Below are positions 1-64,000 of a DNA stretch of 64,000 nucleotides, in pieces (positions within the stretch are counted from its first letter, which is position 1; each line of letters starts with the position of its first letter). The stretch spans positions 1 through 64,000 of the forward strand of contig BGOM01000015.1 of assembly GCA_003569245.1 (NCBI GenBank), in the 5' to 3' direction. The stretch is from Opitutia bacterium (lineage in GTDB: Bacteria; Verrucomicrobiota; Verrucomicrobiia; Opitutales; UBA953). The position numbers and the translations under genes were made by a program. The notes under the pieces are model-generated. The model was not told the DNA's origin, did no database searches, and saw only the letters and a list, made by a program, of their open reading frames with translations.

Positions 1-892
1 GGCGGGTGTAGGCGCGGTTGACTTCCAGGTTGCCGATGGTGTCCTGGCGCGTGGCGCTCTGGAGCATCGCCACGAGATACCGGCCGTCCGGGTCACGTCG
101 ATCGCCTCCAACCTTGGTTGTCGCGCCGTCCGCCCGGTCTGGACCATGGGATCGGTGGCTTTGCTGATATCGAGGCCTTTGACCAGCGTGTTGTAACCGC
201 TCAGGCCGGAGGCCTCGGTGAACCGCGGGATCAAGGCTGGGACGGGCGAGATCTCCCGAGCAGACGACCGTCGCGGGCGACATGGAGGATGATGGGGCCG
301 TATTCGTCGGAGACGTAGAAACCGCCCCCCGGAACGATCGCCAGGCCCTCGGCGTCGAGCGTCAGCTTCCCGTTGGCCACCGGGACGTTGGTCAGGCTAC
401 CGAGCGTCGTACCGTCCGGATCACCGCGGGTCGTCGGCTGGCCGTCGAGATCGGTGAGCTTCGGGTTGCCCTTGAAGGTGAGCGTCAGCTGGGTCTGTCC
501 CACGACCTGGGTCGTGTAGTCGGGCCGGAACACGAGGTCGAACTTCTGCAGTCGCGCGGCATAGCCGATCAGGCCGTACGGTTATAACCGCGGTCGGGCA
601 ACGTGTAGAGCGTCCCGGAGTAGGAACCATCGGCGTGCTTACGCCAGGTCGCCGGGTCGACCTTGAAGGACGAGAAGGATCCCAGGGTATCGCCGAGCCC
701 GTCGACCGCACTGGCGGGGAAGTTGCCCACGCCGACGAGTCCCTTATTGAGGTAGGTGGCGCCGGCGAATGAGACGGATTTCGTCGCGCCGACCGGCGTC
801 GGGTCGAGGTTTGGCTTGGTATACGTGACCGGGCCCGCCGACAACGCGAGGGTCAGGATAGCCGCGGGCAAGGTGCGGGCGAGGTGACGCAT
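1..892 (-). pseudogene. Decayed phytase/esterase-like secreted protein, paralogous to the ORF at 11293-13878; continues past the left window edge
   Basis: Minus strand starts MRHLARTLPAAILTLALSAG...SVSFAGATYLNKGLVGVGNFPAS...TLPDRGYN, then continues in another frame (FRPDYTTQVVGQTQLTLTF...GLAIVPGGGFYVSDEYG) and again near the edge (PDGRYLVAMLQSATRQD). Each segment matches the intact 861-aa ORF, but the frame is broken near 540-590 and again downstream. Confidence 0.75.
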
Positions 893-1059
893 GTTAAGCG
901 ATGGATACCGGCCGGGCCGATGGACCGGTGCAAGCCTGACAAGGGAGACGATGCGCATCCATCAGGAGCGATACGTAACGTTCGGGTCCAAGCAGTCAAT
1001 GTCGTGACACAGTTGTCACAGGGCGATGGTTTGGGCCCGATCGGTGGGTCGCGGTCTCG

Positions 1060-1350
1060 AGGTAGGGCTGTCCGTCTGCGCGCAGAACGCGAGCGGTTGG
1101 GGGATGGCGGTTGGCGGTTTGGCTAAGGAGGCTTCAGGTACGCTCAGTACTCCGTACTCTGTCATCAGTACTCTATCTCTTTAAGGTAGGGCTGACCGTC
1201 CCGGTCGGCCGCCGGTATCGTTGATGAGTTGATGAGTTGATCCGTTGACCGGAATGATTCTCCCGCCGACTTCTGCATTTTATCTGGCCAACAAATCAAC
1301 CGATCAACGGGTCAACTCTCCCCGGCTTCGTCTGGCGCAGCGTTGACGTG
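1060..1350. repeat. Mosaic intergenic repeat cluster
   Basis: GAGCGGTTGGGGGATGGCGGTTGGCGGTTTGG, CTCAGTACTCCGTACTCTGTCATC, AGGTAGGGCTGACCGTCCCGGTCGGCCGCCGG, GGCCAAC...AATCAACCGATCAACGGGTCAACTCTCCCCGGCTTCGTCT. Confidence 0.9.
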
Positions 1351-1396
1351 CCTGACCTCAGGCCGACGGCGTCCTCGTGTCCTCCTGTTTGCCCTC

Positions 1397-4387
1397 TCAC
1401 TTCCCCACGATCATCGGCTCCCCGCGCACGCTGAACTGGAGCTCGAGCCAGGGCGCGGGGCCGTCGGCCGCGTCGTCGACGCGGTAGCGCGCCGCGCCGG
1501 CGGGCGCCGTGAGCGCGCCCTCGGCCGCCAATTCGCCGGCCGGTCGCCAGTCGGGATCAAAGACGAGGGCGCGGCCATTTTCATATTTAAGATAGTAGCC
1601 GCTGGGCACGGTTCCGCGCAGGCGCAGGACGCGCTCGCCGACCCGCACGACGGGGTCGACGAGGGGCCGGGGGATCTCCGCGAGCGCGCGCAGCCGGGTG
1701 ATGGTGGCCTGGTGGCGGCCGGGCCGAACCCACTGCGGGAGGCTGACCTTCACCCGGCGCACGTTACCGTAATCGTTGTGCTTGGTCTCCATCCGCCAAC
1801 CCCAGTCGGCCCGCGCCCAGGAGACTTCCCCGTGCGGGATGACGATCTCGCGCTCGCCGGTGAAATCGAGCGGGATGACGTAGTCGCGCTGGCCGACCTG
1901 GAAAAGGAGCAAGGCGCCGGAGCCGTCGCCTTCGACGGTGCAGGCGAGCCCGCGGTGGCGCGTGAGGTCGAGGTCGACCGACCAGCCGGCAACGTCGGCG
2001 ACCTGGCGGCCCGGGCCATCGGCAAGCGCGGCGTCGGCGACGAAGAGCTCTTGATCCTCGAATGAGATCTGCCGCGAGGAGGCCTCGCCGGAATGGAAGG
2101 GCTGCGCAGGAAAGAGGTCGTAGTTCGTCGGCCGACCGGCCGCGGACGCGACAGGTCCGCCGGCATTGCCGGTGACGAAGTCCGCGGGCCCGACGGCGAC
2201 CGCGCCGGGCTTGGTGCGCGCGGGCGGCGGCGGGCGCACGGTGGGCGCGGCGGGATCGAACGCGGGCAGGACGCGGACGACGAAGTCGACGGGGCGCTCG
2301 GCGAGCGGGTTGACGAGCTCGACGGCCTGGCCGGCAGGAGCGAACTGCTTCGGGGCGACGGGTCCGTGCTCCTGGCCGACGTGCCAGAGGATGTCGCCCT
2401 GGGCTCGCCGAAGCACGGTCGTGGGCGTGAGCTCAAAGCGGTCGGCGTGCTCGCGCGCGACACAGACGATTTCGGAGCGGACGTGGTGACTGAAGTTCAG
2501 GGTGCGCGGCCCCGCCGGCGGCCGGAACGAGGCGGCGATGGTCCGATGCTGCTCGGGCGTGAGGCGGCGGTTGATCTCGGTCCACGTGCGCAAGGCGGTC
2601 AGGAAATCCTCGGTCTGCCCGTGGCGCGCAAGCTGTGCCACGCCGACGCCGAACATGGGCTCGGGCTTGGCAAGACCGAGCGCGCCGCCGAGGTGGCCTT
2701 GGCTGAGGACGAAGTGCGCCTCGAGGAGGTTGGACGCGGGCCGGCTGGCTTGATCGAGCGCGACCGGCACGTTCCAATTCCCATGCGAGTAAGCGCAGGC
2801 GCCGGCCATCAGCCGCTTCGAGGAGTTGAGGCGGTACTCGAACCAGCAGTCGGGCCGGCCGCCGCGGCTGTCGTGCGCGGTGGTCGGACGGGTCAGGCCT
2901 TGGTAGACGAGGGTGGCGTATTTGCGATATCCCCAGAAGCCCTCGTACGCGTGGATCTCCGCGCCGTCGAATTCGACATGCTCGACGAGGCAGCGCTCGA
3001 CGAGGCCGGCGTACTCGGCGGCCATCTCGGCGAGCAGGGTGGTGTCGTTCCCGGGGATGAAGTTCGCGCCGTAGGGCGCATACAGCCCGACCACCGCCGT
3101 GGCGCCCGGATGGGCGACCGCGGGCGTCGTGCCGACGCCACGCCGGCAGCGGACCAGCTCGTACGACCCGTCGGCCATCCGGAGTGCGGCGTCGAAGCGG
3201 ACGATCTCCTCGCCGACCTTGAGCCAGTTGGTCTCGATGGTGGCGCCGCGTTCGCCGACGGACGGGAACTTGCCGCGACGCGGATCCTCGGAGGGCAGGA
3301 CCTGTCCGGGCGCGAGCCGCAGGCGCAGGGTCGTAGCCTTGGCGTCGACCGCGCCGACGAGCTTGCCCTCACCCCAGGAGGCTAGGCGCGGGTCGGGCTT
3401 GGCACCGACGCGGCGCGGATCCGACTTCCCGATCCCGGCGGAGATGGAGTGAAGCGCGAGGTACATCCCCGCGGCCCGCGCTTCCTCGGCGAACGCGCGG
3501 AGATCCGCCTCCCCTCGGGGGAAGACCGCCGGGTTGACGTCGACATGCGAGTGCTTATCCGGCCAGAAGGAGTCGGGACGCCACACATCGGTGAAGAGGT
3601 AGACCTGACGGAGGTTCGCGCGGCGGGCCAGCGCGAGGCCGGCGCGCAGTTCGGTGGGCGTCTTGGCCGCGAGGATGAGCTGCGAGCGATCGGCGAACCG
3701 GGCCTGCCACTCACGCACCCACGTTCGCGCCCGAGCGAGGTCCCACGGTCCGTCGACGCGCGGGTGCGGCAGGCCTTCCTCGACCCACAGGCGCAGCAAG
3801 GTCTCGTCCTCGTCCTCGTCGCCGGTGCGCTCATACAGCGCGAAACCGCCGGGCGGATTGGAAGGATGCCGATTCCATAGGGCCGGCCAGGTCACGCGCA
3901 GGAGGCCCGCCCCGCCGGTCGTCTCCGTCATGTAATCCAAAGGCAGCAGCCGGAGGTCGGGGCCGCCGATCAACGTGAAACGCAACGTCTCCCGCTGGGA
4001 GGGTTCGATCCCGCGTAGCTCGCTCGGACGGAACGCAACGTGACGCTCGCCGGCCCGCACGGCGAAGACCACGGCCGGCTGACCGCTGGTGGCGGCGAAC
4101 TCGACCCGCCCGTCCGCGAGACGACGCACCACCGGCAAGGGCGTCGCGGTGCCGTCCGGATCCACGAGCGCGAGTCCTTCGTGCCGGGCACCGGGTCGGA
4201 GCAAGCCCGCGCCATCCGCCGTCCGCACCGCGGCCACCGCCCCGCCCTGCTCGTCGAACTTCAGGGTGAAACGGCCGCATGGCAGGACGACCTCCCCGGC
4301 CGCGAGCACCGCCCACGCGAGGAGGAGAGGGAGCAGGCGACGGCACATGGGCGACTTGGTTGCTAGCGGCCACGCGAGCCGTGGCAA
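1397..4387 (-). CDS. Secreted putative glycoside-hydrolase-like protein (996 aa)
   Basis: Long ORF with N-terminal hydrophobic signal (RLLPLLLAWAVLAAG); TIM-barrel-like segments (AGMYLALHSISAGIGKSDPRR; VEHVEFDGAEIHAYEG). Confidence 0.7.
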   Translation of the reverse strand: MPRLAWPLATKSPMCRRLLPLLLAWAVLAAGEVVLPCGRFTLKFDEQGGAVAAVRTADGAGLLRPGARHEGLALVDPDGTATPLPVVRRLADGRVEFAATSGQPAVVFAVRAGERHVAFRPSELRGIEPSQRETLRFTLIGGPDLRLLPLDYMTETTGGAGLLRVTWPALWNRHPSNPPGGFALYERTGDEDEDETLLRLWVEEGLPHPRVDGPWDLARARTWVREWQARFADRSQLILAAKTPTELRAGLALARRANLRQVYLFTDVWRPDSFWPDKHSHVDVNPAVFPRGEADLRAFAEEARAAGMYLALHSISAGIGKSDPRRVGAKPDPRLASWGEGKLVGAVDAKATTLRLRLAPGQVLPSEDPRRGKFPSVGERGATIETNWLKVGEEIVRFDAALRMADGSYELVRCRRGVGTTPAVAHPGATAVVGLYAPYGANFIPGNDTTLLAEMAAEYAGLVERCLVEHVEFDGAEIHAYEGFWGYRKYATLVYQGLTRPTTAHDSRGGRPDCWFEYRLNSSKRLMAGACAYSHGNWNVPVALDQASRPASNLLEAHFVLSQGHLGGALGLAKPEPMFGVGVAQLARHGQTEDFLTALRTWTEINRRLTPEQHRTIAASFRPPAGPRTLNFSHHVRSEIVCVAREHADRFELTPTTVLRRAQGDILWHVGQEHGPVAPKQFAPAGQAVELVNPLAERPVDFVVRVLPAFDPAAPTVRPPPPARTKPGAVAVGPADFVTGNAGGPVASAAGRPTNYDLFPAQPFHSGEASSRQISFEDQELFVADAALADGPGRQVADVAGWSVDLDLTRHRGLACTVEGDGSGALLLFQVGQRDYVIPLDFTGEREIVIPHGEVSWARADWGWRMETKHNDYGNVRRVKVSLPQWVRPGRHQATITRLRALAEIPRPLVDPVVRVGERVLRLRGTVPSGYYLKYENGRALVFDPDWRPAGELAAEGALTAPAGAARYRVDDAADGPAPWLELQFSVRGEPMIVGK

Positions 4388-4398
4388 GGGCGACCGAC

Positions 4399-5304
4399 TC
4401 AGGCCGTCGCCGCGGCCGGCTTCGCCGCCTGGGCGACGAGGTGATCGCGGAAGGCGGCGGCGAGGGGCGCGAGCCGGCGGCCGGCGGGATGGACGATTTG
4501 CCAGCTGGATTGCAGCGGGAAGCCTTCCACGTCGAGCGTGATGAGGTCGCGACGCGCCCCGGCCCGCAGCGCATGCTCCGAGAGGATGGCCAGACCCATG
4601 CCGCCGGCGACGGCTTCGAGGATGGCCTCGTTGCTACCCAGTTCGAACCTGATCTCCCGTGTCCGGTGGTGGCGCCGGAAGAAATCGTCGACGGCCAGAC
4701 GGGTACCCGAACCGGGCTCGCGGGCGATGAAGCGCTCGGTGAGCAGATCGTCGACGCTCAGGCGTCCGCGCTTGGCCAAGGCATGCCCGCGCGGCGCGAC
4801 CACGACCAACGGGTTCGGCATGAAGACCTGGCTGGTGAGCGCGAGGCCCTCGGGCGGGCGCGACATGATGTAGAGGTCGTCCTGGTTCGCGCGCATCCGC
4901 TCGATGACCCCGTCGCGGTTGAGCAAGGCCATCGCGACCTCTACCTTGGGCCGGCTGGCGCAGAAGGAGCCGATCAGGCGCGGCGCGAAATACTGCGCGG
5001 TATTGACCATGGCGACCCGGAGGAGGCCGGACTCACCCCCCTGCAAGGCTTGGACGGACTGCTCGAAAGCGGTCCACTCGGACCGCACCCCTTGCGCGGC
5101 CTTCGCGAGTTCCTTGCCGACCTCGGTGAGGTAGACCTTGCGACCGATCACCTCATAGAGAGGCATGCCGACGGCCTCGGTCAGGTCGCGCAGGTGGACG
5201 GAGGCGGTGGGTTGCGTGACCTTGGCATCCCGCGCCGCGGCGCTGATGCTGCCGGTAGCCACCAGGGCCCGGAAAATCTCTAACTGCCGGAAAGTGACAT
5301 TCAT
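4399..5304 (-). CDS. LysR-family transcriptional regulator
   Basis: N-terminal HTH: MNVTFRQLEIFRALVATGSISAAARDAKVTQPTASVHLRDLTEAVGMPLYEVIGRKVYLT; typical 301-aa length. Confidence 0.93.
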   Translation of the reverse strand: MNVTFRQLEIFRALVATGSISAAARDAKVTQPTASVHLRDLTEAVGMPLYEVIGRKVYLTEVGKELAKAAQGVRSEWTAFEQSVQALQGGESGLLRVAMVNTAQYFAPRLIGSFCASRPKVEVAMALLNRDGVIERMRANQDDLYIMSRPPEGLALTSQVFMPNPLVVVAPRGHALAKRGRLSVDDLLTERFIAREPGSGTRLAVDDFFRRHHRTREIRFELGSNEAILEAVAGGMGLAILSEHALRAGARRDLITLDVEGFPLQSSWQIVHPAGRRLAPLAAAFRDHLVAQAAKPAAATA

Positions 5305-5423
5305 GGTGTTAAGTAAATGTTAAAGGTATACGGATAGCATCAAGTCTATTCTTCGGGCTTGGCGCCGCTAGCCCGCTGGCGGGACACACCCGGCTTAATC
5401 CTATCGAGGGCGAAGCAAACCTT

Positions 5424-5789
5424 GTGAATGCGGGGGCGGGCGATACCCCTGCGTTTTCCTTGAAAACCGCCCTAGTCCTCTTCTCCGCCTTTTCCTTCGT
5501 GGGCTATGGCTTGGGTTGCTTCCTCTCCGGTTATGTCCGCCGAGAGTTCACTCGCTACGGTCTGGAGCGGATGCGGCCTTGGGTCGGGGCCCTGCAGGTG
5601 GCCGCGGCCGGCGGGCTGGTGGCCGGGTGGAACTGGCCTATCTTGGGGCAAGCGGCGGCCGGGGGACTGGCCCTGATGATGGTGGTCGCGCTCGGGGTGC
5701 GGATCCGCCTGGGCGACGCCTTCCCGCGGATGTTGCCGGCGCTAGGCTACCTGGTGCTCAACGCCTACCTGGCCGCGACCGGAGTCTGA
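5424..5789 (+). CDS. DoxX-like small membrane protein
   Basis: 121 aa, several hydrophobic helices, REFTRYGLERMRPWVGALQ motif. Confidence 0.6.
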   Translation: MNAGAGDTPAFSLKTALVLFSAFSFVGYGLGCFLSGYVRREFTRYGLERMRPWVGALQVAAAGGLVAGWNWPILGQAAAGGLALMMVVALGVRIRLGDAFPRMLPALGYLVLNAYLAATGV

Positions 5790-5795
5790 GCGGCT

Positions 5796-6155
5796 TCAGA
5801 GCAGGACGATTCCCAGGCACATCGCCAGGACCGCGAGCGCGGGGAGCGACTTGATCGCGGGGTCCTTGACCTTGAGGTGCATGACGAACGCGCCGACCAT
5901 GAGGACGGCGAGCGCGCCGGCCGCGGGCCCGGCGACCGGGGGCCACCAAAGGGAGACCAGCAGCGCGAGCGCCAGCGCGACCTTGCAAAGTCCCACGGCG
6001 GAATAGAACGGCGTGAGTCCGTAGACGGCGAATTCCTCCCGGAGCGTGCGTGCCGCCTGTCCCCGGTAGGCCGTCGGCTGCTCGCGGCGCAGGACCCAGA
6101 CGTTGAGGATGCCCAGGGAGACGATGAGTTTGAGCGCGATAAGGAAGATATCCAT
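5796..6155 (-). CDS. DoxX-like small membrane protein
   Basis: 119 aa, REEFAVYGLTPFYSAVGLCKV and TM helices; convergent with 5424-5789. Confidence 0.6.
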   Translation of the reverse strand: MDIFLIALKLIVSLGILNVWVLRREQPTAYRGQAARTLREEFAVYGLTPFYSAVGLCKVALALALLVSLWWPPVAGPAAGALAVLMVGAFVMHLKVKDPAIKSLPALAVLAMCLGIVLL

Positions 6156-6241
6156 GAAAAGTGACCGAACCCATCCAACCCGAGACCCGCGACCCCCGCG
6201 ACCTTAATCGGGGCTCATCCGCGCATACGCCGAAGGCACCG

Positions 6242-7243
6242 TCACTTCGGTGGCGGCTCCTGGTAGGTGCCAAGATACCTCTCACAGGTCTCGATGGTGG
6301 CATAGGGCGAGGGACAGAAGCCCGTCCGGGCCGGACTGATCCAGGCGAGGCCACGGGCCAACAGTTCCTCGCGCGCATGCCAGGCGTCGGCCGAGGAGCC
6401 GCTGGTACCCAAGGTGGGATCGGCGTCGAACTCCCGCTCGATCGGTTTGAAGTCGGCCACTTTGACATAGGTTCCCGACACGCACAGCGTCCGGCCCGGC
6501 CCGTCGGCGTCCACGACCACGAGGCCGCGGTCAAATTTCACGGTACAATGCACGAAAGCCTCGTCGGGCCAGTCCGGTGCGCGATAGCGGGTATCGATGA
6601 CCTTGCCCTTGGGCTGGTCGAAAAAATGGACCCACGAACCGTTGTAGGTCGGCCAATAGCCGCCGCCGATGACGACCTCGTACTGGTCGTCACGCTTGCG
6701 GACGATCATCTCATGGCTCCAGAAATTGGTGTAGAAACCTTCGATTTCCTCGGGCCCGGTGGCGGTCGCCGCGAGCGCCTGCAGGAAACTCTCCACGTTG
6801 CGATACCGCTTAGCCTGGTCGACCTTGCCGCCGAGCGTCACCAATTTTTGATGGTAAGGACCTAACGGAGCCTCGTGATCGGCGAGCACATAGCGTCGGA
6901 AGTAATCCTCCACGAACGCCCCGTAATCCACCTTTTCGACCGCCCGGTCCAGCTGCGCCGCCTCCGCGGAGCCCGGCCGGGCTCCGCGCAGGACCTTGAC
7001 CTCGGCGAGCAGGTCGGCGCAGCGGCGCGCCATCCGCGCGTTGTGTCGGTCCAGCTCCGGCAAGGTCAGCTCGATGGGCGGGGCCAGCTCATCGAGCGCG
7101 AAACGGAAGCGCGGCCCGGAGTCGGGTTGCGCCAGGTACCAGGCGCCCCACAAAGCCATGGCGGCGGCGACCGCCACGCACAGGAGTCCGTCGCCCTGTC
7201 GGCGCCACCAGGGCGACCCTGCGGATACTTTCTTCATCGTCAT
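6242..7243 (-). CDS. Hypothetical membrane-anchored protein (333 aa)
   Basis: N-terminal TM (LLCVAVAAAMALWGAWYLA); no recognised domain. Confidence 0.6.
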   Translation of the reverse strand: MTMKKVSAGSPWWRRQGDGLLCVAVAAAMALWGAWYLAQPDSGPRFRFALDELAPPIELTLPELDRHNARMARRCADLLAEVKVLRGARPGSAEAAQLDRAVEKVDYGAFVEDYFRRYVLADHEAPLGPYHQKLVTLGGKVDQAKRYRNVESFLQALAATATGPEEIEGFYTNFWSHEMIVRKRDDQYEVVIGGGYWPTYNGSWVHFFDQPKGKVIDTRYRAPDWPDEAFVHCTVKFDRGLVVVDADGPGRTLCVSGTYVKVADFKPIEREFDADPTLGTSGSSADAWHAREELLARGLAWISPARTGFCPSPYATIETCERYLGTYQEPPPK

Positions 7244-7344
7244 AAAGAAACCATTACAACGGACGCGTTCCGGCTCCGCAATCCCGCTTCCGGCAAGTTA
7301 TGCACACCCCTGCCTGGCCACCGTTTGACGACGCCAGGTTCCCT

Positions 7345-7905
7345 CGACTCAGCACTCGAGGCAGCACTCTTTACTCCGGACTCTGTCATCCGCACTCTGT
7401 CTTCAGGTAGGGCTGACAGTACCCGGTCGGCCGCAGGCATCGTTGAATAGTTGATAAGTTGACAGGTTGACCAGGATGATTCCCCCGCCGACTTCTGCAT
7501 CTTATCTGGCCAACTAATCAACCGATCAACGGGTCAACTCTCCCCGGCTTCGTCTCGAGCATCGGTGACGGGCTGACCTCATGCCGAACGCGGACCAGCG
7601 GGACGCTGGTCCCTACCCGCGCGCGCTGAGCGCGCGAGCGGTTGGGGGTTAGCGGTTGGCGGTTTGTCCGAAGAGGCTTCAGGTACGCTCAGTACTCCGT
7701 ACTCTGTCATCTATACTCTGTCTCTTTAAGGTAGGGCTGACCGTCCTCGGTCGGCCGCAGGCATGGGGGTCTGGCTTCGTCTCGCGCAGCGATGACGTGC
7801 CTGACCTCATGTCGAACTCAGACCAACAGGGACGCTGGTCCCTACCCATGAGGCAGCGAGGGGAGCACGCGGTGCTGCCCCTACCTCCGCGCGCTTCAAC
7901 CCGCG
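7345..7905. repeat. Mosaic intergenic repeat cluster
   Basis: Contains GGACCAGCGGGACGCTGGTCCCTACC, AGGTAGGGCTGACCGTCCTCGGTCGGCCGC, AGCGGTTGGGGGTTAGCGGTTGGCGGTT, CTCAGTACTCCGTACTCTGTCATC and GGAGCACGCGGTGCTGCCCCTACC; the long block shared with 1135-1345 keeps the same module order. Confidence 0.9.
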
Positions 7906-8222
7906 ACGTAATCCACCACCAACGCCTTCTCCAGCACCCCGCCGAGCATCGCCACGAATTCCTGGTGAGCCGGCTCGTGCAGGTAGTGCTTCTCCAGCGC
8001 CTCCTTGGAAGCGAAGGTGAGCGTGAAGATATGGGTGAAGCCCTGGTCCAGGCCTTCCGGGCTCACGTTCGTCCCGTGCTCGAACGCCTGCACCGCCGGC
8101 AGCTTCGCCGGCAACGCCGCAAACGCCTCGATGATCGCCCGCACCTTGGCGGCCGGCGCGTCAGCCTTGAACTGAAAGAGAACGATGTGGCGATAAGCGC
8201 CTTGGGCGGAGGAAAAACTCAT
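7896..8222 (-). CDS. Dabb (stress-responsive A/B barrel) domain protein
   Basis: YRHIVLFQFKADAPAAKVRAIIEAFAALPAKLPAVQAFEHGTN...HIFTLTFASKEALEKHYLHEPAHQEFV is Dabb-like; start chosen at internal ATG (MSFSSAQ). Confidence 0.85.
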   Translation of the reverse strand: MSFSSAQGAYRHIVLFQFKADAPAAKVRAIIEAFAALPAKLPAVQAFEHGTNVSPEGLDQGFTHIFTLTFASKEALEKHYLHEPAHQEFVAMLGGVLEKALVVDYVAG

Positions 8223-8305
8223 GCGAAGAGCGAGGCCGAGCCCGGGCGGGCCGTCAAGCGTTGGACGGCGCGGAATAATCACCGCACCCTAGTAAGAATC
8301 AGGGT

Positions 8306-8340
8306 ACAAAAAGGCCGGGGCGTCGGGTGACGCCCCGGCC
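8306..8340 (-). terminator. Rho-independent terminator downstream of the 8364-8867 gene
   Basis: On the minus strand GGCCGGGGCGTC-ACCC-GACGCCCCGGCC followed by TTTTTGT; 12-bp perfect stem. Confidence 0.85.
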
Positions 8341-8363
8341 GGCGCCGGACTGCTGATCTCGTC

Positions 8364-8867
8364 TCACCCCCCGCCCCGGGCCACCGCCTCGCGGGCGGCG
8401 CCCAGGGTTTGTCGGAGATACTCCGTGACGACCGGGGCCGTCGGCCATTTCCCCGGCCGATCGTAATCGGTCCGGAAGAGGCACCGGAGCTTCGGGGCCT
8501 TCAGCGGCTCCAGGTCCCGGAGGAGGACCCTTGCCCGGGGGAGGTCCCGGTCGAAGCTTCGGCAGAGCCCTTGGGCTCGCCGCCTTCGCCGGTCCCACTC
8601 CCGCTGGAACCGCTGTTGGTCCGGAGCTTCGGGCCCCTCCCCTTGGGGCGGCCGCAGCGGCTGACCGAGTTCCAGCTCCGCCGCGAGCTCGACCGCTTCC
8701 GGGGTCTTGCTCGGGTTGAGCCGGAGGACCCAGTCGAGTCCGCCGTACCGGAACTCGATCCGGTAATCACCGGTTTCGTTCCGGGGAACCAGCTCCGGTT
8801 CCCGGACCCCGAGGCTCTCGAGGCTATGTTTGTGGATGATGACGAGTTGGTACTCGCTGATTTGCAT
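8364..8867 (-). CDS. Hypothetical protein (~167 aa)
   Basis: MQISEYQLVIIHKHSLESLGVREPELVPRNETGDYRIEFRYGGLDWVLRLNPSKTPEAVELA; ends at a clear terminator. Confidence 0.65.
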   Translation of the reverse strand: MQISEYQLVIIHKHSLESLGVREPELVPRNETGDYRIEFRYGGLDWVLRLNPSKTPEAVELAAELELGQPLRPPQGEGPEAPDQQRFQREWDRRRRRAQGLCRSFDRDLPRARVLLRDLEPLKAPKLRCLFRTDYDRPGKWPTAPVVTEYLRQTLGAAREAVARGGG

Positions 8868-8989
8868 GTTGTTTGCTGGGTTGGTTTTTTTGGGTTGGCA
8901 GCGCCTCGCGGGATGCGAGGCCCTGTAACCATTCCCCTCCCTGGCCGAGCCCGGAACGCTTCGGCGATTGTCGCACGAACCAGCGTACC

Positions 8990-9295
8990 GTGCGGATCGT
9001 CGCGCGGACCAGCAGGGACGCTGGTCCCTACCTGAGCGCGAACGGTATTCGCGAGCGGTTAGGGGATGGCGGTTGGCGGTTTGATCGAAGAAGCTTCCGC
9101 TACACTCGACGCAGCACTCTGCACTCCGTCCTCTGTACTCTGTACTCTGCCTCTTAAGGTAGGGCTGACCGTCCCGGTCGGCCGCAGGCATGGAGTCTGG
9201 CTTCATCTCGCGAAGCGATGATGTGCCTGACCTCAGGCCGAACGCATCCGCGCCCGCGGACCAGCGGGGACGCTGGTCCCTGCCTGAGTAATCTC
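8990..9295. repeat. Mosaic intergenic repeat cluster
   Basis: Two GGACCAGC(R)GGGACGCTGGTCCCT hairpins, GCGAGCGGTTAGGGGATGGCGGTTGGCGGTTTG, AGGTAGGGCTGACCGTCCCGGTCGGCCGCAGGCATGG, GTCTGGCTTCATCTCGCGAAGCGATGATGTGCCTGACCTCA. Confidence 0.9.
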
Positions 9296-9533
9296 CCCTG
9301 CCCCGCCTGATCGGCCCATTTCACGGGGCATTTCGTCACAACTGATGTTTTTCATGCGACAGCGATTTTAGCAGGCTTCGGCGAGGTCACCGCGTTTTGT
9401 GCGACGACCTTTCACCACGAAAATCAAAGGCTTAGCGCGTTACGGCAAGGCTTCGGGCGACTTTACCTCCGGGGGCCCCGCGCCGTTCGAAAGCACTGAT
9501 GTTGTCACCACTAACCTAAAACCACGCACACCT

Positions 9534-11033
9534 ATGCTACCGCTCAACGCCATCCCCTCCGAAGTCATCTTCCGGTCGCTCCGACCGTATCAAGGCTTCG
9601 TCCTCCCCATCGCCTACGATTTGCCCCGGGCACATCAGGGGCATCTCAGCTCGGTGTACGAGACCGTCCACCGCCTCACCGGCGACCGTGTCGCGGAACT
9701 CGCGCTCGACCCGGCGCCGATCTTCAAGGTTTTCGCCGACCTCTTCGGCTACGATGTCGCCCGGCTGCGCGAAGGCGATGGCGAGTGCGGCGTCGCGGAC
9801 CATAACTGGAACCTCTTCGGGCGGGGCGACCGCATCCCGCTCTTCATCCGCTGGCGGGCCTTCGGCGGCGAGGCGATCCTCGCCCTGGGCGGCGACAATC
9901 CCTATGAAATCTACCTCGCGGCGCTGGCGGACCGCACCATGGCCCCGCACGTGCTCAAGGTGCTGAAGGTCCTCGACGGCCTACCGCACGCGCAGCCCGG
10001 CCAGACCACGGAGGAGATCGCGGGCGGGAGGGTGGCGGTGCTCACCAGGACGAAGACGCAGCTCACCCCTTGGGAGCGGACCGTCCTGAGCACCACCGTC
10101 GAGCTCTACGACGAAGGTTGTGAGGGCGAAGCCGACAACCTCATCGAGCAGCTGGCCGACCTCCGTTACTCGGCCAACTGGCGGCGGAGCGCCGCGCAAG
10201 TCAGCCAACCCGGCATCATCAACCTGAGCTGGCACCATCGTCTCCTCTCCCACGGCGAAGTCCCCCGAGGCATCCGCCCCGACCTTGATCTCGACTTCCA
10301 ACCCAAGGACCAGGTCCCGGGCAGCCTTCTGGACCACGTCCGACGGAGTTCCTTCGGCGATGTGATGCGGGTCTTCGAGTCCATCCTCCACCGCGACTTT
10401 ATCACCTATGATGAGCGCGTGCAGCGCTACCTCGTGGAAGAAGGGCTCTACCACCCCGCCAGCTTCGCCGACCACGAGCAGGCCGAGCGGGGCGGAGTCC
10501 TCAACCACTACATCAACCTGCCCATCCGGGACTTTATCACCCGCGTGGGCGGCTATTCTCAGCCGAAGATCCCCCTGCGACCCTGCTTCAGCCGGGACTT
10601 CCGGACGACCCCGGCCGAACGTCTCGTCGGCACCGCACCGTGCCTCGAACTCATCGGCGGGAATGTCCGGCAGGGGACCGACCTCCTCCGCCGCCTGATT
10701 GAATCGACCTATGCGATGACCTGCGCGGAACTGGCGGACACGGGTTTCAAAGAACAGTTCAAGTTGCCGGCGCGGGTCATCGTCAACGATAGCCTCCACG
10801 CGCAGCGCGACACCAACGACTTCGGCCTGAAGACCTTCGACCTCGACCGCCCGTATTTCGCCATGCACTGCGGGCTCCCGGTCCTGGTGGACAAGACCCG
10901 CATCATCTGGCGGAAAGGCATGCCGCAAGCGCTGGCCTGCGACTACCACGTCAACGTCCCGTATCAAAGCATCCTGTACGCCGCGCTCCGCCAGTGCCCC
11001 ATCCCGGCTGGCTGGGAAAGCGAAATCACCTAA
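9534..11033 (+). CDS. Uncharacterised protein, family A member 1 (paralogue of 45061-46512 and 50885-52327)
   Basis: MLPLNAIPSEVIFRSLRPYQGFVLPI...GDGECGVADHNWNLFGRGDRIPLFIRW...GLPVLVDKTRIIWRKGMPQALACDY; start moved to the internal ATG matching the paralogue starts. Confidence 0.8.
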   Translation: MLPLNAIPSEVIFRSLRPYQGFVLPIAYDLPRAHQGHLSSVYETVHRLTGDRVAELALDPAPIFKVFADLFGYDVARLREGDGECGVADHNWNLFGRGDRIPLFIRWRAFGGEAILALGGDNPYEIYLAALADRTMAPHVLKVLKVLDGLPHAQPGQTTEEIAGGRVAVLTRTKTQLTPWERTVLSTTVELYDEGCEGEADNLIEQLADLRYSANWRRSAAQVSQPGIINLSWHHRLLSHGEVPRGIRPDLDLDFQPKDQVPGSLLDHVRRSSFGDVMRVFESILHRDFITYDERVQRYLVEEGLYHPASFADHEQAERGGVLNHYINLPIRDFITRVGGYSQPKIPLRPCFSRDFRTTPAERLVGTAPCLELIGGNVRQGTDLLRRLIESTYAMTCAELADTGFKEQFKLPARVIVNDSLHAQRDTNDFGLKTFDLDRPYFAMHCGLPVLVDKTRIIWRKGMPQALACDYHVNVPYQSILYAALRQCPIPAGWESEIT

Positions 11034-11062
11034 TCCCCATCGCTGACTAAGGCGCTCCCGAC

Positions 11063-11106
11063 AGGGGGTCAGACCACCATCCGGTGGCCTGACCCCCTCT
11101 TTTGTG
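11063..11106 (+). terminator. Hairpin terminator built on a GGGGTCAGACC palindrome
   Basis: AGGGGGTCAGACCACC-ATCC-GGTGGCCTGACCCCCT followed by CTTTTGTG, 30 bp after the 11033 stop. Confidence 0.65.
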
Positions 11107-11107
11107 T

Positions 11108-11230
11108 CGCTGACCAGGATGATTCCCCCGCGGAGTTCCGCATCCCCTCTGACCAACTAATCAACGGATCAACGGGTCAACTCTACCCGGCTTCGCCTCG
11201 CGAAGCGATGGCGGCCCAGACCTCAGGCCA
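11108..11230. repeat. Mosaic intergenic repeat fragment
   Basis: GACCAGGATGATTCCCCCGCGGAGTTCCGCAT...GACCAACTAATCAACGGATCAACGGGTCAACTCTACCCGGCTTCGCCTCGCGAAGCGATG, same order as 7470-7575. Confidence 0.85.
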
Positions 11231-11292
11231 GACGCAGCCGCACCCCGCGGACGAGCAGGGCCGCCAGGCCCTGCTCGCTCCTCCCGCGATAA

Positions 11293-13878
11293 TCAAAAGC
11301 TCGAGGAGAGCCCAAGGTTGAACCGGCTTTCGCGGTAGCCGTTGTCGCCGGAGCGACGCTCAAAGGAAAGCTCGGCATTGAGGTCGCCCTGCTTCCAGCG
11401 CAACCCGACGGCCCCGAGGACGATATCGCGGTCCGCGTTCGGCAGGGTCAGGGATACCCCGACGCTGCCGGCGTTGGTGAGCACGGAGACATTGGTGACC
11501 TGGTCCTCGCCCCCGAACTCATGCTCGAAGCCGCCCCGGAAGAACGGGGTGATCGTGCCGGAGGTCTGCGCGAAAGCCTTGGAGAACTCGACCGTGGCCG
11601 CCGCCGTATTGGTCGACAGGTACTGGGTCGGGTAGGTCACGCCGCCGACCCCCGCCTCGGTGTAGCCGTTGATCTTGGAGATCGAACGCGAGACGCCGAG
11701 CGTCGGGACCACGGACCAACCGACGATCTCGCCGGCGTTGGCGCCGACGAGCAGGTCGGCGGAAAGACTGCGACCATTGGTCACCCCCGTGGGAGTGGAG
11801 CCATACGGCCCGGCCGACTGGATCGCGTCGAGATCCTGGCGACCGAGGGTCATCGTCAGGCTGCCGAAGAACCGCTCGCCGCGGGCGACCGCATAGGTGG
11901 TCACGCTGCGTCCTTTGAAGGACAGGCTGGAGCCGTCGGAGGAGGTGGAGTTGCCATCCTGCATCCCCAGGCCCAGACCGACGTACAAGCCGGAGGCCAC
12001 GTCCCACTCCAAGCCCAACGCTCCGGCGGTCGAACGACCGTCCAAGCTGGCCGCCGAACCGCCCGGGGTGTCGGTGATGTCGCGGATGCTGCCGTCGAAC
12101 CACCAGCGGAGACCCGGCGAGACCGCGTGGGTCGAGGGCACGCCCGTCATGCAGAAATCCAGCCGGGGTTCGGCAAACGCGCCATCCGTATCGGCGAACG
12201 CGAGCGGCGCCGTCATCCGCAGGTTGCCGATCAGGCGCGTCTTCATCATCGAGTTGAAACTGGTGCCCATGAGCTGGGCGGACCGCAGGTTCTTGGCGGC
12301 CATGAGCGGGGCGCGGTTGCTGGCCGAGATCACCAGACCCGGGTCCACGTAGCCGGGCAGGGTCACGCGATAGACCAGGATGCGGTTCGGGTTGTCGGCG
12401 ACGCCGGGGCCGGCCGTGGCATCGGTGGCGGGGCCGCCGAGCATCGTGACGCTGGTGCCGAGGAAATCGTTGTCGTTGCCGACCAACAGGAAGTAGTCGT
12501 TCGGGGCGGCGGGGTCGAGCACCGGGACGATCGAAAGCGCCTCCCACTTCTCACCAAGGGAGTTGGCCGAGATCGGGTTCGCGGACCCTTCGGCCGCGAC
12601 ATTCAGGTCGATGCCGAAGCGGCCGAGCTGGACCGGGTTGAGCAAGTTGACGAAGGGAGTCGCCTGAGCGGCGACGATGCCGGCCACCGGGCCGGCGATG
12701 CCGTTCGCGGCCGGCGTGTAATCGTTGGCGTAAGTCGTGCCGGCCAGGTTGGTGGCGCCGTTCAAGGAGACGAGCGAGACCGTCTTGAAGACCAGCGGGC
12801 GGGCGTTGTCGCCGGAACCATTCCCGTTGCCGTCACGCGTGAGCACCAGGAAGGTCGTCGGCGAAAGCGCGACCAATTCGGATTGGGCCGCGGCGCGGTC
12901 AGCGACGCCACCGGTGCCATCGCGGTCGAAGGTCGGAAGTTCGACCAAATAGTGACCGACCGGCGAGGCCGGCGTGGGGTTGTTGCTGACGTCGTAGACC
13001 GAGAGACGGGTGAAGAGCCGGCCGTCGTTGGTGTTCGCGGGGTTATCCTGGCGGGTGGCGCTCTGCAGCAGGGTCACGAGGTAACGGCCATCCGGCGTCA
13101 GGTCGACGGCTTCCATCCCTTGGTTGTCGCGGCGGCCGCCGGTCTGCACGCCTGCGGCGATGGCGCCCGCGGCGGTGGTGAAGCCGGAGTAGCCGGACGC
13201 GCCGCTGAACTGCGGAAGCAGGGCCTGCGGCGGGGTGATGAGGCCGAGCATCTTGCCGGTCTTGCTGACATGGAAGACGGTGGCCCCATATTCATCGGAG
13301 ATGTAGAACGATCCGTCCGCGCGGATGGCGAGGCCTTCGCCGTCGATCGAGAACTTGCCGTCGGCCGTGGCGACATTGCCGAAACCCTGCAAGGTGGTCG
13401 CGCCGACCGGATCCACCGCGGTCGTCGTCTGGCCGGCGAAGTCGGTGACGCTGATGGTACGCTGCAAGGTGAGGGCAAGCTGTGTCTGCGAGACGCTGTT
13501 GGCCGTGTAGTCCGGGGTGAAGGTGAGCCCCATCTGCTGGATGCGTGCCGGATAGGCGATCAGCCCGGCGACATTGTAACCGCGGTCGGGCAACGTGTAG
13601 AGCGTGCCGGCGTAGCTCCCGTCGGAATTCCTCCGCCAGGTAGCATGGTCGACCTTGAAGGAGGAGAAGGAGCCGAACGTGTCGCCGCGGCCGTCGAGCA
13701 CGTTGGCGGGAAAGACACCGACGCCGACCAGTCCCTTGTTGACGTAGTTCTGTCCGCCGAAACTGACCGTGCTCGCGACGGTCGGAGCGGTCGTATCGAG
13801 GAAAGGCGTACCGTAATTGGTCGCGTGAAGCGGGATGGCGGCGGCGGCGGTGAGCAGGACGAAAGATAGGTGACGCAT
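11293..13878 (-). CDS. Phytase/esterase-like protein with C-terminal autotransporter beta-barrel (861 aa)
   Basis: Signal peptide MRHLSFVLLTAAAAIPLHA; esterase-like phytase features (GEGLAIRADGSFYISDEYGATVFHVS; QGMEAVDLTPDGRYLVTLLQSA); C-terminal barrel with terminal aromatic (ESRFNLGLSSSF). Confidence 0.85.
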   Translation of the reverse strand: MRHLSFVLLTAAAAIPLHATNYGTPFLDTTAPTVASTVSFGGQNYVNKGLVGVGVFPANVLDGRGDTFGSFSSFKVDHATWRRNSDGSYAGTLYTLPDRGYNVAGLIAYPARIQQMGLTFTPDYTANSVSQTQLALTLQRTISVTDFAGQTTTAVDPVGATTLQGFGNVATADGKFSIDGEGLAIRADGSFYISDEYGATVFHVSKTGKMLGLITPPQALLPQFSGASGYSGFTTAAGAIAAGVQTGGRRDNQGMEAVDLTPDGRYLVTLLQSATRQDNPANTNDGRLFTRLSVYDVSNNPTPASPVGHYLVELPTFDRDGTGGVADRAAAQSELVALSPTTFLVLTRDGNGNGSGDNARPLVFKTVSLVSLNGATNLAGTTYANDYTPAANGIAGPVAGIVAAQATPFVNLLNPVQLGRFGIDLNVAAEGSANPISANSLGEKWEALSIVPVLDPAAPNDYFLLVGNDNDFLGTSVTMLGGPATDATAGPGVADNPNRILVYRVTLPGYVDPGLVISASNRAPLMAAKNLRSAQLMGTSFNSMMKTRLIGNLRMTAPLAFADTDGAFAEPRLDFCMTGVPSTHAVSPGLRWWFDGSIRDITDTPGGSAASLDGRSTAGALGLEWDVASGLYVGLGLGMQDGNSTSSDGSSLSFKGRSVTTYAVARGERFFGSLTMTLGRQDLDAIQSAGPYGSTPTGVTNGRSLSADLLVGANAGEIVGWSVVPTLGVSRSISKINGYTEAGVGGVTYPTQYLSTNTAAATVEFSKAFAQTSGTITPFFRGGFEHEFGGEDQVTNVSVLTNAGSVGVSLTLPNADRDIVLGAVGLRWKQGDLNAELSFERRSGDNGYRESRFNLGLSSSF

Positions 13879-14050
13879 GGTGCGGATGATTGCGGCTGGG
13901 CGGCCGAGCTAGCGCAATCCCGGCAAAGCAAACAGTGCGCGTCGATTGCGACAGGGCCGCGTCGTCAGTGTCGGCGCCGACACCTGCTCGTCACGACCCG
14001 GTTTTTCCGGTCCTCTCACCCCCACCCCTTGCCCACATCCCCCTGCTCAC

Positions 14051-14446
14051 CTACCCACCAAACGCTCTCGCGAAAATCGCCCGGATCTCGGTCTCGGGCA
14101 ACAGTCCGGCGGGCGGCACTTCGATGGAAGTGAAGTCCGCCGCCTTCGCCGTGCCGGCCGCGTGCACCGCCGAGAGGAAACCCTCCAGCAGCCGGACATA
14201 GACCTCGGGCTCCTGGGCGGCTTCCATCTTGATCCACGACAACGGCTCGGCCCCGACCACGCCGTAGTTGGCCTCCTTCCAGAGCACCATCACCTCATTG
14301 CCGGCGTCCGGGCCGACCAGGAACAAGGTCTCCTCATCCTCGCCCGACCGCAGGCGGATATCGCACTGGAACAGCAACCGGGTCTTACCCGGCTGCCAAT
14401 CGCCCGGCTCTTCGTTCTCGCGCGTCTCGACCTGAAAGTAACCCAT
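14051..14446 (-). CDS. Hypothetical protein (~131 aa)
   Basis: MGYFQVETRENEEPGDWQPGKTRLLFQCDIRLRSGEDEETLFLVGPDAGNEVMVLW; start inferred at internal ATG. Confidence 0.55.
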   Translation of the reverse strand: MGYFQVETRENEEPGDWQPGKTRLLFQCDIRLRSGEDEETLFLVGPDAGNEVMVLWKEANYGVVGAEPLSWIKMEAAQEPEVYVRLLEGFLSAVHAAGTAKAADFTSIEVPPAGLLPETEIRAIFARAFGG

Positions 14447-14489
14447 ACCCAAGGTATACCCGCCCTCGGGGCGTTGTCTAGGGGCCCTC

Positions 14490-14665
14490 GGTAGGGGCAG
14501 CACCGCGTGCTGCCCTAGCTGCCTCCAGGTAGGGCTAACCGTCCCCGGTCGGCCGCCGGCATGGGGTCTGGCTTCATCTCGCGCCGCGATGATGTGCCTG
14601 ACCTCATGCCGAATCGCCGACGCATCCCGAGGACCAGCAGGGACGCTGGCCCCTACCTATGAAAT
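14490..14665. repeat. Mosaic intergenic repeat cluster, including an inverted copy of the GGGCAGCAC hairpin
   Basis: GTAGGGGCAGCACCGCGTGCTGCCCTAG (14491-14518), AGGTAGGGCTAACCGTCCCCGGTCGGCCG, GTCTGGCTTCATCTCGCGCCGCGATGATGTGCCTGACCTCATGCCG, GGACCAGCAGGGACGCTGGCCCCTACC. Confidence 0.9.
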
Positions 14666-14678
14666 GCCCCGGGCGAGT

Positions 14679-15530
14679 TCAGGCCTTCGCTGCGTCGGCC
14701 GGGTTGGGTTCGAGCAACACGACCGTGGCCTTCCACCCCAAGGCGTCGATGACCCGCTGGAGCGCCGCGAGCTGGGTGTAGTCCGGCGCCACGGCGCAAC
14801 GCAGGGTATCGTTCCCCGGACAGGCCCCGTCGATGTAGACGATGGCGTCGAGGTCCGACTCGATGCCGACCGGCAGCGCGGCCGCCTCCTCCCCCTGCGC
14901 CTCCAGGGCATCGAAGAGACCCTCGACGTAAGCGAGCGCATCGGCCTCCGGACTCTGGTGGCGACACCAATCCGTCAACCATTGTTCGTGCTCGTCCCAA
15001 TCGATATCGTGGTCGAGCCGTCTTAGCACCTCGGAACCCCAGTCATCGACGCAGCACTCGACGTCACTGAGCAGCTGGTGGTCATGACGCTCCACAAAGT
15101 CACGCCAGGTCTCGTCGGGCTCGAAGGTATATTCCTCGCCACCCTCGTTGAGCGACTTCACCTGGCGCGCTTCGACCTCGCCCTCGAGATCATCCAGGTC
15201 CGAGATGAAAGCCCCGTATTTCCTTTGGAACTCGTCGATGGTGTCGCACACGCTCTCCTCCCCCTCCTCGATCAACTTCTCGCGCAACGTGATCTTCGGA
15301 GGCTCTCCGTAGGGCGTACCGTTCAGGTAGAGCAGGTAGCCCGTCCCGTCGTTCCACACCGCGTTGATCACGTCATGACCATCCGGCACCCGCTCATTGA
15401 CGTGGGCGGGGAGGCGGAAGGTCGTCTTGGCGGGCTGCCTGGCCTGTACCGCGGCGAACCAGTCTGCGGTGAAGAGGGCGATGCCGCCCAGGGTGAAGGT
15501 TTTGATGAATTCGCGTCGATCGTAGCTCAT
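14679..15530 (-). CDS. Hypothetical protein with Tat-like signal (283 aa)
   Basis: MSYDRREFIKTFTLGGIALFTADWF; acidic body, no domain recognised. Confidence 0.65.
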   Translation of the reverse strand: MSYDRREFIKTFTLGGIALFTADWFAAVQARQPAKTTFRLPAHVNERVPDGHDVINAVWNDGTGYLLYLNGTPYGEPPKITLREKLIEEGEESVCDTIDEFQRKYGAFISDLDDLEGEVEARQVKSLNEGGEEYTFEPDETWRDFVERHDHQLLSDVECCVDDWGSEVLRRLDHDIDWDEHEQWLTDWCRHQSPEADALAYVEGLFDALEAQGEEAAALPVGIESDLDAIVYIDGACPGNDTLRCAVAPDYTQLAALQRVIDALGWKATVVLLEPNPADAAKA

Positions 15531-15804
15531 AGTGGAACCACCTTACCTCACGCCGCTTCAGCCGTCTACCGACCGGCTTGTCATAGAGTGACATAATAGG
15601 GTGGAATGCGCTTTAACCCCACCCCCACCTCGTCCCTTTGAAGTCGCAATTTGCGACTTCAAGTTCGCCCACTTCTCGACGGTGAGCATGAGCCGCCCAC
15701 GCAACCCTCCCGCACTGGGGTTCAAACCATAGGTTAAATCATCCAGCCACAGGTAGGGGCAGCAGGTACTCCCCGCGCCCACATGTCACCATGCCCACTT
15801 GTCC

Positions 15805-16134
15805 CCTGTGCATCTCAGGTAGGGCTGACCGGCTACGCGCAGAGCGCGCAAGCGGTTGGGGGATGGCGGTTAGCGGTTAGGCTGAAGAGGCAAAAGGTGC
15901 GCCTCGCGTCCTCAGGCCCTCGTGCCCTCCGGTCCTCCCATTCTCACCTTGCCCAATGGTCAACTTGCCAGCCAGCCAGCTAGTGCTGGCTCTTCCCGGC
16001 CAACTAATCAACCGATCAACGGGTCAACTCTCCCCGGCTTCATCTCGCGCAGCGATGACGTGCCTGACCTCATGCCGGAGCAAGAATCCAATCTCAACAG
16101 GGGGTCAGACTACTACGTAGTAGCCTGACCCCCA
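15805..16134. repeat. Mosaic repeat cluster ending in a perfect GGGGTCAGACTACTACGTAGTAG palindrome
   Basis: CAGGTAGGGCTGACCGG, GCGGTTGGGGGATGGCGGTTAGCGGTTAGG, CCAACTAATCAACCGATCAACGGGTCAACTCTCCCCGGCTTCATCTCGCGCAGCGATGACGTGCCTGACCTCATGCCG; palindrome at 16099-16133. Confidence 0.85.
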
Positions 16135-16280
16135 TGGTGTAGCCTAACCCCATCATCGGTTGGCTTGGGAAATGGGCGGTCGGTCCTGTGCGCACATAAA
16201 CCTGTAACGCTGGATAGATCAGCGACTTCACTTTCTTAGCCATAGGACGACTCCCAGAGCATCGTGGGGTTATCCTGACA

Positions 16281-16336
16281 AGGGGTCAGACCACCATATG
16301 GTGGTCTGACCCTCTTCTGGTGGTCTGACCCCTTGT
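16281..16336. repeat. GGGGTCAGACC palindromes
   Basis: AGGGGTCAGACCACCATATGGTGGTCTGACCCT then a second arm TGGTGGTCTGACCCCTTG. Confidence 0.85.
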
Positions 16337-16360
16337 TCGGGGGTTTTCGGGCGGGCGCGT

Positions 16361-16534
16361 TCAATCCTTGCGCGGGCGGGTGACGTAGAGACCCCACAGG
16401 CCGGTGATCACGGCGAACAGCCCCGCCCCGGACAAATCCTCCCCGTTCTTGTTCACACCCAGCAGGAAAAGGATCCCCGTGATGATCCAGCCATAGCAAA
16501 GGGAACGCGCGCAGCCGGTCGGGATCGGGATCAT
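16361..16534 (-). CDS. Small membrane protein (57 aa), below the ORF-track length cut-off
   Basis: Manual translation: MIPIPTGCARSLCYGWIITGILFLLGVNKNGEDLSGAGLFAVITGLWGLYVTRPRKD*; two hydrophobic segments. Confidence 0.5.
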   Translation of the reverse strand: MIPIPTGCARSLCYGWIITGILFLLGVNKNGEDLSGAGLFAVITGLWGLYVTRPRKD

Positions 16535-16694
16535 CCCCCCAACCTACCCGCCCGCCCCGGCCGCACAACGTGTTTAAAGAGGTACGTCTTACATGCTGAC
16601 CATCTGTCTACCCCATAAGTCTCTCCGTAGGGCTGAGTGTCCCGGCCAGTTGAGTGCCAGGTCATATTAATAGGGTCTGACCCCATTAATAGGG

Positions 16695-16717
16695 TCTGAC
16701 CCTATTAAGTGGGTGTG
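16695..16717 (+). repeat. Direct repeat copy 1 (left edge of the accessory island)
   Basis: TCTGACCCTATTAAGTGGGTGTG; near-identical to 19375-19397. Confidence 0.75.
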
Positions 16718-16725
16718 GCACCGGG

Positions 16726-17493
16726 CTATTTGGGGGACTCCGGTAAATCAACTCGGGTGAAGTCGTCCTTGAAGTAAGTGCCCAGGCTTTGGTCGACCCG
16801 CCATTCGAGGTAAGCGATGATGCGATTGACCACCGGAGTCGGCAATTCAACCAAGGTTTCATACAAATCATCCCAGCGTTTCATCATCACCTTCCTGTTA
16901 GTTAAGTAGTTCGACAACCTTTCACGCCGGCACTGCTCCTCAAACTCGGGATCCGAGCCGTCATGAAAATACTTTGGTCCGTTATCATCAAACTTCAGCC
17001 CATGAAGGCGCCACTCAAAGGATCTCAGCCGAGGGAGCACGACGCGGGGATAACTCCGGACGACTGGCTGATCCGGAAGCTGCTCCACGATGGATCGCAT
17101 GAGGAATTGGACGTAAACCCTGTCACCATGCTCGGCCATATGCCCATTACCGCCGACCCGACGATGTTCGGCGTCGAGGTAATCGTAGCAGAAATCATCC
17201 AATTGTTCCATGAGGTGCCGAACCAATCTAGCGCGCTCGGGATGTAAGTTCACCTGCTCGAGCACCAGCGCCTCGCCCATGGCCGTGGCGTAATCTGAAA
17301 TCAGATTCGTCCAATCGGCGCGACAGATATCTGCGCGGGCGTCGATCGGACGGCGCTGGATGTCAGCGACAATCTGCTCCGGCGTCATCCCAATATGGGG
17401 AGCGTAGCAATAATACGGCTCTCTCTGTCCATGGAAACCCGCGATCACCGCGCACCCCATCGCCGCCGTCAGCACCCAAAGCTCGAACTTCAT
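16726..17493 (-). CDS. Hypothetical secreted/lipoprotein-like protein (255 aa)
   Basis: MKFELWVLTAAMGCAVIAGFHGQREPYYC; no domain recognised. Confidence 0.6.
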   Translation of the reverse strand: MKFELWVLTAAMGCAVIAGFHGQREPYYCYAPHIGMTPEQIVADIQRRPIDARADICRADWTNLISDYATAMGEALVLEQVNLHPERARLVRHLMEQLDDFCYDYLDAEHRRVGGNGHMAEHGDRVYVQFLMRSIVEQLPDQPVVRSYPRVVLPRLRSFEWRLHGLKFDDNGPKYFHDGSDPEFEEQCRRERLSNYLTNRKVMMKRWDDLYETLVELPTPVVNRIIAYLEWRVDQSLGTYFKDDFTRVDLPESPK

Positions 17494-17744
17494 CCCCGCA
17501 TCCTGCCATGTCCATCGACTTTCACAAGAGATTCTTCGAATAACTATGCCATATTATATGTATCTACAAATGTGTTGCTGCGTGTTCCGTTTCCGAAGGC
17601 GCCACTCCCCGTCCTTCAACCCAGTCCGATCCGTCATCGCATTGCGAGCATGACACCATTGCATGCAATGACGTACCGAAACATGGCCTGAAGGCCCTAG
17701 CCAGACTTGCGGCGGCCTACCAGCCCGCGAAAATTGCAGGTGAA

Positions 17745-18032
17745 ATGACCCAACCTAATCACCTTACTGAGAAGCAACGTCGCAACGCCAGACAAGCTAC
17801 CAGTGCCAAGCGACGAGCCTGCCGGAAAAGGCACTTTGCCAACTCTTGCCGCGGCAAGATTAGGCACGCCACCAAGCACGGTGCCGTCATGCATCTCAAG
17901 AAGATGAACCAGGCCGATCTCAGCGCGTACCCCTGCCGTCACTGCGGCGGGTGGCATGTTGGTCACCGCAGGATGAAATTCCAAATGCGAATCGACCAAG
18001 TGCTCTCTGGGCCGACCTTCACAAAATCATGA
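17745..18032 (+). CDS. Small basic putative zinc-finger protein (95 aa)
   Basis: Lys/Arg-rich, with YPCRHCGGWHVGH (CxxC...HxxxH pattern seen in accessory/phage-type small proteins). Confidence 0.6.
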   Translation: MTQPNHLTEKQRRNARQATSAKRRACRKRHFANSCRGKIRHATKHGAVMHLKKMNQADLSAYPCRHCGGWHVGHRRMKFQMRIDQVLSGPTFTKS

Positions 18033-19065
18033 CCTTCTCTAGTTTGCCCCCTAGTTCGTCCATCTGCTCGGGGGTGAAAGATGGCTCGCATTTAACTAGC
18101 ATAGCAACCGCGGTTGCAAGAAGTTCGGCTTCGGCTCCCTGTAATCCTAGGGAAAATTCACCGAGCCGCCCCATGCGGGCTTCAATCAACAAATGACTGG
18201 GAGGTGCTGGCGGACCGAGCAGCTGGGTTCGCGAGTGCCATTGTTGGATAAGCCTGGCGAGCGCCCGGTGCAACCGCAACGACTGCGGCCATCGCTTCAG
18301 ATGATATAGCATCCGCTGTAACATCACAAACCTCTTACGTAGTTTGTTCATCAAATAGCGCTGTCCAGCATCGCCGTGAATCAGATAGTTGCGGAAAGCT
18401 ACCAATTTGACCACATGCTGCTGACATCCCATGCCCAGTAGCAGGTCGGCATGCTCGGGTTGGTTGGAGAACTCCCATGCGACTTTCCCCAAGGTGACTT
18501 TTGCCACCGTGATTTCCATGCCTGACGAGTCCTCTTTTTCCTCGGGCTGCTCATCATCTGGCTCAGCCATATCTTCCTTGCTTACGGTAGCCTGCCAATC
18601 ATCAGGTAGATGTTTACGGAGCATATGCTCTAGTCGCACACAATCGAAGAGACAAGTGGCGTAGGCTTTCTCCTGCGTATGCATGCCTTCCCAGCGCGGC
18701 ATGATGATTTCTGCGGGCATGAGCTCGCTCGAATAACTCGCCCAAGATGGAGGTATCTTGATGGGCTCGAAAACGGCGGGGATCTGGCTGCGCTCGAAAA
18801 CGCCTGGCGAACATGCCAATGACTCGAACAGGTCTTTGGTCTCATCCGATGAATCCCTGAAATCGACCTCCACCCGGATACCGGCAGGATCATTACCGTA
18901 TCGGATACCGATACCCGCGCTGGAGGTTGACGGACGCCAAACCCATATATCCCCGGCAACCGTAATGCTACCGGCGGATTCCTTGCAGGACTTGGCCAAG
19001 ATTCTCGAGAGCCGCTTATGTGTCTTCTTCAAAGACTTCGGGCTCAGATACTGACAGCTTATCAT
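18019..19065 (-). CDS. HEPN-like domain protein (348 aa)
   Basis: KLVAFRNYLIHGDAGQRYLMNKLRKRFVMLQRMLYHL carries an Rx4H motif (RNYLIH) in an alpha-helical region. Confidence 0.5.
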   Translation of the reverse strand: MISCQYLSPKSLKKTHKRLSRILAKSCKESAGSITVAGDIWVWRPSTSSAGIGIRYGNDPAGIRVEVDFRDSSDETKDLFESLACSPGVFERSQIPAVFEPIKIPPSWASYSSELMPAEIIMPRWEGMHTQEKAYATCLFDCVRLEHMLRKHLPDDWQATVSKEDMAEPDDEQPEEKEDSSGMEITVAKVTLGKVAWEFSNQPEHADLLLGMGCQQHVVKLVAFRNYLIHGDAGQRYLMNKLRKRFVMLQRMLYHLKRWPQSLRLHRALARLIQQWHSRTQLLGPPAPPSHLLIEARMGRLGEFSLGLQGAEAELLATAVAMLVKCEPSFTPEQMDELGGKLEKVMIL

Positions 19066-19374
19066 TGGATTCTAAGAGTTGTCCGGTCGTTATGCCGACG
19101 TATTTATAATCCTAGGCTGTTACAGAGACTCTGCTTTTGGAGAGTTTTAGTGTCAAGCACACTGCCCGGAAGTACTAAGGCACGTGACGCCCCGGCCCCC
19201 AGAGACAGACCACGCCGTCATGTGTAGGCTTCATGCTGATTACGGTAATCCAGCCGGAAAAGGCGACCTAGGCCTAGGAGAGGGCACAGAGCTGCTCTTC
19301 GTTGAGGCACTCCTTCCGAAGCTGAAGATAAAAGACTCGGCATAGCCATTCTGCTGGGAACCAACTTAATTAGA

Positions 19375-19397
19375 TCTGACCCTATTAAGTTGGTGTG
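19375..19397 (+). repeat. Direct repeat copy 2
   Basis: TCTGACCCTATTAAGTTGGTGTG. Confidence 0.75.
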
Positions 19398-19421
19398 ACC
19401 TGGCTGTGTGGGTTGGCTGGC

Positions 19422-20627
19422 TTACTTAGATTTGCGCTTCCGCGGTTTGTAGAGGAGATCCACGAGCCGTTTGCCGGTCTTAGGGTGGGTGATGTCCTCG
19501 TCGCAATTGATACCTTCGGGCTCGGTGAAGGAATAGGGGCCGCTGGAGTCTTCGATTACGCCGCCATCGCCGACGAGGAACTGGAAGTCGACCGGTAGTC
19601 CTTGGCGGCTCTCGAGATGGTGAGTACAGACGGCCTGATAGGTACGATCCTCGAACCCATCCTCGTTATGGAGCAGTTCGATAATTTGGAGCTCCCGTGC
19701 GGTGAGCTTTAGGTCGTCAAAATCGAGCTCACCCTCTTCGATGCGTTCGGTCCAGCGCTTGAATTGCTTCCATCGGGACGGGCTGACGTAGGGTTCCATC
19801 TCCCCCATACGCTCGTGGTGCTGGTCGCAAGCGTCCAAGTCATGCCAGTAAGCATAGGTCGTCCGATCGGCATCACCATCGCCCGGCTGGATGCCGCATA
19901 GCAGGGCCAGGTCGTAGGTGCCGATCATCTCATACCGATTCTCCGTCGAATCGATATCCTCCGCCAAGGCCTCGATGACCTCCTCCTCGGAGGCAAGCAG
20001 CTGGAGTTCCGTCAGACGAAGCTGCTGTTGCGTGAACCGGCGGATCTCTTCGGCCCGCTCCTTGGGCTTACCGCTCATCCAAATCACCTTCTCGACGCAT
20101 TCCGAGGCCGGGATGGTCGGCGGAAAGACCTTCTCCTCCAGTCGGAACTCGCGTACCAGCATCGGACCGAAGGTCTCCGCCGTGTTCGCCAGCACATTAC
20201 TCTCCAGGTCGGTGGTGAACCGCTCGGCCTGCTTCACCACGTCGGCTTTCGCCTGGGCCAGTTCGGCTAGGGACTCCTGTAATTCCGGGTGCATCACCAA
20301 GCCATGCGGACCTTCGATTGCCAAGATGAACCTCCCGTTGTCGGTCAACCCATGCACCGGGGACTGATACGGCCAAGACTTGACCTCGGAAGACAGAACC
20401 CCCGCCCTCACCGCGGCCGCCAGGACCTGCTGGCCCGTCCAATACGGCTGCCCGAGGGGATTTCGGAAGTGCGTGCTCGGATGCCGCCCCCGGGGCTTGC
20501 CGAGGTGACGCTTGATCTTCGCCTCGGACCAACCCGCCTCGCGCAATTCGTTTTTCGTTACCAAGCGCTTGGCCAGGTCCGACCAGGGGAACTTGAGAAG
20601 CCCCTCACAAATGGAATCTTTCTTCAT
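19422..20627 (-). CDS. Hypothetical protein (~400 aa)
   Basis: MKKDSICEGLLKFPWSDLAKRLVTKNELREAGWSEAKIKRHLGKPRGRH resembles an HTH/DNA-binding N-terminus; start at internal ATG avoids overlap with the upstream gene. Confidence 0.65.
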   Translation of the reverse strand: MKKDSICEGLLKFPWSDLAKRLVTKNELREAGWSEAKIKRHLGKPRGRHPSTHFRNPLGQPYWTGQQVLAAAVRAGVLSSEVKSWPYQSPVHGLTDNGRFILAIEGPHGLVMHPELQESLAELAQAKADVVKQAERFTTDLESNVLANTAETFGPMLVREFRLEEKVFPPTIPASECVEKVIWMSGKPKERAEEIRRFTQQQLRLTELQLLASEEEVIEALAEDIDSTENRYEMIGTYDLALLCGIQPGDGDADRTTYAYWHDLDACDQHHERMGEMEPYVSPSRWKQFKRWTERIEEGELDFDDLKLTARELQIIELLHNEDGFEDRTYQAVCTHHLESRQGLPVDFQFLVGDGGVIEDSSGPYSFTEPEGINCDEDITHPKTGKRLVDLLYKPRKRKSK

Positions 20628-20643
20628 ATCAGGTGGTTCGCGA

Positions 20644-21402
20644 TTAGCCCTCCAACTTCCATCCATCGGCGGTCCGGACGTTCCAGCCGCTGGGGATGTC
20701 TCCGCATCGGTCTACATAGACCTTCCCACCGACGGGAATCCAATCCAGCTTACCCGTGCTCAGGTCTTCCCTTGTCGCATACGTCTTGATCCAGTAGCCG
20801 GCATACTTGTGGTACTGCTCCATGTAGAGGTAGTCGTTACCCGGCCGTTCGATTGGCTTATCATAGCTCACCCCGTCCGGGATTTCATCCTTCTCGCGGT
20901 TCTGTAGGGCTTCGTCCGTAGGAGTAGCGCTAACCCATTCGCCCCTGATGCCGCGAATCATCGGCTTCCCATCCACCTGGGCGCGATTCTTTGGGTACCT
21001 CAGAGCGATGTCGGAGGTGAACTCCGCTGAGGACAAGCCATCGGCCGGAATCAGCGAACCCTCCATGCCCTTTGGCATCTTCACCTTCTGAACCGCGCAC
21101 TCCATGCTGAATCCATAGGTCGAAATCCAGTGGACCCTCACCCACTCTCCCTTGTAGGCCGCCAAGTGCCCACGCTTCTTAGGACCTACCTTGATAAGGA
21201 CCGAATCGTTAGATTCCTCGAGGCCCATCCTGCCCTTGCGGAAATAGAAGAACTGGCACTTCCGCCGCTCGAATTCCCGACACAGGTCATTCTTGGCCTT
21301 CCGGTAGACTGACTGTTTATCGCGGGGATTCAGCTCCTTGATCAGTTTACCGACGGCGTCTTCGAGCGAATCGAAGTAAGACCTATTCTCGGCGATAGGC
21401 AT
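20644..21402 (-). CDS. Hypothetical protein (252 aa)
   Basis: Long ORF, co-directional with neighbours; no domain recognised. Confidence 0.65.
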   Translation of the reverse strand: MPIAENRSYFDSLEDAVGKLIKELNPRDKQSVYRKAKNDLCREFERRKCQFFYFRKGRMGLEESNDSVLIKVGPKKRGHLAAYKGEWVRVHWISTYGFSMECAVQKVKMPKGMEGSLIPADGLSSAEFTSDIALRYPKNRAQVDGKPMIRGIRGEWVSATPTDEALQNREKDEIPDGVSYDKPIERPGNDYLYMEQYHKYAGYWIKTYATREDLSTGKLDWIPVGGKVYVDRCGDIPSGWNVRTADGWKLEG

Positions 21403-21406
21403 ACAA

Positions 21407-21718
21407 TCAGGAAACGGCCCAGGTGAGAATCGCCAGGCCGAGGACTAGTACGCCGGCGCAGCCTCCGGACTGGGGCTCGGTGTAGGTTACGCCTGGCGGG
21501 CGCGGTTTGGTCTTCTCGGAACGGCGGAACCAGTACTCGGCGAGATTACCGTCGTTCTTCGAGTCCCAGAGGAACATGGCGATCTGGGCATCGTGATAAT
21601 CAGACTCGGCAGCCGACTGAATCAGGGCCAATCCCAAGGGGATATTCTGGGGGACTTCTTTACCGAGCACCAACTGCATCCCCTTATCAGTACGAGATTT
21701 AGCCTCTTCATTAGTCAT
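21407..21718 (-). CDS. Small Sel1-like protein with C-terminal TM (103 aa)
   Basis: IPLGLALIQSAAESDYHDAQIAMFLWDSKNDGNLAEYWFRRSE (Sel1-like), then GGCAGVLVLGLAILTWAVS. Confidence 0.55.
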   Translation of the reverse strand: MTNEEAKSRTDKGMQLVLGKEVPQNIPLGLALIQSAAESDYHDAQIAMFLWDSKNDGNLAEYWFRRSEKTKPRPPGVTYTEPQSGGCAGVLVLGLAILTWAVS

Positions 21719-22143
21719 AACAGCACACTGTCAGGATTAATCTTCAAGGCAAGCCTTTTCCTCCCCTTTTATGCATAACAATTCGTCGTCTAAGTGAACA
21801 GATTACCGCGCCAATTCGATCTCAGTTCTAAACCTCAAACACTCCCTTTGGGGCGACCTTATGCTTGCCCAAGGTCGTATTGCACGGCCGCTGGATATCT
21901 CCTGGTTGGTGCCTGAATGTCCATTTGGCTCAATGAGCTTAACAGCCGGGCTTAAGAAAGGGACTTTGTGTACACCGTGCTCCCAAAACAGCTCGATATT
22001 GGAATCGTGCAACACTCAGGAGACCACGGGAACACGACCCTCCGGATCTACCTTATCAGGCTACCCGATGAGATGTAAGCTGCAGCTAACGATTGCTTGG
22101 GCATAGGCATTCACCTTAGGAATTCCCTTAGTAAAATATCACT

Positions 22144-25100
22144 ATGCCCTTAAGCGATTTTTCTCTAGTCCTTGGCCAGCCGAGATCATTCCAACTCACA
22201 GGGGTAAGTACTCAGGCGATTACTGGGAGCCTTTGGCTAGGTAAAGACCCTCACGGTCAGCCATTACAAATATGCGCCTTTGACTCAAATGTCGCGCTGT
22301 CGGATGGGAAAATTGAGAATGCCTGGGAAACTCGCAGGGGTAATACGGCCGCGAGCGTGCTGATTGTAGCGGTAAATGGCAAGATGGTCGACATGGCCGG
22401 CCCAGTGACTCGACAGGGAGTCTTGCCCATCATGCGCGGGATCGAGATCAGTGATGCACTGCGTATCCTTAAGCTGGCAAAGGATAGCCCCGACAGCTTC
22501 AGCGCCATTAAGTTCCTGCACCTGGCCTTTGGCTCTGCTCACTCGGACCTTCCAGGACTAAATAACAGCGGCCTATTCGCAGATCACGTCCTTCAGGAAG
22601 TTGTCCAGGAGGCAGCCTCCCCGTATAACATCGAATACAAGAACGCGGCCGCAAAAGCCCTCCCCCTTCTTGCGACATCGAACAAGGAGCTCATCCATGG
22701 GTTGGGCTTCAAAGTCACCTCGAACGACTCCCGCACCGACATCCTGATCGACGCCGACGACCGACAAGTAGCACTGGCAGTCCTCTTGCACGAAAACGAA
22801 TCCCCGGACAGCGCTTCTCCGGCATTCAATAATCAGACACCCATCTCGCATGCGCTAACACAGGCGAGTCGTCGGAACTTAAAATGGGTTATCACACTAG
22901 CGCCTGATCGCACTATCAGGCTTTACCCTGCGGTCCTTAACGTAGGCGTAGGAAGACGCGGAGCTACAGAGACTTTTATCGAATTACACGCGGGGTTACT
23001 TAAAGACGACAATGCCGGCTTACTTTGGATGTTATTCTCGGCCGATGCGCTGACGGACAAGGGCTCAGTAACACGCCTACTAGAAGACTCTACCCGCTTT
23101 TCAGGCTCACTAGCCAAAGACCTACGGGAACGCATTTACGTCGAGGTGATGCCGCGACTCGCCAAAGGAATCGCGGACGCACGACGCCATCCCAACAAGA
23201 ATGCAGCTTTTCTTCAGGACACGCTTCAGATGGCTACGCACGTTCTCTTCAGGCTGCTTTTCATCGCCTATGCAGAAGACAAGGACCTACTGCCTTACGC
23301 TCATTCGGCAGCCTACCGAAAGAGCTCACTGAAGTCTATCGCTCAAGAAATTCTAGAAGCTTTCAGGAAGGGCACAGAGTTCGGCGACACGACAAGGCTG
23401 TGGGAGCAGGTATCCATGCTTTGCGATTCCATCAGCAAGGGAAACAAGGTTCTCGATATTCCGGCGTATAACGGAGTCCTATTTTCTTCCGATAAGGAAG
23501 ACTCCCCGCACGGAGAGGCTATCTCCAAGGTTAAGCTGAAAGATTCACTATTTGGCCACGTGCTAGCTGGACTACTTCTGACCAAGGGCAAAGACGGCAA
23601 TTTGGGGCCGGTCGATTTCCGCTCCCTGGGTGTCCGTGAGTTTGGCACTATTTATGAAGGACTGCTTGAGTCTGAGCTATCAGAAGCAAAGGAGGACCTA
23701 TCCATCAAAGCAAAGGACGGAGATCAGATTTACGTGCCTACGCCAAAGGGCGCCGTCGCAGCTGTCAAGGAAGGGGAGTTTTACCTTCACAACAAATCCG
23801 GAGCCCGAAAAGCGTCGGGGGCGTACTTCACAAAGGAATTCGCCGTTGATCACCTTCTGGATCTAGCGCTCGACAAGGCGCTGGACGACCACCTGGCCAA
23901 GGTCAGCGAAGTGGCAAAGAAGAGCGAGCATGACGCGGCTGATCTGCTGTTTGACTTCCGAGTCGCAGACATCGCGATGGGCTCCGGGCACTTCCTCATT
24001 TACGCCATTGACCGGATAGAGCGAAAGTTCCGCGACTACCTCCTATCTCACCCGCTGCCGCCAGTTAGAATTCAGTTAAGTGAACTGCGTGAGGCCGCAA
24101 GAGCCGAACTGGGCGAGTCAGCAGACATACTTGAAAGTCGGCTCGAAGATGCTGCGCTACTTCGACGGCTCATCGCGCGACGATGCATATATGGCGTAGA
24201 CATGAACCCTATATCGGTGCAGCTCGCGCAGCTCGCCGTATGGATTCATACCTTCGTACCTGGCCTGCCGCTATCCTTCCTTGAACATAATTTGATTCAG
24301 GGAAATTCACTTGTTGGCGTGTCGACAGTTGCTGACTTCGAGGAGTTACTTGATGAGGCTAGACTGCTAGTGTCACCATATTTAAGCAGCGCTCTACCAT
24401 ATATAGCCAAGATGGCAGCTGTGGCCGACAGGACAGTTGCCGATGTCAAGATGATGAAGAAATGCCGGGCTGAAGCGCTAGACAAAATCTCTTATGCAGT
24501 GCAAGCAATGGACATCGCTGTATGGCACCGCGCTTCCGGGAAACTGAGTAAAGAGATCGGTGATGACCTCATGGGACTCCTAGCTGACCCCGAGAGAATC
24601 TCCTCTTCAAGAATGTACCGTGAGGCTACGCATGGACTGAAGAAAATAGGTTGCCGGCACCTTCTTGCAGCTTGGCCAGAGGTCTTCTTAAGACCAAAGG
24701 GCGGATTTGATGTCCTTCTAGGAAATCCGCCTTGGGAAAAGATTCATTTTGAGGAACCGCAGTTTTGGGTTCGTTACATTCCTGGATATTACGCAATGCC
24801 GGGGGCTAAGAAAAAAGCAAATGAAGCATTAGTGGTGGAGCAACAGCCCGATGTGAAACGTCTAATGGAGGAGGAAAATGCTGCGTCTGAACTTAGATCA
24901 ACATGCTATGGGAATCTTTACTCCGATAATAAAGGGGCTAAACCCAGGTTCGGCAAATCAAGTGGGCACCCAGACTTCTTCAAGTTATTTGCGTGGAGAT
25001 TCTGGGACCTGTTGGCTAGCGGCGGCCGGCTTGGTATTGTTATGCCTAGAACTGCATTCTCCGGAGACGCCCTTTCTTCATGGCGTAAGCATTTGCTTGG

Positions 25101-26280
25101 CGACGCTGAATCAGGAAATATCCCAAAGGCTGAGTTAAGGATAAGTGTTTTGGCTAATAAGGGCGAGTGGGTCTTTTCAGATGTCTCTGAAAAGTACACT
25201 GTCTGCCTTTGTGAAGTATTCAAATGTCCGGGCAGTAATGACATATACTTAAATGGGCCATTTCATTCTAAAGATTCATTCAACCAAGATAGGTTGAACT
25301 ATGTTAAATTTAAAACGGAAGAAGTGATGTCATGGTCACCAAATGCTGCCTTGCCGAACTTCCCTTCATCTAAATCCGTAGCAATCTTTCAGAAAATGAA
25401 GAAGTTTCCAGGGTTTTCCCAAGTAGAGGCTTCAAATGGCGCTTGGTCATGTCGTGGCATTCAAGAGTTAAACACCACCAGTGACTCAAATCTTTTTGTG
25501 CTCTCTAATTCCGAGAGCGCAAAAGCTAAGGTTCACGTTTTCAAGGGAGAGTCTTTTGGCCTTTGGCAGCCCGACAAGGGGCTCGAATTCCATTACGGAC
25601 ATGTTTCCGACGTCAAAGGCATTGAAACACACCTATTTAAGGACCGTCTTAACAGTCTAGATCGCGGCCCCCGGTCCCCATTTTACGGAATGCCGAAATC
25701 TACCGCTGAATCAAAGGACACCTTGGGTTTTAAAAATCCTCGGATTGCTTTTCGTGATGTAACTCGGTCTACAGACATTCGTACTATCTATGCTGCGCTC
25801 ATACCGCCCAATGTTGTATGCGTTCATACGGCCCCAGTGCTGGCTTTCCGAAATGGAAACGAAAAAACCACGGCATATGCATTGGGCATCTTATGCTCAC
25901 GTGTATGCGACTGGTATGCACGGAGATGGGTCGAGCTCCACCTAACATTTGTAATCTTTGGGGGGATTCCTTGTCCACGACCTAAAGAAAACGACCCTCT
26001 TTATCACGAGATGGTCGCTGCCGCAGGGCGACTTTCCAGTCCGGATGAACGCTTCTCGCGATGGGCAAAGTCCATCGGTGTTGAATCCGGGCCACTCAAG
26101 GCAGAGGATAAACAAGAACTGATTGACCAAGTCGACGCCGTGGCAGCGATTCTCTACGGCTTGTCCGAGCAAGAGTTAGAAACAGTCTTTGAGACCTTCC
26201 ATGAGGGGTGGGACTGGAAGCCAGATCATGCGCGGGTATTGGCTAAATACAGACTTCTCAAAAGAAAATACAGTATCTAG
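22144..26280 (+). CDS. Eco57I-type N6-adenine DNA methyltransferase / restriction-modification protein (1378 aa)
   Basis: SAM motif DIAMGSGHFLIYAIDRI, catalytic NPPW (FDVLLGNPPWEKIHFEE), GVDMNPISVQLAQLAVWIHTF; large N-terminal extension. Confidence 0.9.
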   Translation: MPLSDFSLVLGQPRSFQLTGVSTQAITGSLWLGKDPHGQPLQICAFDSNVALSDGKIENAWETRRGNTAASVLIVAVNGKMVDMAGPVTRQGVLPIMRGIEISDALRILKLAKDSPDSFSAIKFLHLAFGSAHSDLPGLNNSGLFADHVLQEVVQEAASPYNIEYKNAAAKALPLLATSNKELIHGLGFKVTSNDSRTDILIDADDRQVALAVLLHENESPDSASPAFNNQTPISHALTQASRRNLKWVITLAPDRTIRLYPAVLNVGVGRRGATETFIELHAGLLKDDNAGLLWMLFSADALTDKGSVTRLLEDSTRFSGSLAKDLRERIYVEVMPRLAKGIADARRHPNKNAAFLQDTLQMATHVLFRLLFIAYAEDKDLLPYAHSAAYRKSSLKSIAQEILEAFRKGTEFGDTTRLWEQVSMLCDSISKGNKVLDIPAYNGVLFSSDKEDSPHGEAISKVKLKDSLFGHVLAGLLLTKGKDGNLGPVDFRSLGVREFGTIYEGLLESELSEAKEDLSIKAKDGDQIYVPTPKGAVAAVKEGEFYLHNKSGARKASGAYFTKEFAVDHLLDLALDKALDDHLAKVSEVAKKSEHDAADLLFDFRVADIAMGSGHFLIYAIDRIERKFRDYLLSHPLPPVRIQLSELREAARAELGESADILESRLEDAALLRRLIARRCIYGVDMNPISVQLAQLAVWIHTFVPGLPLSFLEHNLIQGNSLVGVSTVADFEELLDEARLLVSPYLSSALPYIAKMAAVADRTVADVKMMKKCRAEALDKISYAVQAMDIAVWHRASGKLSKEIGDDLMGLLADPERISSSRMYREATHGLKKIGCRHLLAAWPEVFLRPKGGFDVLLGNPPWEKIHFEEPQFWVRYIPGYYAMPGAKKKANEALVVEQQPDVKRLMEEENAASELRSTCYGNLYSDNKGAKPRFGKSSGHPDFFKLFAWRFWDLLASGGRLGIVMPRTAFSGDALSSWRKHLLGDAESGNIPKAELRISVLANKGEWVFSDVSEKYTVCLCEVFKCPGSNDIYLNGPFHSKDSFNQDRLNYVKFKTEEVMSWSPNAALPNFPSSKSVAIFQKMKKFPGFSQVEASNGAWSCRGIQELNTTSDSNLFVLSNSESAKAKVHVFKGESFGLWQPDKGLEFHYGHVSDVKGIETHLFKDRLNSLDRGPRSPFYGMPKSTAESKDTLGFKNPRIAFRDVTRSTDIRTIYAALIPPNVVCVHTAPVLAFRNGNEKTTAYALGILCSRVCDWYARRWVELHLTFVIFGGIPCPRPKENDPLYHEMVAAAGRLSSPDERFSRWAKSIGVESGPLKAEDKQELIDQVDAVAAILYGLSEQELETVFETFHEGWDWKPDHARVLAKYRLLKRKYSI

Positions 26281-26288
26281 GGTTGGGC

Positions 26289-29200
26289 ATGAGTTACCGC
26301 CCCGACTTCATCGACAACTCCGAAGGGAATAAGCTATCGGAGGCGATAGCAGGGCACCTCAAGGAGCTCCGCACTAGAAATAGCACTCCGGAGGAACTGT
26401 GCATCGCAACGGCCTACTTTAGGCCTCAGGCGATGGACTTGCTCCAGGATTCGTTCAAAGAGCTTCAAGGCATCCGTCTCCTGATCGGAGCTGAGCCTCT
26501 CCCAGCCGCCAAGGAAGAAGACATGCTACCTGGCGATGCCGATACCGAAGAAGAATACCGCAAGCTAAAGGCAGCAGAAGCGGCCGAAGAACTGATTCGA
26601 AGGCTCAAGCATGACCGAGATCGTCTACCTTTCAGCAAAGAGACGCAGCTCAAGGTGGAGCGCTTCGTTAAATTTCTTGAGACAAATGTCCTTAAAGCAC
26701 GCCAAGTCACTAAAGGCTTCATGCATGCCAAGGCCTATGTCTTCCGGGGCAAAGGGGAACAGCGAGGCTTTATCGCTGGTTCTTCAAACCTCACTCCCTC
26801 AGGTCTCATGAGAAATGCCGAACTAAACCTGGGAATCTATGAAGGTCCCTTACCGGAAAAGGTGGAAAACTGGTTCGATAAACAGTGGAAAGAAGCATCT
26901 GATTTGGACTTGGCTGAGATTTATAGGCACCTCCTGGAGGCCTATCCTCCCTATTATATCTATATCAAGGTGCTCAGTGAGATTTATGGCGCAGATGTCC
27001 TAAGGGAAGATGGAGATAGCAAGATTCCCGTGACTGAATTCCAGCGGCATGGCGTCTGGCGTGCGCTTAAGATCATCGATGAGCTTAACGGTGCGATTAT
27101 CGCTGACAGCGTCGGGCTTGGAAAGACCTTCACGGCTGGCGCCATCATCGAAAAATACAACCAACGTCGACAGCGTGTGTTGGTAATCTGCCCGGCTGCC
27201 GTACGCGACACTACCTGGAAGAAGTTCTTATCGGACTACCAGCTTCTTGCTGACATTGTCTCTTATGAGCAGCTGGCACTGGAGGGCCTCTTGAAGGTGC
27301 CGCCCGAGAAGCTCCCCAAGACGCCTTTCATGCAACAAGGAGGTTCCGCTTTTGGATTTGGTCAGAATGCCTACGTCAGCAACCGGGCTGGATTGAAGCA
27401 GGATAAGCTCGAAAGACATCCAGACGAGTACGCGCTGGTCGTTATCGACGAAGCTCATAACTATCGTAATCCCTACACTCCGACCAGGGCCGCCGTGCTT
27501 CGAAACCTTCTATGGGGTCAACCCAAGGACGTGCTGATGCTCACTGCCACTCCGGTAAATAATTCGCTTTGGGATCTATTTAACATGCTGCGCTTCTTTG
27601 TGCGCCAAGATGCCCAGTTCGCTGCTAGAGGCATCCCCTCTCTCCATGAGAGATTTGACGATGCGATGTCACAGGACCCGAACAACCTGAATCCCGACGA
27701 GCTTTACCCCATCATTGACGCGACTACGGTCAAACGCACGCGCGCCTTCATCAAGAAGTACTACCCCAATGAAGAACTTAAAATCCGCCAATCTGATGGC
27801 TCAATCAAGCTTGTGCCCATCGTTTTCCCGAAACCTGAGGCATTAGTAGTCCGCTATTCCTTCGAAAAGCAACTGGGGCCCTTCTTCAATGCACTAGAGC
27901 ACTGCCTAGCACCTGCCGACGGCGGGGAGCCCACCATCAAGTTTGCCCGTTACCAGGCCGACAGTTACCTCAAAGAAAGCCCGGCCGACGGCGCCAAGGG
28001 AGGCGCTTTACTAGGACTGATCAGAAGCGGCCTTCTTAAGCGCCTCGAATCCTCCGCTTTTGCATTCCACATGACGGTAAGCCGCATGGTCAAAGAGCAT
28101 GAAATCTTCGTTCAGCAGCTTGAGAAAGGAAGAGTCGTCACTACCCAGACATTACGTGACGCGAGCACTGTCGAAGATGACCTCTCTGACGCTGATACGA
28201 TTCAGAAGCAAGAGAAGGCGATTGCACAAGGGGAGTTCGAAAGCGCCGACCTTTACGAAAAGAAAAAACTGCTCAAAGATGTCGAATCTGACCTCAAGGA
28301 ACTCAAAGTCCTTCGCGACATGGTTCGAGAGGCCGCAAACACCGAACGCGACGACAAGCTGGACTCTCTTATCAATGAAATCATCAAGATATCGGCGGAA
28401 GCCGAATCGGAAGTCGTCAGCTCGGGCGGCGCTACCCTGCGTGATCGACGCAAAATTCTGATTTTCTCCTATTTTGCAGATACAGCTGAATGGATTCACA
28501 AAAGGCTTGAAAAGGCGATTCGCGAAGACGCACGCCTAGCTGCATACCGCGAATCGGATTCTTCTCTTACTGGTCAGAACAAAGGCCTTCGCCTGTGCTG
28601 GGTATCCGGAGGCGATGATTCGGACATAAGCGCGAAAGCAGGTGCGGCATGCTTCGCGCCCATAACAGTAGACGTCAAGGGGGCAGTCGACCTTTTCGAC
28701 ATACTCATCACCACGGACGTTCTCGCCGAAGGCGTGAACCTTCAGCAGGCACGTCACATCATCAATTATGATCTTCCGTGGAATCCAATGCGTCTCGTGC
28801 AACGCCACGGACGTATCGACCGCATCGGAAGCAAACATACCCATGTTTACCTTCGAGCCTTTTTCCCTGATGACCGACTGGATGGAATGCTGCAGCTGCA
28901 ACAACGCATCAACAGCAAGATTGCCATGGCTCGCGCGTCTGTCGGATTAACCTCACCTCTTGCTACAGAACACAGCCGAGAAGCGGACTTCACAGAAGGC
29001 GTCGATGTAATCAAGGGACTCGAAGGCGGAGATGCCAGCATCTATGAGGATGGAGGCACTGCTGAATCCTCGCAGACAGCCGAGCAATACCGGCAGGAGC
29101 TACGCAAAGCTCTTTCAGGTCCTATTGATTCAAAGAAACTGGAGGATATGCCCGGCAAGGCCTGGAGCGGACTAGCTAAGGGGAAGACCTACGGATACTT

Positions 29201-29861
29201 CTTCCTAGCTAAAGTTCGCTTCAAGGTGGACCGCAACGGCGTAAAAGAGACCGAGCAGCGCCACTACCTGCGATTTGTCGAGACAGACAAAGATTACACT
29301 CCCTTGATGACCAAGTCTCTCATAGACGGAAAAGCGATCCCTGTCATAGAGCACCGGGAAGCCGCCTGCTTGCGTAAGATCGAATGCACCCCTGAGGATA
29401 ATCAACAAATCAGCCCTGCTGCGCAGGAAGCCGTATACGCCGCATGGGACTTGACGCTAGATAGCATCTCGAGGCAATGGGATTTCTATACTGACCCGAT
29501 GAATACGGCCCCCAAGGTTAGTAGAATTAACTCAAAGGCGGCTGAGCTTATTCGTGATAATCTTGGCGCTGAAGATAATGACATCTCCAAGGAGGATAAA
29601 GAGAAAGCCCTTCGAATCGTGCTTTCTCCATGGACGACCCGCGACGAGAACGTGCTTCGTACTTGGGTCAATTCTACGGCAGAAGGCTTTACCAGCCTTT
29701 CGAAACATAAACATGCGCAGCTACTGGTGAAGAATATCCTGAGCATGGGACTTTCTCCTACTACGCCCGCCGATATCTTACCTCCTATCACAAAGGATAA
29801 CATCGATTTGGTCTGCTGGATGGCACTAGAGCCCGCACCTGCAGCCCATCCAGCTAAGTAG
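26289..29861 (+). CDS. PLD-nuclease-like / SNF2-type DNA helicase (about 1190 aa)
   Basis: N-terminal HxK-like motif HAKAYVFRGKGEQRGFIAGSSNLTPSGL; Walker A ADSVGLGKTFTAGAI; DEAH (VVIDEAHNYRN); C-terminal helicase motif ITTDVLAEGVNLQQARHIINYDLPWNPMRLVQRHGRIDRIGS. 8 bp after the methylase stop. Confidence 0.92.
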   Translation: MSYRPDFIDNSEGNKLSEAIAGHLKELRTRNSTPEELCIATAYFRPQAMDLLQDSFKELQGIRLLIGAEPLPAAKEEDMLPGDADTEEEYRKLKAAEAAEELIRRLKHDRDRLPFSKETQLKVERFVKFLETNVLKARQVTKGFMHAKAYVFRGKGEQRGFIAGSSNLTPSGLMRNAELNLGIYEGPLPEKVENWFDKQWKEASDLDLAEIYRHLLEAYPPYYIYIKVLSEIYGADVLREDGDSKIPVTEFQRHGVWRALKIIDELNGAIIADSVGLGKTFTAGAIIEKYNQRRQRVLVICPAAVRDTTWKKFLSDYQLLADIVSYEQLALEGLLKVPPEKLPKTPFMQQGGSAFGFGQNAYVSNRAGLKQDKLERHPDEYALVVIDEAHNYRNPYTPTRAAVLRNLLWGQPKDVLMLTATPVNNSLWDLFNMLRFFVRQDAQFAARGIPSLHERFDDAMSQDPNNLNPDELYPIIDATTVKRTRAFIKKYYPNEELKIRQSDGSIKLVPIVFPKPEALVVRYSFEKQLGPFFNALEHCLAPADGGEPTIKFARYQADSYLKESPADGAKGGALLGLIRSGLLKRLESSAFAFHMTVSRMVKEHEIFVQQLEKGRVVTTQTLRDASTVEDDLSDADTIQKQEKAIAQGEFESADLYEKKKLLKDVESDLKELKVLRDMVREAANTERDDKLDSLINEIIKISAEAESEVVSSGGATLRDRRKILIFSYFADTAEWIHKRLEKAIREDARLAAYRESDSSLTGQNKGLRLCWVSGGDDSDISAKAGAACFAPITVDVKGAVDLFDILITTDVLAEGVNLQQARHIINYDLPWNPMRLVQRHGRIDRIGSKHTHVYLRAFFPDDRLDGMLQLQQRINSKIAMARASVGLTSPLATEHSREADFTEGVDVIKGLEGGDASIYEDGGTAESSQTAEQYRQELRKALSGPIDSKKLEDMPGKAWSGLAKGKTYGYFFLAKVRFKVDRNGVKETEQRHYLRFVETDKDYTPLMTKSLIDGKAIPVIEHREAACLRKIECTPEDNQQISPAAQEAVYAAWDLTLDSISRQWDFYTDPMNTAPKVSRINSKAAELIRDNLGAEDNDISKEDKEKALRIVLSPWTTRDENVLRTWVNSTAEGFTSLSKHKHAQLLVKNILSMGLSPTTPADILPPITKDNIDLVCWMALEPAPAAHPAK

Positions 29862-29891
29862 CGCGCTAAGTTTTCCCACTCAGCCTAAATA

Positions 29892-31145
29892 TCATTCAAC
29901 CCAAATTCCGTTCCGCCACTCAATCACGGAACGTGCGGGCAGAAGGTCCGTGCGCTTCGGAAGATTGGGAATCTGAACACCGTGGTGCTCGTAATAGTGG
30001 CGGCCGTTGGAGAACTCTTCCTTGAGGCGCTTGCTGACGAGGAGGCGGTAGTCGGTGTCGATGGTGAGGTAACCGGCGTCGAAGAGGGTATGGAAGTCGG
30101 ACCGGAGGAGGAGGCCGTTGCCGACTTCATGGGTGCCGCCCTCCGCATAGGGCCTGATGTGGGCGGCTTCCAGGACCGGCAGGGTCTTCTCCTGGGTGAC
30201 GGCGCAGCGCCGGTCGTAGGCGTCGATGACGGCGACCCGGAAGCCGGCCTGCCCGAGACGAGGCTTGGCCATATAGGGGGTGCCATACCGCTCCTGCTCT
30301 TGGGCGACCTCCCCGGCGGTCGGGCGGGCCTTGAGCTTGGATTGGATGGCCTGCCAGAGGTCCCTGCCTGGCCCCTCGGTGGCCGTGTAGCGCTTACCCT
30401 GGACGATGTTAGGGGACCAGTCCGCCGGTTGGTCGACCCAATGCTCCTCGGGTAGCCAGAAGCACTCCGTGAGGAGGGTGCAGCCGATGACCTCATTATG
30501 GGCTGTCGGCTTGTCCATGCGGGCGCGCATGCGGGTGATCGAGTCGCGGAAGCCCGTAAGGGTGTCGGAGCCATTACCTGGGCCGTAGACCTTCCAGGCC
30601 AGCTCCAGGGGCAAGGTCGTGCTCTTTAGGAACCAGCCCCCGCCGACGATCTTGTTCACCGGGGCCTTCAGCTTGAAGAGAAACAAGGCGCCTTCGGGGA
30701 TGGCGCCGAAGCTACGCTCACCTCCGGGCGCCCAGAAATTCACCTCCTGGGTCGCATGGGCCGAATGGAACTCGAACCACGACCGGTCGGTGACTCCGAC
30801 CCAGTACTCCAACTTGGCAAGGCGATCCGGCCGATCGACGTCCATCTTCTCCGTGATCAAGAAGCCGAGTTCGCGCAGTCGGCGGAAGCAAGCCGTCCCC
30901 TCCCCGCCTCCGAAGTCATCACCCGTCACCACCTGGCCCGTCGCATGCTTTAGCGCCAACGCGATCAGCAACTTCGGCGGGAACGGGCGGCCCTGATGGA
31001 CCACATCATACGTCGTCGAATCCCGGAACCCCGGCAACGCCACCCCCGCGGCCAGATCGGCCAACGCCTGCTCGACATGTGAGCGCTGTACGGAGGTGAA
31101 GTCCATGGGGGACTTCGACCCTAACCGGGCATCGAGTTCGGGCAA
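29892..31145 (-). CDS. HNH endonuclease with PUA/EVE-like modified-base-binding domain (417 aa)
   Basis: HNH: RRCAVTQEKTLPVLEAAHIRPYAEGGTHEVGNGLLLRSDFHTLFDAGYL; central YWVGVTDRSWFEFHSA...EVNFWAPGG...LFLFKLKAPVNKIVGGGWFLKSTTLPLELAWKVYGPGN resembles a PUA-superfamily fold; N-terminal head RDSTTYDVVHQGRPFPPKLLIALA. Confidence 0.8.
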   Translation of the reverse strand: MPELDARLGSKSPMDFTSVQRSHVEQALADLAAGVALPGFRDSTTYDVVHQGRPFPPKLLIALALKHATGQVVTGDDFGGGEGTACFRRLRELGFLITEKMDVDRPDRLAKLEYWVGVTDRSWFEFHSAHATQEVNFWAPGGERSFGAIPEGALFLFKLKAPVNKIVGGGWFLKSTTLPLELAWKVYGPGNGSDTLTGFRDSITRMRARMDKPTAHNEVIGCTLLTECFWLPEEHWVDQPADWSPNIVQGKRYTATEGPGRDLWQAIQSKLKARPTAGEVAQEQERYGTPYMAKPRLGQAGFRVAVIDAYDRRCAVTQEKTLPVLEAAHIRPYAEGGTHEVGNGLLLRSDFHTLFDAGYLTIDTDYRLLVSKRLKEEFSNGRHYYEHHGVQIPNLPKRTDLLPARSVIEWRNGIWVE

Positions 31146-31166
31146 GCCCGGTAAATACTAATGATA

Positions 31167-32021
31167 TTATTTTGCTAGCTTGGCGGACTGTATCTCCGCA
31201 AAAGTGACTCCGCCCTTGTTCTTCCAATTCGAGGGACCCGCAGAGGATCGGGCTAAGATGATATCGGACGCCGACGAGGGGGAGCCAAATACGTAATCCT
31301 GCATGAACAAATAGGTCCCGGAATCCTCCTTGATCACACCTTTTTCGGAAAGCGTTTCGCGAAGTGATTTGGCGCGCTTAGGCATCGTCGGTGTATCCTG
31401 CATAGAGGCGCGACTCCCGGACTTCACGACGAACCCCTCCGGCGTGTCTAACCCGGTTGCTCGAACCCCTTTACCCTCCAAATAAAAAAGTTCGGCATCA
31501 GGCAACTGGCTCGCTGGCCGACCTTGGAACATGTTAAGACCGACAGCGGGTAGGCAGAGAAGCAGCTCGTCCAGGAAGCCCGCCGCATCCGCCTCATCTG
31601 CCTCGGAAAGCGATGGCAGCTCGGGAGCGTTCCCGTTCTTGATGTCGCACCGCTTGGCAGCCGAAGCTAGGCTTATCAGCTTGGACTCCAAATACTGTAC
31701 ATGCGCCTTATTGAGGCTTTCGTCCTTGCTCGTGAAACAGACGCCGCGGGTCCAGAAATCCTTGCCACTAGAGTGGCTTTTCAATCGGTCCAGGATCGGG
31801 TCTCCTTCTCCGATGTAAATCGCAGGCAAGTTGGAGCTGTCGGAATCCCCTAACAGCACATAAACCCCTGTCCGTTTCAATTCCTTGCGCTTAGAAGCCT
31901 CGGGAATTAGCGACCGAGGAAAAGCTAGTCCTTGGCCCGTCCAGTTTGACTTCTCAATCGTACGGATGCCGTTGGGGTCGCCATCCAATTGGAAGATTCG
32001 GATGCTGTAAGGGGCGGCCAT
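31167..32021 (-). CDS. GIY-YIG nuclease with DUF4357-like C-terminus (284 aa)
   Basis: GVYVLLGDSDSSNLPAIYIGEGDPILDRLKSH; C-terminal ASDIILARSSAGPSNWKNKGGVTFAEIQ. Confidence 0.85.
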   Translation of the reverse strand: MAAPYSIRIFQLDGDPNGIRTIEKSNWTGQGLAFPRSLIPEASKRKELKRTGVYVLLGDSDSSNLPAIYIGEGDPILDRLKSHSSGKDFWTRGVCFTSKDESLNKAHVQYLESKLISLASAAKRCDIKNGNAPELPSLSEADEADAAGFLDELLLCLPAVGLNMFQGRPASQLPDAELFYLEGKGVRATGLDTPEGFVVKSGSRASMQDTPTMPKRAKSLRETLSEKGVIKEDSGTYLFMQDYVFGSPSSASDIILARSSAGPSNWKNKGGVTFAEIQSAKLAK

Positions 32022-32030
32022 TCCTTTGAG

Positions 32031-32792
32031 TTATGACTCGTTGATATAAAGGCAAGGAGCCTGTAGGCTGACCCTGGTATAGGCAGTGACGTCGCCGAGG
32101 AGATACTTCAGGCGGATGGCGTCGGGCGCGACCTTTCCGACGAACTCGATTCGCCCCTTGGCGTCATCAGGTACAAGGTCGATCCGGGTAGGATATTTGG
32201 TCGTCAGTGCAGGCATCCATTTCTCCGGCTCATAGACCTCGCGGACGACGCCTTCGTAGACGGCGAAGACATACTTCATCTTTGAGGCACGGCTGAGTCC
32301 GAGAACCCAGACCCCACGGGTGATGTCATATAACTCAGCAGCAGGTATACCGTGCCGATAAAGTTGATTCACGCGTATCAGGATGACCGGGTCGGTGATC
32401 TTAACCGGCTTGGCGGCGTAGTAGCCTTCGAGCTCTGACAATCCCTTGCGGCCGAAACGCAGACTATCCTTGCCCACGACGCGATTAGTCAGGTTCTCCA
32501 AACCTAGCAGACCGATAGCGGCGGCTTCGATATTATAGGCCTCCTGCTCAGTCCGAAGCCCGTGCGCAAGCATCTCGATCCGTGGCTCCAGGCCGGCGGC
32601 GAAGATCTCACGGATGCGCTTCACCTTCGGGTGGTCATCGTCCTCGAACAGGTGGTCTAGGCAGCGCTCGCCCTTCCCTTTGCCGATGTAAAAAACCTTA
32701 CCATCCCGCGGGTCGACATACAGGTAGACGTAATGCCCAAGCCTCTCGGCCATGCCGGGCTTGAGCGATCGGAGATGAGGAGGGATTTTCAT
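32031..32792 (-). CDS. GIY-YIG nuclease, LEM-3-like (253 aa)
   Basis: HYVYLYVDPRDGKVFYIGKGKGERCLDHLFEDDDHPKVKRIREIFAAGLEPRIEMLAHGLRTEQEAYNIEAAAIGLLGLENLTN. Confidence 0.85.
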   Translation of the reverse strand: MKIPPHLRSLKPGMAERLGHYVYLYVDPRDGKVFYIGKGKGERCLDHLFEDDDHPKVKRIREIFAAGLEPRIEMLAHGLRTEQEAYNIEAAAIGLLGLENLTNRVVGKDSLRFGRKGLSELEGYYAAKPVKITDPVILIRVNQLYRHGIPAAELYDITRGVWVLGLSRASKMKYVFAVYEGVVREVYEPEKWMPALTTKYPTRIDLVPDDAKGRIEFVGKVAPDAIRLKYLLGDVTAYTRVSLQAPCLYINES

Positions 32793-34639
32793 TAGCCCAT
32801 ATCCTCCAGGAACCGGGCGAACTCGCCTGGACTAAGATGGTAATTCGACACGGTCTGAACCTGCCCGTCGTTTGATACGGAAATCACCAATGCGTCCTTC
32901 CGGGCATTATGGGCCAGATAATGAACGATTTCCGCATCCGCCTGGCCTTCTCCGGTCTTCTTGATCGTGGGTAACACGAACTTCACGCCCTTATAGGGCG
33001 ATAGGCTCTCGTGATTGGCACCATCTAGGAAAAGCAGGACCCTCGCATTAGCGTCCAAAGAATAGATTCTGCTGACCAGCTTTGCCAAATGCGCGCGCGC
33101 CTCCGGACCGAACGAGAACTTCCCCTTATGGTACTTTGACTCCATCTGCAGCTTCTGGAAGTGCTGATGGACCGTGTGCATGAAGTTATAAGCATCCACG
33201 AAGATGTCCACGGGCTTTCCGGCGTGCAGCGCGGAGCTGAGCTTCTGACGAGTCGACGTCTTCGCGGCTTTTTTGTCGTTTCTCAGGGATTTCTCCCCTG
33301 CGATGAAACGACGAAGGGCATCGCCTTCCTTCCCGTCGATGACCTTGGCATCCACTAGTTTTTCGATCGCTGAAATAAGTCCAGGCAAAGCATCATCAGG
33401 AGCGCTTCGCACGCCTGCCATCATAGCGGCTGTGACCCCGCCCAATGCTTCGGAAGGCTTGAGCGCCTGGCGGCACTTCATGACTTCCTCACGAAGCGTG
33501 GCGTGGGCTCGTACAAGTTCGGGGCTTGGGGAAAGGACCATGGCCATCAGCCGGTCCATTTCCTCGAGCTGTCGGCCGAGAGCGGGCAAGGCGCGCTCTC
33601 GGTTCAGTTCCCAGCGCTGCAGGATGTCCTGCTCGAGCACCGCGGCCTTCGTCTTCTCCAGCAGCTCCGTGGTGACCTTCTCAAGACGCGCCAGCTCAGC
33701 CTGCTCGGCTTCGGCTTTGATTAGCTTGGCAAGCCAAGGGCGGACGACCTCCGAGACCTCATGCTGGACCTGCTCCGCGGCATGCCGCGCGTAGCTATCT
33801 TTGATCGCCTGCAGACTCTCCGGGGTGGCGCCACCGCAATCCTCGATTTCCTTGAGGCGTTCCTTGGCGGCCTTGAGTTCCGCCGTCACCTTCAAGTGCT
33901 CCGACTTAGCCTCGTCGCGCTCTCTCTCGACTTTCTGCAACTTAGCCTCATCGGCCTTGCCGACCTCTCCAGCTGCGACCTGAGCCGCTTTATCTTTTCC
34001 ACGCTGCGCCTCGGCAGCCATTCGCTCCTGCGTCTTAGTCCATTTAAGTCGGGCGTCCTTAAGTTCTTTTTCGGCCTTACATGCTCTAAGCTGTGCATCC
34101 TGTGTGGCCTTGACCTCGTCACGAACCAAAAGGGAGCCAACCGTGATCAACTCAGCGCCCAGTTTCTTGGCGAGTAAATCTACTACCTTCTCGTCGGGGA
34201 GAGGATCAGTTGGCGCCTCCTCGCCTTCAAGCGGGGCATAGAAGCTTTTGGCGCCCCGCTCACCTGACCGGAGATAACGCAATCCAGCGAAGCAACAGTA
34301 AGCCCGTGTAGTGCCTAAGCACTTGACCAACTCATCTGCATGTTTCTTGAAAAACAAATCGCCCTCGACGATTTCGAATGGTTCAAGGAGCTTTCCGTAG
34401 CTGATATCACGGATTAGCAACCCCATGAACTGCGGCAGCCTGGCAGGGTGTTCGGCCAGGTGCTTCTTCACGGCCTCGACCGGCGGCAAAGTCTGATCGA
34501 GCTCCATCCCCTCGGACATGAACTGGAGGTCTTCCTTCGATAACGTAGCCAGATCGGCGGCCAACTGCGCCAAGCAGGTGGCCGCGGTGGGAAGTTGCTG
34601 GACGATTTCCGTCATGGGGTGCCCCCACCCTATCCCCAC
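32792..34639 (-). CDS. Coiled-coil protein with C-terminal NYN/PIN-like nuclease domain (615 aa)
   Basis: Long charged coiled coil (REQRGKDKAAQVAAGEVGK-type Lys/Glu/Ala) then PVDIFVDAYNFMHTVHQHF...ARVLLFLDGANHESLSPYKGVKFVLP...GQADAEIVHYLAHNARKDALVISVSNDGQV. Confidence 0.75.
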   Translation of the reverse strand: MGIGWGHPMTEIVQQLPTAATCLAQLAADLATLSKEDLQFMSEGMELDQTLPPVEAVKKHLAEHPARLPQFMGLLIRDISYGKLLEPFEIVEGDLFFKKHADELVKCLGTTRAYCCFAGLRYLRSGERGAKSFYAPLEGEEAPTDPLPDEKVVDLLAKKLGAELITVGSLLVRDEVKATQDAQLRACKAEKELKDARLKWTKTQERMAAEAQRGKDKAAQVAAGEVGKADEAKLQKVERERDEAKSEHLKVTAELKAAKERLKEIEDCGGATPESLQAIKDSYARHAAEQVQHEVSEVVRPWLAKLIKAEAEQAELARLEKVTTELLEKTKAAVLEQDILQRWELNRERALPALGRQLEEMDRLMAMVLSPSPELVRAHATLREEVMKCRQALKPSEALGGVTAAMMAGVRSAPDDALPGLISAIEKLVDAKVIDGKEGDALRRFIAGEKSLRNDKKAAKTSTRQKLSSALHAGKPVDIFVDAYNFMHTVHQHFQKLQMESKYHKGKFSFGPEARAHLAKLVSRIYSLDANARVLLFLDGANHESLSPYKGVKFVLPTIKKTGEGQADAEIVHYLAHNARKDALVISVSNDGQVQTVSNYHLSPGEFARFLEDMG

Positions 34640-34687
34640 CCCCCGGCTATTGAAGCCAATTATTGCATATTCTTGTGCGTCTACCGC

Positions 34688-34902
34688 CTAGTTCTCTGGA
34701 AAACCTGTCCAAGTGATGGTGCCGTCGGGCTCTAGGTGGGCTTTGGCGCGGACGGATCTAAGCTGGTCAGCGGGCGAATAGCGTGAGCTGACGTAATGCA
34801 CCTCTGGTTGGCGGAACCTGCCCAAGCGTATAAATGCCTCGCAATCAGGGCATCACTAAGAAACACGAATCTATCTTCATTTTCCCTGGCAACGAAGGTC
34901 AT
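34688..34902 (-). pseudogene. Possible frameshifted small zinc-finger protein
   Basis: Minus strand: SD-like AGGAGCTGGC then ATG MTFVARENEDRFVF...; after a one-base frame change CPDCEAFIRLGRFRQPEVHYVSSRYSPADQLRSVRAKAHLEPDGTITWTGFPEN*. Confidence 0.3.
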
Positions 34903-34992
34903 GCCAGCTCCTGGGCTTTCCTAGCCCTCACGGGTCACTGAGCCACTCCCGATGGCGACATTACAGGCATCGACGTTATATAATTTCGCGCG

Positions 34993-35985
34993 TCATGGCA
35001 CAATCGAGCTGTTCTTGGCTTTTTTCATCAACTCAAAGAAGCTCTTCCCCCATGTCTCTGCTGAAGGCCTATGGGAGGCGCCGCCTTCGAATGCCTGCCG
35101 AAACAAAGGCTGTAATTCCGGATAATATGACACGAGTCGCTGATGCGGCCTCGGGATTACCTCGAACTTCGATGCCTCGACTCCGCCTACATACATCTTC
35201 GCTTTGATCTTATCCTCAAGTGTGTCGACTCCAGTGACAAACTCTTTTGCTGTTCCGCAATATGGATGAATACCCGTGATCATTTGATAAAAAATCACAG
35301 CCATTGAAAATCGATCCCAGCTCGGGTTCCTAGGCTTGTCGGCCGGCTCAACATATGCCTCGGGAGGCATGTATTCCGGAGTCCCAAGTGGAGCGAGAAA
35401 CTTGCCGAGCTTCTCGCTTAACTGCATGGAGTCCAGATCGACGAACATTATTTCTCCTGAGGTGGGATGGGCGAGCACGTTTGATGGCTTAAAATCCACA
35501 AATACATGCCCTGCCGAATGAAGGCGATGAACTCCGGAGGCGATATTGCACATGAGCGCCAATCGATTTACCCTGCCTCGTAGGGTATCGAAATCAAAGT
35601 AAGCTCCATCAAGCCTCTTTGCGCCAGGGACTACGAACTCGCCAAGGGAGCAGCTGCCCGGCTTTGCTCGCTTCATTAGAAATCCAACGAACACCGAGCC
35701 CTGCTTTAGCTCAGATAACGGCCATCCGAATGCATGCTTGGGCCCGTCTTTCATCGGGTTCTGTAGCATTGCCCAGATTTTCCGTAACCGTTGCTCTCGC
35801 TTTTTCCCCTCTATTGCCTGCTTGCCGTAAAGCTTGGCGCAATAGTCAGCCGCAATGTATCCTGATTGGTTATGGGGAAAGGCCGTTACTTGCAGAACAG
35901 CACCTTCGGCGCCTTCAGTTCCTAACTTATATGAAGATATGAATACTTGCCCATACTTTGCCGAAATATAGACACCGTTCCTCAT
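34993..35985 (-). CDS. Serine/threonine protein kinase (TerY-P-like triad component)
   Basis: Catalytic loop VFVDFKPSNVL, Mg-binding FVDLDS in place of DFG, GTPEYMPPEA; 4-bp overlap with the upstream PP2C gene. Confidence 0.88.
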   Translation of the reverse strand: MRNGVYISAKYGQVFISSYKLGTEGAEGAVLQVTAFPHNQSGYIAADYCAKLYGKQAIEGKKREQRLRKIWAMLQNPMKDGPKHAFGWPLSELKQGSVFVGFLMKRAKPGSCSLGEFVVPGAKRLDGAYFDFDTLRGRVNRLALMCNIASGVHRLHSAGHVFVDFKPSNVLAHPTSGEIMFVDLDSMQLSEKLGKFLAPLGTPEYMPPEAYVEPADKPRNPSWDRFSMAVIFYQMITGIHPYCGTAKEFVTGVDTLEDKIKAKMYVGGVEASKFEVIPRPHQRLVSYYPELQPLFRQAFEGGASHRPSAETWGKSFFELMKKAKNSSIVP

Positions 35986-37325
35986 GGCAGATTAACAGCG
36001 AGCGCAATGGTCTTGTCGTCCCGCTCAGCCTTGAGAGTCGGATTTCCTGCAAGAATGAACTGAGCGAAAAGCCTGTCCGTCTCGTTCTGGACTTCGGGCT
36101 GAGCCATGCCTTTTGTCATAAGCTGACCAGGAAGCTCAACGACCGTCATTGCAATCGATGCCCAGAAATCCGCGGACGGAATATTGGGATCAACCAAAGG
36201 TCCATGGGCTCTGTACTGTGACTTAGTCTTGGTGAACCAGCTAGCGTTTTCGCATCCATCGCTAATACAGAAGACAGCGGAACTCGACAAAGGTATGAAA
36301 TTTGCCTGAACCAATCCCGGTTCGTCACGGAGATGCGTGAGGAACTTTGTCATGTTAGCCTCTCCGCCCTTCATAGGACTGAGTAGCGGAATCCACTGAC
36401 CATCACGCAGGCAGCACCCGGCGCGACCATCCCCAATATGTGCGCATGCGGTGCAGTCGGGCCCGGCAATCAGGAGAATCAAGGTCGACCCATATTCATG
36501 CGCATTCCGTTTCTCCCTTTCGGCCCGCGATGAAACGGCTTCAAGCGCTCCGACGAATGCCTTGTTTGAAATCCTTAGGAATTCCTGCCGTGTTAAAGCT
36601 TCCCCGCTTGACTCGATCGACTCGAGTACGTCTCGCGCCACCCGGGCTGCAGCTGTAACCGCCTCTTCCGCTCCTAAATTTGAATATTTGAGCGACCCTG
36701 CCCCGTCGGCTACGGCAAGAATCACGAACTTCCCCCCTGAAGTGACCACGAGCTGTGAGCGGTCCTGGCACTGGTCTGTAGTTTTCTCGCTCCCATGCAC
36801 AGACCCGCAAGCGTGCCTCCATTGACCGCCCGTACTTCCAGTTAGAACCTTCACCTGAGGCGGAGGGAAATCCGGTGCGTCTACTGGTGCTGATACTTTG
36901 GCTTTTGCCTGAGCCCGCTGTTCAATCTCCGCCTGCTGCGCCTGGGCTCGAAGCGTCTGCAGCTGCTCGTCTTGTGTTTGAACCTTCTTAACTAGGCTGT
37001 CTCGCTCCGTCTGAACCTTCTTCAAACGCAAACCGAGAGCCTTAAGCTCAGATTGAAGAGTGGCATTCGCGTTGTTGGTTTTTTCAAGATCTTGGCGAAG
37101 CTTGATTACTCCTTCAGCACCATTGAACTCAGGCACTTCTTCTGCATCGCTCAAAACCCGCGGCGGCGCTTCAGGATCTGTAACCTGATGTCCGGAATTT
37201 AACTGCCTTCGCTCCTTCCTGAGCCTTCTTGCAGTCTTTCGGTCTTTTTTTCGGCTCATATAAAAACAGCCTAATGCAAATCCCAAGACAACAATCAACA
37301 AAGCCGCCCAAGCGTTTTCTGGCAT
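35982..37325 (-). CDS. Membrane-anchored PP2C-type phosphatase with coiled coil
   Basis: N-terminal TM (WAALLIVVLGFALGCFYMS), coiled coil, PP2C motifs (ILAVADGAGSLKYSNLGAEEAV; AHIGDGRAGCCLRDG; VFCISDGCEN). Confidence 0.85.
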   Translation of the reverse strand: MPENAWAALLIVVLGFALGCFYMSRKKDRKTARRLRKERRQLNSGHQVTDPEAPPRVLSDAEEVPEFNGAEGVIKLRQDLEKTNNANATLQSELKALGLRLKKVQTERDSLVKKVQTQDEQLQTLRAQAQQAEIEQRAQAKAKVSAPVDAPDFPPPQVKVLTGSTGGQWRHACGSVHGSEKTTDQCQDRSQLVVTSGGKFVILAVADGAGSLKYSNLGAEEAVTAAARVARDVLESIESSGEALTRQEFLRISNKAFVGALEAVSSRAEREKRNAHEYGSTLILLIAGPDCTACAHIGDGRAGCCLRDGQWIPLLSPMKGGEANMTKFLTHLRDEPGLVQANFIPLSSSAVFCISDGCENASWFTKTKSQYRAHGPLVDPNIPSADFWASIAMTVVELPGQLMTKGMAQPEVQNETDRLFAQFILAGNPTLKAERDDKTIALAVNLP

Positions 37326-37336
37326 GAAAGTTCGGA

Positions 37337-38041
37337 TCAGGACGGGCTCTGTCCGCTATCCCAACTGCCGGTGTTTGACTGAACAGCCTTACCGACATCG
37401 GCGCCTTTCGCAACTTCGGCGATTGTCGCCGAAAGCCACTTGAAGAAATCCGTAAACTTAAGCCCCGACATCTTGTAAACCGGGATTTGGGCCTGCTTGA
37501 TGCGCTCAAGGTAGGCCGGCTTGAACTCATCTACGCCCAAGGAAAGGAAGCAGAAAGTCTTCTGTTGCTCCGCTTGACGAATCTGCTGCGCAAGCTCATC
37601 CCATTTGGCTTCGAATTCCCCACCGAACTCACGCGAATCCGGTTCGCCGTCCGTGATATGGATTACCCAAGGCCGATAATAGCTAAGCCCATTGGTGCGG
37701 TACCAAGCCTTACGATCAGATACCATCTGGATTCCGGCTCGGATAGCCTGGATCGAAAATGTGCCTCCTTCGGCTTTCAGCTCAGGGAGCTGAATGTCGG
37801 CAGCCAACGAGGGCTCGACGACTCGTCGACATTCATGGCTGAAAGCGACAATGCCGATCTCGAGCTTGTTCTTCAAGTTTTCGTCCTCCTGGACCTCCTT
37901 GATGAATGCGGCAAGTCCTGCGACCATGTTAACGAGTCGACTATGCTCTGACATCGATCCGGAGGTATCGACAACCAGCGCGACCGTGCACTTCTGTTCG
38001 TAGTTCTTGGGGCTCTCTGCAGAGAAGGGATTAGTAGTCAT
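37337..38041 (-). CDS. vWA domain protein, TerY-like
   Basis: MIDAS DTSGSMSEHSRLVNMVAGLAAFIKEVQ; IVAFSHECRRVVEP; HITDGEPDS. Confidence 0.9.
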   Translation of the reverse strand: MTTNPFSAESPKNYEQKCTVALVVDTSGSMSEHSRLVNMVAGLAAFIKEVQEDENLKNKLEIGIVAFSHECRRVVEPSLAADIQLPELKAEGGTFSIQAIRAGIQMVSDRKAWYRTNGLSYYRPWVIHITDGEPDSREFGGEFEAKWDELAQQIRQAEQQKTFCFLSLGVDEFKPAYLERIKQAQIPVYKMSGLKFTDFFKWLSATIAEVAKGADVGKAVQSNTGSWDSGQSPS

Positions 38042-38107
38042 GTACGTATATTTCTTTAAGGGTTATTTGTTTCAATAACATTATAGTTAGTTCATTCTGA
38101 TTTCTAA

Positions 38108-38644
38108 TCAAGCGCAGCCGCCGTGGCGGCCAAAGCGGGCGATGACCTCAAGGATGTGTTCTGGGACTAAATAGTCGGTATCGATCACGTGCCGGTAGTT
38201 GGATTCGAGAGCGTAATCGTATCCGTATAGTTCCAAGAGGCGGCGCCGAGATTCCTCATTGCGCCTGGTCAGGCTGGCAAAATCCTCGCCGGTCCTTCCA
38301 GCCAGACGTTTGCGAACAACCATGGGTGAAGCCTTCAAGAAGATGCTCATGGCACCCAAGAAAAAGTGGGCTCCCATCCTGAAGTCGACGACCAGGCCGG
38401 CAGCCTGACCGAGTTGTTGCCGAATGGTATTACAAAAGTCGTCGTCGAGCTGCAGGTCGATCGCGGGGTTACCCTCGCACAAGCCTTGGAGGGCGTGCAC
38501 ATCCAAGCCATACTTGGTATGCGCGAATTCTCGGGCATGGTTGCCGGCGGAGTGGAAGACATAACCCAGCTTAGCAGCCAGCGCCTGGCCCACGGTTGTC
38601 TTCCCCGTGCAGGCTTCTCCGCTCAAGATGATGAGGTTTTCCAT
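38108..38644 (-). CDS. P-loop nucleotide/NMP-kinase-like protein (~178 aa)
   Basis: MENLIILSGEACTGKTTVGQALAAKLGYVFHSAGNHARE...VRKRLAGRTGEDFASLTRRNEESRRR; cytidylate/adenylate-kinase-like. Internal ATG lies 8 bp after the radical SAM stop. Confidence 0.75.
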   Translation of the reverse strand: MENLIILSGEACTGKTTVGQALAAKLGYVFHSAGNHAREFAHTKYGLDVHALQGLCEGNPAIDLQLDDDFCNTIRQQLGQAAGLVVDFRMGAHFFLGAMSIFLKASPMVVRKRLAGRTGEDFASLTRRNEESRRRLLELYGYDYALESNYRHVIDTDYLVPEHILEVIARFGRHGGCA

Positions 38645-38651
38645 GGTCAGA

Positions 38652-40148
38652 TTAGGCAGCGGCAAGCTGGGCCGAGTCGGTGAACCCGCGATGGATCCGG
38701 TACTCAAGCAACGACGACCAGGGCCAGCGACGGGTCACTTCGATGCCGTAGGCCGAGGGGTTGCTCCCCATCGGGGAAAGCATCTCCAGCTGGAAGGCGT
38801 TATGCTCGATCATCGCCTTAAGCGCAGGTCGCACGGCGACCTCGTCCCGGACAACCTGGAGCCAATGTTGCTCCTCGCGAACATCTGCCCCGGGCAGACC
38901 GGTCAGGTAGTTTATGACGACCGCGACGCCCGCCTCGGCGGCGGCATCCAGGAAGCCGCGGAGCAGCTTCGGTGACTGCGGCTTATTGATGATGTTTTGG
39001 GAGGTGTCGTCGAGGGTCTCGAGGCCGATCTCTAGAGTACGCAAGCCTTCGCCGTACAGACGACGCATGGTCTCCCGATTGAAGCTGTCGTGGAGCTTGG
39101 TGCATGCGCTCCACAAGACCCGGCCCTTGATCATTGCACCGACCTCACGCAGCTGAGTGGGCACAAGGAGACTATCCTTGAAAGAGACCACGGCATCATG
39201 GGCGACCGCCTGCTCGATGACGGGCTCCAAGGCCGTCACAGAAATCTTACGATGCTTACCCTCAATTTTGGGGTAAGTGCAGAAAGAGCACTTGCCGTAG
39301 GCGCAGCCGCGCGAGGCCTGGACGGGCAGGGTCAGGCTACCTTGGCCATAGGACACGAGATCGAAGGAGGGAACCGTAGCGCCGTCTTCCTTGGCACGCC
39401 GGGAAGCCGTGCCAGCTCGGAAGACTTCCGCCGGCCAAGGATTGTCGATGGCTACAGCGTCGAGAAGCTCAACCCAGGTCTTCTCGGCGTACCCGACCAC
39501 GAAGCCGTCGATGCCTTCGCCATAGATTGTATCCTTGCTGATAGGGTCAGCCAAAGCGGTGACATGGGCACCGCCCCAGACGACCGGGACCCCAGGCCAG
39601 ACGGCGCGGATGACCTTGGTGACGGCCAGAGCGGCGATGATCTGACCGCTGAACATGACGGAGAGTCCGACCAAGTCCGGACGCGGAACCTGCTCTAACT
39701 GACGACGCACCCATTCCCCGAATGAGCCTGCGGCCAGGTTGGCGGCGCAGCCGATGATTTCATCGTGTGAAGCGTAGAGCACAACAGTTCGCGATTCCCT
39801 TTCATTAGCGGGGACAGGGACGGGCCAGTGGGTTGAGCAAAGCTCCTGCCACTCCTGGTAAAGACGGTTCAGCTCCTTGGACGGCTTATCATGGTCACCC
39901 TTGATCTGGCCGGAGGTATGGGCGGAGGTGATGCGCTCCTTGATCCATTCTCGGTTGAGATCCAGGACGTCGACCTTGTGTCCGGCGCGTTCGCCCGCCC
40001 CTTTCAGGTAGGCGGGGCCGGCCATCGGCCCCCCGAAGTGCTTGAGGAACGGCGGGACGATGACAACCGACGCGGTCTTCGGTCGAACGTCGGGGATAAC
40101 GGGCAACGGAGCGCCGTCAGTGGTGAGGTAGCTGGATACGTCGATCAT
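38652..40148 (-). CDS. Radical SAM protein with N-terminal B12-binding-like region (498 aa)
   Basis: RGCAYGKCSFCTYPKIEGKHRKIS cysteine motif; N-terminal ASVVIVPPFLKHFGGPMAGPAYLKGAGERAGHKVDVLDLN and GVPVVWGGAHVTA are B12-domain-like. Confidence 0.85.
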   Translation of the reverse strand: MIDVSSYLTTDGAPLPVIPDVRPKTASVVIVPPFLKHFGGPMAGPAYLKGAGERAGHKVDVLDLNREWIKERITSAHTSGQIKGDHDKPSKELNRLYQEWQELCSTHWPVPVPANERESRTVVLYASHDEIIGCAANLAAGSFGEWVRRQLEQVPRPDLVGLSVMFSGQIIAALAVTKVIRAVWPGVPVVWGGAHVTALADPISKDTIYGEGIDGFVVGYAEKTWVELLDAVAIDNPWPAEVFRAGTASRRAKEDGATVPSFDLVSYGQGSLTLPVQASRGCAYGKCSFCTYPKIEGKHRKISVTALEPVIEQAVAHDAVVSFKDSLLVPTQLREVGAMIKGRVLWSACTKLHDSFNRETMRRLYGEGLRTLEIGLETLDDTSQNIINKPQSPKLLRGFLDAAAEAGVAVVINYLTGLPGADVREEQHWLQVVRDEVAVRPALKAMIEHNAFQLEMLSPMGSNPSAYGIEVTRRWPWSSLLEYRIHRGFTDSAQLAAA

Positions 40149-40298
40149 GACGCCTCCATCGTTCGCCTGATTTACAGATGCTCAACCTACTCAGCTTTAT
40201 ACTGCAGCCTGCCGAGGCTAATTGTTAGCAGACTCGTGTTTTCACCATTAAAAACGCGTTTTTATTGGTGGATGCATTAGCAGGACCAAACGCCAAAG

Positions 40299-42221
40299 CT
40301 AACGCCTTAGATCACACCTAATACGCAAACCCGTAATTATTCTCTCTAATTCTAAATCAAAGTTAAAATATATCCCGAACTGGATTTCACCTGCGGTAAT
40401 CAAGGCTTTACGATAGCGCGCTATTTGTAGCTTAGCCTTCTTATCTTCCGTGGCCCTTTCCTTCATCCATAAGGCGGCTGCCATTTCGGGTATACACCAT
40501 GCAGCAACCTCGCCATCCATCGTGCCCTCGTCATTCTTAACTGAAATATCTTCTTCGAACTTTACTTTGGAATCAAAGATAGCGTCGAGTGTCCGGGCAT
40601 AATGGGAAAGCGCCTGATCTAACTGAACTATATACTTTTGCGGAACATTTTGGCAATGCCACGCATTGTGTAACGCGTTTCTTGCCATCAGCATCCAGAC
40701 GATTCCTTTAGGAATATCGAGTGCGTCGTCTTTCTTAAGCCAGGCGATGGCTTCCTCGATATAACTGGTCCCCGGCTTCCCCCTCACATCAATGATGAAA
40801 CGCGGGTTGGATCGCAGACCTGCCCGGTACCTAATTGCAAGCAGCCCAAATTGCCTAGCTTTGGAAGCGGCCTTCAAAATCTCGGGCCTCGAAAGAGATT
40901 CTAAAAGCCTGTCCAACAGTTCGGACGCCCGCCACTCTAGCTTTAATACTACCGCGGCATTTTTCAGGTCCGCAGATAGCCCGTGGGCAGGGTTTCCTTT
41001 CACCATTCGTCCAAGAAGTATTCGCCGTGAAAGGAGGTAAGCCCAACCGAATAGCTTGGAAGCCTGATCATGATCCGTATGGTCGGGGTAAGGATAGGCT
41101 TTGTGGGCATCGATAACCTTCTCCGCAGTGTCCAGCGCCCCATCTGGATTCTTTCTCAACATCTCGGCTTCTGCTTCCATCTTAAAAGCAAATCTCAAAA
41201 GTCCGAACTTCGCCCGGGCGCAATTCACTAAAGGCAATTGTTCGGTTTTCTTGAACGTAAGCTCATCTTGCTGAATTACCTTAGCGACTAGCATCTCGTC
41301 TGCCGAAAGATCCCCCGAGGCAAGATCTGCGAGGCTGGACCATAAGCGACTTATCGCAGGGTTCTCGACATATTCGGTCACAAGCTCGCGTATGAGCGTA
41401 AACTGTTCGTTAGCCTGCGATCTTACGGGGTGAAAATGTATAAGGGCGTCAAAGAGCAGTTGCCACCTTTGCAGTTTTTCCATCTCGGACGTGGATAATG
41501 ATGTAGGCTTAGCGTAACCGCGAGCTGCACCTAGTTCCTCCGGCTTCGACGGGGCGCCAGAGGCATACCAAGCCAATAGCGACTTGCTGGGCGGATCGTC
41601 ATCGCGCGCCCTACCATCGACCGCGATCACTCTGAATACCGACGGATCGGAGCGCAGGAGAAAGGTTAAGTTGTGCGCCATGATTGGGGTCAAAACCACA
41701 CGTCCAACGAGACTAATCAGGCCATCGTATTCTACCTTCGGGAAAATCGAGTGAAGCCGTAGCGATACAGCCACAAAATGGTTAAGGGCGACGCGATAGC
41801 CGATTGGCCCGGGCCAACGCTCGTTTTCAACCTGAGAAAAGTCGGGCATTATCTGGCACAGCCCCGCTTCGACACCCATGAGGGCTTTCTCTACGCGGAC
41901 CGCCGATTCTAAGTAGTCTCCTTCTTTTTTTAACAAAACTCCAAAGCCTTCCTTCATCCTCACCACCAACTTCGTCCTCGAATCTTTGAGAAAGGCGCGG
42001 GCCTTACTTAGTGTTACTTTAAATGAACTAGTTTTCTGGCCGCGCACCAATTGAAGATCGCTTTGCATCTTCGCAGTCATTTGTCCCCTCATTTCCTTGA
42101 GGCCGTAGCGATATAGGCCAGCCAAGGCTTCCGTTAAAAGCAACCCGGCCCACTTGTTGGCGTCTCCAGCTGGGGGGTTATTCATATATAGGCTTATTAG
42201 ATGCCCCGAATGACCGGTCAA
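40299..42221 (-). CDS. Uncharacterised alpha-helical protein, family B member 1 (640 aa)
   Basis: C-terminal features RYRAGLRSNPRFI and ARYRKALITAGEIQFGIYFNFDLELERIITGL resemble 48643-50421. Confidence 0.75.
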   Translation of the reverse strand: MTGHSGHLISLYMNNPPAGDANKWAGLLLTEALAGLYRYGLKEMRGQMTAKMQSDLQLVRGQKTSSFKVTLSKARAFLKDSRTKLVVRMKEGFGVLLKKEGDYLESAVRVEKALMGVEAGLCQIMPDFSQVENERWPGPIGYRVALNHFVAVSLRLHSIFPKVEYDGLISLVGRVVLTPIMAHNLTFLLRSDPSVFRVIAVDGRARDDDPPSKSLLAWYASGAPSKPEELGAARGYAKPTSLSTSEMEKLQRWQLLFDALIHFHPVRSQANEQFTLIRELVTEYVENPAISRLWSSLADLASGDLSADEMLVAKVIQQDELTFKKTEQLPLVNCARAKFGLLRFAFKMEAEAEMLRKNPDGALDTAEKVIDAHKAYPYPDHTDHDQASKLFGWAYLLSRRILLGRMVKGNPAHGLSADLKNAAVVLKLEWRASELLDRLLESLSRPEILKAASKARQFGLLAIRYRAGLRSNPRFIIDVRGKPGTSYIEEAIAWLKKDDALDIPKGIVWMLMARNALHNAWHCQNVPQKYIVQLDQALSHYARTLDAIFDSKVKFEEDISVKNDEGTMDGEVAAWCIPEMAAALWMKERATEDKKAKLQIARYRKALITAGEIQFGIYFNFDLELERIITGLRIRCDLRR

Positions 42222-42373
42222 GGCGGTGATGCGCCGCTAACCGTCATCCTTGGCGTTTACCCCAATTTTATGAGCATATTCTACGTCAGCTAACATTTAC
42301 TCCACAATGAGGACCCATCATTCCCCTCCTTATTTACCCAAGATTTATCTCCTGCATATTTGGTTTCATACGC

Positions 42374-43033
42374 ATGAATCCTCTTCTGTATTTATCCCGG
42401 ACGAGCGCCAATGGCTGGACGATCCTCCGCCCGCAGTCCCAGGCTAACCTGCTGGCCGACCTGGCGCAACTGGGTCCGGTCATCCAGACGACGGAGATCA
42501 CCCCGCGGGTCAACGCCAAGGCGGCCTTGGCGACCGATCAGGAGATGGCGCTGCACACGGACCATCCCCGGGCCCGTTGGATCAGCTGGGAGTGCGTCCG
42601 CCAGTCCTCCGAGGGAGGCTACAGCCTACTGAAGGACACCAAGCCCGCGCTTAATTCCCTTTCCGACTCCGAGCGCGACGAACTCCGAGCCCTGACGATT
42701 CGCACGCATGTCGTCTTTCCGGACGATATGGGAGCCTATCCTGTCCTTCGTCAGGATAGAGACGGCGCTGACTGGGTCTACTTCACGCCTTGGATGACGG
42801 ATGGGCAGTCCTCGCCGGCGTTCCGCAAGTTCATCCAGGCGCTCGAGGCCACCCCGACCCTTACCCTCCGTCTCTACCCCGGGGAATCCCTGCTCATCGA
42901 TAACGGCCGCATGCTGCATGGCCGCTCGGCACTCGGCGGCGACAAAGACCGCCTCCTGATCCGCCGATGGATCGCCTCCCCTTTCGACACTTTCGGCCGC
43001 ACCCGCGGCCTAGAAGCCAACGCCGTCGGCTAA
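42374..43033 (+). CDS. TauD/TfdA-like 2-oxoglutarate/Fe(II) dioxygenase (219 aa)
   Basis: ALHTDHPRARW (HxD) ... LYPGESLLIDNGRMLHGRSAL...RLLIRRWI distal His/Arg. Confidence 0.8.
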   Translation: MNPLLYLSRTSANGWTILRPQSQANLLADLAQLGPVIQTTEITPRVNAKAALATDQEMALHTDHPRARWISWECVRQSSEGGYSLLKDTKPALNSLSDSERDELRALTIRTHVVFPDDMGAYPVLRQDRDGADWVYFTPWMTDGQSSPAFRKFIQALEATPTLTLRLYPGESLLIDNGRMLHGRSALGGDKDRLLIRRWIASPFDTFGRTRGLEANAVG

Positions 43034-43057
43034 ATCGGCACTCCCAAACCAAAAACC

Positions 43058-43630
43058 ATGAACACCCAGACCCAGATCCCCGCGGCGGAGGCCTTCCTGG
43101 CCCACGCCTCCACCCTCAACCCGGCGCCGACCCACATGGTCTTCCCCGCCCCGCTCACCTCGGAGCGCATCAGCTGGCTCGCCGCCAAAGGCGTCGACCC
43201 GCAGATCGCCGCCCTCGACCTCGAGATGGTCAAGATGAAGCTCCGCGACCAGGAGGAAGGCCAGGGGTGGTCGCTCCAGCAGACCGACGAGGCCGAACTC
43301 GAGTACAAGCGCTGGCTCACCCTCGTGAAGCGCCATGGCAAGGGCATGGTCCCGACCAACGCGATCGACCTCTTCTGGCACCAGCACATCCTCGACACCC
43401 GCGCCTACGTGGTCGACTGCGAGCGGACCTTCGGTGGCTACCTGCACCACTACCCCTACTTCGGCATGCGCGGGGAGCAGGACGCCAAGGACCTCGAGGC
43501 CGCGTTCCGCCGGACGCAGGCCCTCTACCAGGAGGCCTTCAACGAGACCCTCGGCGCCAACGCCGGTGAGAACTGCTGGCACGACTGCGAAAGCCGCTGC
43601 TGGCACGCCTGCTCCGGCGGGAAGGACTAA
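43058..43630 (+). CDS. GRDP-like (glycine-rich domain-containing protein-like) protein with Cys/His/Trp-rich C-terminal tail (190 aa)
   Basis: NAIDLFWHQHILDTRAYVVDCERTFGGYLHHYPYFGM core; C-terminus GENCWHDCESRCWHACSGGKD; 25 bp after the dioxygenase stop. Confidence 0.75.
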   Translation: MNTQTQIPAAEAFLAHASTLNPAPTHMVFPAPLTSERISWLAAKGVDPQIAALDLEMVKMKLRDQEEGQGWSLQQTDEAELEYKRWLTLVKRHGKGMVPTNAIDLFWHQHILDTRAYVVDCERTFGGYLHHYPYFGMRGEQDAKDLEAAFRRTQALYQEAFNETLGANAGENCWHDCESRCWHACSGGKD

Positions 43631-43642
43631 CCAACGGGGCTC

Positions 43643-43664
43643 GGCCGGCCCGCAAGGGCCGGCC
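43643..43664 (+). terminator. Strong hairpin with GCAA tetraloop after the GRDP-like gene
   Basis: GGCCGGCCC-GCAA-GGGCCGGCC; no long U-tract, so could be an mRNA-stabilising or weak terminator hairpin. Confidence 0.5.
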
Positions 43665-43768
43665 ATCCGCCCTCTGCTTCAAGCACTTACCCAACTTAAG
43701 CCCAATTCCTGCGACAAGCGCCCTCACCCGAACCCACCCTATCTCCCACCCCTCTTTATAGAGACCTC

Positions 43769-44674
43769 ATGATCGACTCCTCCCACACCCCCCCGGCCTT
43801 CAACAGCTACGCCGACGTAATCAGAACTATCCGGCTCGGACAGAAAGCATTCCTAAACATGTCGAACGGCACTACCTCCCGTATCAACCGAACCCGACTG
43901 CTGCAAAACTATGAGACCATCCTGCATTGCGCCGGCATCGAGCAGATGATGGGCGAGGCCATCGGCGTAAAGCCGGGCGAACTTTTGATCCAAGACGCCG
44001 ACGAGGAACTTGGTCGATATGCGGACGTGCCTGCCTGCTGGCTGCCTTCGCTAGGCGAGTTGATTTCAGCCGCCGACCATAAAATGGCGATCGCCAGCGA
44101 TTTGCTGGCGGAAATCAAGTTGGTCAAAGAGTTTCGCGACCAGGTTCTGCATGGCAAACAGCCCGCTTTCGGCGCCGGCCAACGTAAATGCGTGAAAGCC
44201 GTTTTCCAGAAGCTGCGACAGGGCAAGCACTGCACACCCCGAGCGGAGTTGCTTAGCCGAATCGCCTTCGTCGAGAAGATTCAAGCTGGCAAAGCCGAGG
44301 CTGAAGAAACTTTCGCGACTCTGGAAACTCTCTATCTTTCGATTGAGGCCGAGAGCGACGTTCGGAACGCACTGCCGCCTTCAAAATACAAAAATTTTCA
44401 TCTCCCGGCCGTAGCCAGCATCTTCGAGCTCAAGCGGCTCGACCCGGCCCTGACGCGGATTTTCAAGCGCGACAACCTTTCTCGACGACTCAGGGCAAGT
44501 GCCTTGATCCGGAACCACCTCGTACATGGGTCGCTCATCACCCCAACCGAGAGACAAACGAGCATCATCCGTTCGGCACATGAGCTCCTGGGGCAGGCGC
44601 TGGTCGAATTCCAGCTTAAGAAGAACGGCGGCCACACCGCCGGCGGCGACCTCCGCAACGGATTGGACCTCTGA
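43769..44674 (+). CDS. Tandem HEPN-like protein (301 aa)
   Basis: Two Rx4H motifs, KEFRDQVLHGK and ALIRNHLVHGS, in helical contexts about 150 residues apart. Confidence 0.6.
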   Translation: MIDSSHTPPAFNSYADVIRTIRLGQKAFLNMSNGTTSRINRTRLLQNYETILHCAGIEQMMGEAIGVKPGELLIQDADEELGRYADVPACWLPSLGELISAADHKMAIASDLLAEIKLVKEFRDQVLHGKQPAFGAGQRKCVKAVFQKLRQGKHCTPRAELLSRIAFVEKIQAGKAEAEETFATLETLYLSIEAESDVRNALPPSKYKNFHLPAVASIFELKRLDPALTRIFKRDNLSRRLRASALIRNHLVHGSLITPTERQTSIIRSAHELLGQALVEFQLKKNGGHTAGGDLRNGLDL

Positions 44675-44813
44675 CCTGACCATGCTCCCGAACCAAACCG
44701 CATTTCCGCATCCCAGTCAGCCTAAGCCGCTAATCAATCGGCCGGCGACTCCACGGAGCCGACAACCCCTTTGGGCGTGTCCTGAAACCCCCAGAATAGA
44801 AAGGATCAACAAC

Positions 44814-44906
44814 ATGGCTAACAACTACGGCAACGGTGGCGGTTACCCCAGCACGACGGGCAACTCGTCGGGCGGCGGTCGCTCCAACGGCCCGCGCGGC
44901 AAGTAA
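44814..44906 (+). CDS. Short Gly/Ser/Asn-rich peptide (30 aa)
   Basis: MANNYGNGGGYPSTTGNSSGGGRSNGPRGK*; preceded by AGAAAGGA SD-like sequence and followed by a terminator 20 bp downstream. Confidence 0.65.
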   Translation: MANNYGNGGGYPSTTGNSSGGGRSNGPRGK

Positions 44907-44926
44907 GCCGCCAAGCGGATGGTCGC

Positions 44927-44954
44927 GAGGGGCTGTCGGTCGGCCCCTCTTTTT
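44927..44954 (+). terminator. Rho-independent terminator after the 30-aa peptide
   Basis: GAGGGGC-TGTCGGTCG-GCCCCTC followed by TTTTT. Confidence 0.85.
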
Positions 44955-45060
44955 CCCAATATATCGAAACAGCGTAGAGGAATCCTAGACGGATTCCCGC
45001 CGCTGCTCTCCTCGAACGATTCTCACCCAACCTCTTTATTTAACTACCCCTTCTCTTCCC

Positions 45061-46512
45061 ATGAAACCGATCATTCCCTCCATGCCCTTCCTGGGCTTCC
45101 CTTCCGACCTGGTGCTCGCCGGGTTCCGGCCGGTCCGCGGCCTGCTGGTCGAGACGCCGGCGCCGGCCCTCACGCCCGAACAGGCGCGCGGCGAGTTCGA
45201 GTCGCTGGGCGACCTGCTCGACCTGCATGATCCGCGGCCGCTGCTCGCGGCGATCGCCCGCGAGATGGGCTATGACGCCGACCTGATCGCGGCGGGCGAG
45301 TGCGAGACGGGGGTGCCGGGGCATTCCTGGACGACGTATTGCGACGAGTCGTGGTTGCCGATGCTGGTGCGCTGGGAGGCGGGCGACGCCCAGCTGGTGC
45401 TGTCCTTGTGCGAGACGTTCGAACGCGGGGGCCGGCCGGACCTGCGCCTGACGGTCCTGGGGGATGCGGCGGCGTTGCCGATCCTGCGCCGGCTGGCGGT
45501 GGCGCTCTCCCCGTTCCACTTGTGCCGGCCCGACCTGTGCCAAGGGCCGGTGGCATTCGACGGGCGGACGCATTCGCTGCTCGTGCCCGAGATCGCCTTG
45601 AACCGCTTCGGGATCGGCGCCCATGTCTGCGGGGACGCAGCGGGGCGGATCGGCGCGGCGCGGGCGGAGGGGCTGGCCGACATCGCACGGTCGTGCAACC
45701 TGAGCTCGATGCAGGTGGAGGTGACGGGGATGAAGCCGGACGAGCTCCAGCTCTGGCTGCCCCCGGGACCGGGGCCGACCATGACCTACCCGGCCGACCG
45801 GGCGCTGGCGCCGGAAATCATCGAGTTGATCCAACGGCAGAGCGTCGGGGAAGTCCGCCGACTGGCGACCGAGGCGATCGCCAGCCGCCTCGAGGGGCGG
45901 GCGGAATTCGGACGACGTCCGGATAACTTGCTCTTCGGGATGGGGCAGCAGTCTCCGACGCTCATCGCGCAGCGCCTGCACCTGGCGGGTCTGCTCCACG
46001 AGATCGAGTACCTGCCGGTCGACCGCAAGGGGCTGTTCAGCCGGCCGTTCGGCACCTACCAGCTGGCCCTGGGCGACACCTCGGTCGGGCCGGCGTTCCG
46101 GCGACCCGACGACGAGGTGCTCGCGGGCACCGAGCATCGCACCTACGGGCGGGAGGCCACGACCGGGATCGACTTGTTGGGGCTCGGGATCCTGGCGGTG
46201 GAGCACTACCTGAAGCACCTGCGGTCGGGCCAACCGCCCGCCGAACTGCGCGAGCCGCCGAAGGCCGGCATCCCTGTGCCGGAATTCGGGGATATGCGAA
46301 AGTTGCCCGGCGCTCCGCGCGCGCGGTTGATGCCGATCGAGAAGCCGTCCTTCGGTATCCATCTCGGCCTGCCGGTACGCGTAGACCGTAGCGTAGTCGT
46401 CTGGCGGTCGGACGATCCGCAGGCGCTCGCGATCGACTTCGCGGCGGGAACGGGCGGGGTCCACCTCGCGGGGATGCGGAGGTGTCCGGTGCCGGTGAAG
46501 GCGGGGAGGTGA
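45061..46512 (+). CDS. Uncharacterised protein, family A member 2 (483 aa)
   Basis: GECETGVPGHSWTTYCDESWLPMLVRW...FGIHLGLPVRVDRSVVVWRSDDPQALAIDF, aligned by eye to 9534-11033 and 50885-52327. Confidence 0.8.
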   Translation: MKPIIPSMPFLGFPSDLVLAGFRPVRGLLVETPAPALTPEQARGEFESLGDLLDLHDPRPLLAAIAREMGYDADLIAAGECETGVPGHSWTTYCDESWLPMLVRWEAGDAQLVLSLCETFERGGRPDLRLTVLGDAAALPILRRLAVALSPFHLCRPDLCQGPVAFDGRTHSLLVPEIALNRFGIGAHVCGDAAGRIGAARAEGLADIARSCNLSSMQVEVTGMKPDELQLWLPPGPGPTMTYPADRALAPEIIELIQRQSVGEVRRLATEAIASRLEGRAEFGRRPDNLLFGMGQQSPTLIAQRLHLAGLLHEIEYLPVDRKGLFSRPFGTYQLALGDTSVGPAFRRPDDEVLAGTEHRTYGREATTGIDLLGLGILAVEHYLKHLRSGQPPAELREPPKAGIPVPEFGDMRKLPGAPRARLMPIEKPSFGIHLGLPVRVDRSVVVWRSDDPQALAIDFAAGTGGVHLAGMRRCPVPVKAGR

Positions 46513-46523
46513 GGGAGGGGAGG

Positions 46524-46800
46524 ATCGAGGATTGAGTCGATGGGAGGGTCGATGGTTGAGTCGAGGACAGAGAGCTGAGTCGAGGGGAGGAGGGCGGAGT
46601 GCAGAGTACTGAGTACGGATACGGAGTTGATCAGTTGGCCGGTTGGTCGAAGGAGATACACGGACCAGCGGGGACGCTGGTCCCTACCTGGAGGCAGGGG
46701 AGGTGGCGGGGGCAGCACGCGGTGCTGCCCCTACCCGCGCGCGGGGCTGCGGGGGCATTGGTCCCTGCCGGCGCGAACGGGGTTCGCGAGTGGTTGGGGG
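46524..46800. repeat. Mosaic intergenic repeat cluster
   Basis: 12-bp-period GTCGA array (46524-46590), GTTGATCAGTTGGCCGGTTGG, GGACCAGCGGGGACGCTGGTCCCTACC, GGGCAGCACGCGGTGCTGCCC (46710-46730), GCGAACGGGGTTCGCGAGTGGTTGGGGG. Confidence 0.9.
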
Positions 46801-46953
46801 ATTCCGTTGTCGCATGAAAAGGTGCCGGTGGGTCGCCGGATTATTATACTAGGCTCCAAGGAGGTCGCTCAAGGCCCCGGGATGCTGATAGTAAATGCTA
46901 AAATAGGTTCGCAAGCAGACGAGGAATGCTAGGATTCACTCAACCCCACGACC

Positions 46954-47913
46954 ATGCCGCGCACCCACGGACTGACCGCCCTCGCCATCCTCCACAACGT
47001 CACCGCGGCCCTCGCGTTGTTGGCCCTGACCGGGCGCACGATCAATCCCGCCGCCGACAACGCTTCGTTCGTGTCGGTGATACAGGTCTGTGCTTTCGCC
47101 TTCTTCACGGTGATCGTTCGCCGCGCCTGGGCCAGCATCGACGGTGGTACCAACGGGGTTAGCCCGGCCAAGGCCCAAGGCTTCCTGTTCATTCCCTTCT
47201 TCAACTTCTACTGGATCTTCCCCGCCCTGGTCTCCCTAGCCACCCAGACCAACGCCAAGGCGGATTCCTCGAACGTGAGCGGAGGTAAGCTGACCCGAGG
47301 CTTTGGCCTGGTCATCGCCATCCTGTTCTGCGTGACGAGCCTGACCGACCTGCATGCTTCGCTGGCCTGGTTGCATCTGCTGGTCTACGCCACCTATGTG
47401 GGCTTCACGGTAACCTATATCTGGCAAATTCGCCGGGCCGCGGCGGCCTTCGACGCCCATACGGCTCCGGCTTTAAGCGAACCGACCAAGATGCCTACCG
47501 TGGGCATTGCCGGCATCATCTATGGCGCGGGTGTCGCCGCGCTCCTGCTTGCCGCGCTCGGCAACCTGGTCTTGCTCTCCCCCGAAGCGGTGCAAGCAAG
47601 GCTCCAGTCGAAGGGATACACGACCCGAATCTCCGACCGAGATCGCATTGAAGGATGGTTCGGCAGCGGCCGTGACGTTCTCCGGGGAACCGGGGTGACC
47701 GAGATCAAGGAGCTGCGCGTTTATCGGGGCGATGATCGGGTCGCAGGTGTCTACCTTGCGACGGGCAACCTCACCAGCGACGCGGAACAAATCGTCGCCA
47801 CTAAACTTTCGACCCGTGTCGAGCGTTCAGGCAACACTATCTACTTCAAGGCCTACATCCGTGAACCCGCCCAAGACAACGTCGATATCAAGGCTTGGCT
47901 GGCCGCTTTTTGA
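46954..47913 (+). CDS. Multi-pass membrane protein, hypothetical (319 aa)
   Basis: Several hydrophobic segments; GFLFIPFFNFYWIFPALVSLA. Confidence 0.65.
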   Translation: MPRTHGLTALAILHNVTAALALLALTGRTINPAADNASFVSVIQVCAFAFFTVIVRRAWASIDGGTNGVSPAKAQGFLFIPFFNFYWIFPALVSLATQTNAKADSSNVSGGKLTRGFGLVIAILFCVTSLTDLHASLAWLHLLVYATYVGFTVTYIWQIRRAAAAFDAHTAPALSEPTKMPTVGIAGIIYGAGVAALLLAALGNLVLLSPEAVQARLQSKGYTTRISDRDRIEGWFGSGRDVLRGTGVTEIKELRVYRGDDRVAGVYLATGNLTSDAEQIVATKLSTRVERSGNTIYFKAYIREPAQDNVDIKAWLAAF

Positions 47914-47923
47914 TTCACCGACC

Positions 47924-48370
47924 ATGCGCAAACTCATCCTCGCCTGTTTCCTGCTCCCCCTCGCCGCCTTCGGCGGCGTGCTCGACGAGTTGTTCGACAA
48001 CCCCGAACTCCAGATCGCGACTGTCATCAACATGCGGTCTCCGAAATTCCGCGAGACCTGGAAGACGCGGTTCGCCGATTCCGCCAATTTCGAGAAGGCC
48101 AACGCGGTCATCGACTCGCTCAAGGTGCTTGCGTTCTGTGAACTAGAATCGGAAGGCCATAAAATCAAGATGGTCATCGGCGTCGGAGAAATCACCAAGA
48201 AGGCCGAGAACATCCTCAAGGAACAGAAAATCCCCTCCGGACTTATCCACGAGGACGGGGTGATCTTCGAAGTTTCCGTGGACGGTAAAACACTTAAGGG
48301 CCCTGAACTTGAGGCGTTCGCCAAGGAGATGGAAGCCGAAGACAAGCCCGAGCCGAAGAAGAAGCGCTGA
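47924..48370 (+). CDS. Secreted hypothetical protein (148 aa)
   Basis: MRKLILACFLLPLAAFGGVLDELFDNPELQ signal peptide; start at internal ATG 11 bp after the upstream stop. Confidence 0.65.
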   Translation: MRKLILACFLLPLAAFGGVLDELFDNPELQIATVINMRSPKFRETWKTRFADSANFEKANAVIDSLKVLAFCELESEGHKIKMVIGVGEITKKAENILKEQKIPSGLIHEDGVIFEVSVDGKTLKGPELEAFAKEMEAEDKPEPKKKR

Positions 48371-48394
48371 GGCTGATAGACTGGTTGGCCAATG

Positions 48395-48592
48395 GGCCGG
48401 GGTCGGCCTTCGGCAACGGGGTCAGGCACATCATCGCTGCGCGAGATGAAGCCAGACCCCATGCTTTGGCCGCGGACCAGCGAGGACGCTGGTCCCTACC
48501 GCGCGAACGGGGTTCGCGAGCGGTTGGGGGTTAGCGGTTGGCGGTTAGGGCTGAGAGGCTGCTAGGGCAGCACGCGGTGCTGCCCCTACCAG
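48395..48592. repeat. Mosaic intergenic repeat cluster (one module inverted)
   Basis: Inverted GGGGTCAGGCACATCATCGCTGCGCGAGATGAAGCCAGACCCCATG; GGACCAGCGAGGACGCTGGTCCCTACC; GCGAACGGGGTTCGCGAGCGGTTGGGGGTTAGCGGTTGGCGGTT; GGGCAGCACGCGGTGCTGCCC (48565-48585). Confidence 0.9.
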
Positions 48593-48642
48593 GGGTCTGC
48601 CTTTGGCCTTTCCCCGCTCTTGGGTATTCTTAATACAACGGC

Positions 48643-50421
48643 ATGCCCCTCGAAGCGGAAGATTTCCATTACCTGACGATCCTGCGCGAGCTGGAGAAGG
48701 CGCTGGCCCGGCTGGATCGCAAGGCGACCCGGAACGACCGACGCCAGACGTACCGGACGACGGAGGCTTTCCGCTCGGCCTTGCCGAAGCTGAGCGAGAA
48801 AGGGGTCGGGGCGAACATCGCGGTGGCGCTGCGGGCTTCCGCCGAGTTGCTCGCCGAGACCGAAGCGGCGAGCGCGCAGGTGATCCGCGAGCAAACCGAG
48901 GTCCGGCCGCGACTGGCGCGCCTGGCGGCGGGGGACTGGCCGCCGCTGGTGCCGGCGGCCCGGATGGTCGAGCGGTTCACGGCCCTGACGATCGGCAAGC
49001 ATGCGGAGGACCCGGCGAGCCCGCTGGCCGAGCATGCAGAGGAGGCCTTCCGCCTGGCGGTCCTGCCGGCGCTCGCCTGGGGACTCGTCGCCCATCTTTA
49101 CGAGCTGCCGGAGAACCTCCGCGGTGATGCGCAGCAGGCGCTGGCCCGCCACTTCCGCGGGAAACCCCAACCCTACCAGACCGAAATCCGCCTGAGCGAC
49201 GAGGAGGAGCCGCTGACCTTCCGTTATCTCCGGATGGTCGAGGGCTGGTTGCGCGTCCTCGAAGGGGAGTCCGCCTGGCAGCTCGCAGCGGAACGCATCA
49301 CGAGCTTGCGCGGCGAGCTCGCCAAGTTGCTGGAGCGCCGGCTGACCGACCTCGACACGCATCTGTGGGAACTGCTGGGCGACCACTACACCGCGCAGGT
49401 CGCCGGCTCGCAACGCGCCCGGGTCGTGGCCCAGGCGTCCGAACATTCGCGGCATAGCGCGGGCTTCCTGCGTAACCGCCTGCAGCTCTTCGCCGCGGCC
49501 AACGCGACTGGTCTGCGGAAGTTCCGCCTCCAGACCGAGCGCAACCTCAAGCAGGCGGTGGCCCATAAGTTCGCGGCAGAACAAGAGAGCGCCCCCGCCC
49601 CGGGCGACCAGGCCGCGGCCGGACGCGAGGCCTGCGGGGCGGCCTTCTGGCTGGCCCGGGCCTGCTTCGGGCACGCGACGAAGGTGCCGACGGAGCATCA
49701 GTACGCCGCCTCGAAGAAGGTGCTGCTCCTGCTGTTGCGCGCCGCGGCGCTGCTGAAGGGCGAACCGGATCTCCAGCGGACCTGCGTGCGCTACGCCGCC
49801 GGCTTCGCCACGAACCCGCGCTACATCCGCTCCGGGCTGGTCCTCGATTTCCAGGAACGACTGGTCGACCTCTACGCCGGACTGCCGGGCGCCCGGCGCT
49901 CCCTGACCAACCTCTTCCGGGGGCGGATCTACTGGCAACGCTGGCAGGCGGAGCTGGTCGATGACGCGCACAAGGCGGTCGAGTTCTACGGTGCGGCGCT
50001 GAAGGACTATCGCGACCCTGAGCACGGCTTCGACGCCGAAGCACCGGTGCATTTCTTCCCCGAGCTGCAGATCCTGCTCCAGGAGGTCCGCAAGCGCAAG
50101 GACCGCGAGCTGCACACCCTCGAGGTCGTGGACTTCATCACCCAGCGCAATTACGGCATCTATTTCGACGTCAAGGAAGAGGAACGCATGCTCACGGCCG
50201 GCCTCGACGAATACGCCGATTTCAAGTCGGACTGCTTCCAGCGGCTGCGGAAGCGCCTGAAGGCGAGCGCGGTGAAGCACGAGTCCCTGGAAGATACGGA
50301 TTGGGAAAACCTCGGGGACACCGCCTTGGTGTTGGCCGAGATGGATCCCACGACCGACTATTACCAGACGCTGATCAACGACCTGAAGACGATTCCGGGG
50401 ATGAGGTTTGGGAGGAAGTAG
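48643..50421 (+). CDS. Uncharacterised alpha-helical protein, family B member 2 (592 aa)
   Basis: RYAAGFATNPRYI and LEVVDFITQRNYGIYFDVKEEERMLTAGL match features of 40299-42221. Confidence 0.75.
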   Translation: MPLEAEDFHYLTILRELEKALARLDRKATRNDRRQTYRTTEAFRSALPKLSEKGVGANIAVALRASAELLAETEAASAQVIREQTEVRPRLARLAAGDWPPLVPAARMVERFTALTIGKHAEDPASPLAEHAEEAFRLAVLPALAWGLVAHLYELPENLRGDAQQALARHFRGKPQPYQTEIRLSDEEEPLTFRYLRMVEGWLRVLEGESAWQLAAERITSLRGELAKLLERRLTDLDTHLWELLGDHYTAQVAGSQRARVVAQASEHSRHSAGFLRNRLQLFAAANATGLRKFRLQTERNLKQAVAHKFAAEQESAPAPGDQAAAGREACGAAFWLARACFGHATKVPTEHQYAASKKVLLLLLRAAALLKGEPDLQRTCVRYAAGFATNPRYIRSGLVLDFQERLVDLYAGLPGARRSLTNLFRGRIYWQRWQAELVDDAHKAVEFYGAALKDYRDPEHGFDAEAPVHFFPELQILLQEVRKRKDRELHTLEVVDFITQRNYGIYFDVKEEERMLTAGLDEYADFKSDCFQRLRKRLKASAVKHESLEDTDWENLGDTALVLAEMDPTTDYYQTLINDLKTIPGMRFGRK

Positions 50422-50485
50422 GGGTGCGCGCGAACTGAGTTCGCGGGGGGCAGATTAGAGTGCTGAATCGAGTACAGAGTGCTGA

Positions 50486-50745
50486 ATCGAGGGCGGAGTC
50501 GATGATTGGGTCGATGGTAGGGTCGATCTTGGAGTCGAGGGTGGAGTCGAGGGGAGGCGAATACTAGTTGACCGGTTGACCGGTTGGCCAGTTGGCCGGA
50601 GGAGAGACACGGACCAGCGGGGACGCTGGTCCCTACCTAGAGGCAGGTAGGGCTGACCGTCCTCGGTCGGCCGGGGATCCCTACCGGCGCTAACGGAGTT
50701 CGCGAGCGGTTGGGGGATAGCGGTTGGCGGTTGGGGCTGCGCCTA
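50486..50745. repeat. Mosaic cluster with six 12-bp-period units, an 8-bp-period array and hairpins
   Basis: ATCGAGGGCGGA|GTCGATGATTGG|GTCGATGGTAGG|GTCGATCTTGGA|GTCGAGGGTGGA|GTCGAGGGGAGG (50486-50557); GTTGACCG|GTTGACCG|GTTGGCCA|GTTGGCCG (50567-50598); then GGACCAGC and GGTCGGCC hairpins. Confidence 0.92.
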
Positions 50746-50884
50746 CCAGGGGCGTTTTGGGAAATCGGGCCTTTTTCGTGCGACGTGGGACGCCTAGGCG
50801 GGGGCGGGATATGGTTTTGCGAGGCGTGCTTTGTGCGACTTTCGCCCTCGGCATAGTTTTGGGCTAGGGACCCCTATTTATGCC

Positions 50885-52327
50885 ATGCTACCCCTCCAAT
50901 CCATCCCCACCGAGATTATCCGCAAGACCTTCGAACCGACCCGCGGTTTCATCCTCGCCCTCGACGTCGCCCTGGCGCCCGAGGACCGCCCGCTGCGCCA
51001 CCTGGCCGGGGCGACGATGAGCCCGCTGAGCGCCGACAAGGCCGGCGAGCTGGCCGTCGACTTCGACCCGCTCTTCCAGGTCTTCGTCGACCTGTTCGGT
51101 TATGACCTCGCGCTGCTGCGCGCCGGCGATGGCGACTGTGGCGTCGACGGCCACGACTGGAACCTGTTCGGCCGTCGCGACCGGATCCCGCTCGTGATCC
51201 GTTGGCGGATGCCGGCGGGCGCCGAAGCGATCCTGGCGATCGGCGACAAGCACGAGGGCGTCTCCGACCTGTATCTCACGGGCGTGGCCAACCGCGCGAT
51301 GGAGCCGCACTTGGCCAAGGTCTTCGCGGCGCTGCGGGAACTGCCTGCGGTCAACGGCGAGGACGTGATCAACATGCCGGCAGGCAACGTGCTCCAGAAG
51401 CTGGTGACGCCCTACACGCTGACGGATAGCTTCAGTACGGGCCTGGCGGTCGCCGGGGAGAAGCTGGGGCTGACGGCGCTGGCGGAGGCGGAGCTCGCGC
51501 AGCTGCGGTTCTCCTGCGCCATCGGCGGGCGGGCGAGCCACAAGGTGGTCGGCAACCTGACCGCAGCGCGCCGCCGCGAGGTGCTGGCCGATCTCGCGCC
51601 GGGCACGCGGGCGCTCACGCTGACGCCCGAAGGTCGGTTCGCCCTGACGTTCGGGCCGGAGGAGCCGATCCCGGGGACGGTGATCGCGGCGATCCACGCC
51701 CACTCGGTGAAAGACGCCGAACGCACGATGGGTCTGATCCTGCGGGAGTCGTTCAAGCGGCAAGCCGAGCGCGTGCAGGACTACCTGCAGGACGAGGGCT
51801 TGGACATGAACCCGGGGAGCGTCGAGGAGGCCGAGCGCGCGGCGGCGCTGCGCGATGCGATGAGCACGTTCGAGGAGATGGCCGACGAAGTCCGCCTGAA
51901 CCTCCGGGTGACCTTCAGCGACGACTTCAAGGGTACGCCGGCCAAGACGCTGCTCGGGACGCGGCCGCTGCCCGGCCTCCGCGGCGGGCACGTGATGAAC
52001 TCGCCCGACATGCTCTGGCAGGCGCTCTTCCAGGCCTTCCGCGAGACGACCGACCGCCTCATCGACGGCGGCAAGCCCCGTCAGCTCAACGCCCGGATGA
52101 TCGTGAGCGCCGACAAGGAACTGGAGCGCGACCACGAGGCGATGCGCCACCGTTTCGAGTCGCTGACGACCCCCTACTCCACCCTCGTCCGCGGCCTGCC
52201 CATGCGCGTGACCAAGTCGTCGTTCGTCTGGCGCGAGGACGAGGACGAAGGCCTGGCGTGCGATTACGTCTTCGACGCCACCCACCGCGAGCTGCACTTC
52301 GTCGCCCTTTACCGGGCGAGGGTGTGA
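50885..52327 (+). CDS. Uncharacterised protein, family A member 3 (about 480 aa)
   Basis: MLPLQSIPTEIIRKTFEPTRGFILALDV...GDGDCGVDGHDWNLFGRRDRIPLVIRW...RGLPMRVTKSSFVWREDEDEGLACDY. Confidence 0.8.
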   Translation: MLPLQSIPTEIIRKTFEPTRGFILALDVALAPEDRPLRHLAGATMSPLSADKAGELAVDFDPLFQVFVDLFGYDLALLRAGDGDCGVDGHDWNLFGRRDRIPLVIRWRMPAGAEAILAIGDKHEGVSDLYLTGVANRAMEPHLAKVFAALRELPAVNGEDVINMPAGNVLQKLVTPYTLTDSFSTGLAVAGEKLGLTALAEAELAQLRFSCAIGGRASHKVVGNLTAARRREVLADLAPGTRALTLTPEGRFALTFGPEEPIPGTVIAAIHAHSVKDAERTMGLILRESFKRQAERVQDYLQDEGLDMNPGSVEEAERAAALRDAMSTFEEMADEVRLNLRVTFSDDFKGTPAKTLLGTRPLPGLRGGHVMNSPDMLWQALFQAFRETTDRLIDGGKPRQLNARMIVSADKELERDHEAMRHRFESLTTPYSTLVRGLPMRVTKSSFVWREDEDEGLACDYVFDATHRELHFVALYRARV

Positions 52328-52349
52328 TGGATAGAGGACGGAGGGCGGA

Positions 52350-52869
52350 GGGCAGAGTCGAGGGGAGGCAGTGTAGAGTGCTGAATCGAGTACAGAGTGC
52401 TGAGTCGATGGCTGAATCGATGGAGAGGCAGTGGGAAGGCAGGGTTGACCGGTTGACCAGTGGGCCAGTGGGCAAGGGCAATAGAAGCGGCAGCTAGGGC
52501 AGCACGCGGTGCTGCCCCTACCCGCGCGCGGAGCGCGCGATGAGGTTACGGGTACGCTCGATTCAGCACTCGATGCAGCACCCTGCCCCGCGGCGCGAAA
52601 TGAAGCCCGAGGGATACATAGTTGACCGGTTGACCAGTGGGCCAGTTGACCGGAGGCGAGACACGGACCAGCGGGGACGCTGGTCCCTGCCTAGAGGCAG
52701 GTAGGGCTGACCGTCCTCGGTCGGCCGCTGGTCCCTACCTAGCGCGAACAGAGTTCGCGAGCGGTTGGGGGATAGCGGTTGGCGGTTGGGAAGGAACTGA
52801 AAGGTAGCTAGGGCAGCACGCGGTGCTGCCCCTACCCGCGCGCGGACCAGCGGGGACGCTGGTCCCTAC
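52350..52869. repeat. Mosaic intergenic repeat cluster with two GGGCAGCAC hairpins
   Basis: GTCGA/ATCGA units, GTTGACCGGTTGACCAGTGGGCC (twice), hairpins at 52497-52517 and 52811-52831, two GGACCAGCGGGGACGCTGGTCC hairpins, CGCGCGCGGAGCGCGCG. Confidence 0.9.
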
Positions 52870-53256
52870 CTAGCCGATGCCTTGCTTGGCGCCGTCGGCG
52901 TAGAGGGTGAGGGTGGCTTTGGCGCCGTCCTTGCCCTCGATTTCGACGTCGACCTGGATGGTGCTGGGCGTCCGGCGGACGGCGAGGGTGCGGAGGGTCT
53001 TCGCATAGCCGTGCTTGCGGAGGAAGCGCTTGGCTTCGGCTCCGTTGAGGAGGGTGACGTACTCGCCGAGGGCGGCACGTCCATCGGCCTGGGCGACGGT
53101 GAGCTGGCGGGGGTTGGCGAGGGTCTGGTCGAGCTTGGCCCAGCCGATGACTTGCTCGGGGGTGAGGCTATCCGCCGCGCGTGCGGCGTCAGGCGTAGGC
53201 GAGGTCTGACAGCCAACGAGGGCGAGCAGGGTCAGGAGCGGAAACCAGAGCTTCAT
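52870..53256 (-). CDS. Small lipoprotein (128 aa)
   Basis: MKLWFPLLTLLALVGCQTSP lipobox. Confidence 0.7.
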   Translation of the reverse strand: MKLWFPLLTLLALVGCQTSPTPDAARAADSLTPEQVIGWAKLDQTLANPRQLTVAQADGRAALGEYVTLLNGAEAKRFLRKHGYAKTLRTLAVRRTPSTIQVDVEIEGKDGAKATLTLYADGAKQGIG

Positions 53257-53334
53257 GGGTCGGAGGTTGTCCGACCGCGACAGAGACGCCAGCCAAAGCG
53301 TTGACCCAGGGCTGTAATGGTTTAACTCCAAGGG

Positions 53335-54318
53335 ATGGGCCGACTGCTTTCCCCGTTCCTGCTTCTGGTCCTGCTCGCCGGGTGCGCCACGACCGAGATC
53401 GACCCGCGCGTGCCGCTGCGCATCGAGCCGGTGATGCGGACGGTCCAGAACGACGAGGGCGAGTATGAGCTGCGGCTGGCGAGCCGCACGCTGGCGCCGC
53501 TGAACGGCCAGGGACCGAAGGTCCGCCTGGTGGCGGCGATCCACATCGCGTCCCGCGAGTACTACCGACAGGTGCAGACGATCCTCGACCAGGACACGGT
53601 GACGTTGTTCGAGGGGGTCTCGAACAAGAAGGATGACTTCAAGAAGCAGGGGCCGAGCCGCCGTCCGGAAGCCCTCTACACCAAGATGGCCGACGCCCTG
53701 GGCCTGATCTCGCAATACGAAGGGATCGACTACCGGCGGGAGCATTTCCACAACGCCGACCTGACGCAGGGCGAGATGCTGGCGCGGTTGCGCGGGGAGA
53801 CGTTGACGACCCCGAAGCCGGAAGGTCCCGACCAGGCGTTGGGGGCGCCGGCGAAGCAGGCCGAGGCGAAGTTCCAGACGATGATGGAGGCCATGAACGG
53901 CGGCGGCCTGATGGGAGCCATGGCGAATATCGGACTGACGTTCATCAAGTATAACCCGCGGCTACGTGCCACCGTGCTCCTCGGCATCATCGGGACCGAT
54001 CCGACCGCGAGCGAACAGACGATGGCCAAGCAATTGGGTGGCGAGTCAGGCAAACGCATCGCCCGGTTGATCGTCGAGGAACGCAACCAGGAGGCGATCT
54101 CCGGTCTGCGCCGCTTCATCGGCCAACGGAAGACCGGCGAGACCATCGCCGTCTTCTACGGGGCGGCGCACCTGAGCGGCATCGAGGACGCCCTCATCCG
54201 GCGTTTCGGCTATGTGCCCGAGAGCACCGAGTGGCTGGTGGCGGTGAAGGTCGACCCCGAGAAGGCCGGGCTCACGCCGGAGCAGACGCAGCAGGCGCTG
54301 AAGATGACGAGGAAGTAA
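53335..54318 (+). CDS. TraB/TIKI-like lipoprotein (327 aa)
   Basis: LLLVLLAGCATTE lipobox; VRLVAAIHIASREYYRQVQTILDQDTVTLFEGV and GETIAVFYGAAHLSGIEDAL are TraB/TIKI-like. Confidence 0.7.
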   Translation: MGRLLSPFLLLVLLAGCATTEIDPRVPLRIEPVMRTVQNDEGEYELRLASRTLAPLNGQGPKVRLVAAIHIASREYYRQVQTILDQDTVTLFEGVSNKKDDFKKQGPSRRPEALYTKMADALGLISQYEGIDYRREHFHNADLTQGEMLARLRGETLTTPKPEGPDQALGAPAKQAEAKFQTMMEAMNGGGLMGAMANIGLTFIKYNPRLRATVLLGIIGTDPTASEQTMAKQLGGESGKRIARLIVEERNQEAISGLRRFIGQRKTGETIAVFYGAAHLSGIEDALIRRFGYVPESTEWLVAVKVDPEKAGLTPEQTQQALKMTRK

Positions 54319-54324
54319 CTGACG

Positions 54325-54905
54325 GGATTAGTTGACCAGTTGACCAGTTGGCCCGTTGGCCGGAGGGCCAGAGGAGGCAGATACTAGCTGGCCGGTTGAC
54401 CAGCTGGCCAGGGGGCAAGGAGAAGAGTACTGAGTACGGAGTGCTGAGTACGGAGGGAAAAGACAGAGCATGCCGGCGGGGGTTGGCGGTTGGGGCGATG
54501 CGGCTACAGGTACACTCAGTACTCCGTACTCTGTCATCTGTACTCTGTCTCTTTCAGGTAGGGCTGACCGTCCTCGGTCGGCCGGTGTGTTGATCAGTTG
54601 GCCAGTTGACCGGAGCGGGAAGCAGAGTTGACCCGTTGACCGGTTGACCAGTTGGCAAAGGGGATGCAGGGACCAGCAGGGACGCTGGTCATTGCCTAAA
54701 GAGGCAATCGAGACAGCTAGGGCAGCACGCGGTGCTGCCCCTACCCGCGCGCAGAGCGCGCGCGACGCGGAAATAGCTGCGGTCGATGCAGCACTCTGTA
54801 CTCCGTCTGAAAGAGGCAAATGCAACGCCCCTTGCCCACTTGTCCACCGGCCAGCTGGCCAGCTTTGTCTCTACCTGCCCCTACCCGCGCGCAGGCGACG
54901 CCTTC
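54325..54905. repeat. Mosaic intergenic repeat cluster
   Basis: GTTGACCAGTTGACCAGTTGGCC arrays, CTCAGTACTCCGTACTCTGTCATC, GGTAGGGCTGACCGTCCTCGGTCGGCCG, GGACCAGCAGGGACGCTGGTC, GGGCAGCACGCGGTGCTGCCC (54720-54740), CGCGCGCAGAGCGCGCG. Confidence 0.9.
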
Positions 54906-54909
54906 GCGC

Positions 54910-56388
54910 TCACTTCCCTTTCTTGCCGCCTTTGCCGCCACCCTGGCCGCCACCTTGACCACCACCTTGACCACCGCCCTGACCGCCTTTGCCACCGCCG
55001 CGAGGTTCCTTGGCGTTGGGGTCGTAGGCGGGGTTTGGTTGGTTAGCGAGGAAAGCACCGGTCTCTTTTTGCCAGGTGAGGAGCTGTTTCTTGAGCTCCT
55101 CGAGCTTGGCCGGTTCGGACTTCGCGAGATCCTTGGACTCCGACGGGTCCTTCTTCACATCGTACAGCTCAAAGGTCGGCCCGGTGAACTTCATGATGAG
55201 TTTGTAGTCGCCGGCGCGCAGCAGGCTCATCGGCTCACCCTTGCCGATGTAGCAAGGGAAGTGCCAGAAGATCGCCGGCCGGTTGAGCGGCGCACCCGTC
55301 TTCAGCTGCTTCAGGAGACTCATGCCATCGGTCGGCTGACCTGCCGGCAGCGGTATGCCGGCCGCCTCCAGGATCGTCGGCATGAAGTCCATGCTCGCGA
55401 CCGGCTCGTCGAAGGACTTGCCGGCGGGAATCGTGCCCGGCCAGCTCACCGCGCCCGGCACCCGGATTCCGCCTTCGTAGAGCAGGCCCTTGCTCCCGCG
55501 GAGCGGATTGACCACGTAAGGCAGGCCCCCGTTGTCGGACGTGAAGATCACGAGCGTATCCTTGGTCAGCCCCAGCGACTCCAGCTTGGCCAGGATCCGG
55601 CCGATGTTGGCGTCGGCCGCCTCGACCGTGGCCGCGTATTCCGGGGTGATCCCCTTGTCCAGGCCCGTCGCCGCCCGCTTCTGGTATTTCGCGACCAGCT
55701 CCGGCTTCGGGTCGAACGGTTCGTGCACCGAATGATCGGCGTAGTAGAGGAAGAAAGGCTTGGACTTATGCTGCTCGACCCAGGCCAGCGCCTCGTCGCA
55801 CAGCGCGTCGGACAGGTAACGACCCTGCGCGTCGCGGTAGGCGTCTTTCGCGAAGTTCACGTCGTCCGGGCGCTTGTAGACCTCGAACCCGCGCCCCGTC
55901 GGCGAGCCGGTGGAGCCGTTACGGCCGCGGCCCAGGTTCCACATCCCGATCAGCGCGGTCGCGTACCCTTGGGACTTCAGGACATCGGCGACCGTCTTCG
56001 TGCCCGCCGGCAACTCGTCGTTTCCTTTGGTCGAAAGCACCTTCATGTGGGCCTGACCCGGCGCATAGCGATCGTCGACCACCGTGTAGACCCCGTGGCG
56101 CGGGGTGTACTGACCCGTCAGCAGGCAGGCGCGGGTCGGCGCGCAGTTGGGCGCGGACGCGTAGCACTGGTTGAACGTCGCCCCACCCTTCGCGATCTTG
56201 TCGATGTTCGGGGTGTCGATGTACTTGTTGCCCACGAACCCCGGATCGCGGTACCCCATGTCGTCCATCAGGATGAGGACGACGTTGGGCTGCTTCGCGC
56301 CGGCCGAGGCGGGCGCGAAGCAAAGGGCGAGCGCCAAGGCTAGGGCTAGGGCGAGGCGGGGAAGCAAGGCCATGGGATAGCTGCTCAC
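54910..56388 (-). CDS. Secreted sulfatase with Gly/Lys/Gln low-complexity C-terminus (492 aa)
   Basis: Sulfatase motif NCAPTRACLLTGQYTPRHG (CxPxR); N-terminal PNVVLILMDDMGYRD; C-terminal RGGGKGGQGGGQGGGQGGGQGGGKGGKKGK. Confidence 0.9.
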   Translation of the reverse strand: MSSYPMALLPRLALALALALALCFAPASAGAKQPNVVLILMDDMGYRDPGFVGNKYIDTPNIDKIAKGGATFNQCYASAPNCAPTRACLLTGQYTPRHGVYTVVDDRYAPGQAHMKVLSTKGNDELPAGTKTVADVLKSQGYATALIGMWNLGRGRNGSTGSPTGRGFEVYKRPDDVNFAKDAYRDAQGRYLSDALCDEALAWVEQHKSKPFFLYYADHSVHEPFDPKPELVAKYQKRAATGLDKGITPEYAATVEAADANIGRILAKLESLGLTKDTLVIFTSDNGGLPYVVNPLRGSKGLLYEGGIRVPGAVSWPGTIPAGKSFDEPVASMDFMPTILEAAGIPLPAGQPTDGMSLLKQLKTGAPLNRPAIFWHFPCYIGKGEPMSLLRAGDYKLIMKFTGPTFELYDVKKDPSESKDLAKSEPAKLEELKKQLLTWQKETGAFLANQPNPAYDPNAKEPRGGGKGGQGGGQGGGQGGGQGGGKGGKKGK

Positions 56389-58016
56389 GCGTTCCGCGGT
56401 TTCACCTCGTAAGCATGGGCGATCATGCCGTGCTTGGTTTCCTTGGTCTCGTCCTTCGGCAGGAAGCAGCGGACATATTCCACCTTGGCCTGCTGCGGCG
56501 TGACCGTGACGCGGAGATACCCGGCGCTCGGGAGCTTCTTGCCCGACTGGTACCGATCCTCGTTGTAGGCGATGTAGCCGTGGTCGGACGGCATCGGGAG
56601 CTCCTGGTAGATGACCCCGTCCTTCTCCTGCTGGCAGTAGAGGTGGTCGTGTCCCTGGAAGAAGATGCTGACCTTGTGCTTGGCCATCAGCTGGTGGATC
56701 GGCAATTCCCAGCCCGGGCGCTTCTCCTTGAACGTCCCCTCACCCTTCTTGCCTTGGCCGCCCCACTCGTAGAGGTCCGCCTCATCGACACCGCCGCGGC
56801 CGGAACCCAGCACGTGATGGGCGAAGACGAACTTATGCTTCGCCTTGCTCGTCTCGAGCGTGCGCTTCAGCCACTGGTACTGGGCGTCGCCGATCGTGAT
56901 CCCCCACCAATCGCGGTTCTTCTTGTCGTCGCCCTTCGTCTCCTTGGCCTTGGCGCCGAACCCGCTGTCGACCAGCGCCGGCGAATGCCAGTAATTATCG
57001 AGCAGCACGAACAAGGCGTCGCCCCAGGTGAAGGCGCAGTAGCTCTTCAGGCGACCGATGTCCGGCAAGGTGGTGTCGCAACCCGTGTAGAAACCATCCG
57101 CGCCCGTCGTCGGAAACAGCCGGTTGCGCGCCACCTGCACGCCCACCGCCACGTCGCGACGCTCGTCGGTCTGCCGGTAGTTGAAGAGGGAGCCTTGCTC
57201 ATGGTTGCCGTTCATGAGGAAGACGCCGGCCTGCTGGCCCACGAGCCCGAGGAACGGCCGCTGCAGCAGGTACGGCTCGGTCAGGGCCTCGCGCGCGACC
57301 GTGCGCGCCTTGTCCACGCTGAAATCGTCACCGATGCAGATATGGAAATCCGGGCGGTCGGCCGAGGCCGCCTGCAGCGTACGCGCGTAGAGGTCCGGGT
57401 GGCTGCTCTGCGGACGCTCCGGATGGGAGTCGCCTTGGATCGTGAAGACGAAGCTGCTCCCCGGCGCGCGCTGGGTGGCGAACCGGCACTCGGGACGCGC
57501 GACGAAAGCGCCGGCGCCCGCCTTGCGGGACTGCAGCCGGTAGAAATATTCCGTGTTGGCGGCGAGCTGGTCGATGACCACCTCGACCGGCTCGCCTTTC
57601 GGCAGGACCAGCGGCCCCAGCTTGCGGGTGTACTTGCCCGGGGCCGTGCCCAGCTCGATCGTCGCCTCCATCGCCTCCTTCGCGAGGAGGCTCGCGGTCA
57701 CCGACTTGTCGGTCGCGCGACCGAGGATCACCGAGAGGCGGGCGAAATCGGCCAACGCCGCGGGCAGCACGTAGTCGCCCTGGAAGACCGGCCCGCGGGC
57801 CTTGGCCTGGTCGTCGCCGCCACCACCACCGCCGCCGCCCTTCCCTTTGCCCCCGCCCCCCTTGCCCTTCTTATCGCCCTCGGCGCCGCGCAGGACGGCC
57901 CAGCCGAAGGTCAGCGCCATGAGACTGACGAATTGGCGGCGGACGAAAGCGGGCACGCCGCGGCTCGTGCCGAAGAACGGGTTCGGTTTGGCGACGGGGT
58001 CGGGCGTGGGGCGCAT
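56385..58016 (-). CDS. Metallophosphoesterase with Gly/Lys low-complexity N-terminus (543 aa)
   Basis: MNGNHEQ, FVFAHHVLGSGR, FFQGHDHLYCQ motifs; KKGKGGGGKGKGGGGGGGGDDQ after the signal; 4-bp overlap with the sulfatase start. Confidence 0.88.
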   Translation of the reverse strand: MRPTPDPVAKPNPFFGTSRGVPAFVRRQFVSLMALTFGWAVLRGAEGDKKGKGGGGKGKGGGGGGGGDDQAKARGPVFQGDYVLPAALADFARLSVILGRATDKSVTASLLAKEAMEATIELGTAPGKYTRKLGPLVLPKGEPVEVVIDQLAANTEYFYRLQSRKAGAGAFVARPECRFATQRAPGSSFVFTIQGDSHPERPQSSHPDLYARTLQAASADRPDFHICIGDDFSVDKARTVAREALTEPYLLQRPFLGLVGQQAGVFLMNGNHEQGSLFNYRQTDERRDVAVGVQVARNRLFPTTGADGFYTGCDTTLPDIGRLKSYCAFTWGDALFVLLDNYWHSPALVDSGFGAKAKETKGDDKKNRDWWGITIGDAQYQWLKRTLETSKAKHKFVFAHHVLGSGRGGVDEADLYEWGGQGKKGEGTFKEKRPGWELPIHQLMAKHKVSIFFQGHDHLYCQQEKDGVIYQELPMPSDHGYIAYNEDRYQSGKKLPSAGYLRVTVTPQQAKVEYVRCFLPKDETKETKHGMIAHAYEVKPRNA

Positions 58017-58122
58017 GGCGAAGGCTTGGTGGACGGGTAGCGTGACAATTATAGTAAACCCGAGATTAAGAGGAAGTTAAGGGGCGGAGTGGGCGGTGGG
58101 GGTGAGGAAGGCGGAGGGCTGG

Positions 58123-58345
58123 GTCGAGGGGAGAGTCGAGGAGAGGGTCGAGGGTTGAGTCGATGTTGGAGTCGAGGGGAGGCGGATACTAGTTGACCGG
58201 TTGACCAGTTGGCCGGTTGGCCGGAGGGGGAAGCAGGGACCAACAGGGACGCTGGTCATTACCGGCGCGAATGGTGTTCGCGGGAGAGACAGCTAGGGCA
58301 GCACGCGGTGCTGCCCCTACCCGCGCGCAAAGCGCGCGATGTCAG
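58123..58345. repeat. Mosaic cluster with a five-unit 12-bp array
   Basis: GTCGAGGGGAGA|GTCGAGGAGAGG|GTCGAGGGTTGA|GTCGATGTTGGA|GTCGAGGGGAGG (58123-58182); GTTGACCGGTTGACCAGTTGGCCGGTTGGCC; GGACCAACAGGGACGCTGGTC; hairpin 58296-58316. Confidence 0.92.
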
Positions 58346-58418
58346 AGGCAAACGCCGCGCCCCTTGCCCACGTGTCAACTGGCCAGCGTGTCCCCTCGCG
58401 AAGGCCGCGCCTTCGCGC

Positions 58419-59363
58419 TCACTTCCAAATCCACTCGAGGGCCGAGGGGAGGGTCGCGGCGACGGCCTTGCCGTCGACGTGCCCGGCTTTCTTGCAGAAG
58501 ACGTACTGGTAGGCGTAGCCTTTCTGCGCGAGGACGGCAGCCATGCGTTCGTTGGCTTCGACCCAGTTATGGAAGGAAGGCGGCACGGGGCGGTCCCAAC
58601 CGTTGTCCTTCTCGCCGACCTGCAACCAGATACGGAGCGGCTTCTTCTCCGCCTTGGGGATGAGGCTCGCGTGGTATTCCCAGGCGCCATGCAGGGTCTT
58701 GGGGTCCTCGGGGTATTGCTGGTTCACGAAGGTTCCGGAGTAGCTCAGCACGCGACGGTAGAGATCGGGCCGATACCAGGCCATGGTGAGGGCCGCGGCC
58801 GCGCCGGAGCTGCCGCCCATCGCGGCGCGTTCTTCGGGCTTCTTGGTGAAGGTGACGCCCGTCTCCTTCGTGACACGCGGCAGGACTTCCGCCTCGATGA
58901 ACTCGGCGTACTTAGCCGAGAGCGTGTCGTACTCGAGGCCGCGCTGGCTGCCCTTGCTATCGCCGCCGCCGGATTCGACCAGCACGGCGACCTGCACCGG
59001 GACGCGCTTGGCGGCGATGAGGTTGTCGAGCGCGGTCGCGACGCGCTTGGTGTACCACGGGCCGTCGGTGACCAGAAGCAGACGCGCCGGCTGACCCGCG
59101 ACGTATTGGGCCGGGATGTAGACCTGGACCTTACGCTTATAAGGGACGACTTCACCGGGCTTATTCTTGGCGATGCCGGGATAGGCCGGACTCTCGGTCG
59201 AAAGCATCGTGAACTCCTTGATCGTGCCCTTGGGCACGCCGGGCTTCGCCGTCATCTCCGGGGCCGGGGCGTAGTCCGGCCCGATGGCCGAGTCGTTCGG
59301 GCCCGAGGCGCCGAACGCGAGCGCAGCGCAGGCGAGGGGGAGGAGGGGACGGAGGAGGGGCAT
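58419..59363 (-). CDS. Alpha/beta-hydrolase esterase, secreted (314 aa)
   Basis: Nucleophile elbow AAMGGSSGAAAAL; KVQVYIPAQYVAGQPARLLLVTDG; C-terminal AGHVDGK. Confidence 0.8.
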   Translation of the reverse strand: MPLLRPLLPLACAALAFGASGPNDSAIGPDYAPAPEMTAKPGVPKGTIKEFTMLSTESPAYPGIAKNKPGEVVPYKRKVQVYIPAQYVAGQPARLLLVTDGPWYTKRVATALDNLIAAKRVPVQVAVLVESGGGDSKGSQRGLEYDTLSAKYAEFIEAEVLPRVTKETGVTFTKKPEERAAMGGSSGAAAALTMAWYRPDLYRRVLSYSGTFVNQQYPEDPKTLHGAWEYHASLIPKAEKKPLRIWLQVGEKDNGWDRPVPPSFHNWVEANERMAAVLAQKGYAYQYVFCKKAGHVDGKAVAATLPSALEWIWK

Positions 59364-59394
59364 GGGGATGGGGGGCGGGAGTACACAGTGCAGA

Positions 59395-59545
59395 GTACGG
59401 AGGGCTGAGTAGAGTGCTGAATCGAGTACAGAGTGCTGAATCGAGGGCTGAATCGATGGTAGCGTCGAGGATTGGGTCGATGGGGGAGTCGATGGGAGGC
59501 AGGGGATGCGGAGAGCCGCGGACCAGCGGGACGCTGGTCCCTACC
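59395..59545. repeat. Mosaic cluster with a five-unit 12-bp array
   Basis: ATCGAGGGCTGA|ATCGATGGTAGC|GTCGAGGATTGG|GTCGATGGGGGA|GTCGATGGGAGG (59440-59499); GGACCAGCGGGACGCTGGTCCCTACC. Confidence 0.9.
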
Positions 59546-59873
59546 TGAAGGGGCGAGCGGTGCGCCTCCGGCCAACGGTTCAGCTGGTCAACTCCGCGGG
59601 AGCCCCCGGGTCCTCCGTCCCCCTGGGCCGCTTCTTCTAGAAACCTGTTGACGGGAAAGGCGGGCCGGGGATGATGACCGGCGATGTTGATACGGCGTCC
59701 ATCCTGCCACCTAGGGGCCAGCTTAAGCTGAGCCCCCGGAGCTGACGCGCCTATCGACCTAGGTCCGCAAGGACCCGATCACTCCCTCCCCTCCCGGGGA
59801 AGCCTTGGCGCCTTCGAGAACGTTCCGCGCACGTTCCCGGCGATTCCTCCCCGCGGACCAAATTCCAAAAAAC

Positions 59874-60047
59874 ATGAACCTTACGAACGAGGCCATCCTC
59901 GCCCTTCTCCTTGAACTCAAAGCCGACATGGCTGAGATCAAGAGGGACGTCGCGGCGTTGAAGGCCGCCGACGCCAAGATCATCGCCAGAATCGAAGTAA
60001 TCGATGGCAAGATCAACATCCTCGCTGAGGTGTTGAACGTCATCTGA
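59874..60047 (+). CDS. Short coiled-coil protein (57 aa)
   Basis: MNLTNEAILALLLELKADMAEIKRDVAALKAADAKIIARIEVIDGKINILAEVLNVI*, heptad-like; start at internal ATG. Confidence 0.55.
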   Translation: MNLTNEAILALLLELKADMAEIKRDVAALKAADAKIIARIEVIDGKINILAEVLNVI

Positions 60048-60055
60048 AAAGTTAG

Positions 60056-60275
60056 TCGATCGGCCGGTTGGCCGGGGAGAGGCAGGGGGGAGTGCAGAGT
60101 CGAGGGGAGAGTCGAGGGGCGGGTCGATGGTTGAATCGAGGGCTGGGTCGATGGGGATACAGAGAGAGAGACACGGACCAGCGGGGACGCTGGTCCCTAC
60201 CTAAGAGTCCGTCGAGGCAGCTAGGGCAGCACGCGGTGCTGCCCCTACCCGCGCGCGGAGCGCGCGCCATGAGGC
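60056..60275. repeat. Mosaic cluster with a five-unit 12-bp array
   Basis: GTCGAGGGGAGA|GTCGAGGGGCGG|GTCGATGGTTGA|ATCGAGGGCTGG|GTCGATGGGGAT (60099-60158); GGACCAGCGGGGACGCTGGTCC; hairpin 60224-60244; CGCGCGCGGAGCGCGCG. Confidence 0.92.
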
Positions 60276-60398
60276 AAGAGCTACGCTCGATACAGCACTC
60301 GATTCAGCACTCTGTACTCTGTACTCCGGACTCCATCACAAAGAGGCAAAGGCAACGCCCCTTGCCCACGGGTCAACTGGCCAGCGTGTCCCCTCGCC

Positions 60399-61748
60399 TC
60401 AGCCCAGCTTCTTCAACTCGCCGGAACTGTCGCCGAACTGGACGTCGCGGATGTCCATGCGGTTGAGCATGGAGACCCAGAGGTTGTTAAGCGGGGTTTC
60501 CTTGCCGTACTGGATGCTGCGGCCCTGGCGGATCGTGCCGCAGCCGCGGCCGGCGAGGAGGATCGGCAGGTCGTCGTGGTTGTGGCGGTTGCCGTCGCCG
60601 TTGCCCGAACCGTAGACGATCATCGAGTGGTCGAGCAGCGTGCCGTCGCCTTCCTTGACCGACTTCAGGCGGTTGAGGAAGTAGGCGAGCTGCGTGGTAT
60701 GGAAAATATTGATGTCCTGGATCTTCGCCTTCTTCTCCGGGTCGCCGCCGTGGTGGGAGAGGTTGTGGTGACCCTCGCGCACATTGATGAACGGGTAGGA
60801 GCGGTTGCTGCCCTCGTTGGCGAAGACGAAGGTCGAGATACGAGTCGTGTCGGTCTGGAAGGCGAGGACGATGAGGTCGGCCAGCAGGCGGAGGTGCTCC
60901 TCGTAGCTCTGCGGGATGCCGGACGGCGGCTTGACGCCGGGGGGCAGCTTGGGCGCGCCCTGGGCGCCTGCCTTGGCGATGCGCAGCTCCATCTCGCGGA
61001 CCGCGGTGAAATACTCGTCGAGCTTGCGCTGGTCGTCGGCGCCGAGGCGCACGTTGAGCTCGCGGAAGTCGTCGCGCACGGCATCGAGGACGCTCTTGCG
61101 CTCGGCGTCGCGGCGGGCGCGCTCGAGGTCGGTGCCCGAGCCGAACAAGCGCTCGAAGATCAGCTTGGGGCTGACCTCCTTCGGCATCGGCTGGGTGGCG
61201 GAGCGCCAGGAGAGGTTGGACTCGTAGATGCAGCTGTAGCCGGAGTCGCAGCCGCCGGCCATCTTGCTGGAGTCGGCGCCGACCTCGAGCGAGGCCAGGC
61301 GCGTGCGGTCGCCGACGCGGGCGGCGGCGATCTGGTCGACGGACACGCCGACCTTGATGTTGGCGCCGTCGGTCTTGCGCGGCTGCGCGCCGGTCAGGTA
61401 GGCCGCCATCGCGCGGGCGTGGTCGCCGCCGCCGTCGCCGTGGGCGCGGGCCTTGTCGGCGGTGAGACCGGAGAGGACGGAGAAATCCTTGGAGAGATCC
61501 GCGAGCGGGCGGAGGATCGCCGGCAGCTTGGCAGGCAGCGCGCCCTCGGTCGGGATCTGCCAGCCCTCCGGGTTCACCCCGTTCGGGATGTACACGAAGG
61601 CCATGCGGTTGGGCGCGGCCTGGGCGATGGGCGTGTTGCCGGCGGCCCAGCTCGTCTGCACGCCCATCTGCTCGAGCCAAGGCAGGGCCATGGTGACGCC
61701 CAGTCCTTTGAGGACGGTGCGGCGGCTGAGGGTTTTCGCGGTGAACAT
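60399..61748 (-). CDS. DUF1552 family secreted protein (about 449 aa)
   Basis: MFTAKTLSRRTVLKGLGVTMALPWLEQMG Tat-like N-terminus; RMAFVYIPNGVNPEGWQIP; STFVFANEGSNRSYPFINVREGHHNLSHHGGDPEKKAKI. Confidence 0.9.
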   Translation of the reverse strand: MFTAKTLSRRTVLKGLGVTMALPWLEQMGVQTSWAAGNTPIAQAAPNRMAFVYIPNGVNPEGWQIPTEGALPAKLPAILRPLADLSKDFSVLSGLTADKARAHGDGGGDHARAMAAYLTGAQPRKTDGANIKVGVSVDQIAAARVGDRTRLASLEVGADSSKMAGGCDSGYSCIYESNLSWRSATQPMPKEVSPKLIFERLFGSGTDLERARRDAERKSVLDAVRDDFRELNVRLGADDQRKLDEYFTAVREMELRIAKAGAQGAPKLPPGVKPPSGIPQSYEEHLRLLADLIVLAFQTDTTRISTFVFANEGSNRSYPFINVREGHHNLSHHGGDPEKKAKIQDINIFHTTQLAYFLNRLKSVKEGDGTLLDHSMIVYGSGNGDGNRHNHDDLPILLAGRGCGTIRQGRSIQYGKETPLNNLWVSMLNRMDIRDVQFGDSSGELKKLG

Positions 61749-61761
61749 GGCGGGCGGGGGG

Positions 61762-64000
61762 TTATTTCTTTTTAGGGGAAGCGGGGACGCTTTCAACCTG
61801 AGATGTGCCGCGGCGGAGGCGGAAGGGCTCGCTCTGGACGACCGCCATGACCAGGGCCGAGAAACGATGCTGCCCTTGCTCGACCGAAACCACCATCTTA
61901 TCGAGGGCCGGCTCATCGTAGAACTCCAGGCCGCGGCCCAGGCCGTAGGTCAGGAGCTTGGCGCAGAGGTTGCGGACGTATTTCTCGCGGTCGGCCTTGA
62001 GGACGGTCTTCAGCTGGCCGGCCCCGGCGAAGGCCCGCCCGTCGGGGAGCTTGCCCGCCGTGTCGATGGCCACCCCCTCGTCCATGGTGCGGCCGCGGCC
62101 GATCGCGTCGAACTTCTCGAACGCGAAACCGAGGGCGTCCATGCGGTTGTGGCAGGAGGCGCAGGCCGGGTTGGCACGGTGCTGCTCGAGCCGCTGGCGC
62201 AGGTTACCCGTCAGCTGCTTCTGCCCTTCGAGGGAGGGGACGTCGGCCGGCGCGGGCGGGGGCGGGGTGCCGAGAATCTGCTCGAGGATCCATTTGCCGC
62301 GCTTGACCGGCGAGGTGCGATCGGGATTGGACGTCGCCGTGAGGATGCTCGCCTGCGTGAGGACGCCGCCGCGCTCGCCCTTGGGCAAGGTCACGCGCAC
62401 GAAGTCGCCCGGGAACCGGGTCGGCGCGTCGTAGATCCCGTACAGCTTGGCCAACGGCCGGTCGAGGTAGGTAAAGTCGGCGTCGATGATGTCGAAGACG
62501 CTCCGGTCGTCGCGGACGATCTCCGCCAGGAAAAGCTCGGTCTCCTTGACCATCGAGGCGCGCAGGGCCTCGTCGAACTCCGGGAACAACTTGGCGTCGG
62601 GCGTCACCAGGGCGAGGCGGCGGGTCTGCAGCCACTGCAACCCGAAGCCCGTCACCAGGTGCTGCGCGCGCCTGTCCTTGAGCAGCCGCGTCGTCTGGGC
62701 CGCGAGGTTGGCGGTGAGCTTGCCCTGGTTGGCCAGGCCGAACAGTTCCTCGTCGGGCATCGAGCCCCACAGGAAATAACTGAGCCGCGAGGCCAGCGCG
62801 AACTCCGCGACCGGGTGGGCGTCCTTGGCCAACGGCTGATCGTCCTGCTCGATGCGGAAGACGAACTTCGGGGAAGCGAGCACGGCGGCGATCATCGCCT
62901 GGGCGCCGGCCTCCCAGGTCCCGCCGGCGGTCTCGGCGACCGTGAAAACCTTGGCGTAGCGCTGAATCTCGACGGGCGTGGCGGGCCGGCGGAAGGCGCG
63001 GCTCACGAACCAGTTGGCCATCGCGCGGGCGCGGTCGTCGCCCTTCTTGCCGGTGGCGAAGTCGGCCAGTTTGCGCTGCAGGTCGGTGCGCGTGTCGGTC
63101 GGGCCGAGCAGCTGGTAACGGTAGGTCCCGAGGCGGCGGCTGCCCGACGTCAGTTCGGCGGGCGGGTTCGTCCACGTCACCGCGAGCGCGTGCTTGCCCG
63201 CCGTCAGCCGCACCTTGGCGTCGACCTTCTCGGCGCCGCGGCTGTTGGTCTTGAGCTTGAGCGTCTGGGTGCCGACCGGCTTACCGTCGGCCATCAGGTT
63301 TACGACCGCGGGGGCGTCGCCGGGGTTACCCATCCCCACCAGGTGGGCGCGGAAGATATACTCGCCCTCGCGCGGGGCGTCGAAGGCGGCCGTCAGCGTC
63401 GGCGCGTTGAAGACGCGCATCTGATCCTCGGAGCGGCCCCGCGGCAGCATGTTATAACCGTCGACGTTAAGCACATCGAGCTTGGCTTCCGTCGTGGGCA
63501 TCGCGCGTTCGGCGACGAGCTTACCCGCGGCGATGAACCGCTCGAGGTGGACCGGCGAGAAGGTCAGCACGTCGCCGATGTTATCGAACCCGTAGCCCGT
63601 GTCGTCGGCGGGGAAGTCCACCGAGAAGTTGCCGTCGACGTAGCAGAGGTCGCGGATGGTGTTGTTGTACTCCGTGCGGTTGAGCCGGCGGACCGTCACC
63701 TTGCCGGGGTCGACCTTGGCCTGGGCGACGGCCTCCTTGAGCAAGCCGCGGACCTGTCCCTGGAGGGCCTCGATCTCGGCCTGGGTCGGGCGCGTCTTGC
63801 GCTCCGGAGGAGGCATCTCGCCGGCGACCACCTGGGTGATCACCTGGCGCCACAACCGCTGGTCGCGGTAGAAACCCGAGGCGTCCTTGAAAAGCTCCAG
63901 GTTGAGGTCGGCCTTCGTCTTATCGTTCCCGTGGCAATCGTAGCAGTATTTCTCGAGGAACGGCTGGACGCCCCGGCGGAAATCCTGGGCCGCCAGGAAC
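61762..64000 (-). CDS. DUF1592/DUF1588/DUF1585 Planctomycete-type cytochrome c protein, 5' end outside the window
   Basis: VRRLNRTEYNNTIRDL; RASMVKETELFLAEIVRDDRSVFDIIDADFTYLDRPLAKLYGI; GGVLTQASILTATSNPDRTSPVKRGKWILEQILGTPPPP; CASCHNRMDALGFAFE. Open frame continues to the edge with KYCYDCHGN (CxxCH). Confidence 0.93.
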   Translation of the reverse strand, partial: FLAAQDFRRGVQPFLEKYCYDCHGNDKTKADLNLELFKDASGFYRDQRLWRQVITQVVAGEMPPPERKTRPTQAEIEALQGQVRGLLKEAVAQAKVDPGKVTVRRLNRTEYNNTIRDLCYVDGNFSVDFPADDTGYGFDNIGDVLTFSPVHLERFIAAGKLVAERAMPTTEAKLDVLNVDGYNMLPRGRSEDQMRVFNAPTLTAAFDAPREGEYIFRAHLVGMGNPGDAPAVVNLMADGKPVGTQTLKLKTNSRGAEKVDAKVRLTAGKHALAVTWTNPPAELTSGSRRLGTYRYQLLGPTDTRTDLQRKLADFATGKKGDDRARAMANWFVSRAFRRPATPVEIQRYAKVFTVAETAGGTWEAGAQAMIAAVLASPKFVFRIEQDDQPLAKDAHPVAEFALASRLSYFLWGSMPDEELFGLANQGKLTANLAAQTTRLLKDRRAQHLVTGFGLQWLQTRRLALVTPDAKLFPEFDEALRASMVKETELFLAEIVRDDRSVFDIIDADFTYLDRPLAKLYGIYDAPTRFPGDFVRVTLPKGERGGVLTQASILTATSNPDRTSPVKRGKWILEQILGTPPPPAPADVPSLEGQKQLTGNLRQRLEQHRANPACASCHNRMDALGFAFEKFDAIGRGRTMDEGVAIDTAGKLPDGRAFAGAGQLKTVLKADREKYVRNLCAKLLTYGLGRGLEFYDEPALDKMVVSVEQGQHRFSALVMAVVQSEPFRLRRGTSQVESVPASPKKK

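Follow-up and report, generated by a model that had tools for sequence, protein, structure and literature searches.

Ribosomal peptides can be modified by oxygenases encoded next to them. In RiPP classes that use 2-oxoglutarate (2OG) hydroxylases, such as cinnamycin with its hydroxylase CinX, an Fe/2OG enzyme acts on a ribosomal peptide from an adjoining gene.

Larger proteins may be modified as well. The TIGR04222 membrane proteins have Cys-rich C-terminal tails, and some of them have been proposed as substrates of MNIO (DUF692) enzymes (PMC12452194). The plant proteins GRDP1 and GRDP2 (DUF1399/PF07173) are known from a different setting. These are long, glycine-rich proteins of stress and development (PMC4299439).

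The window analysed here is a stretch of 64,000 nucleotides from an Opitutia bacterium (contig BGOM01000015.1). Within it, a TauD-like ORF lies upstream of a GRDP-like ORF on the same strand (Table 1). ORF reading and Pfam found both where a first-pass annotation had placed them, and the 190-aa GRDP-like protein ends in NCWHDCESRCWHACSGGKD, as described there. The gap between the two genes, put at 25 bp in that annotation, measures 24 bp.

The pair is here proposed to be a substrate and its enzyme, the tail of the GRDP-like protein being oxidised by the neighbouring TauD-like oxygenase. The probability of this reading is estimated at about 60%. From the adjacency of the genes, the conserved tail, the intact metal triad and a natural fusion, all seen in the sequences, we infer that the tail is the substrate. 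The GRDP-like domain would serve as a folded carrier presenting a flexible, Cys-rich C-terminal tail, and the TauD-like enzyme would oxidise this tail, much as leader-core precursors are processed by the tailoring enzymes of RiPP pathways.

Table 1. Position of the gene pair and its parts in the window.
Feature	Coordinates	Strand	Basis	Proposed role
TauD/TfdA-like Fe(II)/2-oxoglutarate oxygenase, 219 aa	42374..43033	+	Pfam TauD 7.7e-12	Candidate tail-modifying enzyme
GRDP-like protein, 190 aa	43058..43630	+	Pfam GRDP-like 1.2e-4	Putative carrier (leader-like) domain and substrate tail
GRDP-like all-helical domain, residues 27-161	43136..43540	+	Invariant columns, AlphaFold2 model	
Tail core CWHDCESRCWHAC, residues 173-185	43574..43612	+	Column identity	Putative substrate region
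9-bp GC stem with GCAA loop	43643..43664	+		Probable transcript-end hairpin

The strong hairpin reported after the GRDP-like gene is indeed present and stable (GGCCGGCCC-GCAA-GGGCCGGCC). The stretch 43628-43690 around it has a minimum free energy of -33.3 kcal/mol (z -4.0), and similar hairpins are found 3' of the GRDP-like gene in two relatives, L021 and L022. As a canonical intrinsic terminator it was rejected: no T-run follows it, and a terminator scan gives it no such score.

Several other genes lie close to the pair. Directly downstream is a 301-aa ORF with no Pfam match (43769-44674), which occupies the same place in L021 at 46% identity. Next comes a 30-aa ORF, MANNYGNGGGYPSTTGNSSGGGRSNGPRGK (44815-44907), with no homologue in 37 related genomes; behind it lies a hairpin that resembles a terminator and has a T-run (44927-44949). 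A 640-aa ORF (40299-42221, minus strand) diverges from the TauD gene and has a paralogue elsewhere in the window (48643-50421, plus strand). Its homologues adjoin the TauD-GRDP pair in L021 (31%), L022 (71%) and L024 (23%). Finally, Pfam identifies a B12-binding radical SAM protein (38652-40148, minus strand), whose first 54 residues are conserved at the same place in L022.

The TauD-like protein scores 46.1 bits against Pfam TauD, above the gathering score of 27. Its HxD...H facial triad (H61, D63, H182) is intact and is accompanied by a C-terminal R184. All four residues are invariant among 24 aligned TauD-like partners. In a profile search, the nearest solved structures were gamma-butyrobetaine dioxygenase and TmpA.

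The GRDP-like core named in the first-pass annotation matches Pfam GRDP-like (PF07173) just over the gathering score, with 23.2 bits against 22.7 (E = 1.2e-4) over part of the model (95-143 of 143). At E values up to 0.1, the same family is matched by 35 of 42 relatives. W107, H108, H110, I111, L112, D113, T114, H130, H131 and P133-YFG are invariant over 42 diverse members, giving the signature WHxHILDT...HHxPYFG. AlphaFold2 predicts an all-helical domain with pLDDT mostly above 90. Searching PDB sequences with the GRDP profile gave no match, and neither did a fold search of the model against the PDB (best E 0.92). Because the domain has invariant His and Asp residues of its own, it could be an enzyme or a metal site.

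Evidence for a lasting association of the two genes comes from related genomes. A scan of genome contigs, in which complete frames were read, gave 57 relatives (L021-L077). CW[HN]xC tails occur in 26 of these, making 27 loci with the window. A TauD-like gene adjoins the GRDP-like gene in 26 of the 27, so the conserved pairing that the first-pass annotation had asked for is observed. In the remaining locus, L029, a transposase-like ORF lies directly upstream and is followed by the contig end, which hides the neighbourhood. When the KCPQ and L065 groups, described below, are left out, 23 loci have tails of other types, and none of these has an adjoining TauD gene. Fisher's test of tail against adjacency gives p = 2e-13, a value that ignores shared ancestry.

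The arrangement of the pair is variable in a few cases. TauD lies directly upstream of GRDP in 24 of the 26 pairs, with gaps mostly within about 45 bp. In L045 the order is reversed, with TauD after GRDP. L043 is a natural TauD-GRDP fusion, a single 390-aa ORF with both Pfam domains, the GRDP-like one below its cut-off. Distances between the TauD proteins and between the GRDP proteins are correlated over the 26 pairs (Mantel r 0.85, p 0.0005). On a tree, TauD presence changes four times and the CWH state three times, and a paired (independent-contrast) test had too few contrasts. The putative coupling of tail and enzyme draws its support from few independent evolutionary events.

Adjacency could also arise by chance or by hitch-hiking within one lineage. 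The pair is patchy inside the window's own genus (3 of about 37 genomes), and some loci are nearly the same in different taxa, pointing to horizontal transfer or to contaminated bins. For instance, L033, L036 and L037 are almost identical despite differing taxa. Most of the CWH loci come from metagenome-assembled genomes, and two records, L031 (titled Limnohabitans) and L026 (titled Thermoflexus), are probably misbinned, since they are very close to Bacteroidota proteins. However, the pair is retained across several phyla at 13-58% protein divergence, with different flanking genes, a reversed order and a fusion, which makes chance a highly improbable explanation. Among the flanking genes are two conserved neighbours that, by eye, resemble a LytS/LytTR-type sensor and regulator, upstream of TauD-GRDP in L025, L038, L039, L040 and L042.

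In the GRDP-like protein, the tail core is conserved more strongly than the linker and than the domain on average. Over 26 aligned CWH-group proteins, mean pairwise column identity is 0.88 in the tail core (173-185), 0.63 in the domain and 0.38 in the linker between them (162-172). Tail conservation exceeds chance. Lack of conserved pairing and lack of tail conservation had been named in the first-pass annotation as the sequence-level grounds against its reading; both fall away, because pairing and tail are each conserved. C173, D176, C177, R180, C181, W182, A184 and C185 are invariant over 20 aligned representatives, and position 183 is His or Asn. The window protein and L021 differ only by synonymous changes over the last 19 codons, tail included. 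In the AlphaFold2 model the tail is predicted to be disordered (pLDDT < 50).

Exceptions to the motif are informative. W174 and H175 differ only in L023 (CKRDC), which has one CWH left and retains TauD. In the close relatives L047 and L048, which have no TauD, the tails read CKRAC, so that the Cys is kept and CWH has become CKR. Where TauD is missing, then, the Cys is retained but the W-H is lost, and position 183 switches between His and Asn; on these grounds the target would be Trp or His/Asn of CW[HN] and not Cys. The modification may be, for example, a beta-hydroxylation. This choice of residue is less certain than the tail being the substrate.

A tail of this composition may instead bind metal constitutively or serve as a metallochaperone, for example for copper, zinc or the iron of the oxygenase, with TauD co-regulated and no covalent modification. 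The core has four Cys and two His within 13 residues, lineages that lack any enzyme still have Cys-rich tails (CKAPKCRTACKPMKCR, CHKC, CxDDHxCH...), and the GRDP domain has invariant His. This leaves unexplained why the W-H accompanies TauD and gives way to other residues in its absence, and the explanation is considered unlikely, although it is the strongest of the alternatives. It is possible for both properties to occur together: a metal-binding tail is compatible with a RiPP-like one, and neither excludes the other.

A TauD-GRDP fusion was also modelled, from an alignment that included in-frame stretches running through the two genes, in which TAA was translated as Gly (for modelling only). 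This model, with a pTM of 0.57, leaves the tail disordered (pLDDT about 33) and does not put it in the TauD active site.

Two features expected of RiPP loci can be recognized. A conserved recognition part with a distinct C-terminal core is seen as a pattern only, and a candidate tailoring enzyme lies beside the putative precursor. No conserved protease or peptide exporter is found beside the CWH loci, and a MATE-like gene lies near the CWH group in L035 only. Tail release is therefore not indicated, a point against the proposed reading.

Relatives with other tails show which parts of the system vary. Seven loci have KCPQxCPC tails and an adjoining TauD-like enzyme unlike that of the window. 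Six of them have the order GRDP, TauD-like, radical SAM/SPASM and UvrA-like ATPase, and such an operon with radical SAM is known from Pseudomonas; the seventh, L077, has only GRDP and TauD-like genes, and three KCPQACPG units. The nearest PDB entries to the KCPQ-type TauD-like enzyme are lysine 3-hydroxylase and clavaminate synthase. The nearest PDB relatives of the CWH and KCPQ partners differ, which suggests separate recruitment from two branches of the TauD superfamily. In L065 and an Azospirillum plasmid locus (L124), the order is GRDP, methyltransferase, TauD-like and UvrA-like.

Other tails consist of repeats, counted here by eye on translations. A Variovorax plasmid protein (L123) has three one-Cys repeats of WCSLEA type, and a Cupriavidus plasmid protein (L128) has about five of xYCAR type. 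In L130, L133 and L134 from Burkholderiales, the tail is an array of about nine units, of types AYCAGPH, AFCSSPG and AWCSAPS. CHASE histidine kinases adjoin L133 and L134, a CHASE-GGDEF-EAL protein adjoins the third of these tandem-repeat proteins, and no obvious tailoring enzyme was seen among the neighbours examined. For the Burkholderiales GRDP-like proteins L145, L146 and L147, arrays of about nine aromatic-Cys repeats are recorded, and CHASE histidine kinases adjoin two of the three.

Against the proposed reading, many Cys-tailed GRDP proteins have no partner enzyme alongside. One group of relatives combines a tail-less GRDP with a MATE-like neighbour. Distant transmembrane GRDP-like proteins end in SSCG or GGCGG repeats. 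Viral contigs (IMG/VR) held only two distant GRDP-like proteins, L151 and L152, with Ser/Cys-rich tails. Judged from this range of tails and neighbours, a Cys-rich or repeated tail is common across the domain family, and the partner enzyme is its variable part. Metal binding alone leaves unexplained both the arrays of one Cys per repeat with an aromatic residue and the fact that KCPQ tails are paired, independently, with TauD and radical SAM.

The same relatives bear on another explanation, in which a small-molecule pathway has the GRDP-like domain and TauD as two of its enzymes, and the Cys tail is an appendage with a redox or regulatory role. It would account for the invariant W107, H108, H110, D113, H130 and H131, substrates of the TauD family are mostly small molecules, and the KCPQ and L065 operons include radical SAM or methyltransferase genes. 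However, where the neighbouring enzyme differs the tail differs too, although the domain remains the same, and tandem repeat tails fit poorly with a catalytic appendage. Such a pathway is considered quite unlikely, more so than a metal-binding tail.

The first-pass annotation had offered a RiPP-like precursor and a metal-binding tail side by side. The former has been strengthened, still as a proposal, by the fusion in L043, by KCPQ tails with TauD and radical SAM/SPASM, and by tandem Cys-repeat tails. A broader reading is tentative, and somewhat less probable than its opposite. The GRDP-like domain, as a new fold, might be the mark of a widespread class of RiPP-type precursors. Each would have a folded carrier of about 140 residues, joined to exchangeable Cys cores that come singly, in pairs or in arrays of as many as about 10. 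TauD-like enzymes (twice or more) and radical SAM/SPASM enzymes would have been recruited to modify these cores, and the TauD of the window would add a new CW[HN] modification.

Substrate and enzyme, if this is what the pair encodes, would be a peptide-precursor system undescribed in the literature searched. That search, with most subscription journals outside its reach, found no paper tying GRDP-like proteins to RiPPs. A domain annotated only as hypothetical or glycine-rich would then mark a set of modified peptides that would probably escape standard RiPP finders, since a folded domain takes the place of the short leader as carrier. TauD-like oxygenases would also join the enzymes that modify peptides on their own, here at a Cys-Trp-His motif. 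The pair is directly testable because it is carried by cultured strains of Winogradskyella, Gaetbulibacter, Marivirga and Raineya; L033 is from Gaetbulibacter saemankumensis and L030 from Raineya orbicola.

Comparison with known systems shows likenesses and differences. The domain of the window protein belongs, weakly, to the same Pfam family as the plant proteins GRDP1 and GRDP2 (PMC4299439), in which a Cys tail and a partner oxygenase are both absent. Classes of the CinX type differ in their precursor, and neither lanthipeptide nor lasso machinery is present at the window locus. The KCPQxCPC relatives resemble ranthipeptide and other SPASM RiPP systems, in that their SPASM radical SAM enzyme has the PapB ranthipeptide maturase as its best NCBIfam match (1.1e-37). 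This match lies far below the family cut-off (130 bits in L070 against 340), so the enzyme is not assigned to the PapB type. Their precursor is moreover a GRDP-like domain, and the window pair has no radical SAM/SPASM gene.

The bufferin/MNIO system differs in its enzyme, there being no DUF692 (MNIO) enzyme among the Pfam-scanned neighbouring genes of the window. The window protein was rejected as a TIGR04222 member, having no NCBIfam match to that family. The distant transmembrane GRDP-like proteins with (SSCG)n tails have a TIGR04222-like layout, with a sub-threshold match in only one of four. The partner enzymes differ too, that of the window being a mononuclear Fe/2OG TauD-like enzyme and not an MNIO. 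By analogy, the TIGR04222-MNIO proposal (PMC12452194) is nevertheless the nearest published parallel. TIGR04222 proteins are likewise regarded as modified proteins rather than classical short precursors (PMC12452194), and they and the window protein both have a large N-terminal part, an unstructured Cys-rich tail and an adjoining iron-dependent oxidative enzyme.
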